NCBI GenBank assembly: GCA_030148805.1
Contig: JASBSS010000026.1
Location: 1 to 64,000, forward strand
Direction of reading: 5' to 3'
Length of the DNA stretch: 64,000 nt
From: Thiogranum sp.
GTDB taxonomy: Bacteria > Pseudomonadota > Gammaproteobacteria > DSM-19610
In this document: piece after piece, positions 1-64,000 of the stretch
Position numbering within the stretch: the first letter of the stretch is position 1
Layout: each line of letters begins with the position of its first letter
Made by a program: the position numbers and the translations under genes
The notes under the pieces: generated by a model
What the model saw: only the letters and a program-made list of their open reading frames with translations
Databases searched by the model: none
What the model was told of the DNA's origin: nothing

Positions 1-113
1 TGGGAGACGGCTTACGGCAAGGCCTATCAGATTCAGGTGTCGAACGACGCGCTCAACTGGACCACGGTGTTCAGCGAGAGCAACGGCAACGGCGGCATCG
101 ACGACATCAGTTT
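1..113 (+). repeat. DNA-level direct repeat within discoidin modules, copy 1
   Basis: Bases 1-113 match bases 670-782 with about seven mismatches by my count. Both encode the same segment of an F5/8-type-C domain (starting W-E-T-A-Y-G-K). Identity falls sharply after about 115 bases, although the protein similarity continues. This points to a recent duplication or gene conversion of the module. Copy 1 is cut by the window edge and probably extends upstream. Confidence 0.85.
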
Positions 114-2877
114 CACGACGACGAGCGCGCGTTATGTGCGCGTGTATGGCACGGTCCGTGGCACCCAGTGGGGTTACTCGCTGTATGAATTCGAGGTCTA
201 CGGGGATACCGGCACCCCGGTATTGACAACGATCGATGTGAGCCCGGCCAGCGCCTCGGTGGTCACCGGCGGCACGCAGCAGTTCACGGCCACGGGGCGC
301 GATCAGAACGGCGCGACGCTGGCGACGACGGTGAACTGGGCGGTCAGCGGCGGTGGCAGTATCGACGGCAACGGGTTGTTCACGGCGAGCACGGCGGGCG
401 GCCCGTTCACGGTGACGGCCACGGCCACGTCAAACGCCTCGATCAGCGGCAGCGCCACGGTCGATGTGACCGCCAGCCCTGCTCCGACGAGCGACCTGGC
501 GGTCGGCAAGACGGCGAGCGCCTCGTCACAGGAAACCGCGCAGCTGGCGCCGGCGAACGCCGTGGATGGTGACTCCAACACCCGTTGGAGCAGTGCGCTG
601 GGTGTCGACCCCCAATGGATCTCTGTCGATCTGGGAGCGGTGTATTCCATCGACCATGTGGTCCTGAACTGGGAGACGGCCTATGGCAAGGCCTATCAGA
701 TTCAGGTGTCGACCGACGCGCTCAACTGGACCACGGCGTTCAGCGAGAGCAACGGCGACGGTGGCATCGACAACATCAGTTTTCCCGTGACCAATGCCCG
801 TTACGTGCGCATGTACGGTACCGTTCGCGGGACCAAATGGGGTTACTCCTTATGGGATTTTCAGGTGTTCGCGTCACCGACGCTTCCCGTCTCCTATGAT
901 TTTTCCACCGCGGATCTGAGCGCCTGGGTGACGGTCGACGATTCGCAGACCGCCTCGAGCTGGCAGGTAGTGGGTGGTGCCTACCAGCAAGCCAACGACG
1001 TCGGCGATCAGTCGCTGGGCACGCCGTTTGTCGGTTCCTATAAGCTCGGTACGTTTTCCTATCTGCCCGCGCTGGGAGGTCTGAGCGACTATCGGCTCAG
1101 TGTCGATATCACCCCCTTGCGCGACGTGGCGGCACGCGATCCTTTCGACGGACAGGACGTCGGGGTGATGTTCCGCTATCAGGACGAAAACAACTATTAC
1201 CGGGTCTCTTTCAGTGCCAGGGAATCCTTTGCCCGGCTGGAAAAACGAGTCGGTGGTGTCTTCACCACGCTGGCGACCGATGCCCGGGGTTATCTGGAGG
1301 AGCAGACCTTCAACCTTTCCGTCAACATCAGCGGCGGCCTGGTGCAGGTGACGCGCGATGGGGATCCGCTGTTCGCGGTGTACGATACCGATCTGGCCAA
1401 TGGTACGGTAGCCTTGTATTGTCAGGACAAGGCCAGCTTTGACAACGTCCTGGTCGATGTCAACGATCCGAATCCGACGTTGGTGTTGTCCCACCCGCTG
1501 GCGTATTCGGTGCAGACCAACAATACCGTTGGGGCCTCGGCCGCGGTGACCAATCTGCCCGCCTCGGGCAGTGTGGATTTCCAGTTGGGCGGAGCGGCCT
1601 GTGGTCCAGCCTCGGAATCGCCCGCCGGTTCGGGCTTCTTCACGGCCAGCTGTGGAACGCCCGCCCAGGGGGATTACTACCTCTCCGGCATGGGTCTGGT
1701 GGGGCAACTGCGCAACAGCAGCGGAGGCGTGGTCGCCAGCGACGAGAATACTCGTGTCGGTATCCAAGGCGATCAGTACGTCACGGTCGGCGACAGCATC
1801 ACCTTGGGTACTTTTGATTTCTACAGTCTCGACAATCAATCGTCCGACGGCCGGGTGATCGGTCAGCAGGGGTATCAGGCGAGACTGACGGATTTGCTCA
1901 CCGCGGCGCGTGGGTACCCCAATATCGTTTACAACGAGGGTGTCGGCGGCGATCGGACGACCGATACCCTGACGCGCATCGATTCGATTTTAGAGCGGCA
2001 TTCCGGGGCCAATATCTTCCTGATGATGCTGGGGACGAACGATTCCGCCGGGTCCACGCCCCTGACCCAGACGGCCTACCAGAACAACATGCAGTCGCTG
2101 GTCAACAAGATCGCCGCCCAGGGCAAGACGGTGTGGGTAGCCAAGGTGCCGCCGGTGCTGCCGTTCTCGGCGAATGCCACCCGCAACAGCGATCTGCAAG
2201 GGTATAACACGGCCATTGATGGTCTCAGCGGCGTCCAGCACGGTCCCGACTTCTTCAACTTCTTCTACGACAATGGCGGCACGCCCGGGGTGAGTTCGGA
2301 CGACTACGAGCGGCTGAGCCTGTATCACGACAAACTCCACGGCAACTCGCTGGCCAACCGGATCATGGCCGTGCTTTGGAACAACGCCCTGACAGGCAGT
2401 ACCACCGTGCCGTTCTATCTCGATCGTCTGTGTAATCGCCTGGTTTCCGCGGGCTGTGCGAGTGTGTCGCCGACGAACCACAAACAGAATCTGCTGCAAA
2501 CCGGCTATCCGTACTATATCGACCAGTCCTTCACCCTGACGTCGATACCGGCGGTGTTGGCGGACGGCATCTGGATCCAGACGGCGAATTCGGAACGCAA
2601 CAACACCGCCAGCAGTTACATCGACTTCAATGTCGACAGACCGGTGACCGTTTATGTCGCTTATGACGCGGCGGCGGCAGCGCTACCCGACTGGTTGAAT
2701 CCGGCCACAAGTGCCTATGTCGATACCGGTCTGAACATCCAGACGAGTAATCCTGCGGCGCCCACGCTGCGCGTGTATTCCAGGAGTTTCGCGGCTGGAA
2801 GCGTAGGTCTGGGCGCCAATATGGCCACGGGCGCCAGCGGAGCCAATGCGAATTATGTCGTGGTCGTAACCCAATAA
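1..2877 (+). CDS. Secreted multidomain SGNH/GDSL hydrolase with discoidin domains (5' end missing)
   Basis: The reading frame is open from the first base, so the start and any signal peptide lie upstream; 958 codons are visible. Order of modules: the end of an F5/8-type-C (discoidin-like) domain (residues 1-67), a bacterial Ig-like domain (about 75-155), a second discoidin domain (about 162-292), a LamG-like beta-sandwich (about 295-480), an SGNH hydrolase (about 590-810) and a C-terminal beta-rich domain. The SGNH blocks are complete: GDSI near residue 597, GTND near 678 and DKLH near 777, giving Ser, Asn, Asp and His. Discoidin and LamG modules usually bind sugars, so an extracellular esterase or deacetylase acting on polysaccharide is likely; the substrate is unknown. 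The C-terminal half is a close paralogue of the gene at 3560-7093. Confidence 0.85.
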   Translation, partial: WETAYGKAYQIQVSNDALNWTTVFSESNGNGGIDDISFTTTSARYVRVYGTVRGTQWGYSLYEFEVYGDTGTPVLTTIDVSPASASVVTGGTQQFTATGRDQNGATLATTVNWAVSGGGSIDGNGLFTASTAGGPFTVTATATSNASISGSATVDVTASPAPTSDLAVGKTASASSQETAQLAPANAVDGDSNTRWSSALGVDPQWISVDLGAVYSIDHVVLNWETAYGKAYQIQVSTDALNWTTAFSESNGDGGIDNISFPVTNARYVRMYGTVRGTKWGYSLWDFQVFASPTLPVSYDFSTADLSAWVTVDDSQTASSWQVVGGAYQQANDVGDQSLGTPFVGSYKLGTFSYLPALGGLSDYRLSVDITPLRDVAARDPFDGQDVGVMFRYQDENNYYRVSFSARESFARLEKRVGGVFTTLATDARGYLEEQTFNLSVNISGGLVQVTRDGDPLFAVYDTDLANGTVALYCQDKASFDNVLVDVNDPNPTLVLSHPLAYSVQTNNTVGASAAVTNLPASGSVDFQLGGAACGPASESPAGSGFFTASCGTPAQGDYYLSGMGLVGQLRNSSGGVVASDENTRVGIQGDQYVTVGDSITLGTFDFYSLDNQSSDGRVIGQQGYQARLTDLLTAARGYPNIVYNEGVGGDRTTDTLTRIDSILERHSGANIFLMMLGTNDSAGSTPLTQTAYQNNMQSLVNKIAAQGKTVWVAKVPPVLPFSANATRNSDLQGYNTAIDGLSGVQHGPDFFNFFYDNGGTPGVSSDDYERLSLYHDKLHGNSLANRIMAVLWNNALTGSTTVPFYLDRLCNRLVSAGCASVSPTNHKQNLLQTGYPYYIDQSFTLTSIPAVLADGIWIQTANSERNNTASSYIDFNVDRPVTVYVAYDAAAAALPDWLNPATSAYVDTGLNIQTSNPAAPTLRVYSRSFAAGSVGLGANMATGASGANANYVVVVTQ
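670..782 (+). repeat. DNA-level direct repeat within discoidin modules, copy 2
   Basis: This is the partner of bases 1-113, offset by 669 bases and in the same reading frame. It encodes the second discoidin domain of the same protein. Confidence 0.85.
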
Positions 2878-2915
2878 ACTAAAGTATTGCCCCTAGAATT
2901 GGGAGGTTCAGGGAG

Positions 2916-3350
2916 ATGGTTCTAGAAACTACAAAAGCACTTCTGGTGTCCGCCTTGCTGTGGGTGGCCGCAAGCGCTATGAATGTCGCTCTCGCGGCCC
3001 AGGACCCGAAGATCGATCCGGCGTGTCTGGCCGTCGCGCAGGCCTATTTCGCCGCCCTGGAATCCGGCGACCGGCAGGCGCTGCTGCGGATGTTCGCCGG
3101 CCGTTCCCTGCACCGAAACAGGGCGCAACTCAGTGATCCCGCCTACACCGGCTTTCTGACCAACCGTTATGCCAACGCTCGATTCGAGGTGATCAACGGT
3201 GGCAGCGTCAGCGGTGTCAAGTATGTCGATGTCACCATCTGGATCAATCAAGGCCAGGAAACGGTGAAAGAGCGCCTGTACTTCAAACCCAGTGGGAATT
3301 CACCGACAGGGTCTTTGCGTATTGTTGCGCGAAAGGAGTTGCTAGACTAA
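2916..3350 (+). CDS. Small secreted protein, NTF2/SnoaL-like
   Basis: 144 residues. A signal peptide covers about residues 1-27 (hydrophobic stretch ending ALAAQ). The mature part begins with a helix (LAVAQAYFAALESGD) and continues with alternating strands, as in NTF2-like or DUF4878-like folds. The ATG is preceded by GGGAGG at 2901-2906, nine bases away, which supports the start. The gene lies 38 bases after the SGNH hydrolase stop and is probably cotranscribed with it. No catalytic residues are recognised. The fold call is inference from sequence character only. Confidence 0.7.
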   Translation: MVLETTKALLVSALLWVAASAMNVALAAQDPKIDPACLAVAQAYFAALESGDRQALLRMFAGRSLHRNRAQLSDPAYTGFLTNRYANARFEVINGGSVSGVKYVDVTIWINQGQETVKERLYFKPSGNSPTGSLRIVARKELLD

Positions 3351-3457
3351 GCGTGCGTAAGATTTATCTGAGCTAACAGCCGTTGTTCGGCGCCAGTGCG
3401 AAGTGCAAGTTGCGGCCCTACCGATTGCAGTAACCCTTCCTATGGCAAGTAGAAGCC

Positions 3458-3487
3458 CGGTTTCAGACGAACCGTCGTTTTTTATTT
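3458..3487 (+). terminator. Putative intrinsic terminator
   Basis: A stem CGGTTT (3458-3463) pairs with GAACCG (3469-3474) around a five-base loop, with one G-T pair, and is followed by a T-rich tract (3477-3482 and beyond). It lies between the small secreted protein gene and the lipoprotein SGNH hydrolase, so the two probably form separate transcription units. Confidence 0.5.
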
Positions 3488-3559
3488 GCCCTGTCGGACA
3501 CATTTCATACATTATTCACTTCAGTGCCAGGCGACACGGGATATATCCAACAAAAAGTT

Positions 3560-6500
3560 ATGAAGTTGATCAAAGTCTATTTGCTGTTCGTTACGAGTGT
3601 CCTGCTGACCGCCTGTGGCGGCGGCGGAGGAAGTGGCTCCCCCTCTGCGGACACGCAACCGCCGGATGTGCCGCAGAACCTTGCCGCCGTCGCCAGTAGC
3701 ACCACGCAGGTATCCCTGTCCTGGTCGGCCGCCAACGACAATGGGGGCGGCACGGTGTCCGGCTACAAGCTGTATCGCGATGGCGCTTTCCTGGTGACCG
3801 TTGCGTCCGGGACCAGCTATACCGATACCGGCCTGTCAGCGAACACGACTTACAGCTACCGCGTATTGGCGTTCGACAACGCGTCGCCGGCCAACGAATC
3901 GGCGCAATCCCCGGCGGTAAGCGTCACCACACCGGCCTCGCCGCCGCCGGGAGACACCAGTCCGCCCACGGTTCCGCAAAATCTTACCGCCAGCGCGCTC
4001 AGCGAAAACCAGGTCAGTCTCAACTGGAGTGCCTCCAGCGACGTGGGTGGGGGTAGCGTGGCGGGATATCGGATTTATCGCGATTCGGCCCTGATCGCCA
4101 GCGTCACTACGGGTACCGCCTATACCGACAATGGATTGTCGCCAAGCACGACCTACAGCTATCGGGTCTCCGCCTTCGACGACGCGACCCCCGCCAACGA
4201 ATCGGCGCAGTCCTCGCCGGCGGTCAGCGTCACGACCCCGGATACTTCCGCGCCAAGCGTGCCCCAGGGGGTGAGCGCGGCGGCGGTCTCGGAGACCCAG
4301 GTCGATCTGAACTGGAACGCGTCCACCGACGCCGGTGGTGGTAGCGTGGCGGGTTATAAAGTGTACCGTGACGGCACCCTGTTGACGCTGGTCAGCGCGA
4401 CCGGCTACAGCGACACCAGTGTCTCCGGCAACACCACTTACAGCTACACCGTTTCCGCCTACGATAGCGCTGTACCTCCCAATGAATCGGCCCAATCGTC
4501 TCCCGCCGTGAGCGTGACCACACCGGATATGAGCGCGCCGACGGTGCCCACCGGGCTCAGTGGCACGCCGGTCGGTGAAACACAAGTCGATCTCAGCTGG
4601 AACGCCTCTACCGATAACGGCGGGGGGAACGTGGCGGGATATCGCGTGTTTCGCGGTGGATCGCTGATCGCCACCGTCGCCACCACCAGTTACAGCGATA
4701 CCGGTCTGAGCGCCAATACCAGCTACAGTTACACCGTGCTCGCCTTTGACGACGCGGCGACACCGAATGAATCGGCGCAGTCCTCGCCCCCGGTCAGCGT
4801 TACCACCGGGGACACCACGCCTCCCAGCGTGCCGCAGAATGTGACTGCCACCGCCATCAGTCATCAGCAGGTCCGGCTGGGATGGACCGCTTCCACGGAT
4901 AACGGCGGCAGCGTCGCGGGCTACAAGATTTTCCGCGACGGCGCACTCGTGACCCAGGTCAGTTCCAACCGCTACAGCGACAGCGGGTTGACGGCCAACA
5001 CGACCTATAGCTACACCGTTTCGGCTGTCGATGGCAGCGGCAACGAATCGGCGCAGTCATCGCCGTCGGCCACTATCACGACGCCGACCGATCCCGGACT
5101 GCCGCAGAGTTACAACTTCAGCACCGCCGACGTCAGCGCCTGGACGACAGTGGACAATACCACTATCGCTTCCAACTGGTCGGCCAGCGCTGGCAAATAC
5201 CATCAGACCGTGGATGTCGCCGATCAGGATCTGGGCAATCCGTTCGATCAGTCCTATAAACTGGGTACCTACTCCTATTTGGCGGGGCTGACCTCGGCGA
5301 CCGGTTACCGCCTGAGTGTGGACATCACGCCAATCAGAGACGCCCCACCGCGCGATGTCTTCGACGGACAGGACGTCGGCGTGATGTTTCGCTACCAGAA
5401 CAACAACAATTACTACCGCCTCTCCTTCAGCGCCCGGGAGTCCTACACGCGTCTGGAGAAGAAGGTCGGCGGCGTGTTCACCACCCTGGCGGTCAACTCC
5501 CGCGGGTACGTCGAACAACAGACTTTCAACGTTCAGGTCAACCTGAGCGGCAAGCTGATACAGGTCAAAGTCAACGGCGATCCGGTATTCGCGGTCTCGG
5601 ACGGGGATCTGTCGAGCGGTAGTATCGCGCTGTACGCGCAGGATGCCGCCGATTTCGACAACGTGCAGATAACCCAGAGCGATACCGCCGCCACCATGGT
5701 CGCAGCCAAGCCCTTGGCCTATTCCGTCCTGACGGGGAACGCCGTGACCGCCTCGGCAGCGGCGACCAACCTTCCCGACGGCGGGAGCGTCGACTTCAGT
5801 TTCGGCGGTGCCTCCTGCGCCGCCGCGGCCGAAACGGCGCCGGGGTCGGGGTTTTTCACCGCCGACTGTGGCACGCCGGCGCAGGGTGACTATTTCCTCG
5901 CTGGTCAGGGTTTGGTCGTCAATCTGCGCAATAGCGCAGGTGGGGTGGTGGCCAGCGACGAGAACACCCGGGTCGGTATCCAGGGAGACAATTACATCAC
6001 GGTCGGCGACAGCATCACGCTGGGCACGTTTGATTTGTACAGCGGTGACAATTCGTCCCAGGACGGGCGTATCATCGGCCAACAGGGCTACCAGGCGCGT
6101 CTGGCCGATCTGCTGGACGCGGCTACCCCCTATCCGAATATTCTTTTCAACGAGGGTGTGGGGGGCGACAAGACCACGGATACCATCGGGCGCATCAATT
6201 CCATTCTTGAGCGCCATCCCGATGCCAACAAGGTCCTGCTGTTGTTGGGGACCAATGATTCCGGAGGGGCGACGCCTCTCAGCGGGACGGCCTATCAGAA
6301 CAATATGCAGTCGATAGTCAACAGCGTAACCGCTCAGGGGAAATCGGTCTGGGTGGCGAAGGTGCCGCCGGTGTTGCCGCGCGCCGACAATCTTACGCGT
6401 AACAATCTCATCGAGGATTACAATACCCGCATCGACAGCCTGAGCAATACGCTTCCCGGGCCGGATCTTTACAGCTTTTTCTACGATGACAACAATACCG

Positions 6501-7093
6501 TGTCGACCAGCGACGATAAGGATCGGGTCAGCCTGTTCAACGGCAAGTTGCACCCCAATGCCCTGGGCAATCACATTATGGCCGACCTGTGGAACAACGC
6601 GCTCACCGGCTCGACGGCAGCGCCGTTTTTCCTCGACCGGCTTTGCAATCACCAGGTTTCGGCCTCATGCAACATACCCGCGCCCACTAACCACAAACAG
6701 AATCTGCTCGAGGTCGGCAACGAGGTCTACATCGATGCTACCTACAAGCTTCAGTCGGTGCCGGCGGCGGTCGCCGGAGGAATCTGGATCCAGACGGCCA
6801 ATGCCGAATTCAACGTTACCAGTTCGCCTTATATCGATTTCAACGTGGATCGACCGGTGACGGTCTACATCGCTTATGACGCTGGGGCCGCCACGTTGCC
6901 AACGTGGCTCGATCCGGCCTTCAGCGGCTATGCGGATACCGGGCTGACGCTACAGACCGATGACCCGTCTTCGCCCAACTACCGGCTGTATTCGCAGTCG
7001 TTTTCCGCCGGCGCGATCAGTCTGGGGGCGAATCTGGCCACTGGCGCCTCTGGCGCGGATCGCAACTATCTGGTCATCGTGGTGGCGCAGTGA
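3560..7093 (+). CDS. SGNH/GDSL hydrolase lipoprotein with five fibronectin type III domains
   Basis: 1177 residues from ATG 3560. This start gives a clean lipoprotein signal with lipobox LTAC (Cys19) followed by a glycine-rich linker; an upstream GTG at 3524 would spoil it. Five FN3 repeats follow (about 3652-5083), each with the pattern PxVPxxL...SW..S.D.GGG.V.GY..YRDG. Then come a LamG-like domain (about 5100-5690), an SGNH hydrolase (about 5990-6600) and a C-terminal beta domain. The LamG, SGNH and C-terminal parts closely match the gene at 1-2877. GDSI and GTND are present, but block V reads GKLH where the paralogue has DKLH, so the catalytic Asp position is Gly. Likely an outer-membrane-anchored esterase acting on surface polysaccharide; substrate unknown. 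Confidence 0.88.
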   Translation: MKLIKVYLLFVTSVLLTACGGGGGSGSPSADTQPPDVPQNLAAVASSTTQVSLSWSAANDNGGGTVSGYKLYRDGAFLVTVASGTSYTDTGLSANTTYSYRVLAFDNASPANESAQSPAVSVTTPASPPPGDTSPPTVPQNLTASALSENQVSLNWSASSDVGGGSVAGYRIYRDSALIASVTTGTAYTDNGLSPSTTYSYRVSAFDDATPANESAQSSPAVSVTTPDTSAPSVPQGVSAAAVSETQVDLNWNASTDAGGGSVAGYKVYRDGTLLTLVSATGYSDTSVSGNTTYSYTVSAYDSAVPPNESAQSSPAVSVTTPDMSAPTVPTGLSGTPVGETQVDLSWNASTDNGGGNVAGYRVFRGGSLIATVATTSYSDTGLSANTSYSYTVLAFDDAATPNESAQSSPPVSVTTGDTTPPSVPQNVTATAISHQQVRLGWTASTDNGGSVAGYKIFRDGALVTQVSSNRYSDSGLTANTTYSYTVSAVDGSGNESAQSSPSATITTPTDPGLPQSYNFSTADVSAWTTVDNTTIASNWSASAGKYHQTVDVADQDLGNPFDQSYKLGTYSYLAGLTSATGYRLSVDITPIRDAPPRDVFDGQDVGVMFRYQNNNNYYRLSFSARESYTRLEKKVGGVFTTLAVNSRGYVEQQTFNVQVNLSGKLIQVKVNGDPVFAVSDGDLSSGSIALYAQDAADFDNVQITQSDTAATMVAAKPLAYSVLTGNAVTASAAATNLPDGGSVDFSFGGASCAAAAETAPGSGFFTADCGTPAQGDYFLAGQGLVVNLRNSAGGVVASDENTRVGIQGDNYITVGDSITLGTFDLYSGDNSSQDGRIIGQQGYQARLADLLDAATPYPNILFNEGVGGDKTTDTIGRINSILERHPDANKVLLLLGTNDSGGATPLSGTAYQNNMQSIVNSVTAQGKSVWVAKVPPVLPRADNLTRNNLIEDYNTRIDSLSNTLPGPDLYSFFYDDNNTVSTSDDKDRVSLFNGKLHPNALGNHIMADLWNNALTGSTAAPFFLDRLCNHQVSASCNIPAPTNHKQNLLEVGNEVYIDATYKLQSVPAAVAGGIWIQTANAEFNVTSSPYIDFNVDRPVTVYIAYDAGAATLPTWLDPAFSGYADTGLTLQTDDPSSPNYRLYSQSFSAGAISLGANLATGASGADRNYLVIVVAQ

Positions 7094-7147
7094 CCTTGAG
7101 GGGGCTGTGAACATGGCGGGCGTGGGGGAGCCTGGGAACAAAGCGAC

Positions 7148-7843
7148 ATGAGACGATTCAGCAGATATTGGGCCGGCTTCTGGATGCGCTTTGCCGGCAG
7201 AGGCCGCGCCGGCCGCCTCGCCATGGGCGTGGCGGCGTTGTGCTTCCCGCCCCATTACCGCCGTGTGGCATTGGCGCACCTGCATCCGGAAGGGTACATC
7301 GCCTGGAGCGCGGCCATTCATCATCCGGGGCTGGTGCTGGGCACAGGCGTCTTTGTGGACGAGCGCTGCATGATCTTCCGCAATAGCGGGGGCGGCGCGG
7401 TGGAGCTGGCGGAGAAGGTGTATCTCTATCGCGACACGATAATCGAAACCGGCGAGGGTGGCTGGGTATCGATCGGAGCCGACTCCAGTGTGCACCCGCG
7501 CTGCCAGGTGAACGCTTATCTGGAACCCATCCGCATCGGCCGTGGAGTCATGATAGCGGCTAACTGCGCCCTGTACTCTTACGACCATGGCACCGAGCCG
7601 TCCCGACCGGTGCGCTTGCAGGCGCTCACATCCCGCGGACCGATCACCATCGGCGATGAGGCCTGGATCGGCACCGGCAGTATTGTTCTCAGCGGTGTGA
7701 CTATCGGTACCGGCGCGGTGGTGGGCGCGGGTTCGGTGGTGACGCGCGATATCCCTCCCGGCGCCATCGCGGTGGGGAATCCTGCGCGGGTGGTGCGCAT
7801 GCGCGACGACTCCATGGCTGCGCAATCGATCGGCCATCAATAA
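7148..7843 (+). CDS. Hexapeptide-repeat O-acyltransferase (WbbJ/maltose acetyltransferase type)
   Basis: 231 residues. The centre and C-terminus carry hexapeptide repeats of the left-handed parallel beta-helix kind (runs such as IGRGVMIAANC, ITIGDEAWIGTGSIVLSGVTIG, GAVVGAGSVVTRDIPPGAIAVGNPA). Enzymes of this family move acetyl groups from acetyl-CoA onto sugars. The segment SYDHGTE holds the His expected of the catalytic site in this group. The N-terminal 30 residues are basic and amphipathic. The gene lies 54 bases after the SGNH lipoprotein, so a pairing of sugar acetylation with a secreted esterase or deacetylase is plausible. The acceptor sugar cannot be told. Confidence 0.85.
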   Translation: MRRFSRYWAGFWMRFAGRGRAGRLAMGVAALCFPPHYRRVALAHLHPEGYIAWSAAIHHPGLVLGTGVFVDERCMIFRNSGGGAVELAEKVYLYRDTIIETGEGGWVSIGADSSVHPRCQVNAYLEPIRIGRGVMIAANCALYSYDHGTEPSRPVRLQALTSRGPITIGDEAWIGTGSIVLSGVTIGTGAVVGAGSVVTRDIPPGAIAVGNPARVVRMRDDSMAAQSIGHQ

Positions 7844-7930
7844 TTCCTCTGGCGCGCTGGGGATATTATAGCGTGTGCGGAAATATCCGTATAATTCCGC
7901 CTTTGTCCCCTTGCCTTGCGAGCCTTAGCG

Positions 7931-8638
7931 ATGAGCGACCTCAAAGTCATGAAAGAAGGCCGAGACGCCATTAAAGCCATTGACCAGCAGGAGTCGGTCA
8001 GTCAGTTGCAGCGACAACTCGGCGAGGCGCGCAAGACCCTCAATCGCATGCCCGAAGACAGCAAGCCCGTGGATCGCGCCAGGGCACTGCTCGATGTCGC
8101 CTCGCCCTTGCTGGGGCTCGGCCAGCAGGCGCAAGCCTGGCAGCACGCCCGCGAGGCCTTCAGCGTGTTCGTCGATTACGAACACTGGCAGGAGGCCGTG
8201 GATACCGCCGAGATGCTTTACCAGTGCGATCAGCCGGACTCGATAGTGGCTCTGGGGCACGGCATCTGGTTGGCCGTGACCTATCCGGTGAAAGCCCAGA
8301 GCACCGTGGACCTGTTGAACGACATTATCGACGAAACGCCGGACGACTCCGACGGGGCGGCCGTGGCGGCGATGGCGGCTCACTACATCGCCGATTTGCG
8401 CACCGAAGGGGAAGAGCACAGCAGTCTGACGTTTCTGACCACGCAAATGATCGCCCGGGTGGCGAAACGCCACCGTGGCATCGAGGATCAGGACACCCTC
8501 GACACCTGGATCGAGATGTACAACCTCAATGACGTTCCGGAGCTGTTCAAGCGTCTGGGGCTGATCGTAGACGTCCTGGTCGGCGAGAAGTGGTGGTTTG
8601 ACCGCGATGCGTTGCGGGCCCGTCTGCCGGTCCACTAG
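7931..8638 (+). CDS. Conserved-looking helical protein of unknown function
   Basis: 235 residues from ATG 7931; an upstream GTG at 7916 would add only five residues. It is predicted almost wholly helical, with TPR-like helical hairpins (LLDVASPLLGLGQQAQAWQHAREAF and EHWQEAVDTAEMLY). There is no signal peptide or membrane segment, so it should be cytoplasmic. It ends with TAG. A TATAAT box at 7890-7895 sits about 35 bases upstream, but no good -35 accompanies it. I do not recognise a family. It precedes rnd by 215 bases with no coding sequence between. Confidence 0.7.
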   Translation: MSDLKVMKEGRDAIKAIDQQESVSQLQRQLGEARKTLNRMPEDSKPVDRARALLDVASPLLGLGQQAQAWQHAREAFSVFVDYEHWQEAVDTAEMLYQCDQPDSIVALGHGIWLAVTYPVKAQSTVDLLNDIIDETPDDSDGAAVAAMAAHYIADLRTEGEEHSSLTFLTTQMIARVAKRHRGIEDQDTLDTWIEMYNLNDVPELFKRLGLIVDVLVGEKWWFDRDALRARLPVH

Positions 8639-8853
8639 CCCTCAGTGGTCAAGGTGCGGAGTATTGGCGAGGATCCGGTCTTTCTGGTCTCCCGCCGCAG
8701 GCGCCGAAACGCTGCGTTAAACCGCCTGGCACGGCGCGCCAGCGTGGCGGCCGCGGCGTCGGCATTTGATTTTTCGGGGGCGGGGTATTCCTCCTTGACG
8801 CGGAGTATAATGCGCGCTTTGACGCAAAGGTGTCCGCAGCCGGCTGGTTATCT

Positions 8854-10032
8854 ATGAGCACTTCACCCTCAGAGCGGGGATCGCCGGCGATCGAATACAT
8901 CGACGATCCGGTGGCGTTGGAGGCCTTTTGCGACCTGGTGCTAACCCATGACTGGGTGGCGGTCGATACCGAGTTCCTGCGCGAAAAAACCTATTTTCCC
9001 AAGTTGTGTCTGATCCAGGTGGGTGTGCCGGGTCGGTGTGCCTGTATCGATCCGCTCGCGCTCGACTCGTTGCAGCCTTTTTTCGCTGTCCTGTTCGATC
9101 CGACCATCACCAAGGTCATGCACGCCTGTTCGCAGGATCAGGAGATATTCGTGCACCTAACCTCCCAGGTGCCCAGACCGGTGTTTGACACCCAATTGGC
9201 GGCGCCCTTGCTCGGTTTGCCCGAGCAGATGGGGTATGCGAATTTCGTGCGCGAGATTCTCGGTGTTTCTCTGGACAAGGCGCAGTCGCGTACCGACTGG
9301 TCGCGGCGGCCGCTTAGCGCCGCGCAGATAAACTACGCCGCTGACGACGTGCGCTACCTGTGTCAGGCGTTCCCCCTGGTGCGCGAGCGCCTAGACGCCC
9401 AGGGTCGACTGGACTGGCTGGAGGCGGAGTTCGAGCCTTACGAACAGTTGGCGCGCTATCAACCGGATCCCGCCGGCGCCTGGCAGCGACTGCGGGGACT
9501 GGAGAAACTCCGTCCGCGCGCCCTGGGTGTCGCGCAACAGTTGGCGCAATGGCGGGAGCGCCAGGCGATAGCCAAGGACCTGCCGCGCAATTGGGTGCTG
9601 AAAGACGAGGCCATCGTGGATATTGCGCGTCTGGCGCCCGAAACCACCGCCGATCTGGCCAATATCCGTAGCCTGCCGGCACGTACCTTGGAGCGTTACG
9701 GCGAAAGTCTGATCGAGCAGATCCGTCTGGGCCTGGCCAGCGAGCCGCAACCGCTGAAGGCCCGCGCGCGGCGCGCCAAGACAGAGACCGCGGAAGAAGC
9801 GCTGGCGGATCTGTTGCAGGCCCAGCTGCGGTTGCTGGCCGCCGCGCACGATATCAACAGCGCCGCGCTCGGGGCCCGCAAGGATCTGCTGGCTCTGATC
9901 CGCGAGGAACCAACCCCGCTGTTGAAAGGATGGCGGCGCAAGATCGCCGGTGACGAGTTGCTCGCTTTGCGCGACGGTCACCGCAGGATACAGGTGCGCC
10001 GGCGCAAGATCGAGATAGAACCTACATCGTAA
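8854..10032 (+). CDS. rnd: Ribonuclease D
   Basis: 392 residues from ATG 8854; an upstream GTG at 8830 is less likely. 3'-5' exoribonuclease that trims tRNA precursors in the cytoplasm. The DEDDy exonuclease domain fills the N-terminal half: Asp38 and Glu40 in DTEFLRE, Asp95 in ACSQDQEIF, and Tyr161 with Asp165 in YAADDVRYL. HRDC-type helical domains follow (about 200-380). Length agrees with the usual 370-390. A TATAAT box (8806-8811) is about 45 bases upstream. Confidence 0.95.
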   Translation: MSTSPSERGSPAIEYIDDPVALEAFCDLVLTHDWVAVDTEFLREKTYFPKLCLIQVGVPGRCACIDPLALDSLQPFFAVLFDPTITKVMHACSQDQEIFVHLTSQVPRPVFDTQLAAPLLGLPEQMGYANFVREILGVSLDKAQSRTDWSRRPLSAAQINYAADDVRYLCQAFPLVRERLDAQGRLDWLEAEFEPYEQLARYQPDPAGAWQRLRGLEKLRPRALGVAQQLAQWRERQAIAKDLPRNWVLKDEAIVDIARLAPETTADLANIRSLPARTLERYGESLIEQIRLGLASEPQPLKARARRAKTETAEEALADLLQAQLRLLAAAHDINSAALGARKDLLALIREEPTPLLKGWRRKIAGDELLALRDGHRRIQVRRRKIEIEPTS

Positions 10033-10052
10033 AACGAGGGGAGTGAGTACCT

Positions 10053-10337
10053 GTGGCATCCGAGATAGACGAACTGACCATTCAATACGAGGAAGACGGC
10101 CTGGTGACCGTCAAGGAGCTCGACAAACGCGTGCTCAGCAAAGGCGCCTGGTCGACGATTTTGTTCCGTTACCAGGATTGGGACCGGCGCAAAGAAGCCT
10201 ACGGGCCGGATAAATACAGTATCCGTCGTTACCAGAAACGCAACGGGCAATACATGCAGAAGTCGAAGTTCAATATTTCCAGCCGCGATCAGGCACGGGC
10301 TATTATCGAAGCACTGGAAGAGTGGATGAAGGATTGA
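10053..10337 (+). CDS. Small conserved hypothetical protein next to rnd
   Basis: 94 residues, starting at GTG 10053 with a GGGAGTGAG ribosome site upstream. Soluble and charged, with a central block rich in Arg, Lys and Tyr (LFRYQDWDRRKEAYGPDKYSIRR) and a C-terminal helix (RDQARAIIEALEEWM). It follows rnd by 20 bases and is probably cotranscribed. The basic aromatic block would suit nucleic-acid contact, but this is speculation. Family not recognised. Confidence 0.75.
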   Translation: MASEIDELTIQYEEDGLVTVKELDKRVLSKGAWSTILFRYQDWDRRKEAYGPDKYSIRRYQKRNGQYMQKSKFNISSRDQARAIIEALEEWMKD

Positions 10338-10371
10338 CCACGGCCGGCCGGCGTTTTGCGGAGGAAAAGTG

Positions 10372-11424
10372 ATGCGGGAGATCATGGAACAGCGCTTTTT
10401 TCTTTTGATGCTGGCGCTGGTAACGCTGCTGTTTCTCTACTTGCTCAAGCCCTTTTTTGGCTCTGTGTTCTGGGCTTGTGTGATCGGTGTGTTGTTTTTC
10501 CCGCTATACCGCCGGCTGCTGAACCGCTTTGGCGGGCGAGAAAATCTCGCGGCGTTGACTACTTTGGTGCTATGTCTGTTCATAGTCATCATTCCGGTGT
10601 TGTTCGTGGTGGGGTCGTTTTTTCAGCAAGGCGTGGCGCTTTATCAGCGCCTGCAAAGCGGTGAGATCGATCCTGGCTCGTATCTGGAGCAGATACGCAG
10701 CGCTTTCCCATTGGTGCAGAATCTGCTGGAGCGCCTGGGTGTGGATCTGAGCAATCTCAACGAACAGTTTGCCGGCGCGGCCATTGCCGCCAGCCGTTTC
10801 GTCGCCCAGAACGCGGTGCAGCTGGGTCAGGGAACGCTGCAATTCTTCGTCGCCCTCGGGTTGATGCTCTACATCGCGTTTTTCACCTTGCGCGACGGGA
10901 CCCGCTTGATCGATCTCCTGGTGCGCGCACTGCCACTGGGCGACGAGCGTGAACATCTGCTGTTCGCGAAATTCGCCGAGGTGACCCGCGCCACCGTCAA
11001 AGGCAATCTGGTGGTGGCGGCCATCCAGGGCACGCTTGGCGGGTTGATCTTCTGGGTGCTGGGTATTCCGGGGGCCCTGTTGTGGGGGGTGGTGATGATT
11101 CTTCTCTCGTTGATTCCCATCGTGGGCGCGGGCCTCATCTGGGCACCCGTGGCGGTATATCTGTTTGCGACCGGCGACGCGGTCAAGGGGCTGGTGCTGG
11201 CGGCCTTCGGTTTTGGCGTGATCGGCCTGGTGGACAATCTGTTGCGGCCGATCCTGGTGGGGAGGGATACCAAACTGCCCGACTATGTGGTGTTAATATC
11301 GACGCTCGGCGGGATAGTTCTGTTCGGGCTCAACGGTTTTGTGATCGGCCCGCTGATCGCGGTCCTGTTCATGGCGTTCTGGGGGATCTTCATCCGTGAA
11401 TTCAACGTCGAGCCGGAACAGTGA
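10372..11424 (+). CDS. AI-2E family / PerM-type membrane transporter
   Basis: 350 residues. ATG 10372 is chosen because GAGGAAAA lies just upstream; GTG 10369 overlaps it. About seven to eight membrane segments: paired helices near residues 8-70, a periplasmic loop, then helices near 145-170 and 205-335. The C-terminal block with PDYVVLISTLGGIVLFGLNGFVIGPLI is the family signature (formerly UPF0118). Members export or exchange small molecules or sodium; the AI-2 link holds for only some. It follows the rnd cluster by 34 bases. Confidence 0.88.
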   Translation: MREIMEQRFFLLMLALVTLLFLYLLKPFFGSVFWACVIGVLFFPLYRRLLNRFGGRENLAALTTLVLCLFIVIIPVLFVVGSFFQQGVALYQRLQSGEIDPGSYLEQIRSAFPLVQNLLERLGVDLSNLNEQFAGAAIAASRFVAQNAVQLGQGTLQFFVALGLMLYIAFFTLRDGTRLIDLLVRALPLGDEREHLLFAKFAEVTRATVKGNLVVAAIQGTLGGLIFWVLGIPGALLWGVVMILLSLIPIVGAGLIWAPVAVYLFATGDAVKGLVLAAFGFGVIGLVDNLLRPILVGRDTKLPDYVVLISTLGGIVLFGLNGFVIGPLIAVLFMAFWGIFIREFNVEPEQ

Positions 11425-11445
11425 CAGGCCTGACGCCCGACCGGC

Positions 11446-12219
11446 TTATTTGCGGATGCCGTGGCCTGTCTTGAGCAGGTACAGCGCGTAGCCGTAAAGC
11501 GCCGCGATAAACCCGAAGATAATGGCATAGGCCAGCCCGATGTCGATATCGGAGATTCCCAGAAAGCCATAGCGAAACGTGTTGACCATATACAGGATCG
11601 GGTTCAGGCGGGAGACCTGTTGCCAGAGTTCCGGCAGCATATGGATGCTGTAGAACACACCGCCTAGGTAGGTCAAAGGCGTCAACACGAAAGTGGGCAC
11701 GATGGAGATGTCGTCGAAGCTTTTGGCAAAGACGGCATTGATCAGGCCGGCCAGCGAAAACAGCGCCGAGGTCAGAATCACCGTGGTGACGACAACCGCC
11801 AGATTGTGTAACGGCAGGTCGGTGAAAAGCATCGACACCAGAGTCACGGCCAGACCCACCATCATGCCGCGCGCGATCCCCCCGAACATGAAACCTAGGA
11901 TGATCAGATAATAGGGGAGGGGCGAGACCAGCATTTCCTCGATGTGTCGGTGGAATTTGCAGCCGTAGAAGGACGACACCACATTGGCGTAGGAGTTGGT
12001 GATGACCGACATCATGATCAGACCGGGAACGATGTAGTCCATATAGCGGTAGCCGTCCATCGCTCCGATCTGCGAGCCGATCAGATTGCCGAAAATGACA
12101 AAGTACAGCGACATGGTGATGACCGGTGGTACTATGGTCTGTACCCAGATGCGCAAAAATCGCAGTACCTCCTTGATCACGATGGCCTTGAAGGCAATGT
12201 ACTGTTCGCCCAGAGTCAC
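11446..12219 (-). CDS. ABC-2 type transporter permease (YadH-like)
   Basis: 257 residues. The start is GTG 12219, whose GTGA overlaps the TGA stop of the ATP-binding gene, a mark of translational coupling. Six membrane helices are visible, with the ABC-2 signature region LTYLGGVFYSIHMLPELWQQVSRLNP near residues 180-210. Together with the ATPase at 12216-13145 it forms an exporter of the DrrAB/YadGH/NodIJ kind; substrate unknown. The gene converges with the AI-2E transporter, 21 bases away. A related pair lies at 25637-27321 on the other strand. Confidence 0.9.
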   Translation of the reverse strand: MTLGEQYIAFKAIVIKEVLRFLRIWVQTIVPPVITMSLYFVIFGNLIGSQIGAMDGYRYMDYIVPGLIMMSVITNSYANVVSSFYGCKFHRHIEEMLVSPLPYYLIILGFMFGGIARGMMVGLAVTLVSMLFTDLPLHNLAVVVTTVILTSALFSLAGLINAVFAKSFDDISIVPTFVLTPLTYLGGVFYSIHMLPELWQQVSRLNPILYMVNTFRYGFLGISDIDIGLAYAIIFGFIAALYGYALYLLKTGHGIRK

Positions 12220-13145
12220 GCTTTGTCGCCGCCATTGTTTTCCAGCATATGCACGAACAGTTGCTCCAGCCGGTTGGTCTTGTTGCGCATGCTCAACACT
12301 TCGATGTTGTGTCGCGATAAGGCCTCGAAGAGAAAATTGATGCTGTTGTCGCGCGAGATGTCCGCTTCCAGCGTGGTTTCGTCGAGCAGACGCACGTTGC
12401 CACGCTCCAGCGGTGGCAGAGCCCGCAGGGGGCGGCGCAGGTCGAGGACAAAGGTCTCCATGTCGAGTTGCCCGAGCAACTGCTTCATGCTGGTGTCTTC
12501 GATCAACTCGCCGGCGTCGATGATGCCGATATGGCGACACAGACTTTCGGCTTCCTCGAGATAGTGGGTGGTAAGAATGATCGTGGTGCCCGCGGCGTTG
12601 AGTTCCCGCAGATACGCCCACATCGAGCGTCGTATCTCGATATCCACGCCGGCGGTGGGTTCGTCCAGAATCAGGAGTTTGGGTTGGTGCACCAGCGCAC
12701 GGGCGATCATCAGTCGGCGTTTCATGCCGCCGGAGAGATCCCGGGCCTGCTCGCGGCGCTTTTCCCATAGCCCCAACTGCCGCAGGCACTGTTCCGCGCG
12801 GGCGAAGGCGCGGGGCCGGTCGATGCCGAAGTAGCCGGCCTGGTTGACCAGGATCTCCTCGACCGGCTCGAAGACATTGAAGTTGAACTCCTGCGGCACC
12901 AGCCCCAGCAGGCGCTTGGCGCTGTTGAAATCGTGATCGATATCGTGGCCGAATATCCTGACCTGGCCTGAGGTTTTGGTGATCAGGGAACTGATGATGC
13001 CAATGGTGGTGGATTTCCCGGCCCCGTTGGGCCCGAGCAGCGCATAGAAATCGCCTTTTCGAACGGTCAGGCTGACACCCTTGAGGGCCTGGAAACCGTT
13101 GGCGTAGGTTTTCGTCAGGTTTTCTATGGCGAGAGCGGCGGTCAT
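12216..13145 (-). CDS. ABC transporter ATP-binding protein (YadG-like)
   Basis: 309 residues. Walker A GPNGAGKS (about residues 38-45), Q-loop LVPQEFNF, signature LSGGMKRR, Walker B LLILDEP followed by TAGVD, and switch His in TTHYLEEAE are all intact. A C-terminal extension of about 80 residues is typical of the DrrA/NodI/YadG group. It is the energising subunit of an ABC-2 exporter and is coupled to the permease by a four-base overlap. Confidence 0.93.
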   Translation of the reverse strand: MTAALAIENLTKTYANGFQALKGVSLTVRKGDFYALLGPNGAGKSTTIGIISSLITKTSGQVRIFGHDIDHDFNSAKRLLGLVPQEFNFNVFEPVEEILVNQAGYFGIDRPRAFARAEQCLRQLGLWEKRREQARDLSGGMKRRLMIARALVHQPKLLILDEPTAGVDIEIRRSMWAYLRELNAAGTTIILTTHYLEEAESLCRHIGIIDAGELIEDTSMKQLLGQLDMETFVLDLRRPLRALPPLERGNVRLLDETTLEADISRDNSINFLFEALSRHNIEVLSMRNKTNRLEQLFVHMLENNGGDKA

Positions 13146-13194
13146 CGGCCGGGAAGTTTAACACAGGCCCGCGCGCAGCCCGAACCGGGAGAAA

Positions 13195-13386
13195 CTAGCT
13201 TAGAACGATCAGGACGATGACGAAGGCGGCGACCAGGGCGATGGGGATCAAGGCGCTCAGCCACTCGGCCTGAGTGGCCTGGCGGCGCTCCCGAAAGGCC
13301 GCCTTCAGCCCTGGCCGGAACCACAGCAGCACCACGACGACCAGGACGCCGAGTAACAGTTTTTCCCACAAAGCCATCGATTCCAT
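13195..13386 (-). CDS. Small two-helix membrane protein
   Basis: 63 residues from ATG 13386 (a GTG at 13401 would add five). Two membrane segments (about residues 5-20 and 42-62) flank a basic, polar loop (RPGLKAAFRERRQATQAEW). It lies just upstream of the ABC exporter genes on the same strand (gap 49 bases) and may be cotranscribed. Function unknown; small proteins of this shape are common and poorly characterised. Confidence 0.6.
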   Translation of the reverse strand: MESMALWEKLLLGVLVVVVLLWFRPGLKAAFRERRQATQAEWLSALIPIALVAAFVIVLIVLS

Positions 13387-13478
13387 GGTTCCAGTGTACA
13401 CCGAACGCCGGTGCGGTTTGCAAGCGGCCGAACGGTGTGTAACATCCTCGGCCAGAACCCAGTCAGCAGGAGCCGAGC

Positions 13479-14000
13479 GTGACCGAAGAGCGCAACTTTG
13501 TCCCCCTCAATATCGCCATTTTGACGGTCTCGGATACCCGCAACGAGGCTACGGATACCTCGGGCAAGGCCCTGCAAGAACGGCTGCTGGCCGCCGGTCA
13601 CCAGACGGCGGAAAAGTGCATTGTCGCCGACGATATCTACGCCATCCGGGCGGTGGTCTCGCGCTGGATCGCCGACGAACAGGTCCAGGCGATCATCACC
13701 ACGGGGGGCACCGGCGTCACCGGACGGGATGGAACGCCGGAGGCGGTCGAGGTGCTGTTGGACAAGCGCATAGACGGTTTCGGCGAGATTTTTCGCATGC
13801 TCTCCTATGAAGAGATCAACACCTCGACCATCCAGTCGCGGGCGCTCGCGGGGGTCGCCAACGGGACCTTCATTTTCTGCGTGCCGGGCTCCAGCGGCGC
13901 TTGCCGGACCGCGTGGGACAAATTGATCGTGCACCAGCTGGACTTCCGTACCCGGCCGTGCAATCTGGTGGAACTGCTGCCGCGCTTGACGGAAACCTGA
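13479..14000 (+). CDS. moaB: Molybdenum cofactor biosynthesis protein MoaB
   Basis: 173 residues starting at GTG 13479, with AGGAG about 12 bases upstream. MoaB/MogA-type fold, with the molybdopterin-binding motif TTGGTGVTGRDGTPEA (about residues 70-85) and a second conserved block FCVPGSSGACRTAWDKLI. It acts in the cytoplasm on molybdopterin (adenylylation in MogA-type enzymes). Length fits MoaB. Other cofactor genes are not in the window. Confidence 0.93.
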   Translation: MTEERNFVPLNIAILTVSDTRNEATDTSGKALQERLLAAGHQTAEKCIVADDIYAIRAVVSRWIADEQVQAIITTGGTGVTGRDGTPEAVEVLLDKRIDGFGEIFRMLSYEEINTSTIQSRALAGVANGTFIFCVPGSSGACRTAWDKLIVHQLDFRTRPCNLVELLPRLTET

Positions 14001-14006
14001 TGTGTG

Positions 14007-14609
14007 ATGGCCACGCAAACCCTCAGCCACCTAACCGGGGTATCCCCGGCGCCTACCGCCACCAGCCGATCAGTGCCTGCGCGCTTGCTGGCGCGCGGGA
14101 CCGCTCTGCTCATGGTGATGGCATTGTTCGCTGCCAGGGCTGATCTCGTCGAGGGCCAGGCGGCGCCCGATTTCCGCTTGCTCGATCAGCACCACGAAGT
14201 GCATACATTGGCGGATTACCGCGGACGTTGGCTGGTACTCTATTTCTATCCCCGGGACGATACCCCCGGCTGTACCACCGAGGCTTGCGCTTTCCGCGAT
14301 GATCTGCGTCGGTTTCGTCAGCTGAACGTTGCCCTGTTGGGCGTCAGCGTCGACAGCGTCGACAGTCACCGCGCGTTCGCGCGGAAACACGCGTTGCCGT
14401 TTCCCCTGCTGGCGGATACCCGCGGCGAGGTCGCTAAAGCGTACGGCGCGCTCTGGTCGCTGGGGCCGATCCGCTTTGCCCGTCGTCACACTTTCATCAT
14501 CGATCCCGAGGGCCGCGTGGCGCGGGTGTATCGCTCGGTGAAACCCGCGCAACACAGCGAGGAAATCCTTCGCCAACTGGTCGCGCTGGGCGTGCGAGAG
14601 TCGTCATGA
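14007..14609 (+). CDS. Peroxiredoxin, Bcp/AhpC-TSA type, with N-terminal membrane or signal segment
   Basis: 200 residues from ATG 14007. Residues 27-45 form a hydrophobic signal or anchor after a basic stretch; the peroxiredoxin domain begins at APDFRLLD. The motif DDTPGCTTEACAF carries the peroxidatic Cys89 and a resolving Cys94 with the CX4C spacing of Bcp-type (PrxQ) enzymes. It reduces peroxides using thioredoxin-like donors. Ordinary Bcp has no signal, so this version is probably periplasmic or membrane-attached. It overlaps slyX by four bases (ATGA). Confidence 0.88.
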   Translation: MATQTLSHLTGVSPAPTATSRSVPARLLARGTALLMVMALFAARADLVEGQAAPDFRLLDQHHEVHTLADYRGRWLVLYFYPRDDTPGCTTEACAFRDDLRRFRQLNVALLGVSVDSVDSHRAFARKHALPFPLLADTRGEVAKAYGALWSLGPIRFARRHTFIIDPEGRVARVYRSVKPAQHSEEILRQLVALGVRESS

Positions 14610-14824
14610 GCGAGGGGCCGGAGCCTGACCGCCTGGAGGAGCTCGAGACGCGCAATGCGCACCAGGAGCTTGCCCTGGAAACCCTGACGCGCTCGCTGAT
14701 CGAGCTGGAAAAGACCGTGGCCGCGCAGGCGCAACAGCTGCGCCGGCTGGAGGCCCAGGTGCGAGGCTTGCACAACGAGCCCGGCGATGGCGCGCCGCCC
14801 GATGAGCGGCCGCCGCACTACTGA
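14606..14824 (+). CDS. slyX: SlyX family protein
   Basis: 72 residues, nearly all one coiled coil with heptads (LEELETRNAHQELALETL and so on) and a Pro-rich tail ending RPPHY, a typical SlyX ending. Function of the family is unknown. The start overlaps the peroxiredoxin stop by four bases, so the two are translationally coupled. Confidence 0.88.
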   Translation: MSEGPEPDRLEELETRNAHQELALETLTRSLIELEKTVAAQAQQLRRLEAQVRGLHNEPGDGAPPDERPPHY

Positions 14825-14837
14825 GCGTTTGTTGAAT

Positions 14838-15212
14838 TCACTTTTTCAGCAACGACTGCAAGGCGGCGAAAGGTTGGTGAGTCGCATTGGGCGGCGCGGT
14901 ACCACTTTCCCCGGCGCTCGAGTTTCCGCCTTCGAGCAGGCGCTGGTGTTCGTTGTCGTGACAGTACAGACAAAGTAATTCCCAGTTGCTGCCATCGCTG
15001 GGATTGTTGTCATGGTTATGATCGCGATGGTGCACCGTCAGCTCGTGGAGATTCTCGCGCGAGAATTCGCGCTGACACCGCCCGCAGATCCAGGGATACA
15101 GTTTCAGCGCCTGTTCACGATAGCCGAGTTCTCGGGCATCGCGATTACGGTGGCTTTCAGCCACCAGCTGATCGAGGCGGCTGGTGCCGGCAGTGGTCGA
15201 TTTTTCACTCAT
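14838..15212 (-). CDS. yajD: YajD-like HNH nuclease domain protein
   Basis: 124 residues. The HNH fold is marked by CGRCQREF, LTVHHRDHNHDNNPSDG and WELLCLYCHDNEH: two CxxC zinc knuckles and the His-His catalytic block. The arrangement and length match YajD (about 115 residues). The biological substrate of YajD is not known. It converges with slyX, 13 bases apart. Confidence 0.88.
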   Translation of the reverse strand: MSEKSTTAGTSRLDQLVAESHRNRDARELGYREQALKLYPWICGRCQREFSRENLHELTVHHRDHNHDNNPSDGSNWELLCLYCHDNEHQRLLEGGNSSAGESGTAPPNATHQPFAALQSLLKK

Positions 15213-15446
15213 CTTCTAGGGTCCGCATAACCGTTTCCAGGGGCGAGTTTAGCGCTTTATCCGGTGTGACTCGAGCCCTTGTTAGCGACTGAAGTGATAA
15301 GGTAATATATATTGATTACATAGAGATAACCCGTTTATTGGATGTTATTTATAGTTATAAGGGGGCTGCGGACGCCGGCTGCGGCCGGACGGGCTCGGGT
15401 GCCGGCCCGTTTATCCGGTCCGCTGCTTCGGAGTTGCGATTGAGAC

Positions 15447-16121
15447 ATGAAAATTCTATCCCGGGATAAACTGCCGGTGCTCAAGGCCGCCGGCCAACGG
15501 AGTTATCGCTTGGTGGGCGAGACGCCTGTCGCGGATCGGATCCACCCGGGGGAAGCCTGGTCGGGAATCGGCGCCCTGGTGTCGTTGGTCGATACCACGA
15601 TAGCGTCTGAAGCCAGCACCCAGAGGTTGCCGGCGGACGGCGGCATCCTTTTGCGGCTGTTGCTGCAAGGTGGTCTGCGCCAACCGGGCGACGGCTGCGC
15701 CGACCCCGCCCTGGAGGCCTGGCAGATGCGAATTCTTTCCACCGGCGGCGCAGACGTTCCCGCGCTCACCAACGTGGGTGCCACCCCCGCGCGCCTGGTC
15801 GAAATACAGCTTTCAACCGCCTGCGAGTCGCCACTGTGTCGTGATTTGCGTCCGGCGGAAGGTCGTGTAACCCGGGTCTACGGTGCCGGGGCGGCGCTGG
15901 AGGTTGCGGCGGACGGCACCTGCGTCGATGTCGCCCGGCTGCATGCCGGGCAAAGCCTGGATATCGACAAAACCGCCCTGGTCTATGTCGGTGTCGGCCG
16001 GGGATTCGCCAACGAAGAGGCCGTGGGTGAAGGCACCCTGGTGCGGGCCGGGCAGTTGACCTTCGATGCGACCCATGACAGCTGCCTACTGATCGTCCAC
16101 GAGAGGGATGCCTGCGCCTGA
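15447..16121 (+). CDS. Hypothetical protein, possibly cupin-like
   Basis: 224 residues. Soluble and beta-rich, with no signal peptide. The alternating short strands and turns (LVEIQLSTA, LLIVHERDA) would suit a cupin or pirin-like beta-barrel, but no metal-binding His cluster can be pointed to. Its last 36 bases overlap the 3' end of the LpxL-like gene on the other strand. The 234-base AT-rich gap upstream separates it from yajD and probably holds divergent promoters. Family not recognised. Confidence 0.65.
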   Translation: MKILSRDKLPVLKAAGQRSYRLVGETPVADRIHPGEAWSGIGALVSLVDTTIASEASTQRLPADGGILLRLLLQGGLRQPGDGCADPALEAWQMRILSTGGADVPALTNVGATPARLVEIQLSTACESPLCRDLRPAEGRVTRVYGAGAALEVAADGTCVDVARLHAGQSLDIDKTALVYVGVGRGFANEEAVGEGTLVRAGQLTFDATHDSCLLIVHERDACA

Positions 16122-17123
16122 ATGCTTCGCGTAAACGCGCGCGAGCAGCGCCTGCCAGTGTTTGTCGGCGAGATAGGCCCAACTGGCGGGGTCCTCGAGG
16201 ATCCGCCGCTGCAGGAAATCCGCGTAGTGTTGCACCACCGTGCGCACGTCTTTGTCGATGATCGCGCTACCCATCACCACCCTGACGTCGCGGCCGTGGG
16301 AGCGAAACCAGGCGGGCACCAGCGGTACCTGCAGACGTCCCGCGATGCGTGCCGCCCACCCGGGCAGACCGACGGTCTCGCCGAACATCCGGACCGGCAC
16401 TGCATTGGCGGAACGGTCAAGATTATCCAGGGTGGCGGCCACCAACTTGCCCCCACGCAAGACCGAAAACAGCGTGCGCGACAGCTCGAACGGATTGCCG
16501 CCACGCACCATCAGGACGCTCAGGTTCATGCGTTCATAAAAATCGAGCGCGATCCGCGTGCGGGTAGCGGTGCGCGGATTCTTCGCCACCAGCAACATGT
16601 CGAAACAATGCCCGATTTGCACAGCGGAAAAGGCGCTGGCCACATTGTGCGGCACCGCCAGCACCAGTCCGCCGTGTTCCGCGATCAGTCCTTGCAAACG
16701 CTGCACATCATGGTCGTCGATCTGGACACGGGCCAACACCGAGCGGCGGCCCTGTTGATGCAGACGGATGAAGTTGTCGATCACGCCAAGGGCGTTGGCA
16801 AGAAAGCGGCGATGGATTTCGTGGGCGCTACCCTGGCCGCTCAGGCCGGCCACTGCCCGGCAGGCCGCGCGCAAGCGATAGCCAGGCACCCAGTAGCGCA
16901 AGCGCAACAGTGCGCCGACCAGGTGCGCGGGCAGCAGTGCGATCTGCCTTGGCGTGTGTCGGATCAGCCAGTGCAACACCGGGAAGGCCACGCCTTTGAG
17001 GCGCGTACCGCTAAGCAGCGCGGCGCGGCGCGTTGCGGGGTTGGCAAGCTTGACACTGCCCAGATAGAGCGCCGGCGAGTGCAGAATTTCGCTGTCGGTC
17101 GCTTGGTCCGGGCGCGTTTTCAT
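16086..17123 (-). CDS. LpxL/HtrB-like lysophospholipid acyltransferase homologue
   Basis: 345 residues. The family pattern of Kdo2-lipid A and lysophospholipid acyltransferases is present: an N-terminal hydrophobic segment, a block around RRFLANALGVIDNFIR, the acyltransferase region GLVLAVPHNVASAF, and later GGNPFELSRTLFSVLRGGKLVAATLDN and VPLVPAWFR. The usual catalytic HX4(D/E) is incomplete: after His159 the fifth residue is Ala164. It may act differently or have lost activity. Likely attached to the inner membrane, adding acyl chains to lipids. Tail-to-tail overlap of 36 bases with the 15447 gene. Confidence 0.78.
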   Translation of the reverse strand: MKTRPDQATDSEILHSPALYLGSVKLANPATRRAALLSGTRLKGVAFPVLHWLIRHTPRQIALLPAHLVGALLRLRYWVPGYRLRAACRAVAGLSGQGSAHEIHRRFLANALGVIDNFIRLHQQGRRSVLARVQIDDHDVQRLQGLIAEHGGLVLAVPHNVASAFSAVQIGHCFDMLLVAKNPRTATRTRIALDFYERMNLSVLMVRGGNPFELSRTLFSVLRGGKLVAATLDNLDRSANAVPVRMFGETVGLPGWAARIAGRLQVPLVPAWFRSHGRDVRVVMGSAIIDKDVRTVVQHYADFLQRRILEDPASWAYLADKHWQALLARVYAKHSGAGIPLVDDQ

Positions 17124-17241
17124 GGGGCTGTAGGAATCCAGGACACGACACTATCATACCGGATCCGGCTTGCCAGGGCGTCCCGCTAAGGTAAAATCAC
17201 CGGCCGTTTTAGGTGTGCCCATTGCCGGAGGTTCTGAATCC

Positions 17242-17655
17242 ATGGCCAACCCAACCCCGTTATCCCTGATGGATTTTGTCAAGTCCGCGAAGTCCCGTAT
17301 CCGCGAGGTGACCCCGCAGGAATTGCAGCGCCTGCTCGCGCAGCAGCCAGAGTTGTTGCTGGTGGATGTGCGCGAGCCCAATGAGCATCAAAAAGCGCAC
17401 ATTGACAAATCCCTGTTGGTACCCCGGGGGGTGCTGGAAGCGGCCGCCGATCCGTGCTTTCCCGGTCATGTGCCTGAGCTCTCCGCCGCGCGGGATCGAC
17501 CGGTGGTGACCTATTGCGCCTCCGGCGGTCGTTCGGCGATGGCGGCCGACACCCTCCAGCAAATGGGTTTCTCCCAGGTAAGCAGCCTGGACGGTGGCTT
17601 CGAGCGCTGGACCAAGGAGGGCCTGCCGGTGATCGGGGATGCCTCGCCGAGCTGA
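17242..17655 (+). CDS. Rhodanese-domain sulfurtransferase
   Basis: 137 residues from ATG 17242, with GGAGG 12 bases upstream. A single rhodanese domain: LLLVDVREPNEH (about 38-49) and active-site loop YCASGGRSA with Cys92. It transfers sulfur through a persulfide on that Cys. There is no signal peptide, so it is cytoplasmic. It may serve the sulfur metabolism suggested elsewhere in the window, but nothing local links it to a pathway. Confidence 0.9.
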   Translation: MANPTPLSLMDFVKSAKSRIREVTPQELQRLLAQQPELLLVDVREPNEHQKAHIDKSLLVPRGVLEAAADPCFPGHVPELSAARDRPVVTYCASGGRSAMAADTLQQMGFSQVSSLDGGFERWTKEGLPVIGDASPS

Positions 17656-17665
17656 TCGGCACAGG

Positions 17666-18538
17666 TCAAGCGACCATGGCCAGAATTTGTCGCTGATAGT
17701 CGATGGGCAGGGAGAAATGACCTGCCTCGGCGATCAGCTCCAGCTTCGAGCGCGGTATTTGTGCGTGCAGATATCGGCCGTGGCTCAGGGGCACCACAGG
17801 GTCGCGCTGGCCGTGCCATAGGTGCACCGGCTGGACGATACCGGTCAGCTGAAAGCCCCAGTCGTCGCGATACTGGCGCAGATCCCTTAGACCGCCGCGG
17901 TCTCCCTGGGCGAAGCAGGCGCGCAGGCTTGGCGCGAAGTTACGCAAGGTTGAGGCGCGCAGCAAGGTCCGTCGATCGGGGTCGCCATTGAGCGCCGCCA
18001 TCAGGCGGATCAACAACCCGGGCCAGTGGTGTCCGAGAAAGGCCAGGGGGCGCCCAAAGGTCAGGCTGAACAGTCCGGGTCGCGCTGTTGCCGCGCGGAT
18101 CAGCAGGCGGAGTGACGCGCGCATGTCCGCGCGCAGCTCGTGCACCTGCAAGGGGCCAAGTCCCGCGACCAGGGTGACCTGGGTCACCCGCTCCGGCATG
18201 GCGTACGCGCAGGCCAGCGCACAGGGTGCGCCGCCGGAAACCCCGATCACCGCGAAGCGCTCGAGCGCCAGCGCATCGGCCAGGGATGCGATGTCCCGGG
18301 TGTCGCCGAGCAGCGTGTCCGCCGGTCGCGGCGAACTCTGACCGTAGCCGGGACGTTCGGGCGCGATGACGCGGATGCCGGCGGCTTTGGCCGCCGCGTC
18401 GATGAGCTGGCATTCCAGGCGGGAGCCGGGCAATCCATGAAAGTAGATTACCGGACGACCGTCGTCGGCGCCGTAGAGGGCGTGGCCCAAGCGCCGGCCG
18501 TCGGCCAATATCAGCGGGGCAGCCACCGGGCCCGGCAT
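17666..18538 (-). CDS. Alpha/beta hydrolase
   Basis: 290 residues. Oxyanion-hole motif FHGLPGSR (about 33-40), nucleophile elbow GVSGG with Ser101, a likely acid in WHGQRDPVVPL, and His274 in AEAGHFSLP complete a catalytic triad. A lid region lies in the middle. No signal peptide. An esterase, lipase or C-C hydrolase role is possible; the sequence does not say which. It converges with the rhodanese gene, 10 bases apart. Confidence 0.88.
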   Translation of the reverse strand: MPGPVAAPLILADGRRLGHALYGADDGRPVIYFHGLPGSRLECQLIDAAAKAAGIRVIAPERPGYGQSSPRPADTLLGDTRDIASLADALALERFAVIGVSGGAPCALACAYAMPERVTQVTLVAGLGPLQVHELRADMRASLRLLIRAATARPGLFSLTFGRPLAFLGHHWPGLLIRLMAALNGDPDRRTLLRASTLRNFAPSLRACFAQGDRGGLRDLRQYRDDWGFQLTGIVQPVHLWHGQRDPVVPLSHGRYLHAQIPRSKLELIAEAGHFSLPIDYQRQILAMVA

Positions 18539-18584
18539 GCCTCGATCCGCTTCGGTGGCGAAAGCGGCCTCCCGGTGGCCGCGT

Positions 18585-19037
18585 TCAACGGGTCACGACT
18601 TGGGCCGGACCGCGATACCAGGAACCGTCCGGTTGCAGACAGGCCGTCCCGTAGGCCTGCGCTTCCTTGCCCCCGACGATCACCGTCATTTGATACTCCC
18701 GCTCCTGCAGGCAGCTTTCCGCCGGGCCGTAACGTCCGGGTGCCGGGGGGTACAGGGGGCGGCGGTAGTCGGCCGGCGGCGGATAGCGCTCAGCGTTGCG
18801 CGAATTGGCGATCACATAGCCGAACAGGCCGCCCGCCAGCAGTCCGTAGATCAGCTTCTCACTGTCATCGCTGTCATACAGGCGATAGTGGCCGCGGCCG
18901 TGAGGGTAGTGATGGAAATCGTGGCCGGGCTTGTGATGGCGTGGATAACGGTCGGCCCAGCCCGGTTGAATGCCGCCGACGGTGAGTAACGCCGCGGCCA
19001 GCAGCCGGGATCCGATGCGCGCGCTACGCGGTTTCAT
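18585..19037 (-). CDS. Secreted protein with hydrophobic glycine-rich segment
   Basis: 150 residues. The signal peptide covers about 1-28 (LLAAALLTVGG...WADR). A His/Tyr/Pro-rich stretch follows, then a glycine-zipper-like segment LLAGGLFGYVIANS (about 66-79), a Pro/Tyr-rich linker, and a C-terminal part with two Cys (SCLQE, TACLQ) that could form a disulfide. Resembles small envelope proteins with glycine-zipper segments; function unknown. Confidence 0.7.
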   Translation of the reverse strand: MKPRSARIGSRLLAAALLTVGGIQPGWADRYPRHHKPGHDFHHYPHGRGHYRLYDSDDSEKLIYGLLAGGLFGYVIANSRNAERYPPPADYRRPLYPPAPGRYGPAESCLQEREYQMTVIVGGKEAQAYGTACLQPDGSWYRGPAQVVTR

Positions 19038-19164
19038 AGAGCTTCTCCTGTTGCTGTTTTACAGTATAGGGGGTTAACGCCGCAGAGCCCGGAAAGGTGA
19101 CAACGGCAGGGCAGTGGACCGTCTCCCTGTTCGCGGTGATGGCCAAGTACCAAAGGGCGAGACT

Positions 19165-19512
19165 ATGCGATTAAAAAAATATTATGAAATCAATTACGTA
19201 CTAATGCTGGTCGCGGCGGTATCGGGCTGCGCCAGTCTGTCCCCGGAACGCGCGGCGCAGGCCGTGCGGCTGTTGGAGGCCACCGAGGTGAGCGCTTGCG
19301 CGCGGGCAGGATCGACCTTGGTTTCGGTGCAGGACAGACTGGCGGCGTTGCAACAGGTCGAGGGCGGGGTGCAAAGCGAGTTGGAGGCGCTGGCCCGTCG
19401 CAGCGCCGTGCAGTTGGGCGGCAACGCCATTGTCGCCATCGGTAAGGTCGATCGCGGCAGCCAGTCCTTCGCCGTCTATCGCTGCCCCGAGCGCCGCGCG
19501 GCGACGCGATGA
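19165..19512 (+). CDS. DUF4156-type lipoprotein
   Basis: 115 residues from ATG 19165. The N-terminus MRLKKYYEINYVLMLVAAVSGC has a lipobox-like VSGC. The mature part contains the DUF4156 pattern: a VSACARAGSTLVSV segment, RRSAVQLGGNAIVAIG and a conserved Cys near the end. Function of the family is unknown; members sit in the envelope. Its stop overlaps the start of the symporter gene by four bases. The first 40 coding bases are much more AT-rich than the rest. Confidence 0.75.
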   Translation: MRLKKYYEINYVLMLVAAVSGCASLSPERAAQAVRLLEATEVSACARAGSTLVSVQDRLAALQQVEGGVQSELEALARRSAVQLGGNAIVAIGKVDRGSQSFAVYRCPERRAATR

Positions 19513-21086
19513 CGCTGCCAAGCTTCACCCTCGCTCAGGCCGATTATTTCACCATCGCCCTCTACGCCGTGGTGGTGCTGGCCATCGGCTGGTACTTCGC
19601 CCGGCGCGAACACGACGCGGAACAGTATTTTCTCGCCGGCCGGCGCATGGGTTGGCCGCTGATCGGCGTTTCCCTGTTCGCCTCCAATATTTCCAGTACC
19701 ACGCTGATCGGCCTGTCGGGAAACGCGTATGGCGAAGGTATCGCGGTGTTCAACTACGAGTGGATGGCGGCGTTGGTCCTGGTGTTCATCGCCGTGTTCA
19801 TCCTGCCGGCTTATTTGCGCGCCCGCGTCTATACCATCCCCGAGTTTCTGGAGCGCCGTTTCGACCGTCGCGTGCGCTACTATTTTTCCGCGCTGACGCT
19901 GTTTCTGAATATCGTCGTCGACACCGCTGGCAGCTTGTACGCGGGTGGGCTGGTGGTGCAATTGATCTTCCCCGAACTGCCCTTATGGCAAATCATCGCG
20001 GCCCTGACACTGGTCGCCGGCCTGTACACCGCCGCCGGCGGCCTGGCGGCGGTGATGGTCACCGATGCGCTGCAGGCTCTGCTGTTGGGTGTCGGCGCCT
20101 GCGTGATCGCCTGGCTAGCCTGGGAGCGGATCGATGGCTGGGAGGCGATTCTGAGCGTTACCCCCCCGCAGCAGCTGTCGCTGATATTGCCGGCCGACGA
20201 CCCGCACCTGCCTTGGCCGGGCCTGCTCACCGGGGTGTTGCTCATCGGGTTCTATTTCTGGGGCATGAACCAGTTCATGGTGCAGCGTCTGCTCAGCGCC
20301 GCCAACCTGGAGCAGGGACGTCGCGGCGCCCTGTTCGCCGGCCTGCTCAAATTGACCGTGTTGTTTGTCATGGTGATGCCTGGGTTGATGGCGCGGGTCC
20401 TTTACCCGGACCTCCCGGATCAGGATCTGGTATTCCCGGTGATGATGTTCGATCTGCTGCCGCCGGGTTTGTTGGGGCTGGTGTTTGTCGGCCTGCTCGC
20501 CGCCCTGATGTCGAGTATCGATTCCACCCTCAATTCGGCCTCCACGCTGGTCACCATGGATTTTGTGCACACCCGGGCGCCGCACCTCGGCCGCGGGGCG
20601 TTGATGTGGATCGGTCGTGGGGTGACGGTAGTGTTCATGCTGCTGGCCATGGCCTGGGCGCCGCAGATCTCCCATTTCAGCTCGTTGTTCAATTATCTGC
20701 AGCAGGTGTTGGCCTACAGCGTCAGCCCGGTGGTGGCGGTGCTGCTGGCGGGTGTGTTCTGGCGCGGCGCCTCCGCCGACGGTGCCATGATCGCGTTGCT
20801 GGGTGGCTTGATGGCCGGGGCGCTGCTGTTTTATTTCAACCTCGTAGCCGGCTGGCTGACGATCCACTTCCTGTATGTACCGGCGATCCTGTTTCTTTTC
20901 AGTCTGCTGTTGATGATCCTGGCCAGCCGCGGCGCAAAGCCGCGCAGGGATATCGAGGATCTGCTGTGGCGCCGTCAGGCCCGTGGCGCGCACGCCCCCC
21001 GGCGCGGACCCTGGTATGGGAGCTTTCGCCTGCAGGCAGGTTTGTTATTGGCGTTGACCGCAACGCTGGTGGTGGTGTTCGCCTAG
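19509..21086 (+). CDS. Sodium:solute symporter (SSS/SLC5 family)
   Basis: 525 residues with about 13-14 membrane helices. Family features include the N-terminal LAGRRMGWPLIGVSLFASNISS block and, further on, GLYTAAGGLAAVMVTDALQ and GLLAALMSSIDSTLNSASTL, the classical SSS signature region. It uses the sodium gradient to take up a solute; vertebrate-like SGLT features suggest a sugar or similar compound, but this is uncertain. It converges with the glucan synthase gene, 55 bases apart. Confidence 0.9.
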   Translation: MTLPSFTLAQADYFTIALYAVVVLAIGWYFARREHDAEQYFLAGRRMGWPLIGVSLFASNISSTTLIGLSGNAYGEGIAVFNYEWMAALVLVFIAVFILPAYLRARVYTIPEFLERRFDRRVRYYFSALTLFLNIVVDTAGSLYAGGLVVQLIFPELPLWQIIAALTLVAGLYTAAGGLAAVMVTDALQALLLGVGACVIAWLAWERIDGWEAILSVTPPQQLSLILPADDPHLPWPGLLTGVLLIGFYFWGMNQFMVQRLLSAANLEQGRRGALFAGLLKLTVLFVMVMPGLMARVLYPDLPDQDLVFPVMMFDLLPPGLLGLVFVGLLAALMSSIDSTLNSASTLVTMDFVHTRAPHLGRGALMWIGRGVTVVFMLLAMAWAPQISHFSSLFNYLQQVLAYSVSPVVAVLLAGVFWRGASADGAMIALLGGLMAGALLFYFNLVAGWLTIHFLYVPAILFLFSLLLMILASRGAKPRRDIEDLLWRRQARGAHAPRRGPWYGSFRLQAGLLLALTATLVVVFA

Positions 21087-21141
21087 TCGACCCGGTGGCG
21101 CAGGGACGGGAACGGCACCGAGGCCGGGACCAAGCCTGTCT

Positions 21142-23757
21142 TCAGCGCGTCGAGCGTGCCCGCTGTTCCTCGCACGAGCCGCCGCATACCAGATCCGCGC
21201 TCAGGCGCGGAAACGCGCTGATGACCGATACGATGACGCTCGCCAGGTAGGGAATCGACTGCACCAGCAGGACGATAATCCACAACAGCAGATCCAGGGT
21301 GCCGGTCTCGTAGCGCTGGGCCAGCACCCAGGCACTGCCCCATAGCGCGATCAGCAGCAGCAGTTCCTGCCGCGCCACGCCCAGGGCCTTGAACAGGGCG
21401 CTGGCGCGTTCCATTTTCGGCGTGCGCATGAAGGGTTTGTTGCGGGTGAACAGGCCCTGCCACATGGCGCGCGCGATGGTGTGCGACAGCGCCAGGCCGG
21501 CCAGGGAGGCCGCCAGGGTCTGTTTGATGGTGCCGACGATGCGCGCGCCCCGGTACAGGTAGATCGCCTTGGCGATTTTGAAACTGAACAGGACCAACGG
21601 CAGGGCCGAGAAGATGATCAGCGGCGGGTCGACGCGCAAGGGGTAGAAGATCATGCCCAAGGACCACGCGAGCGCGGCGAAATTGAACAGCAGGTTGACG
21701 CCGTCGGCGATCCACGGCAGCCAGCCGGCGACAAAATGATAACGCTGGCCGGCGGTCAGCTTGCCACCGTTGAAACCCAGCAGATCGGCGAAGTGGTGAC
21801 GGATGATCTGCACCGCGCCATAGGCCCAGCGGAAGCGCTGATTCTTGTAGCCCAGAAAGGTGTCGGGCATCAGCCCCTTGCCGTAGCTCTTGGGGATATA
21901 GATGGCCTCGTAGCCCTGGCGGAAGATCATCAGGCCAAGCTCCGCGTCCTCGGTGATGCACCACTCGCTCCAGCCGCCGACCGACTGCAACACCTCGCGG
22001 CGCACCAGAGTCATGGTGCCGTGCTGGATAATGGCGTTACGCTCGTTGCGGGTTACCATGCCGATGTAGAAAAACCCGCGGTATTCGGCGTAGGCCATCG
22101 CCTTGAAAGCGTTTTCGTCGACATCGCGGTAATCCTGCGGTGCCTGCACCACGGCGATCTTCTCGCGCTCGAACTGCGGTACCAGATCGCGCAGCCAATT
22201 GCAGGTCACCACGTAATCGCTGTCGATGACGCCGATGATCTGTGCCTCCGGCGAGGTATGTTGCAACGCGAAATTCAGGGCTCCGGCCTTGAACCCGCTC
22301 AGCGGCGCCACATGGAAAAAGCGGAACTGCTCGCCCAGGCTGCGACAATGAGCCTCCACCGGCTGCCATACCGCCGGGTCCTCGGTGTTGTTGTCGATGA
22401 CCAGCACCTCGAAGCGTGGATAGTCGAGTTGCGCCAAGGCGTCGAGCGTCTTGATCAGCATCTCCGGCGGTTCGTTGTAGGCGGGTACGTGAATCGACAC
22501 CAGCGGCAGGCGGCTGTCCTCGACCGGCTTGGGAATGACCTGCCGCCGCCTTTCCTTGACCCAGAGCGCCTCGGCCCACTCGTGGGCCTCGACCAACACC
22601 ACGAGCAGGACGCCGATCATGCCGATCAGCATCAACACGCCGACGATGATCGCGCTCATCGACAGATATTGCTGGGTGTAGTTGTAGACGATCCACACCA
22701 TGGCGGTGGCCAGTGCGTAGGCGATCACGGCGAGAAAGCTGCGACCGCGGTTGGTCAGGGTCTTGGCGTCGATCAACAACAGCGCGAAGACGATCAGCGC
22801 GATCAGCACCGACAGCCCCGCGAGTTCGCGCCATTGGGGAATCTCGACGATGGGTTTGGTGAATTCGAACTTGGGTTTGCGATAGGTGTCGAACACGCCC
22901 CAATAAGCGCCAACGCCGCTCTCGATCCGGGTTTTCCAGGGCTGGTCGAACGCTTCCATGACATAGTAGACGTAGTTCTCCTCGTCGGCCCGTTGCAGGA
23001 AGCGGCGCAAGAACACCGCTTCGTTCGCCTCGGAGGCCACGGCACCGCGGCGTGTGCGTCCATTGCTCGGCCAGCCGACCTCGGCGATGACTATCGGTTT
23101 GTCGGGATACCTGGCCTTCAGATCGTTCATGCGATCGACGACGAAATCCACGGCGTCGTCGATGTTCACCCCCTCCCAGTAGGGCAGCATGTGGACGCCG
23201 ATGTAATCGACCTCCTTGACCAGCTCCGGATGCTTGAGCCAGACGTGCCAGGGTTCGGCCGTACTCACCGGCATGCCGACCTGGGCGCGTACCCGACGGA
23301 TATACTCGATCAGCTTGCTCACTGGCAGGTCCTTGCGCAGCAAGACCTCGTTTCCGACCAATACGCGTACCACATTGCGCCGATAACGATCGGCGTATTC
23401 GATCAGACGCTGGACCTCCGCTTCGTTCTGTTCGGTGTTCTTGTCCAACCAGGCGCCCAGCGCGACGTTGATATTGTATTTGCGCGCCATGGCCGGGATC
23501 TCGGCAAAGGCGCCTTCCATGCGATAAGTGCGCACGGCATAGGTGGTGCCGGCGAGCAGGGCGAGGTCGGCCTCGATCTCCTCGCGGCTGGGCAATTTGT
23601 GACGCAACGGGTCGTCGTCGATCCGCATCGGCGAGAAGGAGAAGCCCTGGATCACGTCGGGCCAGGGTGGCTCGGTTTCGGGACGGTTGATATAGGCCCA
23701 GAGCGTGACCGTGATGGCGGCAACGGTGGCGGCGATAATGATATTGAAACGGGTCAT
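21142..23757 (-). CDS. GH17-GT2 fusion, NdvB-like beta-glucan synthase
   Basis: 871 residues. A membrane anchor (about 5-20) leads to a periplasmic GH17 domain (about 35-300) with both catalytic Glu in place: Glu137 in VGNEV and Glu226 in AEVGWPS. Membrane helices (about 312-392) precede a GT2 domain with D-x-D 512-514, TED 602-604 and QRFRW 640-644, the processive synthase signature. Four or more helices follow. Pseudomonas NdvB, which makes periplasmic cyclic beta-1,3-glucans, has the same order. The GH17 part probably remodels the product by transglycosylation. The last residues include a small Cys pair. Confidence 0.88.
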   Translation of the reverse strand: MTRFNIIIAATVAAITVTLWAYINRPETEPPWPDVIQGFSFSPMRIDDDPLRHKLPSREEIEADLALLAGTTYAVRTYRMEGAFAEIPAMARKYNINVALGAWLDKNTEQNEAEVQRLIEYADRYRRNVVRVLVGNEVLLRKDLPVSKLIEYIRRVRAQVGMPVSTAEPWHVWLKHPELVKEVDYIGVHMLPYWEGVNIDDAVDFVVDRMNDLKARYPDKPIVIAEVGWPSNGRTRRGAVASEANEAVFLRRFLQRADEENYVYYVMEAFDQPWKTRIESGVGAYWGVFDTYRKPKFEFTKPIVEIPQWRELAGLSVLIALIVFALLLIDAKTLTNRGRSFLAVIAYALATAMVWIVYNYTQQYLSMSAIIVGVLMLIGMIGVLLVVLVEAHEWAEALWVKERRRQVIPKPVEDSRLPLVSIHVPAYNEPPEMLIKTLDALAQLDYPRFEVLVIDNNTEDPAVWQPVEAHCRSLGEQFRFFHVAPLSGFKAGALNFALQHTSPEAQIIGVIDSDYVVTCNWLRDLVPQFEREKIAVVQAPQDYRDVDENAFKAMAYAEYRGFFYIGMVTRNERNAIIQHGTMTLVRREVLQSVGGWSEWCITEDAELGLMIFRQGYEAIYIPKSYGKGLMPDTFLGYKNQRFRWAYGAVQIIRHHFADLLGFNGGKLTAGQRYHFVAGWLPWIADGVNLLFNFAALAWSLGMIFYPLRVDPPLIIFSALPLVLFSFKIAKAIYLYRGARIVGTIKQTLAASLAGLALSHTIARAMWQGLFTRNKPFMRTPKMERASALFKALGVARQELLLLIALWGSAWVLAQRYETGTLDLLLWIIVLLVQSIPYLASVIVSVISAFPRLSADLVCGGSCEEQRARSTR

Positions 23758-23935
23758 CTAAACTGCGACTGGGGCGATAAAATCGGGCGCCCATTATCGC
23801 CGCAAAGCGCTCAAATTTGAAATAACAGTCAGGGGTACTGGAAATACGGGGGGGCAGCGTTCAGAATCGACACCGATCCGCGGCTGTCGTGGCGACAAGG
23901 GATTTACATTGGCGGCAAACTGCGGTAGAGGACAC

Positions 23936-24457
23936 ATGCCAAAGCAGACCAAGAGGGGGGTTCCAGACGTGTCTATCCTGCGCCTGATTGTGCTCGCGAC
24001 GCTGGTGGGGGCGAGCGGCGCCGGCGCCGAACAAACGCTCACCCGGGAGATGATCCGGGAGCTTATGCAGCGGACCGACGTGGCGTCCACACAGCGTGAC
24101 GCCGCGGCGATCGGCGAGGCCTTGGCCAGCGACTTCTACAAATATGTCGACGTCCCCTCGGACGGGATGCCGGCGACCGCCCGAATCGACAAGCGGCAGT
24201 ATCTGCGGATGATCGAGAGCGGCTGGCAAAAAACCGATAACTACCACTACCGCCGCCGGGACGTGGTCATCAACCTATCGCCAAAAGGCGACAGTGGCGA
24301 ATCCTTTTCCACCATTGTCGAAACGTTCGAGATCGATGGAAAAAAAATGGTGAGCAAGGTCAGGGAATACGCCAGTTATCGACTGGAGGCCGGCAGGCCG
24401 GTGATCGTGACCATCGACAACCAGACCTTGGTCGGCGACACTACGCCCGGCCAATAA
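23936..24457 (+). CDS. Secreted NTF2-like protein of unknown function
   Basis: 173 residues from ATG 23936 (AGAGGACA just upstream). The signal peptide is residues 13-31 (hydrophobic, ending GAGAE). The mature domain looks NTF2/DUF4440-like: helices with QRDAAAIGEALASDFYKYV, then several strands. No active-site residues are recognised. A GTG at 23969 is an alternative start. It begins a run of plus-strand genes at 23936-27321. Confidence 0.65.
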   Translation: MPKQTKRGVPDVSILRLIVLATLVGASGAGAEQTLTREMIRELMQRTDVASTQRDAAAIGEALASDFYKYVDVPSDGMPATARIDKRQYLRMIESGWQKTDNYHYRRRDVVINLSPKGDSGESFSTIVETFEIDGKKMVSKVREYASYRLEAGRPVIVTIDNQTLVGDTTPGQ

Positions 24458-24469
24458 GGCGAGTGCCGC

Positions 24470-24940
24470 ATGCTGAAGGGGCCAAAGCTGAACCGTGAAG
24501 AGCAGCGACTCGCCGATTCGCAACCGCCGGTCATGGAGCGCGGGCGCCGCGCGGACGCGCCGGCCGGCGAGCGGCGCTCCGGATCGCGGCGCGGCCGCCG
24601 GTTGCCGCGGGTGCTGGCGCTACTGATGGTGCTGGGTTTCGGTCTCGTCGTGGCCCGCCAGGAGATCCCCGCCGTCGCCGATTGGTGGGCGCGCACCTTC
24701 ACGCCGGCCGAATGGGGGGTGCGCCAGACCTGCCGCCAGGCGGTCCAGGAAGAGCTCGGCGACCACCGTTACCTACGCCTGTTGCGCGACGGCGGCTTGC
24801 ACCATACCCAGGACGGTCCCTATGTGACCCAGATGAGATTTTCCGTGCTGGGCGAGGAGGGTGGGGAAACCACCGTGACATATCAGTGTTATCTCGACAA
24901 TAATGGCCGGGTGTTTCGACTCAAACGCGGGTCCGAGTGA
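24470..24940 (+). CDS. Single-pass membrane protein of unknown function
   Basis: 156 residues. A very Arg-rich cytoplasmic N-terminus (about 1-47) is followed by one membrane segment (VLALLMVLGFGLVVA, about 48-62) and a C-terminal domain with two Cys (QTCRQAV, YQCYLD). It starts 12 bases after the previous gene and ends 6 bases before DUF502, so all are probably one operon. Family not recognised. Confidence 0.65.
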   Translation: MLKGPKLNREEQRLADSQPPVMERGRRADAPAGERRSGSRRGRRLPRVLALLMVLGFGLVVARQEIPAVADWWARTFTPAEWGVRQTCRQAVQEELGDHRYLRLLRDGGLHHTQDGPYVTQMRFSVLGEEGGETTVTYQCYLDNNGRVFRLKRGSE

Positions 24941-24946
24941 GCAACT

Positions 24947-25600
24947 ATGAGCGGGCAGACTTTCTGGAGCCGGTTCCAGCGCTACGTCATCACGGGTATT
25001 TTCACCGCCATTCCTCTGTGGATCACGTGGTTGATCTTCGCCTTCTCGCTGGAGCAGCTTTCGCGGCTTGGGCGGCCTTGGGTCAACGCGCTGGTCGAGC
25101 AGTTCCAGGAACAGTGGCCGAACCTCACCGGCTGGGTGCAGGCGGCGTGGTTTCAATCGACGCTGGCGGTACTGTTTACCCTGTTGGCGTTTTATCTGCT
25201 GGGGTGGATCGCGACAAGGGTGATCGGATTACGCGCGATCGCGCTGTTCGACGCGCTGATCGAGCGCATTCCTTTCGTGCACAAGATATATAGCGCCACC
25301 AAACAGTTGATGCACGCGATTCAACAGAAACCGGAGGGTGCTCAGCGGGTGGTGTTGATCGAGTTCCCCTCGCCCGAGATGAAAGCCGTGGGCTTCGTCA
25401 TGCGGATTCTTGTCGACGACAACACCGGCGAGGAACTGGCCGCGGTCTATGTGCCGACCACGCCAAATCCGACCTCGGGCTATCTGGAAATCGTGCCGGT
25501 GAAAAATCTGGTGCAGACCGATTGGACGATGGACGAGGCCATGACCTTCATCATCTCCGGCGGAGCCGTCGCGCCGGATCACTTTCGCTACCGCCAGTAG
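24947..25600 (+). CDS. DUF502 family inner-membrane protein
   Basis: 217 residues. Two membrane segments (about 15-35 and 65-88) and the family blocks GIFTAIPLWITWLI, ERIPFVHKIYSATKQ and YVPTTPNPTSGYLEIVP. Members are inner-membrane proteins of unknown function, similar to plant COV proteins. The gene ends in TAG. Confidence 0.88.
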   Translation: MSGQTFWSRFQRYVITGIFTAIPLWITWLIFAFSLEQLSRLGRPWVNALVEQFQEQWPNLTGWVQAAWFQSTLAVLFTLLAFYLLGWIATRVIGLRAIALFDALIERIPFVHKIYSATKQLMHAIQQKPEGAQRVVLIEFPSPEMKAVGFVMRILVDDNTGEELAAVYVPTTPNPTSGYLEIVPVKNLVQTDWTMDEAMTFIISGGAVAPDHFRYRQ

Positions 25601-25636
25601 TCGGGGGCGCGTTTCGCTCACCATGCCCTGTTTCTT

Positions 25637-26563
25637 ATGCAACCGATAGTTTCCATCGTCAACCTGTCAAAGACCTATGCCGACGGTCACCAGGCGCTCA
25701 AGGACGTCAGTCTGGAGATCGCCGAAGGGGAGATCCTGGCGCTGCTCGGTCCCAACGGGGCCGGCAAGACCACGCTGATTTCGATCATCTGCGGTATCGT
25801 CAATGCCAGTGAAGGCGCGGTAACGGTCGACGGGCACGATATCGTCAGGGATTATCGGCACACGCGCGCGCTGATCGGGCTGGTGCCCCAGGAACTCACC
25901 CTCGGGCATTTCGACAAGGTCTGGAACACCCTGTGTTTCAGTCGCGGCCTGTTCGGTAGAGCGCCCGACCCGGCCTACGTCGAGAGACTATTGAAGGATC
26001 TTTCGCTGTGGTCAAAGAAGGACACCGAGATCATGGCGCTTTCCGGCGGGATGAAGCGCCGCGTGCTGATCGGCAAGGCCCTGGCCCATGAACCCAAGGT
26101 GCTGTTTCTGGACGAGCCGACCGCTGGCGTGGATGTGGAATTGCGCAAGGATATGTGGGCGCTGGTACGGGAGCTCCGGGAGTCCGGCGTCACTATCATA
26201 CTCACCACCCATTATATCGAGGAAGCCGAGGAAATCGCCGATCGGGTGGGCATTATCGACGGCGGCAAGCTGATCCTGGTGGAAGACAAGCAGGAGCTGA
26301 TGCAAAAGCTCGGCCGCAAGGCGATGATCGTGGAATTGGAAGAACCGTTGAGCGGTGTGCCCGACACCCTGGCGCACTGGGGTCTGGAACTCTCGGGGGA
26401 CGGTTGCCGGCTTACCTATACCTACGATCCGCGCAGTACGCGCACCGGCATTCCCGGACTGCTGCAGGCTATCGGCGAAGCCGGTCTGGTGGTGAAGGAC
26501 TTCAAGACCACGCAGAGTTCCCTGGAAGAGATTTTCGTCAGTCTGGTGAAGGGCAGAGCATGA
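25637..26563 (+). CDS. ABC transporter ATP-binding protein (exporter, second copy)
   Basis: 308 residues. Walker [10 protein letters not shown]-loop VPQELTLG, signature LSGGMKRR, Walker B VLFLDEP plus TAGVD, and switch His in TTHYIEEAE are intact. The C-terminal extension suits the NodI/DrrA group. It is a paralogue of the ATPase at 12216-13145. Its stop overlaps the permease start by four bases. Confidence 0.93.
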
Positions 26564-27321
26564 ACGTGCAGGCGGTCAAAGTCATCTACAAGTACGAGAT
26601 GTTGCGCGCCTGGGAGACCTTGTTGCAGAGTTTCGCCTCGCCGGTGATCTCCACGGCGCTCTATTTCGTCGTCTTTGGGTCGGCGATCGGGGAACGGATC
26701 GAGCAGATCGACGGCGTGGCCTACGGCGCGTTCATCGTCCCCGGTCTGATGATGCTGGCGTTGTTGACGCAGAGTATCGCCAATGCCTCGTTCGGGATCT
26801 TCTTCCCCAAGTTCACCGGTACAATCTATGAAGTGATGTCCGCGCCGGTGTCCTTTCTGGAGATTCTGCTGGGTTATGTCGGCGCGGCGGCGACCAAATC
26901 GCTGATCATCGGGCTGATCATCCTTGCCACCGCGGGATTTTTCGTGCCGCTGGAAATCGCCCATCCGCTGTGGATGGCGGCGTTCTTGCTGCTGACCTGC
27001 GTTTCGTTCAGTCTGTTCGGGTTTATCATCGGCCTATGGGCCGATGACTTTGAAAAACTGCAACTCATTCCGTTGTTGGTCATCACCCCGCTGGTATTTC
27101 TGGGCGGGAGCTTTTACTCGGTGAGCATGTTGCCGCCGGTTTGGCAGACGGTGACGCTGTTCAATCCGGTAGTCTATCTGATTAGCGGTTTTCGCTGGAG
27201 CTTCTTCGAGGTATCCGACGTCAGCGTGGCGGTCAGCCTGGCCATGGTGCTGGCCTTTCTCGCGCTTTGCCTGCTGGTGGTGGGATGGATGTTTCGTACC
27301 GGCTACCGCTTGCGGCAATAG
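26560..27321 (+). CDS. ABC-2 type transporter permease (second copy)
   Basis: 253 residues from ATG 26560, overlapping the ATPase by ATGA. Six membrane helices; the family block [29 protein letters not shown] is at about 183-210. Paralogue of the permease at 11446-12219. Substrate unknown. Confidence 0.92.
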
Positions 27322-27464
27322 CGGCTTGTCAGTGACCCTTTTGCGCCGCTTCAGGGCGCCCCGCAGGGCGATATGCCCCAGGGTTTGTCAGGCCGTCGTC
27401 TCGGAATAGTCCTGCGTGCGCGGAATTCCACCTTGGGACAAACGCTTAACGAAACTGTCAAAAC

Positions 27465-27481
27465 TGGCATGCATACTGCTT
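27465..27481 (+). promoter_or_regulatory. Sigma-54 (-24/-12) promoter for the PDC-sensor-like gene
   Basis: CTGGCATGCATACTGCTT (27464-27481) matches the TGGCAC-N5-TTGC consensus, with the invariant GG at 27466-27467 and GC at 27478-27479 at the correct 12-base offset. Transcription would start near 27491, 29 bases before ATG 27520. Confidence 0.65.
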
Positions 27482-27519
27482 GCTCCTTTCATCATGATGG
27501 AGCTGATTCGACCGTCGCC

Positions 27520-27993
27520 ATGACCCAGTGCCAAAGCGAAATTCTCACCCTGGACCGCGCCGCCATTTGCCAAGGGTACGAGGGGGCGTTGCGCGCGCTT
27601 GCTCGACGGGCTGTGCGCGTCTGGTTCAATCACCAACGCCTCGACGAAGCCCTGGCGGCCGCGCTCGCCGCGGACACGCGTCTTGACGGCGAGTTGATCT
27701 ATGCCATCGGCGCGGATGGACGCCAGGTCAGCTCCAACGTCACCCCCAGCGGGGTGGACCCCGGTGCCTATCACCAGGATCTCTCGACGCGTCCCTATTC
27801 GGTTCCACCGGCAGTGTTGCATAACACCGCCTTTCAAGGCGCTTTTTTGTGTGAAACCTATATCAGCCAATTGACGCAGTTGCCTTGTGCTACGCTTCTC
27901 TATGGGGTGACCTCGGGGCCTACCGCCCTGGGTTTTCTCGCCATGGATATCGACCCGGCCCGGTACATCTGTCAAATGGTGGGGTCTGGGTGA
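27520..27993 (+). CDS. PDC (Cache-like) sensor domain protein
   Basis: 157 residues from ATG 27520. This start is preferred because the other candidate (ATG 27469) lies inside the sigma-54 promoter. After an N-terminal helix comes a PDC/Cache-type ligand domain: LIYAIGADGRQVSSNV, then DLSTRPY, AFQGAFLCETYIS and TALGFLAMDID. Proteins of this kind usually sense small ligands. There is no membrane segment and no output domain, so it would be a free, probably cytoplasmic, single-domain protein. It lies directly upstream of the sigma-54 activator gene. Confidence 0.65.
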   Translation: MTQCQSEILTLDRAAICQGYEGALRALARRAVRVWFNHQRLDEALAAALAADTRLDGELIYAIGADGRQVSSNVTPSGVDPGAYHQDLSTRPYSVPPAVLHNTAFQGAFLCETYISQLTQLPCATLLYGVTSGPTALGFLAMDIDPARYICQMVGSG

Positions 27994-28079
27994 GAAATTT
28001 CGCTTCCCGAATGGAAGCCGAGGCTCTCTGTACAACTTTTTGATAACAAACAATAAAGTTAAACACACCCACGCCAGTG

Positions 28080-28094
28080 CGAAGTTATACTTCG
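28080..28094. promoter_or_regulatory. Inverted repeat, candidate upstream activator site
   Basis: CGAAG-TTATA-CTTCG is a perfect 5-bp inverted repeat centred about 85 bases before the predicted sigma-54 start site of the activator gene. A second repeat, CTTCC-N5-GGAAG, lies at 28003-28017. Location suits enhancer binding; sequence similarity to the 33325 repeat is weak. Confidence 0.3.
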
Positions 28095-28144
28095 TAGTTG
28101 ATGGGGGGCTCTTCTGCAACTTATTGAAACTATTATCATTATTC

Positions 28145-28162
28145 TTGGCAAGAAAACTGCTT
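28145..28162 (+). promoter_or_regulatory. Sigma-54 (-24/-12) promoter for the activator gene
   Basis: TTGGCAAGAAAACTGCTT (28145-28162) closely matches the consensus; the GG is at 28147-28148 and the GC at 28159-28160. The DNA just upstream is AT-rich, as is common for IHF bending. Start site would be near 28172, leaving a leader of about 210 bases. Confidence 0.75.
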
Positions 28163-28177
28163 TCGTAAAGGGTGGCG

Positions 28178-28252
28178 GTGCCGACAAATTGGCGTCGATC
28201 TACTAAGGTTAAGTAAGCCGATATCCGGATCCTCAAGCCAATGTCGCCGCAC
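28178..28252 (+). other. Long hairpin at the start of the activator mRNA leader
   Basis: GTGC-CGAC-aa-ATTGGC (28178-28193) pairs with GCCAAT-GTCG-cc-GCAC (28237-28252): 14 base pairs interrupted by two two-base bulges, capped by a 43-base loop. It begins within about six bases of the predicted transcription start. Confidence 0.5.
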
Positions 28253-28260
28253 AGACCTGG

Positions 28261-28308
28261 GGGGCGTGCTGGCGACGGTATATCAGTCCGTGGCGTAGGC
28301 CCCTTTTT
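28261..28308 (+). terminator. Attenuator-like hairpin with T-run inside the leader
   Basis: GGGGC (28261-28265) can pair with GCCCC (28299-28303), followed directly by five T (28304-28308). A second stem ACGG/CCGT (28275-28278 with 28288-28291) lies inside. The structure sits 74 bases before the activator ATG, so it would act on the same transcript. The 27994-28381 gap holds no gene besides these elements. Confidence 0.45.
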
Positions 28309-28381
28309 ATCGGTTTTCCGCGAGAACCAGCACACTGTCATGGACGGCCCCGTGCTTCAGCAGTCGACGTGAGGGTGGGAA

Positions 28382-29998
28382 ATGGCAAAGAAAACTTCAC
28401 TAGTGCTCAATCCGGTCAATTTTCTGCAGACCTTTGTGACCCAGAGTGTCAAAGTCGCCGGTCAGCTCGGGTGTCCCAGTTGTGAGACACACCTGGGATA
28501 TATCGAGTATCTGGGCCTGGCGGCGAGCAGTTGTTTCGAAACCGCTTATCGCGATGAGCACGAGCTGCAAGGCGAGATCGACCACGATCAATACAGCGAG
28601 CTGATCGTCAATATCAAAAACCAGATCGGCGGCAACTTCTCTCGCGCCTCCAGCGAGGCCGGCGTGGTGCGGGTGGTCAATACGCGTTGCCCTTTTGGGG
28701 AAGCGGTCAAGGAGGCGCCGGAGCTGTGCCGGATGACCTCCAGCGTCTTCGGCGGTATCGCCGCGCGCAATTTCGGCTACGCCAAGGTCGCGCTGAACTA
28801 GCGTCTGGCGACCAATGACGGGCTTTGTGAAGTCTGTATTTACACCGATCGCGAGCGTGCCGCGGAGTATGACGGTGACGTCTATGAGAACGAATCCGGC
28901 GCGGTGGTGGCGAAATCCGCCGCCGCCGGGGTCGCCGTGCGCCTGGAGGAGGGCCTGCAGAAGTCCTGGTGTCACACCCACCAGGCCGACGCCAAAAAGC
29001 GGCCGAAAACCTTCGTGGTCGCCGAGTCCGCCGCGATGAGAAAGATTTTTCAATCCATTGAACTCTTTGCACCCACCGACGCCAGCGTGCAGATTTTTGG
29101 CGAAACCGGGGTCGGCAAAGAATGGGTGGCCCGTGCCACGCACGCGCTCAGCGAGCGTTGGGAGCAACCTTTCATTGCCGTCAATTGTGGTGCCATCCCC
29201 GAAAACCTGATCGAGAGCGCGTTGTTTGGACATGAAAAAGGCGCGTTCACCGGCGCCTACAATGTCCACCACGGCTACTTCGAGCGGGCCGACAAGGGGA
29301 CGCTGTTTCTCGATGAAATCGATTCCCTCCCGGTCTCCGCGCAGGCCCGTTTGCTGAGAGTATTGCAGGAGGGCGAGTTCGAACGTGTCGGCGGTCGCCA
29401 GACGCTGAAATCGGACGTGCGCACCATCAGCGCCTGCAATCGAAGCATCGAAACCCTGGTGGCTTCCGGGGAATTCCGGCAGGATCTGTTCTACCGCCTG
29501 AGCGTCATTCCCATTCATATCCCGCCGCTGCGCGAACGGCCGGAGGATCTTTCTGCGTTGGTCAATCACTTTCTGCGCAAGCTCGCCGACAAATACAAGC
29601 GCAAGCCCAAGGTGTTGAGCGAATCGAGCTGGCTGAAGGCGATGGCTTACTCCTGGCCGGGTAACGTGCGTGAGCTGGAGAATATTCTCGAACGCGCGTT
29701 TTTATTTACGCCCGGTCCGGTGATCGCCACGCTGGACATTGCCGACGAAGGCGAGAGCGACGATCCGGGGGTCGCCGCGAGTGCCTTCGATTTGCGTACG
29801 GTGAAGAAGAACGCGACCATGGAGGTCGAGCGCAAGATCATCCACGCCGGCCTGAACCGCTTTGCCGGCAACGTCAGCAAGGTGGCACGCTCGATGGGTA
29901 TCACGCCGCGTGCGGTTCACCAGAAGCTGAAGTCCCACGGTATCGATCCGTCCGTCTATCGAAGGAAACCGGAAACCTCGCCGCCGGAGTTGGGTTGA
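28382..29998 (+). pseudogene. MetOD1-AAA+ sigma-54 dependent activator, interrupted by an in-frame UAG
   Basis: One reading frame of 539 codons broken by TAG at 28799-28801. Part 1 (139 residues) is a methanogen-output-domain-1 (MetOD1)-type sensory domain with CPSCETHLGYIE, LKNQIGG-like and CPFGEAVKEAPELCRMTSSVFGGIAARNFGYAKV blocks. The same frame continues past the stop with RLATNDGLCEVCIYTDRE, the domain's usual ending, then the AAA+ domain: Walker A GETGVGKE (about 240), GAFTGA (about 287), Walker B LFLDEID. A Fis-type helix-turn-helix ends the protein (VSKVARSMGITPRAVHQKL). GAFTGA is the sigma-54 contact loop. No frameshift is seen. The second half could restart at GTG 28904 or ATG 29036, both without a clear ribosome site. 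Confidence 0.85.
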
Positions 29999-30014
29999 AC
30001 GGCGGGCCGAATTC

Positions 30015-30635
30015 TTAGCTCCGGCGGGAATTTCGCCGCTCTGCGCGGCGCAGGCCTAGTCGGCGGCTCAATAGCAGCGCGACCCTCAACGCCTCCTGGG
30101 TTTCCGCCTGGCGCGCAATGGACCACAGGCCTTTCAACCCCCCGGTGGCGGGTCGCTGCTGGGATTGCACCAGTGAGCTCGTTTCTTTCAGGCAGTATTC
30201 GAAATCCGCCAGCAAATCCTCTTTTTCCAGATAATCGAGCAGTCCGAGCAAGCGCGGCAAGCTCGCGACGAGCCCGTCGATCTCGCTTCTAGCGAGGCGA
30301 TCGAGCAACGTCAGCAAGGAGCTGCACATCGCGCTGAACCTTATCACCATATCGTCGGTAATGGCGTCGCGGGCGGCGCCGATCAGCCGGACAAGTTCGG
30401 CTACGCCCTCCAGGTCGCCGTTTTTCACCATGGACGCCAGCACCGGTACGGCGCCTTCGATTCCGCTGCGGCCCAGTTGATCCAGCAAACTGGCGCTCTC
30501 GGAAAGGGTTTGGGCAAGACGCGCGATCATCTCGTCGGTGAGCGCGTCCTGCGCGCCCTCGATCACCCGCCGCAGCTCGAGCGAGGCCGAGTCGGCCTGC
30601 GCCACAACCGTTGCAGTATTGCCTTCTTCACTCAT
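30015..30635 (-). CDS. DUF1641 family protein
   Basis: 206 residues, helical throughout, with two similar repeats (ELRRVIEGAQDALTDEMIARLA and ELVRLIGAARDAITDDMVIRFS) characteristic of DUF1641 proteins. No signal peptide. Members lie next to SQR-like flavoproteins in many sulfur-using prokaryotes, as here (25 bases downstream of that gene). A role as partner or docking subunit is inference. It is the last gene of the OmpW operon and converges with the activator gene. Confidence 0.85.
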   Translation of the reverse strand: MSEEGNTATVVAQADSASLELRRVIEGAQDALTDEMIARLAQTLSESASLLDQLGRSGIEGAVPVLASMVKNGDLEGVAELVRLIGAARDAITDDMVIRFSAMCSSLLTLLDRLARSEIDGLVASLPRLLGLLDYLEKEDLLADFEYCLKETSSLVQSQQRPATGGLKGLWSIARQAETQEALRVALLLSRRLGLRRAERRNSRRS

Positions 30636-30660
30636 CGTGTCTCTCCTCGGGTCCCGCCGA

Positions 30661-31797
30661 CTACAGCAGTCCGCGCACTGAATTCCAGTAAAGTTTGTTG
30701 TAGGCCAGTTTGAACCAATGGATCATCTGCGTCGGCGGTTGCGGCTGGGGCGGATGCTTGTAGTCGAACGATGCATAGGTCGCACGATCCTTTCCCGCCT
30801 CGATAAAGCAAAAGACCTTGCCGGAGTAGAGACTGGCCAGGGTGCCGTATCTGATCAAGGAGCTGAGGTTCTCGCCCAGCGTCTCCGCTTCGTAGTGCGC
30901 GGTGGAGCCGGCCTTGCTGATAGGGATGTTGGTGGTGTCGCCGAGCACGAATACGTTTTCCCGTCCTTCCATCTGCAGGGTTGCCGGATTGGTCGGAATC
31001 CAACCGCCGGCGCCAAGGGCATTGTCCAGTATCAGCGGCATGCCGGTATGGGGAGGGATGCTGACCAGCAGATCGTAGTCGAGCACACTGCCTTCTTCAC
31101 TGTGGATCTGGCCCTTATCGCCGTCGACTTGCTTGAGATTGAACAGCGTCTCGTAGTTGACCCCCAGGCGGTCGAATTCCTTCTGCGCCCACTTGCCGAC
31201 GTTTTCCAGGGAATGCAGACGTCCGATCGGATAGGTGTAGAAGAACTCCACCTGGTCGAGAATGCCGCGGTCCCTGAAGTAATCGTGCATCATGAAGGTC
31301 AGCTCGAGCGGTACCATCGGGCACTTGTGAGGGACCCCGGTAGTGACGACCACTCGTCCTCCGGTGAACGCCTGCAGGCTGGAAAAGGTCTTTTCCGCCG
31401 CCTCCAGCGTATAGACATGATTGGCGTTTTCGGCCAGCCCGGGTATGCTCTCGGGATTAGGTCGCGATCCGGTGCAGATCACCAGGTAGTCATAGTCGTG
31501 AGTGGTGCCGCTCTCGGTTTGCAGCCGGTTGTTGTCCAGATCGAAACTCTGGACCGGATCGACGTGCAGTACGATACCGGGTTCCAGTAGTGAGCGGAGA
31601 TCACGATACAGCTCGTTGGCGGCCATGCGCCCGAATGCAACGTAGAGCAGGCCTGGTTGATACATATGTTTGTCGGAAGCCGTCAGAAGTGTAACGCGCG
31701 CCGCGCCGGAGGCGATCTCCGGCGCGAGACGACGGGCGAGGTTGTTCGCCAGAATGGTGCCACCGGTTCCGCCTCCTACAATGATGATCTTCTTCAT
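30661..31797 (-). CDS. Sulfide:quinone oxidoreductase-like flavoprotein
   Basis: 378 residues. N-terminal dinucleotide fold IIIVGGGTGGTILANNLARR, a second FAD block VICTGSRPNPESIPG, and VFVLGDTTNIP near 282-291, the FAD-contacting GD motif. Cysteines at 108, 159 (VPHKCPMVP) and 330 (GKVFCFIE); the last two sit where SQR enzymes carry their redox pair. SQR oxidises sulfide at the membrane, passing electrons to quinone and making polysulfide. There is no signal peptide; membrane contact would be peripheral. The exact SQR type is not settled and a related reductase is possible. Flanked by TusA and DUF1641 genes. Confidence 0.82.
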   Translation of the reverse strand: MKKIIIVGGGTGGTILANNLARRLAPEIASGAARVTLLTASDKHMYQPGLLYVAFGRMAANELYRDLRSLLEPGIVLHVDPVQSFDLDNNRLQTESGTTHDYDYLVICTGSRPNPESIPGLAENANHVYTLEAAEKTFSSLQAFTGGRVVVTTGVPHKCPMVPLELTFMMHDYFRDRGILDQVEFFYTYPIGRLHSLENVGKWAQKEFDRLGVNYETLFNLKQVDGDKGQIHSEEGSVLDYDLLVSIPPHTGMPLILDNALGAGGWIPTNPATLQMEGRENVFVLGDTTNIPISKAGSTAHYEAETLGENLSSLIRYGTLASLYSGKVFCFIEAGKDRATYASFDYKHPPQPQPPTQMIHWFKLAYNKLYWNSVRGLL

Positions 31798-31831
31798 AGT
31801 GCACCTCTGATTGGTTGAGTATGGGTTTCAG

Positions 31832-32062
31832 TCATTTCTTCTTCCTGACCCGAATGTGATAAACGCCGTTTTCTTCATGGGTGTCGATCAACTCGTGACC
31901 GACCTTGTGTATCCATTCGGGAATATCGTGAGCCGATCCCTGATCGGTGGACAGGACCTCCAGTTCGTCACCGATCTGCGCCAGCTTCATCGCTGCGATC
32001 AGCTCCATCAGAGGGCCGGGACAGAAGGAGTTGCGCGCGTCAACACAAATTGGATGATTCAT
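31832..32062 (-). CDS. TusA/SirA family sulfur carrier protein
   Basis: 76 residues from ATG 32062. The family motif DARNSFCPGPLMELI has Cys14 in the CPxP position that carries sulfur as a persulfide; Cys6 precedes it. The fold follows with ELEVLSTDQGSAHDIPEWIHKVGHELI. TusA-type proteins shuttle sulfane sulfur in the cytoplasm. In this operon it probably accepts sulfur from the SQR-like enzyme or DsrE. Longer upstream frames overlap the DsrE gene and are less likely. Confidence 0.9.
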   Translation of the reverse strand: MNHPICVDARNSFCPGPLMELIAAMKLAQIGDELEVLSTDQGSAHDIPEWIHKVGHELIDTHEENGVYHIRVRKKK

Positions 32063-32103
32063 TGCGTCCTCGTGACATTGCAAAAGTCTTTTGGGTGGCT
32101 GAG

Positions 32104-32493
32104 TCAGAATGTAAGCACATGAGCGTCTTCGCAATCTGATATGTACTTGGTCAGCCCCAGCGGTTTTTCGATATAGCTATCCAGCTGACCGTCCAGAACC
32201 CCCAGCACCTCCATCGCCATTGAACAGGGATACAGCACCGCCCCGCCAAGCTCGACCGCTTGACGAAACAAGTCGGTGAACGGCGGTACATGTTTTTGCT
32301 CCATCAGGGATCCGATTTCGCCTTCGCTGGGTGCTTGCAGTCTGCTGTCGCGAATGAAATATTGAAGTGCGTTCATCGACAGAAAGACCGATACCGGGTT
32401 GCCGCTGACCGACGCGGTGGCGGCGAACATGGCCGCCATTTGCAGATTTTCCCTGAACCCCGAAATACAAATTATGTTGAACTTGGTTGTCAT
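32104..32493 (-). CDS. DsrE family sulfur-transfer protein
   Basis: 129 residues. DsrE/F-like Rossmann fold: FNIICISGF, MFAATASVSGNPVSVFLSMNAL and ELGGAVLYPCSMAMEVLGV. Cys90 in YPCS is the probable sulfur-carrying residue; Cys121 is near the C-terminus. Proteins of this family trade persulfide sulfur with TusA, the next gene (41 bases). Cytoplasmic. Confidence 0.88.
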   Translation of the reverse strand: MTTKFNIICISGFRENLQMAAMFAATASVSGNPVSVFLSMNALQYFIRDSRLQAPSEGEIGSLMEQKHVPPFTDLFRQAVELGGAVLYPCSMAMEVLGVLDGQLDSYIEKPLGLTKYISDCEDAHVLTF

Positions 32494-32560
32494 AACCTCT
32501 GTTTCCCGTTTGAATGACCATCATAGGGGGATCGCAGTGACCTGATTCCCGTTACTGTAT

Positions 32561-33220
32561 TCAAAAGCGCCGGCCGATTCCGACTCCCAGGAACCAGGGG
32601 TCTATATCGACATCGACGGTGCGCTCGACACCCGCGGAACGGATCGTCGCCTTGGTGTCCATACGAATGTATTTGGCGTCGAGGTTCACGAACCAGGCGT
32701 CTTTTACCTTGATATCCACGCCGAACTGCGCGCTCAGGCCGGTGGAGCTAGACAAGTGGACATCGCTGGCGCCCAGTGCATTATCCAGGCTGGCGGTGGA
32801 TTTCTCGTCGTAGAATTTGGTGTAGTTGAATCCGAGACCCACGTAAGGTTTGACCTGTGCCTGCGGACGGAAGTGGTACTGCAGACTAATTACCGGCGGC
32901 AGCGTGCGGATCTTCGCGATCGTTCCCAACGGGGCGATGCTTCCGCGTGCGTCGATATCATGTTTGCTGGTGCCCAAAATGGCTTCAAGCGCGAGGTTCC
33001 TCGTAAGAAAGTAAGAAAAATCCAGCTCCAAGGTGGTGTAGGAGCCGCCTGCAACCGCCGAGCCCGGAATCGTGCTGATCTGACCGCTGCTGTCGTTCGG
33101 ACTGATGTGCAGCGCGCGCGCGCGAACCATCCAGGGGCTGTCCTCGGCATTGGCCTGCTGGCAGCCGCCGGCGACGATCAGGCCCGCGAGCAGTGAAAGG
33201 GTGATAGGCGCATTATTCAT
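32561..33220 (-). CDS. ompW: OmpW family outer-membrane protein
   Basis: 219 residues from ATG 33220, with GGGAGG about eight bases upstream; a longer start at 33253 would lie across the promoter. Signal peptide about 1-25 (ending QQANAED). OmpW features: WMVRARALHISPNDSS at the start of the barrel, LQYHFRPQAQVKPYVGLGFNYTKF, and a C-terminal strand ending GIGRRF, with the final Phe needed for barrel insertion. Eight-stranded barrel passing small hydrophobic compounds. First gene of the sulfur operon; 67 bases to DsrE. Confidence 0.9.
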   Translation of the reverse strand: MNNAPITLSLLAGLIVAGGCQQANAEDSPWMVRARALHISPNDSSGQISTIPGSAVAGGSYTTLELDFSYFLTRNLALEAILGTSKHDIDARGSIAPLGTIAKIRTLPPVISLQYHFRPQAQVKPYVGLGFNYTKFYDEKSTASLDNALGASDVHLSSSTGLSAQFGVDIKVKDAWFVNLDAKYIRMDTKATIRSAGVERTVDVDIDPWFLGVGIGRRF

Positions 33221-33253
33221 TGGTGTCCTCCCGTGGTTTCTTCTGACAGGCAT

Positions 33254-33273
33254 GATGCATGCGGTATGCCAAA
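33254..33273 (-). promoter_or_regulatory. Sigma-54 (-24/-12) promoter of the OmpW-DsrE-TusA-SQR-DUF1641 operon
   Basis: On the minus strand TTGGCATACCGCATGCAT matches the consensus, with GG at 33270-33269 and GC at 33258-33257. Start site near 33246, about 26 bases before the ompW ATG. The DNA upstream (33271-33300) is AT-rich, suiting IHF. Confidence 0.75.
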
Positions 33274-33324
33274 AATAAATGTAAGAGTATTCATAAAGCT
33301 ATCGAGCCGCAGTGGGGTCGAGTC

Positions 33325-33341
33325 GGGAACTGTCGGTTCCC
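33325..33341. promoter_or_regulatory. Inverted repeat, candidate enhancer site for the OmpW operon
   Basis: GGGAAC-TGTCG-GTTCCC is a perfect 6-bp inverted repeat centred about 87 bases upstream of the predicted start. Position suits a sigma-54 activator. There is no T-run on either side, so a terminator is less likely. Confidence 0.4.
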
Positions 33342-33374
33342 GGGCGCGTAGTGACGCTTCGCATTCCTCGTGAC

Positions 33375-33611
33375 TCATCGCGCCGTGTCTCTCCGAGCCG
33401 CGCTTACCTGCCCGTCGGTGGAGACCAGATAGGGAACCAGATAAGTCAGAAACAGTTGCAGCGGGCTTACTTCAGCCGGTCCACTGCCATACCATTGCGG
33501 ATAGTGATTGATCAGTGTCAGCAAGGTCCCGACGAGGGCCGCAACCCGTAGCGATCGGTAGACCGTGCCCGGTTGCAACGCGTACAGAAACCAGCCTCTT
33601 AGTGACGACAT
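33375..33611 (-). CDS. NrtS-like small membrane protein
   Basis: 78 residues from ATG 33611. Two membrane segments with the motif pattern RVAALVGTLLTLINHYPQWYG and LQLFLTYLVPYLVSTDGQVSA, which resembles the two-helix NrtS family; in cyanobacteria NrtS proteins help carry nitrate and nitrite. It starts 13 bases after the outer-membrane protein stop. A real nitrate role here is inference from similarity only. Confidence 0.7.
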   Translation of the reverse strand: MSSLRGWFLYALQPGTVYRSLRVAALVGTLLTLINHYPQWYGSGPAEVSPLQLFLTYLVPYLVSTDGQVSAARRDTAR

Positions 33612-33624
33612 GCGCGGCCGCCTC

Positions 33625-34917
33625 TCATGAGTGCTCACCGTGCTCACCGGCTTTGAAGCCCAGCTGTAGCCACAGGCTGTGTGCGGTGCCGTGGGTGAGA
33701 TTGTCGGCGTTGTCCTGGTTGTACTGCAGGCGCAGCCACAGGTTGGATGCAAGAGTTCGGGTCAGGACGAATGATAAACGGTATCGGCGGCTGCGTAGCG
33801 GGTCGTCGATGCTGTTGCGATTGCCACCGGCCAGCTCGGCACGTAGCCCCGCGCTCCAACGGGGGGCGAACCGGTCAAGTCGCCACACAGCCTGGGTGAA
33901 TCCGCCCACGTCGAGCAATGTCTCCCGCGTGGACAGCGCGCCGTCTCCGGCTTCATACCGGCGAAACATCAGTTCAGAACGCCAGTCAAAAGCAGGGTGA
34001 GTTTGATGCGGACCGCGCAACCGTGAAATCCGCAGATCGATACCGAGAATCTGGGTCTGGGTGGACTGGCCGCTGGCGTTCGGTCCATAGAGCGCGGAGA
34101 CGCCGATATCGTTGCGCCGGCGGGCGCCGTGGGAAAAGGGTTGCGACCATCTCAACAGATACAACAAATCCGCTACGGAAGTCGCCTCGCGGGCGATCAG
34201 TCGATGGCCGCCTACGGACTCATCGGGCTGCGCAAGAAAGCTGGTCGCGGTTTCTCCCGCGGCGTTGAACACGCCAAAAAACAGGGCTGGGTGCCGGGCA
34301 AGGGGTGCATCCCAGCGAGCCTGGATTCCCTGGCTGCGCAACTTGTCGGCGCCAAAAAGTCGCGTTATCACCAGTGGCACGTCCACGAAGTTCCAGTCAT
34401 CCGGATGTCGGGTCATTTCGCGCCCGAATTGCGGGTACAGTTGCCCCGCGGTGACGGACAATCCGGCCCCCAGATTCTCAGCGTGAAAATAGGCTTGCTC
34501 CAGTTCAACGACGTTTGTTCCGTCCGGTTCGATGTGGCTGACGAGACTGGCGGTCGCGCGCAGTCCACGACCGAAGTCCGCACGCGCCGCAAGCGCCAGC
34601 GCCTGAAGCGTGAAACCGGTCTGGCGCGGATCGTGCGTACCGTCCTGTAGTTGGCGTAAGACCGGTGGCCTGGCGGTGGAGCCGCCCGCGGCAGCTAATC
34701 CGGAAAACGACCAGTGCAGATCGGCGGGGGGTCTCGGGTCGGCTACCGGGGCACGCGATCGAGCCGCCGGCTCGGACCACTGACCGGCGGCCGGATTCAT
34801 CGTGACCGGGCTCTCAGTAGCCCGGGCCGCGTTAACGAAGCAGACGGAAACCAGCAGCAGCGCTGGAGCGAGAATCCAAGTCGCCACCTGGGCGCGAAGA
34901 TTCCAAGCGCTGGCCAC
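33625..34917 (-). CDS. Outer-membrane beta-barrel (porin-like) protein
   Basis: 430 residues. Chosen start GTG 34917 overlaps the TAG stop of the MerC gene and gives a signal peptide about 1-33 (hydrophobic ILAPALLLVSVCF, ending ARATES). The rest is a chain of amphipathic strands with aromatic girdles, ending in GTAHSLWLQLGFKAGEHGEHS. There is no TonB plug, so it looks like a porin rather than a TonB-dependent receptor. Similar barrels sit beside MerC in zinc-regulated clusters, but I found no Zur-type site. Confidence 0.75.
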   Translation of the reverse strand: MASAWNLRAQVATWILAPALLLVSVCFVNAARATESPVTMNPAAGQWSEPAARSRAPVADPRPPADLHWSFSGLAAAGGSTARPPVLRQLQDGTHDPRQTGFTLQALALAARADFGRGLRATASLVSHIEPDGTNVVELEQAYFHAENLGAGLSVTAGQLYPQFGREMTRHPDDWNFVDVPLVITRLFGADKLRSQGIQARWDAPLARHPALFFGVFNAAGETATSFLAQPDESVGGHRLIAREATSVADLLYLLRWSQPFSHGARRRNDIGVSALYGPNASGQSTQTQILGIDLRISRLRGPHQTHPAFDWRSELMFRRYEAGDGALSTRETLLDVGGFTQAVWRLDRFAPRWSAGLRAELAGGNRNSIDDPLRSRRYRLSFVLTRTLASNLWLRLQYNQDNADNLTHGTAHSLWLQLGFKAGEHGEHS

Positions 34918-35369
34918 TAGCGAGCACTGGCCGCGGTGGTCTGCCGGTTGGCCTGCAGGTGGCAGCCCGCGTCGCCGCAGATCCGGCAAAACCGGCACCA
35001 ATAGGCGTTGCGGATATGGGCGCTGATGAGGATGAGGCCGCCGCCGACGACCAGGAGGGGCTCTAAGATGGCGCCGGCGTTTTCCGGCAAGAGGGTGGCC
35101 GAGATCAGCAAAGCCAGGCCGAGAGCGGCGGTCAACGACACCGACAGCTTGCGGTGCTTGCGATAGCCGGGGATGAAGGCGGCCAGCCCGATCACCAACA
35201 TCACCAGCGAGAGCACACTGTGAGTCAAATGCTCGGTGGCGGCCAATACGGGTAAAGTGGTAATCAGCAACGGTGTGGCCAGACAATGCAGCACGCACAG
35301 CAGCGAGGCGCTGACGCCCGCCATGTCCCAGGCTGTCCGGTTGTGGCTTGGTTGACGCATCGTGTTCAT
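34917..35369 (-). CDS. MerC domain membrane protein
   Basis: 150 residues with four membrane helices. The MerC mark is an early CVLHCLATPLL motif within helix 1 (Cys25, Cys29), and further Cys near the C-terminus (WCRFCRICGDAGCH). MerC carries mercury or other soft metal ions across the inner membrane. The Cys-rich tail is unusual and could bind metal. Coupled to the barrel gene downstream. Confidence 0.85.
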   Translation of the reverse strand: MNTMRQPSHNRTAWDMAGVSASLLCVLHCLATPLLITTLPVLAATEHLTHSVLSLVMLVIGLAAFIPGYRKHRKLSVSLTAALGLALLISATLLPENAGAILEPLLVVGGGLILISAHIRNAYWCRFCRICGDAGCHLQANRQTTAASAR

Positions 35370-35412
35370 AAACTGGAGCCTCTTGAGTAGTGGTTATGAG
35401 TTGGGGTTCGGG

Positions 35413-35628
35413 TTATGGGCAACAACGACAGCCTTTGCCGCAAGTGGGAAGGGAACGGGCCGCGCGCTCTCGTCCCCGCGCCGCCGGACCGTGTACCGCC
35501 GGGGCGCTGGATATACGCTGTCGCATGCGTACGCCGCAATGCGAACAGCTTGGAGCAGGAGCTGTCATCGACTGACGTAATTCGATCTGGTCGCCACAGT
35601 TGCTGCACAGATAGTGATAAGTTGGCAT
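35413..35628 (-). CDS. FmdB-type zinc ribbon protein with Cys-rich tail
   Basis: 71 residues from ATG 35628. The N-terminus MPTYHYLCSNCGDQIELRQ plus SCSHCGVRMRQRIS forms the two-CxxC zinc ribbon of FmdB/CxxC regulatory proteins. The tail after a basic stretch ends LPTCGKGCRCCP, with four additional Cys. Role unknown; suited to metal binding in a MerC cluster. Confidence 0.82.
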   Translation of the reverse strand: MPTYHYLCSNCGDQIELRQSMTAPAPSCSHCGVRMRQRISSAPAVHGPAARGRERAARSLPTCGKGCRCCP

Positions 35629-35724
35629 GTTGACCGTCTCCGATAATGCCGTGGCAAAAAGCCGGGCGAGGGTGCGTCCGTGTACCCTGGCCCTCACAAT
35701 GGAGGAGGCGAAAATGTACGGCGG

Positions 35725-36378
35725 TTAAGTCCAGCGCGGAGGCTGCTTTCCCTTCACACCCATCGACGCGGCCGTCGGTTGGGAAACGGCGCGGGTCGGA
35801 GCGTCTGGATCGGGCGCTCTGAGACGACGGAACTCGGTTTCCCAGATCCAGCCGCTGACGGTGATGTCTTTGGGGATGAGGGGGTGATTGCGCAGCTGTT
35901 CGACACAGCGAATGCAGGTGTGGTCGACGTCATCCATCATGCCGATCCATTTCGCGAACGCGCCTTTTTTCAGGCTCAGCTCCGGTAAGGAAGGGTCGAT
36001 GGGGATGGTGTCGAGGTCGATGCCTTTGGCCCGCAGCGCGCTTTCCAGATCGTTGCCGTTGGCCGAAAGCATGCCGCAGCCGGTGTGTTGCAGAACGACG
36101 ATCTCACGGGTACCAAAAAAGTTGATCGTCAACATCGCCGAGCGGATGGCATCGTCGGTGACGATGCCGCCGGCGTTACGGAACAGATGCGCGTCACCGC
36201 CGCCGACCGGCGTGTCAGCGCGGATGCCGAGTGCCTCGTCCACCGGCACCCGTTCATCCATACAGGTCAGTACCCACAGGTTGCGCATGTTCGGGCCGTC
36301 GGCGGCGAATTGGCGCCGGGTTTCCCAGCGGGTGGTTTCCGCTATCCGATTTTCCAGTTGCTGTTTCAATGTGCTCAT
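35725..36378 (-). CDS. Beta-class carbonic anhydrase
   Basis: 217 residues. Zinc ligands Cys39 (with Asp41-x-Arg43 in CMDERV), His98 and Cys101 (HTGCGM) are in place. It interconverts CO2 and bicarbonate in the cytoplasm. Beta-CA clade enzymes of sulfur bacteria also include COS and CS2 hydrolases with the same zinc site, so those reactions are an alternative. Upstream is a CCTATCT/AGATAGG inverted repeat (36472-36507). Confidence 0.88.
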   Translation of the reverse strand: MSTLKQQLENRIAETTRWETRRQFAADGPNMRNLWVLTCMDERVPVDEALGIRADTPVGGGDAHLFRNAGGIVTDDAIRSAMLTINFFGTREIVVLQHTGCGMLSANGNDLESALRAKGIDLDTIPIDPSLPELSLKKGAFAKWIGMMDDVDHTCIRCVEQLRNHPLIPKDITVSGWIWETEFRRLRAPDPDAPTRAVSQPTAASMGVKGKQPPRWT

Positions 36379-36471
36379 TACTAGTTCCTCGTATCGCTTT
36401 GGTTTTGCCTGCGTGGCCGCAGCGGGCAGTCACCCACAAGGGGGCTGGAGTTACTTAGAGCAGCTTTCGTG

Positions 36472-36507
36472 CCTATCTGAAATATTTATTTTTTTCAAAG
36501 AGATAGG
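36472..36507. repeat. Inverted repeat upstream of the carbonic anhydrase gene
   Basis: CCTATCT (36472-36478) and AGATAGG (36501-36507) form a 7-bp repeat around an AT-rich 22-base centre, with partial pairing continuing inward (GAAA/TTTC). It could be a regulator site or hairpin; nothing identifies which. Confidence 0.35.
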
Positions 36508-36667
36508 GTGATCTCCCCAGAGCGTCAGGGAAGTCGTCGTTCGCGGTCACGAAGCTGCCGCCCGCGAAGAAAGGCTTGCAGATCAGTGAGCTGGGTCTAG
36601 TACCCGAATGCTGAGGGAGAGAAGTGAAATTTCCTCATCGGCCCTCTAGAGACCGACTTCGGCGGGG

Positions 36668-37252
36668 TTAACCGAGTAAGTAGTCGACAGCGGCGTTGAT
36701 CGCCTGGAGCTCGGCGGCGTCGCCGCCGCGGTCGGGGTGATGCGCCATCGCCAGTCGGCGCCAGGTCAGTTTGATCGTGGCATCGTCAACCGGATCCTCC
36801 AATCCCAGTTGCGCCAGCGCGTCGGCGCGGTCTTCCAGGCGCTCGAAGCGTCGCCAAAAGTCGGCGAGCAGGTCGGCGACGGCTTGCTCGTCGGTGTTGT
36901 CGAGGTTGCTCCAATCGAGATAGTAAGCCCGCAACCGATCCGCTGCGGCCAACGCGTGGGATCCGGGATTCCAGGTTAATCGTCGGATGCATAACGCGCT
37001 GATCTGCAGTCGCCCCTGTTGGTTGACAACCAGCTGATCGTGCAGACGGTAAAGTGCGTGAAATAGCAAAAAATGCGCTCGAAACAACGCCGCGGGGGGC
37101 GCAGGAGCGGGCGACAGAAAAGCGAAAAACCCCTGTCGCTGCAAGCGGCGCAGCAGATCGAATTCGCTGATACCCTGCGCGTGGCCGCGCACCTCCTCCT
37201 CCAGTGCCAGGTAAAAGCTCGCCGGCAGGCGTGAATCGGTGGGGGGGCTCAT
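36668..37252 (-). CDS. DnaJ-related domain protein
   Basis: 194 residues from ATG 37252. An N-terminal DnaJ-related region (about 1-115) is followed by a C-terminal J domain with HPD in MAHHPDRGG and DYLLG at the end. Co-chaperone that would stimulate an Hsp70 ATPase. The position of the J domain at the C-terminus is typical of this family. It is divergent from the SulP gene and shares its promoter region. Confidence 0.85.
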   Translation of the reverse strand: MSPPTDSRLPASFYLALEEEVRGHAQGISEFDLLRRLQRQGFFAFLSPAPAPPAALFRAHFLLFHALYRLHDQLVVNQQGRLQISALCIRRLTWNPGSHALAAADRLRAYYLDWSNLDNTDEQAVADLLADFWRRFERLEDRADALAQLGLEDPVDDATIKLTWRRLAMAHHPDRGGDAAELQAINAAVDYLLG

Positions 37253-37300
37253 CCCTGCATTATACGGGATCGGTTCCCACGGAACGCTCGGCCTTTTTCT

Positions 37301-37329
37301 TTGTTTAGAGCAATCTAATATGTTAATAT
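37301..37329 (+). promoter_or_regulatory. Sigma-70-type promoter for the SulP transporter gene
   Basis: TTGTTT (37301-37306), a 17-base spacer and TAATAT (37324-37329), preceded by TGT that fits an extended -10. Start near 37336, giving a leader of about 34 bases to ATG 37370. Confidence 0.6.
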
Positions 37330-37369
37330 TCCAGGTTTTCCTGGCCGTCACATGCCCCCTGAGAGGCTC

Positions 37370-38902
37370 ATGCTGTTTAATTTTGAATGCACCGAAAGAG
37401 GTTGCCCCAAGAACGATTTACTGGCTGGACTGACCGTTGCGCTGGCCCTGGTGCCAGAGGCGGTGGCATTCGCCTTTGTCGCCGGCGTCGAGCCCCTGGT
37501 GGGTCTGTACGCGGCCTTCACGGTCGGATTAGTGGCGGCGTTGATCGGCGGCCGTCCGGGAATGATATCGGGCGCCACCGGCGCACTGGCCGTGGTGATG
37601 GTGGGTCTGGTGGCGCAGCATGGAGTTGAATATCTTTTCGCCGCGGTGATATTGATGGGTGTGATCCAGATCGGGGTCGGTCTGTTACGCCTGGGCAAGT
37701 TCATTCGCATCGTGCCGCATCCGGTGATGCTGGGGTTCGTGAACGGTCTGGCGATCGTTATCTTTTTAGCTCAATTGAAGACCTTCCAGGTGGAGGATGG
37801 TGCCGGCCAGTCGCATTGGCTGCACGGCGACGCCTTGTGGTTAATGCTTTCGCTGGTGACGTTGACGATGGCGATCATTCATTTTCTGCCCAGGTTCACC
37901 CGCGCCGTACCGGCTTCCCTGGTGGCCATCTTCGTCGTCTCGCTGCTGGTGGTTTCTCTCGGACTGGACAGTCGCACCGTCGGCGATCTGGCCTCCATCG
38001 CCGGTGGTCTGCCGGAATTTCATCTGCCGCTGGTGCCATTGAATCTGGAGACGCTACGCATCATTGTGCCTTATTCGGTCATTCTGGCCGCGATCGGTCT
38101 GATAGAATCGCTGCTCACCCTCAGCCTGATCGACGAGATCACGCAGACGCGCGGACAGGGCAACCGCGAATGTGTCGGTCAGGGCGTGGCCAATACGGTC
38201 ACAGGCCTCTTTGGCGGCATGGGCGGGTGCGCCATGATCGGGCAGAGCATGGTCAATCTGAATTCCGGCGGTCGCGGGCGTTTATCGGGTGTGGCCGCCG
38301 CTGCGTTCCTGCTGCTATTCATCCTGATCGGTTCCGATCTGATAGAGATGATTCCGCTGGCAGCCCTCACCGGTGTAATGTTCATGGTCGTCATCGCCAC
38401 CTTTGAGTGGTCGAGTCTGCGTCTGATCGGCAAGATACCCAAAAGCGATCTCTTCGTGCTGGTGCTCGTCTCGGCGGTGACCGTCGCCACGGATCTGGCC
38501 GTGGCGGTGCTGACCGGGGTGATCGTCTCGGCGTTGGTGTTTGCCTGGGAGCATGCCAAGCACATTCGCGTGGAGGCTTATTTCGACGACCAGGGCTCGC
38601 GGGTGTACGCTTTGCACGGTCCTTTGTTTTTCGCCTCGGTGCGTAATTTTCAGGAGCTGTTCGATTGTAAAGCAGATCCCCAGGACGTGATCATCGAGTT
38701 TCAGCATTCGCGCGTGGTCGACCACTCCGCCATCGAGGCGATCGACACGCTGGCGGAACGCTACCTCAATGCCGGCAAAACGCTGCACCTGCGTCATCTC
38801 AGCCCCGAATGCCGTCAATTACTCAGGCGGGCGGGGGATCTGGTGGAAGTCAACGTGCTCGAGGACCCGCGCTACCGGGTGGCGGTCAACGAACTGGGCT
38901 GA
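37370..38902 (+). CDS. SulP family anion transporter with STAS domain
   Basis: 510 residues from ATG 37370, with GAGAGG six bases upstream. About 12-14 membrane segments: [34 protein letters not shown] and later [27 protein letters not shown] are SulP blocks. The C-terminal STAS domain (about 410-510) includes [19 protein letters not shown]. SulP proteins carry sulfate or, as in BicA, bicarbonate. The nearby carbonic anhydrase would fit bicarbonate uptake; sulfate is the alternative. Confidence 0.9.
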
Positions 38903-38914
38903 GTGGGACGGCGA

Positions 38915-40876
38915 TCAGGTTCCGCCAAGACTGCTGAAATAGCGTTGAAATTCCTCTCGCGGCAATGGCTTGCTGAAATAATAGCCCTGATAGGTGTAAC
39001 AGCCGCGTTGCTTGAGAAAATCCAGCTGGGCCTGAGTCTCCACGCCTTCGGCGATCACGTCGAGCCCCAGGTTTTTGGCCATGATAATGATTGTCTCGAC
39101 GATGACTTCACTGCGCCGTACCTGGGGAATATCCCGCACGAAGGATTGATCAATCTTGATCCGGTGCAGGCGTAATCGGGTCAGATAATGCAGCGATGAA
39201 TACCCGGTGCCGAAATCGTCGATCGCCAGGCGCACGCCCAGGTCCGCCAGCTGCTCCATTTTTTCGGCGGTGTCTTCGATGTTCTCGATCAGCATGCCTT
39301 CGGTCAATTCCAGTTCGAGATGCTGGGGATCGACCCCGGTTTGTTTTATAATATTTTGAATTCGCTGACAAAAATCCTGTTGACGAAACTGTTTCGGGCT
39401 GACGTTGACGGCCAGGGTGGGAAAGGTGAAAGGGGCTTGTCCAGCGGTCGCCTCCGTCCAGCTTTTCAGCTGGGAACAGGCGCGCTGCAGCACCCACTCG
39501 CCCAGGATCAGTATGGTTCCGGTGTCCTCGGCCACGGGAATGAAATCGGCCGGCGAGATCATGCCGCGTTGCGGATGGTTCCAGCGCAGCAGGGTCTCGG
39601 CGCCAACCATGCGCCCGCCGGCGTCCGCTTGGGGTTGAAAATAGAGTTCCATCTCGCCGCGCTCCACGGCATCGCGCAATTCGTTTTCTATATCCAGGCG
39701 TTTCTTGGCCGCCTGCTGCATCGCCGGGAGATAAAACTGGATGGTATTGCGGCCAAGTTGTTTCGCCCGATACATCGCGATATCCGACTGCTTGAGCACT
39801 TCCTCCGCGTCGGCGTCATCGATGGGAAACATGGCAATGCCGATACTCGGTGTGACGTGCAGGGTGTGACCTTCGATTTCATAGGGTTCGGAGAGCAGGT
39901 TTTCGATTTTTTCCGCCAGCCTCTGGGTTTTTCTGGCCACCAGCGTATCGTTGTTGCCGAGCTCAGAGAGTATGATCACGAATTCATCCCCGCCCAGCCG
40001 CGCGGCCGTGTCTTCCTCCCTGACGTTGCGTTTCAGCCGTAACGCGACTTCGCGTAACAGGCAGTCGCCCACGGAGTGCCCCAGCGAATCGTTGATGGTC
40101 TTGAAGCGGTCGATGTCGATGAACAGTACTGCCGCCAGATACCGGTGGCGGCGGGATCGGGATATCTCCTGCTCCAGCCGGCGCACCAGCAGACGGCGGT
40201 TGGGCAGCTCGGTGAGGCTGTCGTGATGCGCCTGGTGTTCCATGGCTGCCTCGGTTCGCTGGTGCTGATAGCGTCGTTGCAGCGATTCCATGATCAGCGT
40301 GCGTGAGCGCCGGGCGGCGATGGAGATCATGATCAGGAACAGCAGTAGCATGGCGCTCATGATGTCGCTCAGCGGCGCGTCGAGCTGGTAGAGGCGGAAG
40401 ATGACCGGACCCATGGCCGGCAGCAGGAAAAACAGCAGCGCCAGAAAAGACGCTGCCAGTGTGGTCACCGCGCCGGCCGACATGCCACCGACGACGAAGA
40501 TCACAAATAGCTGGTGCGCGGGATCGTCTTGCGGAAACAACAGATAGGCACTGCTCCCCCAGATCAGGCCCGAGCCCAGCACGCCGATGAGGAACAATTT
40601 GAACCAGTGGGTCGCATCAGCGGTGTATCCGCGATGGCGAAACCCATGGTAGAGACCGAGACGCAGCAGCGTGATGGCCAACAGGGTGCCGAACCAGAGG
40701 GAAATCAAGGGCTGGCTGATCACCGAGCGTTGCACCAGTGCCAGAATCGCGCCATTGACGACCACGGCCGTCAAGGCCAGCGGCAGCGAATCGTACAGCA
40801 ACGTGGCCCGATCGGCCAAAAACGGATGCGCGCCATCGGCTGTCGGTTGGTCTGGCGCGGCGCCGACATGTCTCAT
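38915..40876 (-). CDS. Membrane GGDEF-EAL protein (cyclic-di-GMP turnover)
   Basis: 653 residues. Five to six membrane helices form a MASE-type sensor (about 28-188). Then GGDEF (295-299, RLGGDEFVI) and an EAL domain beginning ETL at 427-429, with NVSPKQF, ELTEGMLIE, DDFGTGYSSL, KIDQSF and AEGVET blocks intact. Both synthesis and breakdown look possible; net direction cannot be told. It converges with the SulP gene (12 bases). Confidence 0.93.
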   Translation of the reverse strand: MRHVGAAPDQPTADGAHPFLADRATLLYDSLPLALTAVVVNGAILALVQRSVISQPLISLWFGTLLAITLLRLGLYHGFRHRGYTADATHWFKLFLIGVLGSGLIWGSSAYLLFPQDDPAHQLFVIFVVGGMSAGAVTTLAASFLALLFFLLPAMGPVIFRLYQLDAPLSDIMSAMLLLFLIMISIAARRSRTLIMESLQRRYQHQRTEAAMEHQAHHDSLTELPNRRLLVRRLEQEISRSRRHRYLAAVLFIDIDRFKTINDSLGHSVGDCLLREVALRLKRNVREEDTAARLGGDEFVIILSELGNNDTLVARKTQRLAEKIENLLSEPYEIEGHTLHVTPSIGIAMFPIDDADAEEVLKQSDIAMYRAKQLGRNTIQFYLPAMQQAAKKRLDIENELRDAVERGEMELYFQPQADAGGRMVGAETLLRWNHPQRGMISPADFIPVAEDTGTILILGEWVLQRACSQLKSWTEATAGQAPFTFPTLAVNVSPKQFRQQDFCQRIQNIIKQTGVDPQHLELELTEGMLIENIEDTAEKMEQLADLGVRLAIDDFGTGYSSLHYLTRLRLHRIKIDQSFVRDIPQVRRSEVIVETIIIMAKNLGLDVIAEGVETQAQLDFLKQRGCYTYQGYYFSKPLPREEFQRYFSSLGGT

Positions 40877-41379
40877 AAATAATGCCCTTTATTCTTGATT
40901 ATTAAACGCAATTTATACGTAGGGCAGCACCTTGCTCACGCTATGGGGTACTCCTGTGGCAAGCGTCCCAGCCTAACCGCAACTTGTAGAGGAAATCCTT
41001 GCTGTCTGCACCTGTATTTGGCATCGGTGCATTTTGACCGTGTCGCTCAAGTTAGTAAAGTCCACAATGGCGTTTCGGTGGCGATTGGTTTAAGGCGGAT
41101 GTGCGGGGCGCGGCGGGCAGCTGCTTCGGCGTTACCGATCGGCGAGCGTCGTCGAGGACGAGGCTGGCGAGTGTCATACAGCGTGACGGACGCCGGGTCC
41201 CTTGGAACTAACATCACAAGGTTCATCGCGCTGAAAACAAACTCCCCTTCCGGCTGTCGACTGGCAAGGGATGGCTGCTGCAATGGGGGCGGCAGCGATC
41301 TCGGTCCTGCGGCGCCCGTTGACGAAGCACCCAACCCCAGCTCCACAATCCCGGCTCGAGGCCCGCAGGCCGCCAAAAA
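40877..41379. other. Non-coding gap of 503 bases
   Basis: The gap lies between the GGDEF-EAL start and the histidine kinase stop, both on the minus strand. It is GC-rich in its second half and shows no recognisable gene, RNA or long repeat. It should hold the GGDEF-EAL promoter at its left end. Confidence 0.6.
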
Positions 41380-42687
41380 TCAGCCAGGTGCCTCGGGCAG
41401 GCTTTCCAGAGTGAAATAGAAACGGCTTCCCTGTCCGGGAGCCGACTCTGCCCAGATCTGGCCGCCGTGGCGCTGAATCACGCGCTGCACCGTGGCCAGG
41501 CCGATGCCGGTACCGGAAAACTCTTCCTGCGACTGGAGACGTTCGAAGGGTTTGAACAGTTTGCCGGCGTGGACCATGTCGAAACCCATGCCATTGTCGG
41601 ACAGACAATACACCGTCCGCTCCTCGTGCTGGTTCGCCGAGAAACAGATTTCAGCCCGTTCCCGCTCTCGGGTGAACTTCCAGGCATTCTCGAACAGATT
41701 TTGCAATGCCACGCTGATCAGGCGCGGGTCGGCCATGGCGCGCAAGCCGGGTTGAATCCGGATATCCACCGACCGTTGTGGCTCGGCCCGGGTGAGGGCT
41801 GCGGCCTGTGTGCGTGCCAGTTCGCTCAGATCGAGATTTCTGGTCTGGAGATCGCGTCGGGTGATACGTGAAAGCTGCAGGATGTCATCGATCAGTGCCG
41901 CCATGCGCTTGCCGGCGTTGACGATTCGTTCCAGAAGATCCGCCTCCTCGGCGGAGACCCGGTGGTCGAGTCTGTCGCGCAGAATCTGACTGAAGCCTAT
42001 GATCGAGCGCAGGGGAGTGCGCAGGTCGTGCGCGATGGAGTAACTGTAGGATTCCAGTTCGCGATTACTGGCTTCGAGTTCGCGACTCCGGCGGTCGAGC
42101 AGCAGGGAATTGTTCATCGCCCGCCAGTAGGCCGAGTGGATGTTCCTCGCGACAACGAACATGAAGGCATAATAGGTTATGAACATGAGCGTGACGGCGA
42201 AGGACTCCCGCGTCTGTACCGCAATCGAGGCGACCGTGGGCGGCAGCAGTAGCAAAGTGAGGAAAGCGATTGTCAACGATTTGCGGATCGACAAGGTGGT
42301 GATTGCGCCCGACGCAATGCCCGCGGTACTGAGTAGCGTCAGCATTGCCGTCCACTGCAGACTGTAGTGCAGTACGGCGTGGGCACAAAACAGGCCCCAG
42401 GTCGTCGCCAGCGCCAGGCTCAAGAGGGTGAAACAGTGTAGCCAAAGTGATGGGTTGCGCGGATAGAGCCGGTTGAACTGGAAAATCAGCAAGGCCCTGG
42501 CCACGGCTGAAAACACAATCAGGGCGCTGACCAGACTGACCGCCAGCGGATGATCGCCCGCGTACGGCGTAAAGAAGATGATGATGGCGAACAGCGTCAG
42601 ATAGGCCACGCCGGAAAGACGTGAACGGCGTGCCAGATCGTCGTCCGCAAGTTGTTGCGCGGGGGAGATGTCGGACTGATGGCCCAT
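41380..42687 (-). CDS. Membrane sensor histidine kinase
   Basis: 435 residues from ATG 42687; a GTG at 42756 would add 23. Six membrane helices form the sensor, then a short coiled coil, HisKA with His in SIAHDLRTPLRSIIGFS, and HATPase with FENAWKFT, SDNGMGFDM and GTGIGLATV boxes. It phosphorylates a response regulator, but none lies beside it. Signal unknown. Confidence 0.92.
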   Translation of the reverse strand: MGHQSDISPAQQLADDDLARRSRLSGVAYLTLFAIIIFFTPYAGDHPLAVSLVSALIVFSAVARALLIFQFNRLYPRNPSLWLHCFTLLSLALATTWGLFCAHAVLHYSLQWTAMLTLLSTAGIASGAITTLSIRKSLTIAFLTLLLLPPTVASIAVQTRESFAVTLMFITYYAFMFVVARNIHSAYWRAMNNSLLLDRRSRELEASNRELESYSYSIAHDLRTPLRSIIGFSQILRDRLDHRVSAEEADLLERIVNAGKRMAALIDDILQLSRITRRDLQTRNLDLSELARTQAAALTRAEPQRSVDIRIQPGLRAMADPRLISVALQNLFENAWKFTRERERAEICFSANQHEERTVYCLSDNGMGFDMVHAGKLFKPFERLQSQEEFSGTGIGLATVQRVIQRHGGQIWAESAPGQGSRFYFTLESLPEAPG

Positions 42688-42951
42688 CGGAAACCGCTGC
42701 CTCTTTTCTGAAGTCGGGACCGCGCTTAAGGGTCCCTCGGGTGGCTTGACGTCCACGATACCATAATCCTCGGAACCGTCGCCGATTTGCGACGCCTGAG
42801 GTCGGGCGAAGGTTGGGGGATGGTTTTATATCTTACTGTAAAAAGAGGTTATTTTATTATGGTGGTCGGTATGCCAGGGCGCTATTCACAAGCGCCGCTT
42901 TCTTCTCTATGCTAGGCGACCTTTTTGAATCAGGCAGTTGGGAGACCTGAC

Positions 42952-43383
42952 ATGGCCGTTGAACGCACCCTTTCGATCATCAAGCCCGATGCCGTGGCGA
43001 AAAACTACATTGGCGATATCTACCGCCTGTTCGAACAAGCCGGATTGCGCATTGTAGCGGCAAAAATGCTGCATCTGAGCCGGGAGCGGGCCGAAGGGTT
43101 TTATGCCGTGCACAGGCAACGGCCGTTTTTTGGCGAGTTGGTGAGCTTCATGATTTCGGGGCCGGTGATGGTACAGGTGCTTGAAGGTGAGAACGCCATC
43201 GCCACCAACCGCGAAGTGATGGGTGCCACGAACCCGAAGGAGGCGGCCGCGGGCAGTATCCGCGCCACCTTCGCTAACAGTATCGATGAGAATGCGGTGC
43301 ACGGTTCGGATTCCACGCAAACGGCGGCGACGGAAATCGCGTATTTCTTCAGCGAGGACGAGATTTGTCCGCGGACCCGCTGA
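42952..43383 (+). CDS. ndk: Nucleoside diphosphate kinase
   Basis: 143 residues from ATG 42952 ([13 protein letters not shown] is the canonical beginning). Catalytic His117 lies in [16 protein letters not shown] and RPFFGELV blocks are present. It balances NTP and dNTP pools in the cytoplasm, using ATP. Length matches the family. Confidence 0.97.
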
Positions 43384-43414
43384 TCGCCGGCGCGATGCGC
43401 CGGGAAGCGCCGGC

Positions 43415-43915
43415 GTGACCCAGGCCACGACGCCGTGTCCCTGCGGCTCCGATCTGGCGCTGGAAGACTGTTGCGGACCGTTGATCCAGGGAAAGGGCCG
43501 GGCGCGGACCGCCGAGGCTTTGATGCGCTCGCGCTACACGGCATACACGCTGCAGGCCATCGATTATCTACAGGCCACTCTGGAGGCCGGCGAAGCGCAA
43601 CGCTTTGACAAAGCCGCCACCGCGGCCTGGGCGCGCGATTCGGCCTGGAAGGGACTGGAGGTGATCGAAGTCGTCGCCGGCGCTCCGGCGGATCGCGAAG
43701 GGAGTGTCGAGTTTGTCGCGCGCTTCGAACGCCATGGGGGAGTACACCAACACCACGAAATCTCCCGCTTTCGGAAAATCGATGGCCGGTGGTTGTACTG
43801 CGGGGGCAAGGACGTGGGGCCCGTGCAGTTTCAGCGTGCCGTTCCAAAAACAGGACGGAACGATCCTTGTCCGTGCGGCAGTGGCCACAAGTATAAAAAA
43901 TGTTGCGGTAGATAA
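43415..43915 (+). CDS. YchJ-like (UPF0225) SEC-C motif protein
   Basis: 166 residues from GTG 43415; upstream codons in the frame overlap ndk and are not coding. A SEC-C zinc motif starts the protein ([15 protein letters not shown]) and another ends it ([16 protein letters not shown]). Between them is the YchJ NTF2-like domain ([31 protein letters not shown]). Function unknown. 31 bases after ndk. Confidence 0.92.
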
Positions 43916-44051
43916 ATCCAACCACAGGATATCGCTTGCAGCGCTTGCTTGAATTCTCCCATGGCCGGTTTACGCGGCGTGTTCGGGTTGTGTCCGAGTT
44001 CAAGGACGCAACCAACGTAGCGCCGGTCTGGGTCCGTCTCAGGTCTTCAGG

Positions 44052-47744
<3,693 letters not shown>

Positions 47745-47857
47745 GGACTTGTAGTATTGCTGCGGTGTTTCTTATTGTAACAGTTTTGGCTTGAGTCTGT
47801 TGAGTGGGGTATTTGCAGAGCTGGCGGACAGGCTCGCCTGCCGGTAGGATTCCACGT

Positions 47858-48466
47858 ATGAGTACGTTTAACAGACGGTTGTGGATAGGGGCAGTTATCG
47901 TCGCGGCGTTCGGGACTGCCGGGGCGGCGGTCGGAAGCGAGCCATCCCGGGTTGATACCACGGCGGTTCAGGAGCGGGGGGGCAAGCCCGCGCTGCGCTA
48001 CGAAGATGACACACTGAGTGTGCGGATTGTCATGCGCACTCCCGATCAGTTGACGGCCTTCTATCTGGGACGGGGATTCAACCGCGCGGCCATCGCCCAT
48101 ATTCTCGAAACCTGTTTTATTACGCCCATCGTCCATAATAAAACCCTGGACGTGTTATGGCTGAGACTCGACGACTGGCGTTTTACCCGTGGCGATATCC
48201 CGATTGCGCGCCTCAAGCGGGATTACTGGAGCGCGCGTTGGGCCGAGTCCGGTCTGCCGTTGGCCCACCAGGCGACTTTCGGCTGGACGCTGTTGCCCGA
48301 GGAACGTGACCTGCGCCCCGACGAAGGCGCGGGTGGCAGCGTGGTGATTCCCTTCCAGGACCGGCCTTTTACCTTAACCATGCGCTTTCATACGGGCGCG
48401 GATAAACAAGGCCCGGTCAAGACCGTGGTCTTCGAGGATCTCCAGTGCACAACCAATCCATCCTAG
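47858..48466 (+). CDS. Exported protein of unknown function
   Basis: 202 residues from ATG 47858. Signal peptide about 1-27 (IGAVIVAAFGTAGAAVG). The mature part is mixed alpha/beta, with LTAFYLGRGFNRAAIAHILETCFITPI and repeated Trp in WLRLDDWRF and YWSARWAE. One conserved-looking Cys. Its stop overlaps the next gene by 22 bases, so the two are translated together. Family not recognised. Confidence 0.75.
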   Translation: MSTFNRRLWIGAVIVAAFGTAGAAVGSEPSRVDTTAVQERGGKPALRYEDDTLSVRIVMRTPDQLTAFYLGRGFNRAAIAHILETCFITPIVHNKTLDVLWLRLDDWRFTRGDIPIARLKRDYWSARWAESGLPLAHQATFGWTLLPEERDLRPDEGAGGSVVIPFQDRPFTLTMRFHTGADKQGPVKTVVFEDLQCTTNPS

Positions 48467-48969
48467 CTTTGACGGTGAGCCTGGCCTGGCTGTTGTTTGC
48501 GTCGGTGGCCGCCGCCGCGACGTTGCCCAAAGGTATTCTCACGCTGGACGGGCGCCCGGCGCCGCCCTTGAGACTAGAGAACATGGACGGTGAGACCTGG
48601 GATCTGAGCGCCGCGCGCGGACACTGGGTCCTGGTGCATTTCTGGGCCACCTGGTGCGGACCCTGCCGTAGGGAAATGCCGACCTTGCAGGCGATTTTGC
48701 CGCACCTGGACCCGGAGAAAATGGAGCTGGCGATTGTCAACACGGCGGAAAACGAGGATACGGTATTCAGTTTTCTCGCCGCGGTGGCACCCGATATCGT
48801 GCCGTTGATGGACACCGACGGCCAGGCGACAGAGCGCTGGCAACCGCGCGGTCTCCCCGCCTCGTTCTTCGTCGATCCCGACGGCCGCTTGCGTTACCTG
48901 GCGCTGGGCGGCCGCCCCTGGGATACGCCTCCCTATTTGAATTTCATCCAGGGACTGGCGAATCAGTAA
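48445..48969 (+). CDS. TlpA-like periplasmic thioredoxin
   Basis: 174 residues from GTG 48445. Signal peptide about 1-25. Thioredoxin fold with active site WCGPC (Cys71, Cys74) and the TlpA/ResA pattern PAPPLRLENMDGETWDL, then GLPASFFVDPDGRL with cis-Pro. Acts in the periplasm on disulfides, commonly in cytochrome maturation. Overlap with the previous exported protein suggests they work together. Confidence 0.92.
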   Translation: MHNQSILALTVSLAWLLFASVAAAATLPKGILTLDGRPAPPLRLENMDGETWDLSAARGHWVLVHFWATWCGPCRREMPTLQAILPHLDPEKMELAIVNTAENEDTVFSFLAAVAPDIVPLMDTDGQATERWQPRGLPASFFVDPDGRLRYLALGGRPWDTPPYLNFIQGLANQ

Positions 48970-48994
48970 ACGCTATCCGTGCAATTCATTCGCG

Positions 48995-50611
48995 ATGAAT
49001 AATTCCCAGTCAGTGTCCGTCACCGCGACCGCCGCTCGCGCGCTTTTCGTCCTTGTGCTGGTGCTCGCTGGCGGCTGTGCCTTCTCGCCCCCGGAGAAGC
49101 CCGCGCCGCTGAGTCTCATCGAGTTGACCATCAGTGGCGCGCAGCAGGCGATTCGCGAACAACGGATCAGCTGTGAGCAGCTCACCCGACGCTATTTGCG
49201 ACGCATCGCGCATTACGATCAGACGAGCGGCCTGAACGCTATCGTGGCTGTCAATCCGCAGGCGCTGCGACGCGCCAGGGAGTTGGATAGGGAGTACGCC
49301 GCCACCGGGCATATGCAGCGGTTGTTTTGCGCGCCGGTCATCCTAAAGGATAACTATGACACGGCCGACATGGCGACCGAGGCCGGATCCGTGGCGATGC
49401 GCGGCGCGCGCCCACCGGACGACGCGTTCATGGTCAGGCGTCTGCGCGCGGCCCAGGCGATCGTGATCGCTAAATCCAACATGGCCGAATGGGCCTTCAG
49501 CCCCTACGAGACGATCAGCTCCACGCACGGGGAGACCCGCAACGCCTATGATTTGTCGCGGGTGCCGGCGGGTTCGAGTGGGGGGACCGCCTCGGCGATC
49601 GCGGCCAACTTCGGCATCATCGGGATGGGCACCGATACCGGTAATTCCATACGCGGCCCGGCTTCGCATCTGGATCTGGTGGGTTTGCGCTCGACCCTGG
49701 GCGCCACCAGTCGCGACGGAATCGTGCCCTTGTTGTCGAATCGGGATGTCGGCGGGCCGCTGATGCGCACCGTCACCGATACCGCGCTGGTGTTTTCAGT
49801 GATCGCCGGTGTCGATCCGGCCGATCCGATCACCGCGGCGGCGCAAGCTCAGGTCACCGATGACTACAGCGTCTATCTCAAGCGTGACGGTTTGGTGGGG
49901 GCGCGACTGGGAGTGCTGCGTACCCTGGTCAATACCAGCGATGCCGACCCGGAAGTGGTGCAGGCGATGGACCGGGCAATCGACGAGCTGAAAGCGGCTG
50001 GAGCGACGATCGTCGATCCTTTCGGCATCCCCGATTTCGGGCGGCTGCGCAGCGCCACGGGTTTTTGCAGTCGTTTCCGCTACGATCTCAAGCGCTATCT
50101 GGCGGGACGCGGCGCGTCGGCGCCGATCCATTCTCTGGACGAGGTGGCCGAGCGCAAACTCTATTTGCCGGAGAACGAACAGGCCATGCAATGGGCCATG
50201 GGCGTCGACGGTCCGCCCGAGGCGCAGCGACCGCCATGTGTCGGGGTGCAGGGCGATCCGCGTCGGCGCGAGTTTCTCGCCGCGGTGTTGGGCGCCATGG
50301 ACCAAGCGGGCGTCGACGCCATCATCTACCCGACCTGGACCAATCCGGCGCACAAGATCGGCGATCACGACAGTCCGTATGGCAACAACAGCCCGGTGAT
50401 CGCACCCCATACCGGCCAGCCGGCGATTACAGTGCCCATGGGTTTCACGCGCGACGGTCTGCCCCTGGGCCTGCAACTCTTGGGGCGTCCCTTCGACGAG
50501 GGTAAGCTGATTCAATTCGCTTACGCTTACGAACAGGCGACGGATCATCGCAAACCGCCACCCTTGTTCGGCCCTCTGCCGCCGCCGGAGGCGACGCGCG
50601 ACGAGGAGTAA
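48995..50611 (+). CDS. Exported amidase (amidase signature family)
   Basis: 538 residues. The N-terminus has a hydrophobic export segment ending in LAGGC, a possible but imperfect lipobox. The Ser-cis-Ser-Lys triad is intact: Lys118 in ILKDNYDT, Ser194 in PAGSSGGTAS and Ser218 in GTDTGNSIRGP. It hydrolyses an amide bond of unknown substrate, in the periplasm or at the membrane. 25 bases after the TlpA-like gene. Confidence 0.92.
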   Translation: MNNSQSVSVTATAARALFVLVLVLAGGCAFSPPEKPAPLSLIELTISGAQQAIREQRISCEQLTRRYLRRIAHYDQTSGLNAIVAVNPQALRRARELDREYAATGHMQRLFCAPVILKDNYDTADMATEAGSVAMRGARPPDDAFMVRRLRAAQAIVIAKSNMAEWAFSPYETISSTHGETRNAYDLSRVPAGSSGGTASAIAANFGIIGMGTDTGNSIRGPASHLDLVGLRSTLGATSRDGIVPLLSNRDVGGPLMRTVTDTALVFSVIAGVDPADPITAAAQAQVTDDYSVYLKRDGLVGARLGVLRTLVNTSDADPEVVQAMDRAIDELKAAGATIVDPFGIPDFGRLRSATGFCSRFRYDLKRYLAGRGASAPIHSLDEVAERKLYLPENEQAMQWAMGVDGPPEAQRPPCVGVQGDPRRREFLAAVLGAMDQAGVDAIIYPTWTNPAHKIGDHDSPYGNNSPVIAPHTGQPAITVPMGFTRDGLPLGLQLLGRPFDEGKLIQFAYAYEQATDHRKPPPLFGPLPPPEATRDEE

Positions 50612-50708
50612 GGCATTCTTCCGCCGCTGATTTCGGTTTTAACTGGATTCCCGTAGCGCAACCGGTTTAAGCTTGCACAGATATATCTAACCGCATGGGG
50701 CAACAGGC

Positions 50709-51263
50709 ATGATCGAGGCTTTCACCGCCAGTTATCGTAAAATTATTGAGGGTATCGGCGAAGATCCCAACCGCGATGGATTGCTCAAGACACCGGAGCG
50801 CGCCGCCAAGGCGATGGCGTTTCTCACGCGCGGTTATCAGCAGAACCTCGATGAGGTGCTCAACGGCGCGGTCTTCCCCTCGGATAACGATCAGATGGTG
50901 ATCGTCAAGGACATCGAGCTGTATTCCCTGTGCGAACACCACCTGTTGCCGTTTATCGGCAAGGCGCACGTGGCGTATCTGCCGCAGGGCAAGGTCATCG
51001 GCCTGTCGAAGATCGCGCGTATTGTGGACATGTATGCGCGGCGCCTGCAGATCCAGGAACAATTGACCACCCAGATCGCCAATGCGATTCACGAAGCCAC
51101 CGGCGCCGAGGGCGTCGGCGTGGTGATAGAGGCCGCCCACCTGTGCATGATGATGCGCGGAGTGGAGAAACAGAACTCCGAAACCGTCACCTCGATGATG
51201 ACCGGCACTTTCCGCGAGAACTACCGTACCCGTACCGAGTTCCTCAAGCTGATCGGCAAGTGA
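50709..51263 (+). CDS. folE: GTP cyclohydrolase I
   Basis: 184 residues. Zinc site Cys75 ([10 protein letters not shown]), His78 and Cys146 (HLCMMMRG). First step of folate synthesis, turning GTP into dihydroneopterin triphosphate. Length fits type I enzymes. Ends directly against the NfeD gene on the other strand. Confidence 0.97.
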
Positions 51264-51725
51264 TCAGCGCGCGGCCGCGTCGCCGTCTCTGCGCGCCACC
51301 TTCAGCACGGTGCCTTCGACGCCGGTGACCTCCACCTGGGTGCCGGCGGGGCAGTCCTGGCCATGTATTTTCCAGGTGGAATCATCGACCCGGATTTTGC
51401 CGACGCCGTTGATCACCGGTTCGCTGAGGGTGAACCACCTGCCGATGTATTGTTCGCCGCGACGATTGAGCGCGGGCTGGTCGGTGTCGGCCGGCCGGGT
51501 GCGGAAGTAGCGTCGCCAGACGATGATGCTGACCACTGACAATAAGGAGAAGGCCAGCAGCTGGTACTCCCATCCCAGCGCCGGGAATATGAATACCAAA
51601 AGACCGACGACCGCGGCCGCGATGCCCAGCCAGAGAAAGAACGCGCCCGGTGCGAAGACCTCCAGAATCACCAGCGCGACGGCGAAGATCCACCAGTGCC
51701 AAAAGTCCAGCGTCAGCGTCGTCAT
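51264..51725 (-). CDS. NfeD family membrane protein
   Basis: 153 residues. Three to four N-terminal helices (WIFAVALVILEVFAPGAFFLWLG and so on) and a C-terminal OB-fold (about 90-150) typical of short NfeD. It pairs with the stomatin-like protein, whose stop overlaps its start by four bases. The pair organises membrane microdomains; the exact role is unknown. Confidence 0.9.
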   Translation of the reverse strand: MTTLTLDFWHWWIFAVALVILEVFAPGAFFLWLGIAAAVVGLLVFIFPALGWEYQLLAFSLLSVVSIIVWRRYFRTRPADTDQPALNRRGEQYIGRWFTLSEPVINGVGKIRVDDSTWKIHGQDCPAGTQVEVTGVEGTVLKVARRDGDAAAR

Positions 51726-52654
51726 GCACGCGCGCCCTTCTGCCGGTCCAGGGCGTCCTTGGCCAGTTCAGTGATGCCGCCCAGGGCGCCGATCACGCTG
51801 GAGGCCTCCAACGGCATCAGGACCAGCTTTTCGTTCGGCGACATGGCGATCGATTGCAGGGCTTCAATGTATTTGCTGGCCACGAAATAGTTCACGGCGT
51901 TGATGTCGCCCTGGGCAATGGCTTGCGAAACCATGTCGGTAGCCTTGGCTTCGGCCTGCGCCAAACGTTCGCGCGCTTCGGCTTCCAGAAACGCCGATTG
52001 GCGCTTGCCCTCGGCATCGAGAATGGCCGATTGTTTTTCGCCCTCGGCTTTGAGGATTTCCGCCTGGCGGAAGCCCTCGGCTTCCAGGATGTTGGCGCGC
52101 TTCTCGCGCTCGGCCTTCATTTGCCTGGCCATCGCATCGACCAGGTCCCGCGGAGGTGTGATGTCCTTGATTTCGATACGCGTGACTTTCACGCCCCAGG
52201 GTGTGGTCGCATCGTCCACCACGTGCAGCAACTGCGCATTGATCTTGTCGCGCTGCGACAACAGTTCGTCCAGGTCCATCGAGCCCATGACCGTGCGTAC
52301 GTTGGTCATGGTCAGGTTGAGAATGGCGAGCTCCAGCTGGCTGACCTCGTAGGCCGCCTTGGCCGCATCCAGGACTTGAAAGAAGACCACACCGTCGACC
52401 GTCACCATGGCGTTATCACGGGTTATGACCTCTTGAGAGGGAACATCCATGACGCGTTCCATCATGTTCAGCTTGGCGCCGATCCGATCTATCACCGGTG
52501 TGATCAGATTCAGGCCGGGGCGAAGCGTGCGCGTGTAGCGGCCGAAACGCTCGACGGTGAACTCCATCCCCTGGGGCACCGACTTGACGCCCATGATGAC
52601 CAGCGCCACGGCCAACACCAGGATAAGTATGACCAATTCCTGAAAACCGAACAT
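51722..52654 (-). CDS. Stomatin/SPFH (band 7) protein, QmcA-like
   Basis: 310 residues from ATG 52654, with AGGAG upstream. One N-terminal membrane helix (about 5-24), an SPFH domain (VPQGMEFTVERFGRYTRTL...), then a long Ala/Glu coiled coil (REKRANILEAEGFRQAEILKAEGE). Forms large inner-membrane oligomers. Cotranscribed with NfeD. Confidence 0.93.
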   Translation of the reverse strand: MFGFQELVILILVLAVALVIMGVKSVPQGMEFTVERFGRYTRTLRPGLNLITPVIDRIGAKLNMMERVMDVPSQEVITRDNAMVTVDGVVFFQVLDAAKAAYEVSQLELAILNLTMTNVRTVMGSMDLDELLSQRDKINAQLLHVVDDATTPWGVKVTRIEIKDITPPRDLVDAMARQMKAEREKRANILEAEGFRQAEILKAEGEKQSAILDAEGKRQSAFLEAEARERLAQAEAKATDMVSQAIAQGDINAVNYFVASKYIEALQSIAMSPNEKLVLMPLEASSVIGALGGITELAKDALDRQKGARA

Positions 52655-52679
52655 TTGCTGAATACTCCTTTTTTCGTGA

Positions 52680-53453
52680 TTAGGGTGCGGGCTCTGCCTT
52701 GATCCAAATGCGACTGTCGTCGCGATCGCGCGTTTCGTAGCGGCCGACGCCGGTCGTTGTCCCCGAGCTTTGATGGCTGACGCCGCCCAGGGAAAGCCAT
52801 TCGCCCACCGGACCGCTGAGGGTGGTGTGGACGCGTTGCGTGTCGATTTCCGCGGGCCGCCGCTGGCTGAGCGATTCGCGAAACGGACTGATGCGCAAGC
52901 TGACTCGGGCACCGTGGAGGCGTGCCAGCACGTAAAAGCCGGTTGTTACGTCGCGATATTCCTGTCCTACGGCGATGCCAGCGGGACCGACCAGTAGGGC
53001 CGAGAAATAGGGGATGGCGCGACCGGTCTCGATATAGCCCTCGGCGCCTTCGCTGACCCGCAATTGGTGAATGAGGTCATGGGGCCGCCGGGCCCGGGTC
53101 CGGCCGATCGCAATCGTGGCCTCAGCGTGTTCGGGCGTGGACTGCAGGCCCGCGGCCAGACGCAACGCGTGAAGATCGTGCTCGCTACCCTGGAACACGG
53201 AGATCAGCAGCGTGCGGGGCGCCACGTCGAGCGTGCGCACCGCCGTTTCGATCTGCCGGCGGGTGGCGGCCGGAGCGCGCAGCAACAGCATGAAGCCCTG
53301 TCCCGAGATCGAGTCGTCCGGCCCGAGCAGGGGTTCGAGAACGGGGATCAGCTCCTCGGCCGGTCGGTGGCGCAATTCCAGGGTGCTGATGGTGTCGGCG
53401 TAAGCGCTTGGAATTATGCATAGGACAAGTAGCAGAAAACGCGAGCGCTTCAT
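52680..53453 (-). CDS. Exported protein with secretin N-domain-like fold
   Basis: 257 residues from ATG 53453. Signal peptide about 1-19. The part STLELRHRPAEELIPVLEPLLGPDDSISGQGFMLLLRA resembles secretin_N/NolW domains, with a ring-building KH-like fold. The secretin gate domain is missing, so this is a stand-alone N-domain protein. Beta-rich C-terminus. Function unknown; lies 25 bases upstream of the stomatin gene. Confidence 0.7.
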   Translation of the reverse strand: MKRSRFLLLVLCIIPSAYADTISTLELRHRPAEELIPVLEPLLGPDDSISGQGFMLLLRAPAATRRQIETAVRTLDVAPRTLLISVFQGSEHDLHALRLAAGLQSTPEHAEATIAIGRTRARRPHDLIHQLRVSEGAEGYIETGRAIPYFSALLVGPAGIAVGQEYRDVTTGFYVLARLHGARVSLRISPFRESLSQRRPAEIDTQRVHTTLSGPVGEWLSLGGVSHQSSGTTTGVGRYETRDRDDSRIWIKAEPAP

Positions 53454-53454
53454 C

Positions 53455-53985
53455 TCAGATATGTAACCGGCGGAACTCGGGGTGGGTTTCGCTGCGATCC
53501 CACACTTCGCGGAAAAACTCGAGTGCGCGCGCGGCGTGAACGGGATGGTTGAAATTGGCGCTGCCTTCATAGCGATCCGCGAGCGGCCGGTGGATCAGAC
53601 CGCAACGGTCGGCGACCAGAAACGCCTCATTGTGGTGGTGGTAATCCGCGTGCGGTTGGCGCAGTTCGATGGAACTGCTCAGGCGGCGCGCCAGCTCGAT
53701 CAGACGCTGGGCCCGCCTGACGGCAACCAGCGGTTGCTGGACCAACAACCTTACCCGGGCGTTGTGGTGGTGCCGGCACAACGCCCCCAACGCCTGCAGA
53801 AAATCGGCCTGGTCATACAGCGGGGCATCGAGATCGCGGCTGAAAATCTCCAGTGATTCCGCGCACTGGGCGACCATCAGGGTGGTGGCGTGGCGGGTCT
53901 CGTCGCGCTGGTGCAGCTCGATCTCCAGCTGCGAGACGCCGAGCCGCAATTCGGTAAACCGGCGGAAGTTTTCCTCTGAGTTCAT
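53455..53985 (-). CDS. Conserved cytoplasmic protein (DUF7931-like)
   Basis: 176 residues, no signal. A phospholipase-D-like character is suggested by HHNARVRLLVQQP and the ending FLVADRCGLIHRPLADRYEGSANFN, which resembles DUF7931 proteins. The phosphodiesterase HKD motif is not complete. One base from the secretin-like gene, so one operon. Family assignment is from memory of the motif and moderate. Confidence 0.65.
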   Translation of the reverse strand: MNSEENFRRFTELRLGVSQLEIELHQRDETRHATTLMVAQCAESLEIFSRDLDAPLYDQADFLQALGALCRHHHNARVRLLVQQPLVAVRRAQRLIELARRLSSSIELRQPHADYHHHNEAFLVADRCGLIHRPLADRYEGSANFNHPVHAARALEFFREVWDRSETHPEFRRLHI

Positions 53986-54127
53986 AGACGCAGATTACTG
54001 TGCCTCCTGCCCGCTGTACAGTCGGGGTTAATTTTCTCGCGCAGCCGCCGTTATTTAGCCAAACGCTTACCGAGCAGGCTCTCAGGGAAATGTGGTAAGC
54101 ATAAGTGATAAAAGGGAAATATTGTAT

Positions 54128-54149
54128 CTCCGAAGATGTCGCTTCGGAG
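54128..54149. repeat. Perfect 8-bp inverted repeat
   Basis: CTCCGAAG (54128-54135) and CTTCGGAG (54142-54149) surround a six-base loop in the 279-base gap before the second GGDEF-EAL gene. A weak T-run follows 14 bases later. Hairpin or operator; function not determined. Confidence 0.45.
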
Positions 54150-54264
54150 CATCCAGCGTATTTTTGTCATGCCGGATAGGGCGCCGCGCCCGTGGGCTGC
54201 GCCGTTGCGCGGGCACCGCGCCGGCGCGTCGCCGCCGTGTGCGGCCATAGGATGAGGACGATAA

Positions 54265-55965
54265 ATGCCAGCACCGAACAGCGCGGCCAGTATGCCGCGC
54301 AGGTTGATCAAGCTGCCCGTTGCAGTATCGATTCACAAAAAGCCGCTATTGGTCCTCGGCTTGGTCCTCGCCGGCTGGCAATTACAGGTACATTTCCCGT
54401 TGATTTCCGCGCACGCCGCTATCGCCACCGGGCTCGCTTCGGTGGCGCTTATGTGCGGTTTGTGGGTGTGGTGGAGGTCCCGTCTTGGCCAAATTCATGC
54501 GCTCCTGGAGTATTACGCCATGCGCATGGGCGTGCCGTTTCCGACGCCAGCGGGCGGTAACCTTCTGCGGCGTCTTGAACAGCGTTTGCAGCGTTTCAGC
54601 GAAGAGGTCATCGCTGAAACCGCGGCGCTGGAATATCAGGCGCAACACGACGGACTGACCAGTCTGCCAAACCGCTCGTTGCTGCTGGAGCGCCTGGAGG
54701 CGGCGTTGCAGCACGCGCGCTCGCGGCACACGTCCCTGGCGTTGTTCATCATGGACCTCGATCGTTTCAAGGAAGTCAACGACACCCTTGGGCACCAGGT
54801 GGGCGACCGCCTGCTGCAACAGGTCGGACGTCGGCTCGAGTCGGTGCTGAGCGAGACGGACACGGTCGCCCGGCTCGGCGGCGACGAATTCGCGGTGCTG
54901 CTGCCCGGAGCCGATCGCGAGCGCAGTCAATCGGTCTGCAGGCGGATTCTGGCCGTTCTGGAGCGACCGATCCGGATCGACGAACTCCGACTGCGCGCGG
55001 GAATCAGTATCGGCGCGGTGCTGTACCCGGATCACGGCGCCGACGCCACCCTGCTGATGCGCACCGCGGACATCGCGATGTACGACGCCAAGCGCAAGCA
55101 GTTGGGCTACGCGTTCTACCGGCCCAGCGAGGACATACAGGCCATCAACCGGCTCGGGTTGTCGGCCGAGCTTGGCGAGGCCGTGGTGAACGACGAATTA
55201 AAACTCGAATATCAGCCCATGGTCGATGTCAAGACCGGAAGAATCTTCTGCGCCGAGGCGCTGGTGCGTTGGTGTCACCCGCGATTGGGGCAGATTCCAC
55301 CGGAGGATTTCATCCCGCTGGCCGAGCAGACCGGCGCTATCCGCCCCTTGACGTTGTGGGTCATCGACCACGCCCTGGAACAGGTCAAGCAGTGGTCGGA
55401 CACCGGCGTGCAGCTGTGTATCAGCATCAATCTGTCGGTGCGCTGTCTGCAGGACCGGGGATTGCCGGCTCAGGTGCAGAAGCTGGTCGATCGTCACGGG
55501 GTGGACCCGGCCAACGTCATCCTGGAAATCACCGAAAGCGCGATCATGTCAGACCCAATGACGGCGCGTCGGGTGATGCGACGGCTGTCGAACATAGGCT
55601 TTCATCTGTCGATCGACGATTTCGGCACGGGTTATTCCTCGCTCGCCTATCTGAAACAGCTGCCGGTCGACGAGATCAAAATCGACAAGTCCTTCGTGTC
55701 GCAAATGGATCAGGATGAAAACGATGCCGTTATCGTTCGCGCGACGATCGATCTGGCGCACAATCTCGGCCTGAAAGTGGTGGCCGAGGGCGTGGAGAGC
55801 ACCGACGTATGGGATTTGTTGGAAATGCTTGGCTGCGACACCGCTCAGGGATATTTCATTCGCCCACCCCTGGCCGGGGCCGCCCTGGCCGCCTGGATCA
55901 GCTCGAACGAATGGCGCATGGAACACTGGACCCCGGCGCCGGTTCTGGAAACGGAGGTCCCCTGA
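54265..55965 (+). CDS. Membrane GGDEF-EAL protein (second)
   Basis: 566 residues. Two membrane helices (about 26-46 and 52-70) and a coiled segment lead to GGDEF (205-209) and EAL (331-333, AEALVRW). NLSVRCLQ, EITESAIM, DDFGTGYSSL, KIDKSF and AEGVES blocks are intact. It makes or breaks cyclic-di-GMP. There is no recognisable sensor domain beyond the short membrane hairpin. Confidence 0.93.
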   Translation: MPAPNSAASMPRRLIKLPVAVSIHKKPLLVLGLVLAGWQLQVHFPLISAHAAIATGLASVALMCGLWVWWRSRLGQIHALLEYYAMRMGVPFPTPAGGNLLRRLEQRLQRFSEEVIAETAALEYQAQHDGLTSLPNRSLLLERLEAALQHARSRHTSLALFIMDLDRFKEVNDTLGHQVGDRLLQQVGRRLESVLSETDTVARLGGDEFAVLLPGADRERSQSVCRRILAVLERPIRIDELRLRAGISIGAVLYPDHGADATLLMRTADIAMYDAKRKQLGYAFYRPSEDIQAINRLGLSAELGEAVVNDELKLEYQPMVDVKTGRIFCAEALVRWCHPRLGQIPPEDFIPLAEQTGAIRPLTLWVIDHALEQVKQWSDTGVQLCISINLSVRCLQDRGLPAQVQKLVDRHGVDPANVILEITESAIMSDPMTARRVMRRLSNIGFHLSIDDFGTGYSSLAYLKQLPVDEIKIDKSFVSQMDQDENDAVIVRATIDLAHNLGLKVVAEGVESTDVWDLLEMLGCDTAQGYFIRPPLAGAALAAWISSNEWRMEHWTPAPVLETEVP

Positions 55966-55980
55966 GCGGCCGCCGCGCTT

Positions 55981-60023
<4,043 letters not shown>

Positions 60024-60187
60024 TCAATGCTCCTGCTGGCGAACCAAAAGTTAGCGCGCCATTATGGTCTATTTGAATTTCACTGGATAGGGGTGAGGGC
60101 GAGCGCGCCAGGAGGGGCGCGGGGAGGAATCGGATCCAGATGATTTATTAAATATTTATTTTTTATTTAACTAGTTATTGTTATTTT

Positions 60188-60826
60188 TTAATGTAAAGTA
60201 TAACCTGTTTTCAGTAATTCCCGGGCGTGTTCCGTTAATTTGGCCCGCTGCAGCAGCAACCCCAGACGGGTGCCGCCGCATTGGCGCCATAACACCACCG
60301 AGCGCATGGCGGCGAGCAACAGCGCCCGGATCTGGCGGGCGACGGCCGCGTCCTGCAAGTGCTGCGGGTCGCCGTTGACCATGATACGCGGTCGGAGGGT
60401 ACTGATGGTGTCGCTGTAAGTGTCGGCGAAAGCGCTCAGGACGTTGGGGTGCAGAATCTCGAAATGCTCGCTTTGGCGTTGCGCGTGCTCGATACCGGCG
60501 CGCAACCGCTCCAGCAGGTCGTCGCGTTTACTCAGCTTGCGCTCCAGGTGCAACAGCACGACCAGATAACGGCTCAATTCGGGATCCGGTTTCTGTCGAT
60601 CGCTCAGTAGTTGCGTTTGGATCAGCCGCAGTCCGCTGCGCAGTCCCCCCTGGTCCCCGTAGACCGCTTCCACCGAATCGGCGTCCAGCAGCAGGATGCT
60701 GCGCAGGGACGTTTCCAGGCTGTCGGGGTCGCAGGTCTGGCCATAGGCGGTCTGCTTGACCAGCGACAGCGCCTGCAGCACGCCGGCGAGCGCCAAAGTA
60801 CGGTGGTGATTCGTTTGGATGCTCAT
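60188..60826 (-). CDS. hflD: High frequency lysogenization protein HflD homologue
   Basis: 212 residues from ATG 60826, helical. Start overlaps mnmA stop by four bases. Family pattern [20 protein letters not shown] near the start and [15 protein letters not shown] in the middle. Peripheral membrane protein; in E. coli it affects phage lambda CII. The mnmA-hflD order is typical of gammaproteobacteria. Confidence 0.93.
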
Positions 60827-61899
60827 GACTGAATCGTACCACCTCCGAGACACTCATCCCCTGAATAGAACACCACCGCCTGCCCGGGGGTGATGGCCCG
60901 TTGCGGCACCTGAAACTCCACCTGGGCGTGTTCCGCAGCGGTCATCTCGACGGTGCATGCCTGCACCTGCTGGCGATAACGGATGCGGCACTCGCAGCTC
61001 AAGGGTGTGTCGGGCGCCTGCCCGCCGATCCAGTGCAGATCGCCCGCCACCAGACGGGAGCGGAACAGGCTGGGGTGATCGCCGCCTTGGGCCACCAGCA
61101 GGCGGTTGCCTGCCAGGTCTTTGTCCACCACGTACCAGGGTTGGCCGCTGTTGGCCCGTATGCCGCCGATGCCAAGCCCCTGACGCTGGCCGATGGTATG
61201 GAACATCAACCCCTGATGCCGCCCCAGGTGACGGCCCTCGACACTGACGATCTCCCCGGGTTGGGCCGGCAGGTAATGGGCGAGGAAGTCACGGAATTTG
61301 CGTTCACCGATGAAGCATATCCCGGTGCTGTCTTTTCTGTCGGCGTTGGCGAAGCCGTGGCGCGCGGCCATGTTCCGTACCTCGGGTTTGCGCAATTCCC
61401 CGAGCGGAAACAGGCTGTGGCGGAGCGCCCGTTGGTCCAGCCGGTAAAGAAAATAGCTTTGATCCTTGTCACGGTCCAAACCCTTCAACAGGCGCCGCCT
61501 CCCGCCATCGGCGGTGATACGGGCGTAGTGACCGGTCGCAATGGCAGCGCCGCCCAGCCCTCGGGCGTAGTCCAGGAACGCCTTGAACTTGATCTCCTGG
61601 TTGCACAGGATGTCGGGGTTGGGCGTGCGGCCGGCGCGATATTCGGCGAGAAAGTGCGCAAACACTCGCTCCCAGTATTCGCTGGAAAAACTCACCGTGT
61701 GGAAGCGGATTCCCAACTGCTCGGCTACGGCCCGCGCGTGCGCCAGGTCCTCCTGGGCGGGGCAATAGCCGGGCTCATCGTCTTCGTCCCAGTTCTTCAT
61801 GAACAGGCCTTCGACTTCGTAGCCCTGTTGTTGCAACAGGCAGGCCGCGACGGACGAATCCACCCCGCCGGACAGACCCACTATCACCTTGCTCTTCAC
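60823..61899 (-). CDS. mnmA: tRNA-specific 2-thiouridylase MnmA
   Basis: 358 residues. PP-loop GLSGGVDSS (8-16), catalytic Cys99 in [10 protein letters not shown] and Cys195 in [10 protein letters not shown]. It puts sulfur on the wobble uridine of Lys, Glu and Gln tRNAs, receiving it through a TusA-type relay. Coupled to hflD and to the nudix gene by four-base overlaps. Confidence 0.97.
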
Positions 61900-62357
61900 G
61901 GCGGGGTGCTTCCGTCGATGTCGATCAGCAGTTCCAGCGGGTAGCGCTTGCCCTGCGCGTGATCGCGCAACGATTGCAGGACCAATGGGCTGCGCAACTG
62001 CGACCGGCGCGCCTGGATTTCCTCCAGGCTCAGCCAGTGCGCGGCGACGATGCCGGTATCGAGTTCGCGCGTTCGCGCCGGCGCGCTACAGCGGCCGCAG
62101 AAGGTGGCGCGCAGAAAGGTGTCCCGGCGGCGCGGACTGCGCCAGCGGTAGATGCCCACCAGCGCTTCAGGCTCGAACTGCCAGGCGGTCTCCTCCAGGC
62201 ATTCGCGGACCACGGCGGCGACCAGGCTTTCGCCGTCCTCCAAATGTCCGGCCGGTTGATTGAATACGGTACGTCCGGCCACGATTTCCTCCACCATCAA
62301 AAACCGGCCGTTACGTTCCGCCACGGCGGCGACGGTGACTCTGGGTTTCCATTGCAT
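61896..62357 (-). CDS. nudJ: Nudix hydrolase (NudJ-like)
   Basis: 153 residues. The Nudix box is [20 protein letters not shown] plus TA, with REXXEE intact; the usual final Gly is Ala. Phosphatase on nucleoside or thiamine pyrophosphates in NudJ. It starts the nudix-mnmA-hflD operon. Confidence 0.88.
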
Positions 62358-62465
62358 TGGGCTTGACCCTGCATAAGCTGTTAGTGAATTAAAGTATAAA
62401 CAAATAGTTAATTGTCACGGTTCGCGTGGGTTTGTAAATTTTCGCCTCATCGGGGCGTCATAGAC

Positions 62466-62493
62466 TTGACATTATGTCAGGGTCCCATAAAGT
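62466..62493 (+). promoter_or_regulatory. Sigma-70-type promoter for the DUF302-like gene
   Basis: A perfect TTGACA (62466-62471), a 16-base spacer and TAAAGT (62488-62493). Start near 62500, leaving a leader of about 167 bases. The 62358-62666 gap otherwise holds the nudix promoter region and the hairpin below. Confidence 0.6.
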
Positions 62494-62531
62494 AAGCTCC
62501 ATGACCAAAGCCGCTTTGCGCGGGTTCGCCT

Positions 62532-62573
62532 CCGGTTCTCCAGGCAAGTTGTTGTTCTGGCCCGGAGAACCGG
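62532..62573 (+). other. 10-bp hairpin in the leader of the DUF302-like gene
   Basis: CCGGTTCTCC (62532-62541) and GGAGAACCGG (62564-62573) pair perfectly around a 22-base loop. Flanking GCCTC (62528-62532) could extend pairing to GAGGC further on. It lies about 90 bases before the ATG. Confidence 0.55.
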
Positions 62574-62666
62574 CAGAGCGCCGAGGCCATAATAATAACG
62601 CTGGAATCGCCCCGCGCAGATTCCGGACACACCAATAACACGACTAAAACGTGAGGAGGAGTCATC

Positions 62667-63584
62667 ATGCACAAGGTCGTTAAGCAAATCTTCGTTGCAA
62701 GTGCCTTGCTGGTATTGTCTTTGGGTAATGCGTTTGCCGAAGAGGCGTTGAAGCCTTTCGTACTGGCTTACGAAACCACCGGCGACATCCAGGCGGTGGC
62801 CGACGAAGCAAAAAGCAAAGTGCAGGCCGCCGGGTTCGAGGTGGTGGGCACTTATTCCCCCTATGATGGCGCGATCATTATCGCCGTCACCAACGACGGT
62901 CTGAAGAAGTCCGCCGCCAGTTCCGAGTTCGGCGGTTATGAGGCCGGTCAGCGTGTCACCGTCACCAAGGTCGGGGACAACATCCAGGTGGCTTACACCA
63001 ATCCGGTCTATCTGGCGGACGCTTATCGCATCAAGGACACTTCCGGTGCCGAGGCGGCGCTGGCGAGTCTGAAATCGGCGCTGGGCGAGAAAGAGGCCTA
63101 TGGCACCGGGGACAAGCAGCTGACCGCCAAGGATCTGCGTAAGTACCACTACATGTTCGGCATGGAATACTTCGACGATCCGAGCGAGCTGGCCGAGTAC
63201 GACAGCCAGGAAGAGGCCATCGCGGCGGTGGAAGCCGGTTTGTCCCAGGGCAAGGGCGGCGCCACCAAGGTGTACCGCATCGATATCCCCGGCAAGGACG
63301 AAACGGTGTTCGGCGTGGCGCTGAACGACAGCGGTTGCAGCGGCGACGAGTACATCATGAGCCGCATCGACAAGGCTGACATTCGCTCGACCGGCCATCT
63401 GCCTTACGAGATCCTTGTCTCCGATGGCAATGTCTACGCGCTGTATGCCCGTTTCCGCATCGCCATCAGCTGGCCGCATTTGCCGATGATCAAGAGCGAG
63501 ACCGGAGCTACTTTCTTCAACATCATGTGTGCCCCGAACGCGATCGAAGAGTCGCTGATCAAAGCGGCCGGCGGCGAAATCTGA
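62667..63584 (+). CDS. Secreted DUF302-like protein
   Basis: 305 residues; ATG 62667 with a strong GAGGAG site. Signal peptide about 1-24 (ending NAFAEE). The N-terminal domain DIQAVADEAKSKVQAAGFEVVGTYSPYDG resembles DUF302; the C-terminal half has SWPHLPMIKSETGATFFNIMCAP and single Cys in DSGCSG and IMCAP. Periplasmic; function unknown. It is a single-gene unit between its own promoter and a strong terminator. Confidence 0.78.
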   Translation: MHKVVKQIFVASALLVLSLGNAFAEEALKPFVLAYETTGDIQAVADEAKSKVQAAGFEVVGTYSPYDGAIIIAVTNDGLKKSAASSEFGGYEAGQRVTVTKVGDNIQVAYTNPVYLADAYRIKDTSGAEAALASLKSALGEKEAYGTGDKQLTAKDLRKYHYMFGMEYFDDPSELAEYDSQEEAIAAVEAGLSQGKGGATKVYRIDIPGKDETVFGVALNDSGCSGDEYIMSRIDKADIRSTGHLPYEILVSDGNVYALYARFRIAISWPHLPMIKSETGATFFNIMCAPNAIEESLIKAAGGEI

Positions 63585-63612
63585 TCTGATCCGCTGCCAA
63601 CGGCGTAGCAGA

Positions 63613-63643
63613 CCCCCGCACCTCATGGGTGCGGGGGTTTTTT
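63613..63643 (+). terminator. Strong intrinsic terminator
   Basis: CCCCCGCACC (63613-63622) pairs with GGTGCGGGGG (63628-63637) around TCATG, followed by six T (63638-63643). Confidence 0.93.
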
Positions 63644-63733
63644 ATTTCCCCTTCAAATTCGGACCGATCCGTGTTTGGATCGATTAATTTGATACAATCG
63701 CGCGATCTTGCATTGATGGAACCGGGAAGACAG

Positions 63734-64000
63734 ATGGGTTATCAGAAAATTGTTGTGCCCGAGCAGGGCGAGAAAATCACCGTCAACGACGATTTGACGC
63801 TGAACGTACCTAACCAACCGATAGTGCCCTTCATCGAGGGCGACGGTATCGGCGTGGATATCACGCCGGTAATGCGCGCTGTCGTCGATGCGGCCGTGGA
63901 GAAGGCCTTTGCCGGCCAGCGCCGGATCGTCTGGATGGAAATCTACGCGGGCGAGAAGTCCAACCGGGTCTATGGCGACAACACCTGGCTGCCCACGGAA
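63734..64000 (+). CDS. icd: NADP-dependent isocitrate dehydrogenase (3' end missing)
   Basis: The first 89 codons are visible; the gene runs off the window. ATG 63734 begins [15 protein letters not shown], and [16 protein letters not shown] and [18 protein letters not shown] are the canonical IDH N-terminal blocks. TCA cycle, isocitrate to 2-oxoglutarate. Its closeness to acnA and the mnmA operon is typical. Confidence 0.95.

Follow-up and report, generated by a model that had tools for sequence, protein, structure and literature searches.

A conserved dsrE-tusA-sqr-DUF1641 cassette points to DUF1641 as a candidate partner of type III-like sulfide:quinone oxidoreductases

Results

Organisation of the locus

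We analysed a stretch of 64,000 nucleotides from Thiogranum sp. (contig JASBSS010000026.1, positions 1 to 64,000), hereafter the window. Five genes on its minus strand are transcribed in the order OmpW, DsrE, TusA, sulfide:quinone oxidoreductase (SQR)-like flavoprotein and DUF1641, with gaps of 67, 41, 34 and 25 bases. All gene calls and gaps of the preliminary description, which reported five genes on one strand (30015-33220) separated by 25-67 bases, were reproduced. The features are as follows:

28382..29998, plus strand: sigma-54 activator (MetOD1 sensor, AAA+, Fis HTH; Pfam), convergent
30015..30635, minus strand: DUF1641 (ForE/YjlC-related) protein, proposed membrane/quinone-coupling subunit (PF07849 in orthologues, hhalign, PDB match to YjlC)
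30661..31797, minus strand: type III-like sulfide:quinone oxidoreductase (FAD) with redox Cys159 and Cys330 (NCBIfam NF049943, 9.4e-89; Pfam Pyr_redox_2, 8.8e-20)
31832..32062, minus strand: TusA-family sulfur carrier, CPGP motif with Cys14 (Pfam TusA, 9.5e-21; ATG start, longest frame from TTG 32134)
32104..32493, minus strand: DsrE-family sulfurtransferase-like protein with conserved Cys90 (Pfam DrsE_2, 1.2e-8)
32561..33220, minus strand: OmpW-family outer membrane protein (Pfam OmpW, 1.1e-51; ATG 33220, longer frame from 33253)
33256..33271, minus strand: putative sigma-54 -24/-12 element TGGCATACCGCATGCA, 51 bases 5' of the OmpW ATG

The four-gene core is widely conserved

The source genome, which carries dsrA and soxB, contains three copies of the dsrE-tusA-sqr-DUF1641 cassette. 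Across 80 named loci in Gamma-, Beta- and Alphaproteobacteria the cassette is near-universally complete where contig ends permit; in the locus survey DsrE was present in 80 of 83 cases, TusA in 81 of 83 and the DUF protein in 82 of 83, and the misses fall mainly at contig ends. The four-gene arrangement is far above chance expectation. An independent sample of 369 gammaproteobacterial genomes gave the same picture for the SQR-DUF1641 pair, with DUF1641 directly after all 24 of the 24 close SQR homologues (L128-L151). The cassette is known from both bacteria and archaea: haloarchaeal plasmids carry TusA-SQR-DUF1641 with a gap of about 0-2 bases 5' of DUF1641, and Natrialba has an SQR-DUF1641-cytochrome bd gene set. 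The preliminary description had proposed DUF1641 as a candidate subunit from its recurrence beside SQR-like proteins. The survey found this neighbourhood strongly conserved, and DUF1641 is a good candidate. One case counts against reading DUF1641 as a dedicated partner: in Candidatus Chlorohelix no gene annotated as DUF1641 adjoins the TusA-SQR pair. When the nearest ORF on each side of the cassette was classified with Pfam, no universal outer neighbour emerged. The most frequent flanking ORFs encoded NMT1-like proteins (10 of 97) or sigma-54 activators (5-6).

OmpW lies outside the core

OmpW adjoins the cassette in the window and at four other distinct loci (L011/L014, L015, L016 and L134) among more than 100 loci examined, and is absent from the two other cassette copies of the source genome. 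The core unit is dsrE-tusA-sqr(type III-like)-DUF1641, with OmpW outside it. The preliminary description had suggested a five-gene route in which reduced sulfur enters through OmpW. OmpW does lead the operon in the window and a few related loci, but its absence from the two sister copies and from nearly all other loci, together with its own sigma-54-like site, makes this proposal very improbable. Moreover, a molecule as small as H2S needs no dedicated port to pass through outer membranes.

OmpW is preceded by this sigma-54-like site. An element TGG[CT]A-N7-TGCA lies at exactly -51 of the OmpW ATG in the window, L011, L015 and L016. The counted pattern occurs seven times in 195,986 strand-bases, and three of these occurrences are the L011, L015 and L016 sites; the window's own site deviates from it, reading ATGCA after N7 with the T included, and fits GG-N10-GC. 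A scan with the sigma-54 consensus allowing two mismatches performed at chance level and did not list the conserved -51 site, which was revealed only by the four-locus comparison; scans for sigma-70 promoters and terminators were also at chance level. The sigma-54 activator gene of the window contains one in-frame stop at 28799-28801, and an intact homologue is found in L011 and another homologue in L015, each next to an OmpW-led operon. Regulation of the OmpW-led operon by the convergent activator is probable, and OmpW with its sigma-54 regulator is best read as a local, lineage-specific regulatory addition to the core.

The flavoprotein groups with SQRs

The SQR-like assignment of the flavoprotein, made previously from the window alone, was supported. 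Its top NCBIfam match is type III sulfide quinone reductase (NF049943, 9.4e-89, below the curated cut-off of that model), and its top PDB match is human SQOR (3.2e-43), with both redox cysteines aligned. SQRs are the best PDB matches, and those to FCSD and NDH-2 are much weaker. Among the SQR sequences of cassette loci, C159 is conserved in 86 of 86 and C330 in 85 of 86. A tree places the proteobacterial cassette proteins in one group and the haloarchaeal proteins in another, each apart from type II-like SQRs, with poorly supported deep forks. SQR-like proteins that lack C330 (pKLC102, Comamonas, L094, L152) keep the DUF1641 neighbour, and TusA and DsrE were not seen adjacent to them.

The catalytic cysteines correspond to those of the type III SQRs (SqrC) of Caldivirga maquilingensis and cable bacteria (Cys159/Cys339 in the latter; PMC13047784). 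SqrC, however, is described as a stand-alone monotopic enzyme, whereas the cassette SQR is encoded beside DUF1641. The type III SQR literature covered makes no mention of a DUF1641 subunit.

TusA and DsrE retain their sulfur-carrying cysteines

Cys14 of TusA, within a CPGP sequence of the CPxP type, is conserved in 82 of 82 sequences, and Cys90 of DsrE in 81 of 81. Cysteine-based transfer of sulfane sulfur by TusA and DsrE is a feature of known relays such as rhd-tusA-dsrE2, dsrE3A-tusA-hdr and the YTD cluster (PMC8551704, PMC13293266). Those relays adjoin rhodanese, Hdr or YeeE/DsrFH, whereas the TusA and DsrE genes of the cassette adjoin SQR and DUF1641.

The candidate SQR partner belongs to DUF1641 by family-wide comparison

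On its own the DUF protein of the window has no significant Pfam match. PF07849 is matched by 40 of 76 orthologues (E up to 1; best 1.1e-7), and alignment of the cassette family with annotated DUF1641 by hhalign gave a probability of 98% (E 1.9e-13, 170 columns). The cassette profile matches YjlC in the PDB (3.3e-5), and the top PDB matches of the profile of annotated haloarchaeal SQR partners are ForE1 (1.1e-6), YjlC (2.8e-4) and HucM (3.3e-3). Comparison across the family thus identifies the partner as DUF1641. Kinship with HucM is probable but not proved, as the similarity is weak (3.3e-3, and 0.23 using another profile). A PF07849 search of 398 Pseudomonadota genomes was positive in one, where the DUF1641 gene adjoins an SQR-like gene; Pfam alone would therefore have missed this family. 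Among the proteobacterial partners, too, almost one in two goes undetected by Pfam, so that the DUF1641-SQR link is easily overlooked.

The protein in the window has two helical repeats of 60 amino acids, whose motifs lie at residues 30 and 90, and a basic C-terminal GGLxGLW module. Family members have one to three such repeats, spaced by exactly 60 residues in every case. In 75 of 75 orthologues the last 45 residues are more basic than the remainder of the protein; Trp occurs within them in 57 of 75 and outside them in 2 of 75. AlphaFold models are helical and of low confidence (pLDDT 60 for the window protein, 76.5 for the shortest form), and searches with them using Foldseek against the PDB and VIA-align returned no match.

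Discussion

The function of DUF1641 was called unsettled in the preliminary description, a statement that is dated in view of its relatives: YjlC, ForE and, more distantly, HucM are membrane-associated or quinone-linking subunits. A close parallel to the cassette pair is YjlC-YjlD of Bacillus, an NDH-2 with its partner (PDB 9pxk, 9pxl, 9pxm, 9snk). There, too, a flavoprotein of the two-dinucleotide-binding-domain superfamily is paired with a DUF1641-related protein, which the PDB names "NDH-2 membrane coupling protein"; the cassette SQR profile matches YjlD at 7.2e-10. YjlC-YjlD uses NADH rather than sulfide as donor and is without TusA and DsrE, and YjlC is shorter and lacks the 60-amino acid repeats. 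ForE (YjgD/YrhD, DUF1641) is likewise the partner in a quinone-linked enzyme, ForCE, whose formate:menadione activity and binding of menaquinone are reported to depend on it (PMC8808070). ForCE differs in its catalytic subunit, which has no relation to SQR and is an iron-sulfur enzyme of the Mo/W-bis-PGD type. The catalytic subunits of the Huc [NiFe]-hydrogenase (PDB 7uus) are also unrelated to SQR; its HucM is a helical scaffold that forms a hydrophobic menaquinone tube with an Arg/Lys/Trp membrane foot (PMC10017518), and the weak sequence match to HucM covers the C-terminal module.

With moderate confidence, we favour a cytoplasm-facing SQR module in which DUF1641 links the enzyme to quinone in the membrane and the sulfane sulfur is handed to TusA and DsrE. 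The type III-like SQR would oxidise sulfide at the Cys159/Cys330 pair beside FAD, from which electrons would pass to the quinone pool. Persulfide sulfur would exit via TusA (Cys14) and DsrE (Cys90) and feed later steps of sulfur metabolism; as the genome carries dsrA, these are probably those of the Dsr route. As a dedicated SQR partner, DUF1641 would be an oligomeric helical scaffold that docks the flavoprotein and helps quinone access, and its basic, usually Trp-containing C-terminal module would contact the membrane, a role modelled on those of ForE, YjlC and HucM with other soluble oxidoreductases. For the SQR of cable bacteria, in contrast, a periplasmic orientation is presumed (PMC13293266).

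In the current view SQRs are monotopic and use a C-terminus of their own to bind both membrane and quinone (PMC9666304), so a separate coupling subunit is perhaps unneeded. The window SQR retains a C-terminal aromatic helix-like segment, and membrane-binding and quinone-site elements are found in the C-terminal domains of SQRs (PMC9666304). DUF1641 could then be a structural or assembly factor that oligomerises or stabilises SQR and plays no part in quinone access, as is suggested by the loss of most formate:BV activity of ForC1 made without ForE1 (PMC8808070) and by the deletion of HucM, which abolishes the oligomer and leaves Huc active (PMC10017518). We consider this rather unlikely, because ForE1 is also needed for menadione reduction and quinone content (PMC8808070), and because the enzymes partnered with DUF1641 share no common fold, yet quinone is their common acceptor.

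The purpose of the cassette can also be read differently. Its presence in Ferrovum, Gallionella and haloarchaea, organisms with iron- or organic-based energy metabolism, and the capacity of SQRs for a detoxification role (PMC9666304) would fit sulfane-sulfur handling and sulfide detoxification rather than respiration, with low sulfide and polysulfide and sulfur directed to biosynthesis. Many carriers, however, are sulfur oxidisers (Thiodiazotropha, Thiothrix, Sulfuritalea), and the source genome combines dsrA and soxB with three copies. We regard this alternative as possible but the less probable one; its chemistry is identical to that of the respiratory module and differs in purpose only.

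Textbooks present SQR as an enzyme that oxidises sulfide on its own. Should a widespread SQR clade work with a dedicated quinone-coupling subunit and a sulfur relay of its own, the purification, assay and membrane topology of these enzymes would have to be reconsidered, and DUF1641 would gain a single testable function in four types of enzyme and in both bacteria and archaea. A bolder version, which we put forward tentatively and with some doubt, is that the type III-like SQRs of the clade are quinone-coupled complexes on a DUF1641 stalk, whose repeat number (1, 2 or 3) would set the distance between enzyme and membrane and give TusA and DsrE space to dock and accept the persulfide directly. 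On this view DUF1641 would be a general quinone-wiring module for hydrogenase, formate dehydrogenase, NADH dehydrogenase and SQR. The literature covered on DUF1641 does not discuss a link with SQR, although one table lists the two as neighbours in Ignicoccus. In line with a partnership, the products of adjacent Ignicoccus genes for DUF1641 and an FAD-dependent oxidoreductase rise together, 10- and 5-fold, in published proteomics (PMC3149612).

Conservation of the cassette

On the minus strand (30015–33220), the genes follow the order OmpW, DsrE, TusA, SQR-like and DUF1641-like with re-derived intergenic gaps of 67, 41, 34, and 25 bases, so that the preliminary description of five genes on one strand separated by 25–67 bases was correct. 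The first four gene products were identified by Pfam; the DUF1641-like protein returned no Pfam match when searched singly. The DsrE-TusA-SQR-DUF cassette occurs three times in this genome (window, contigs C36 and C38), with further copies in genus relatives, and a profile search of the genome found SQR genes only in these three cassettes.

A scan with the SQR alignment yielded 80 named loci (L-numbers denote loci in other genomes). After removal of duplicates and addition of five loci from the same genome or close relatives, DsrE is present at 80 of the resulting 83 loci, TusA at 81, SQR at all of them, and the DUF protein at 82. Contig ends account for most of the absences (L054, L059, L084); at L026, DsrE was not detected. 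From the SQR stop to the start of the DUF gene, the median distance is 12 bases. Because the scan is biased toward close relatives, 369 gammaproteobacterial genomes were also sampled evenly, and 48 of them had an SQR-like match. The 24 close homologues listed (L128–L151) were accompanied by the DUF protein (24/24), TusA (24/24), and DsrE (22/24), and three more distant SQRs (L154–L156) by none of them. The cassette is thus conserved. The distant homologue at L154:877-2601 (574 aa) carries apparent CBS domains fused C-terminally and has no DUF1641 neighbor.

The flavoprotein

The top NCBIfam model was type III sulfide quinone reductase (9.4e-89), a score under the model's curated cut-off, which was built for a selenoprotein subtype. 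Human SQOR ranked first in the PDB (3.2e-43), next came archaeal and Aquifex SQRs, and NDH-2 and FCSD were far lower. The redox cysteines C159 (invariant) and C330 (85 of 86 SQRs) both align to the SQOR catalytic cysteines. In a tree with unresolved deep forks and two very long outgroups, the proteobacterial cassette and haloarchaeal groups were separate, and both stood apart from type II-like SQRs.

Signal peptides or transmembrane stretches were evident in none of the core cassette proteins. Since these are lacking and the carriers TusA and DsrE belong to the cytoplasm, sulfide oxidation would take place at the cytoplasmic face. In contrast, the type III SQR of cable bacteria was assigned by its authors to the opposite side (PMC13293266). 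Both dsrA and soxB are present in the window's genome.

The DUF1641 protein and its proposed link to quinone

By profile-profile comparison, the fifth protein is related to NCBI-annotated DUF1641 proteins (probability 98%, E 1.9e-13), and 40 of 76 orthologues matched PF07849 (best 1.1e-7). The family is built of modules: 18 proteins carry one copy of a D-A-L-T-D-E-M-V motif, 28 carry two, and 29 carry three, with the copies invariably 60 residues apart; the window's member has two. A C-terminal module, GGLxGLW...RD..TQ..L, has a more basic composition than the remainder of the protein in 75/75 and contains tryptophan in 57/75.

Against the PDB, the cassette DUF profile matched YjlC (3.3e-5), named there an 'NDH-2 membrane coupling protein'. 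A profile of annotated DUF1641 proteins adjoining SQR-like genes matched ForE1 (1.1e-6), YjlC (2.8e-4), and HucM (3.3e-3), with no other match below 0.01. ForE1, a formate dehydrogenase partner, is needed both to bind menaquinone and to link formate oxidation to quinone (PMC8808070). The hydrogenase subunit HucM forms a hydrophobic tube carrying menaquinone from the membrane, where it places a helix with Arg/Lys/Trp (PMC10017518); a Parageobacillus Huc-type hydrogenase operon includes a DUF1641 gene (PMC12976888). Our best inference, held with moderate confidence, is that DUF1641 couples its SQR partner to quinone, a role that would carry over from YjlC, ForE1, and HucM.

In the archaeal domain, TusA-SQR-DUF1641 genes also lie on plasmids of Haloarcula, Halobaculum, Halobacterium, Halobellus, and Halopiger. 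The Natrialba order is SQR-DUF1641-cytochrome bd subunits, placing SQR beside a quinol oxidase. DUF1641 is paired with a more type II-like SQR in Natronorubrum, Salarchaeum, and a second Halobellus gene; in Halobellus limi (L102:4831-6886), a second flavoprotein-DUF1641 pair lies directly 3' of the TusA-SQR-DUF1641 genes. Annotated neighbors of the Staphylococcus type II SQR and of Paracoccus and Pantoea SQR-like proteins did not include DUF1641. Ignicoccus hospitalis proteins from adjacent DUF1641 and FAD-oxidoreductase genes increase together (PMC3149612).

The SQR-like proteins of pKLC102, Comamonas, L094, and L152 lack C330 and keep a DUF1641-like gene immediately 3', with no adjoining TusA or DsrE. 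This contrast agrees with a division of labor in which DUF1641 serves the flavin/quinone part of the reaction and TusA/DsrE the sulfur part, but it is no more than suggestive, as the proteins are few and mutually related. The C330-less, DUF1641-paired flavoproteins L152, L094, L097 (pKLC102), and L098, all lacking TusA/DsrE neighbors, form a clade; L097 sits among conjugation genes.

OmpW and the sigma-54 regulator

The route initially proposed, which proved partly right, ran from entry through OmpW to oxidation by the SQR-like protein with DUF1641, and sulfur transfer to DsrE and TusA. Its conserved neighborhood, SQR assignment, and DUF1641 kinship held, but OmpW is absent beside nearly all cassettes, adjoining them only in the window, L011/L014 (a single locus), L015, L016, and L134. 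In the window, L011, and L015, the operon faces a convergent gene for a sigma-54 activator that has a MetOD1 sensor domain. Exactly 51 bases ahead of the OmpW ATG, the window, L011, L015, and L016 share a GG-N10-GC element (TGGYA...TGCA), a pattern rare in the compared sequences (about 7 per 195,986 strand-bases). Given the few OmpW loci, the convergent activator, and this conserved element, we read OmpW and the regulator as a probable local regulatory add-on.

The window's activator (28382–29998) has a single in-frame stop at 28799–28801, which may be a genuine nonsense mutation or an assembly error; the L011 homologue is intact. Upstream of OmpW (33625–36378) are a beta-barrel protein frame and MerC-like, small zinc-ribbon-like, and carbonic anhydrase-like proteins, and at least the MerC-like and zinc-ribbon-like genes also lie upstream of the L011 cassette.
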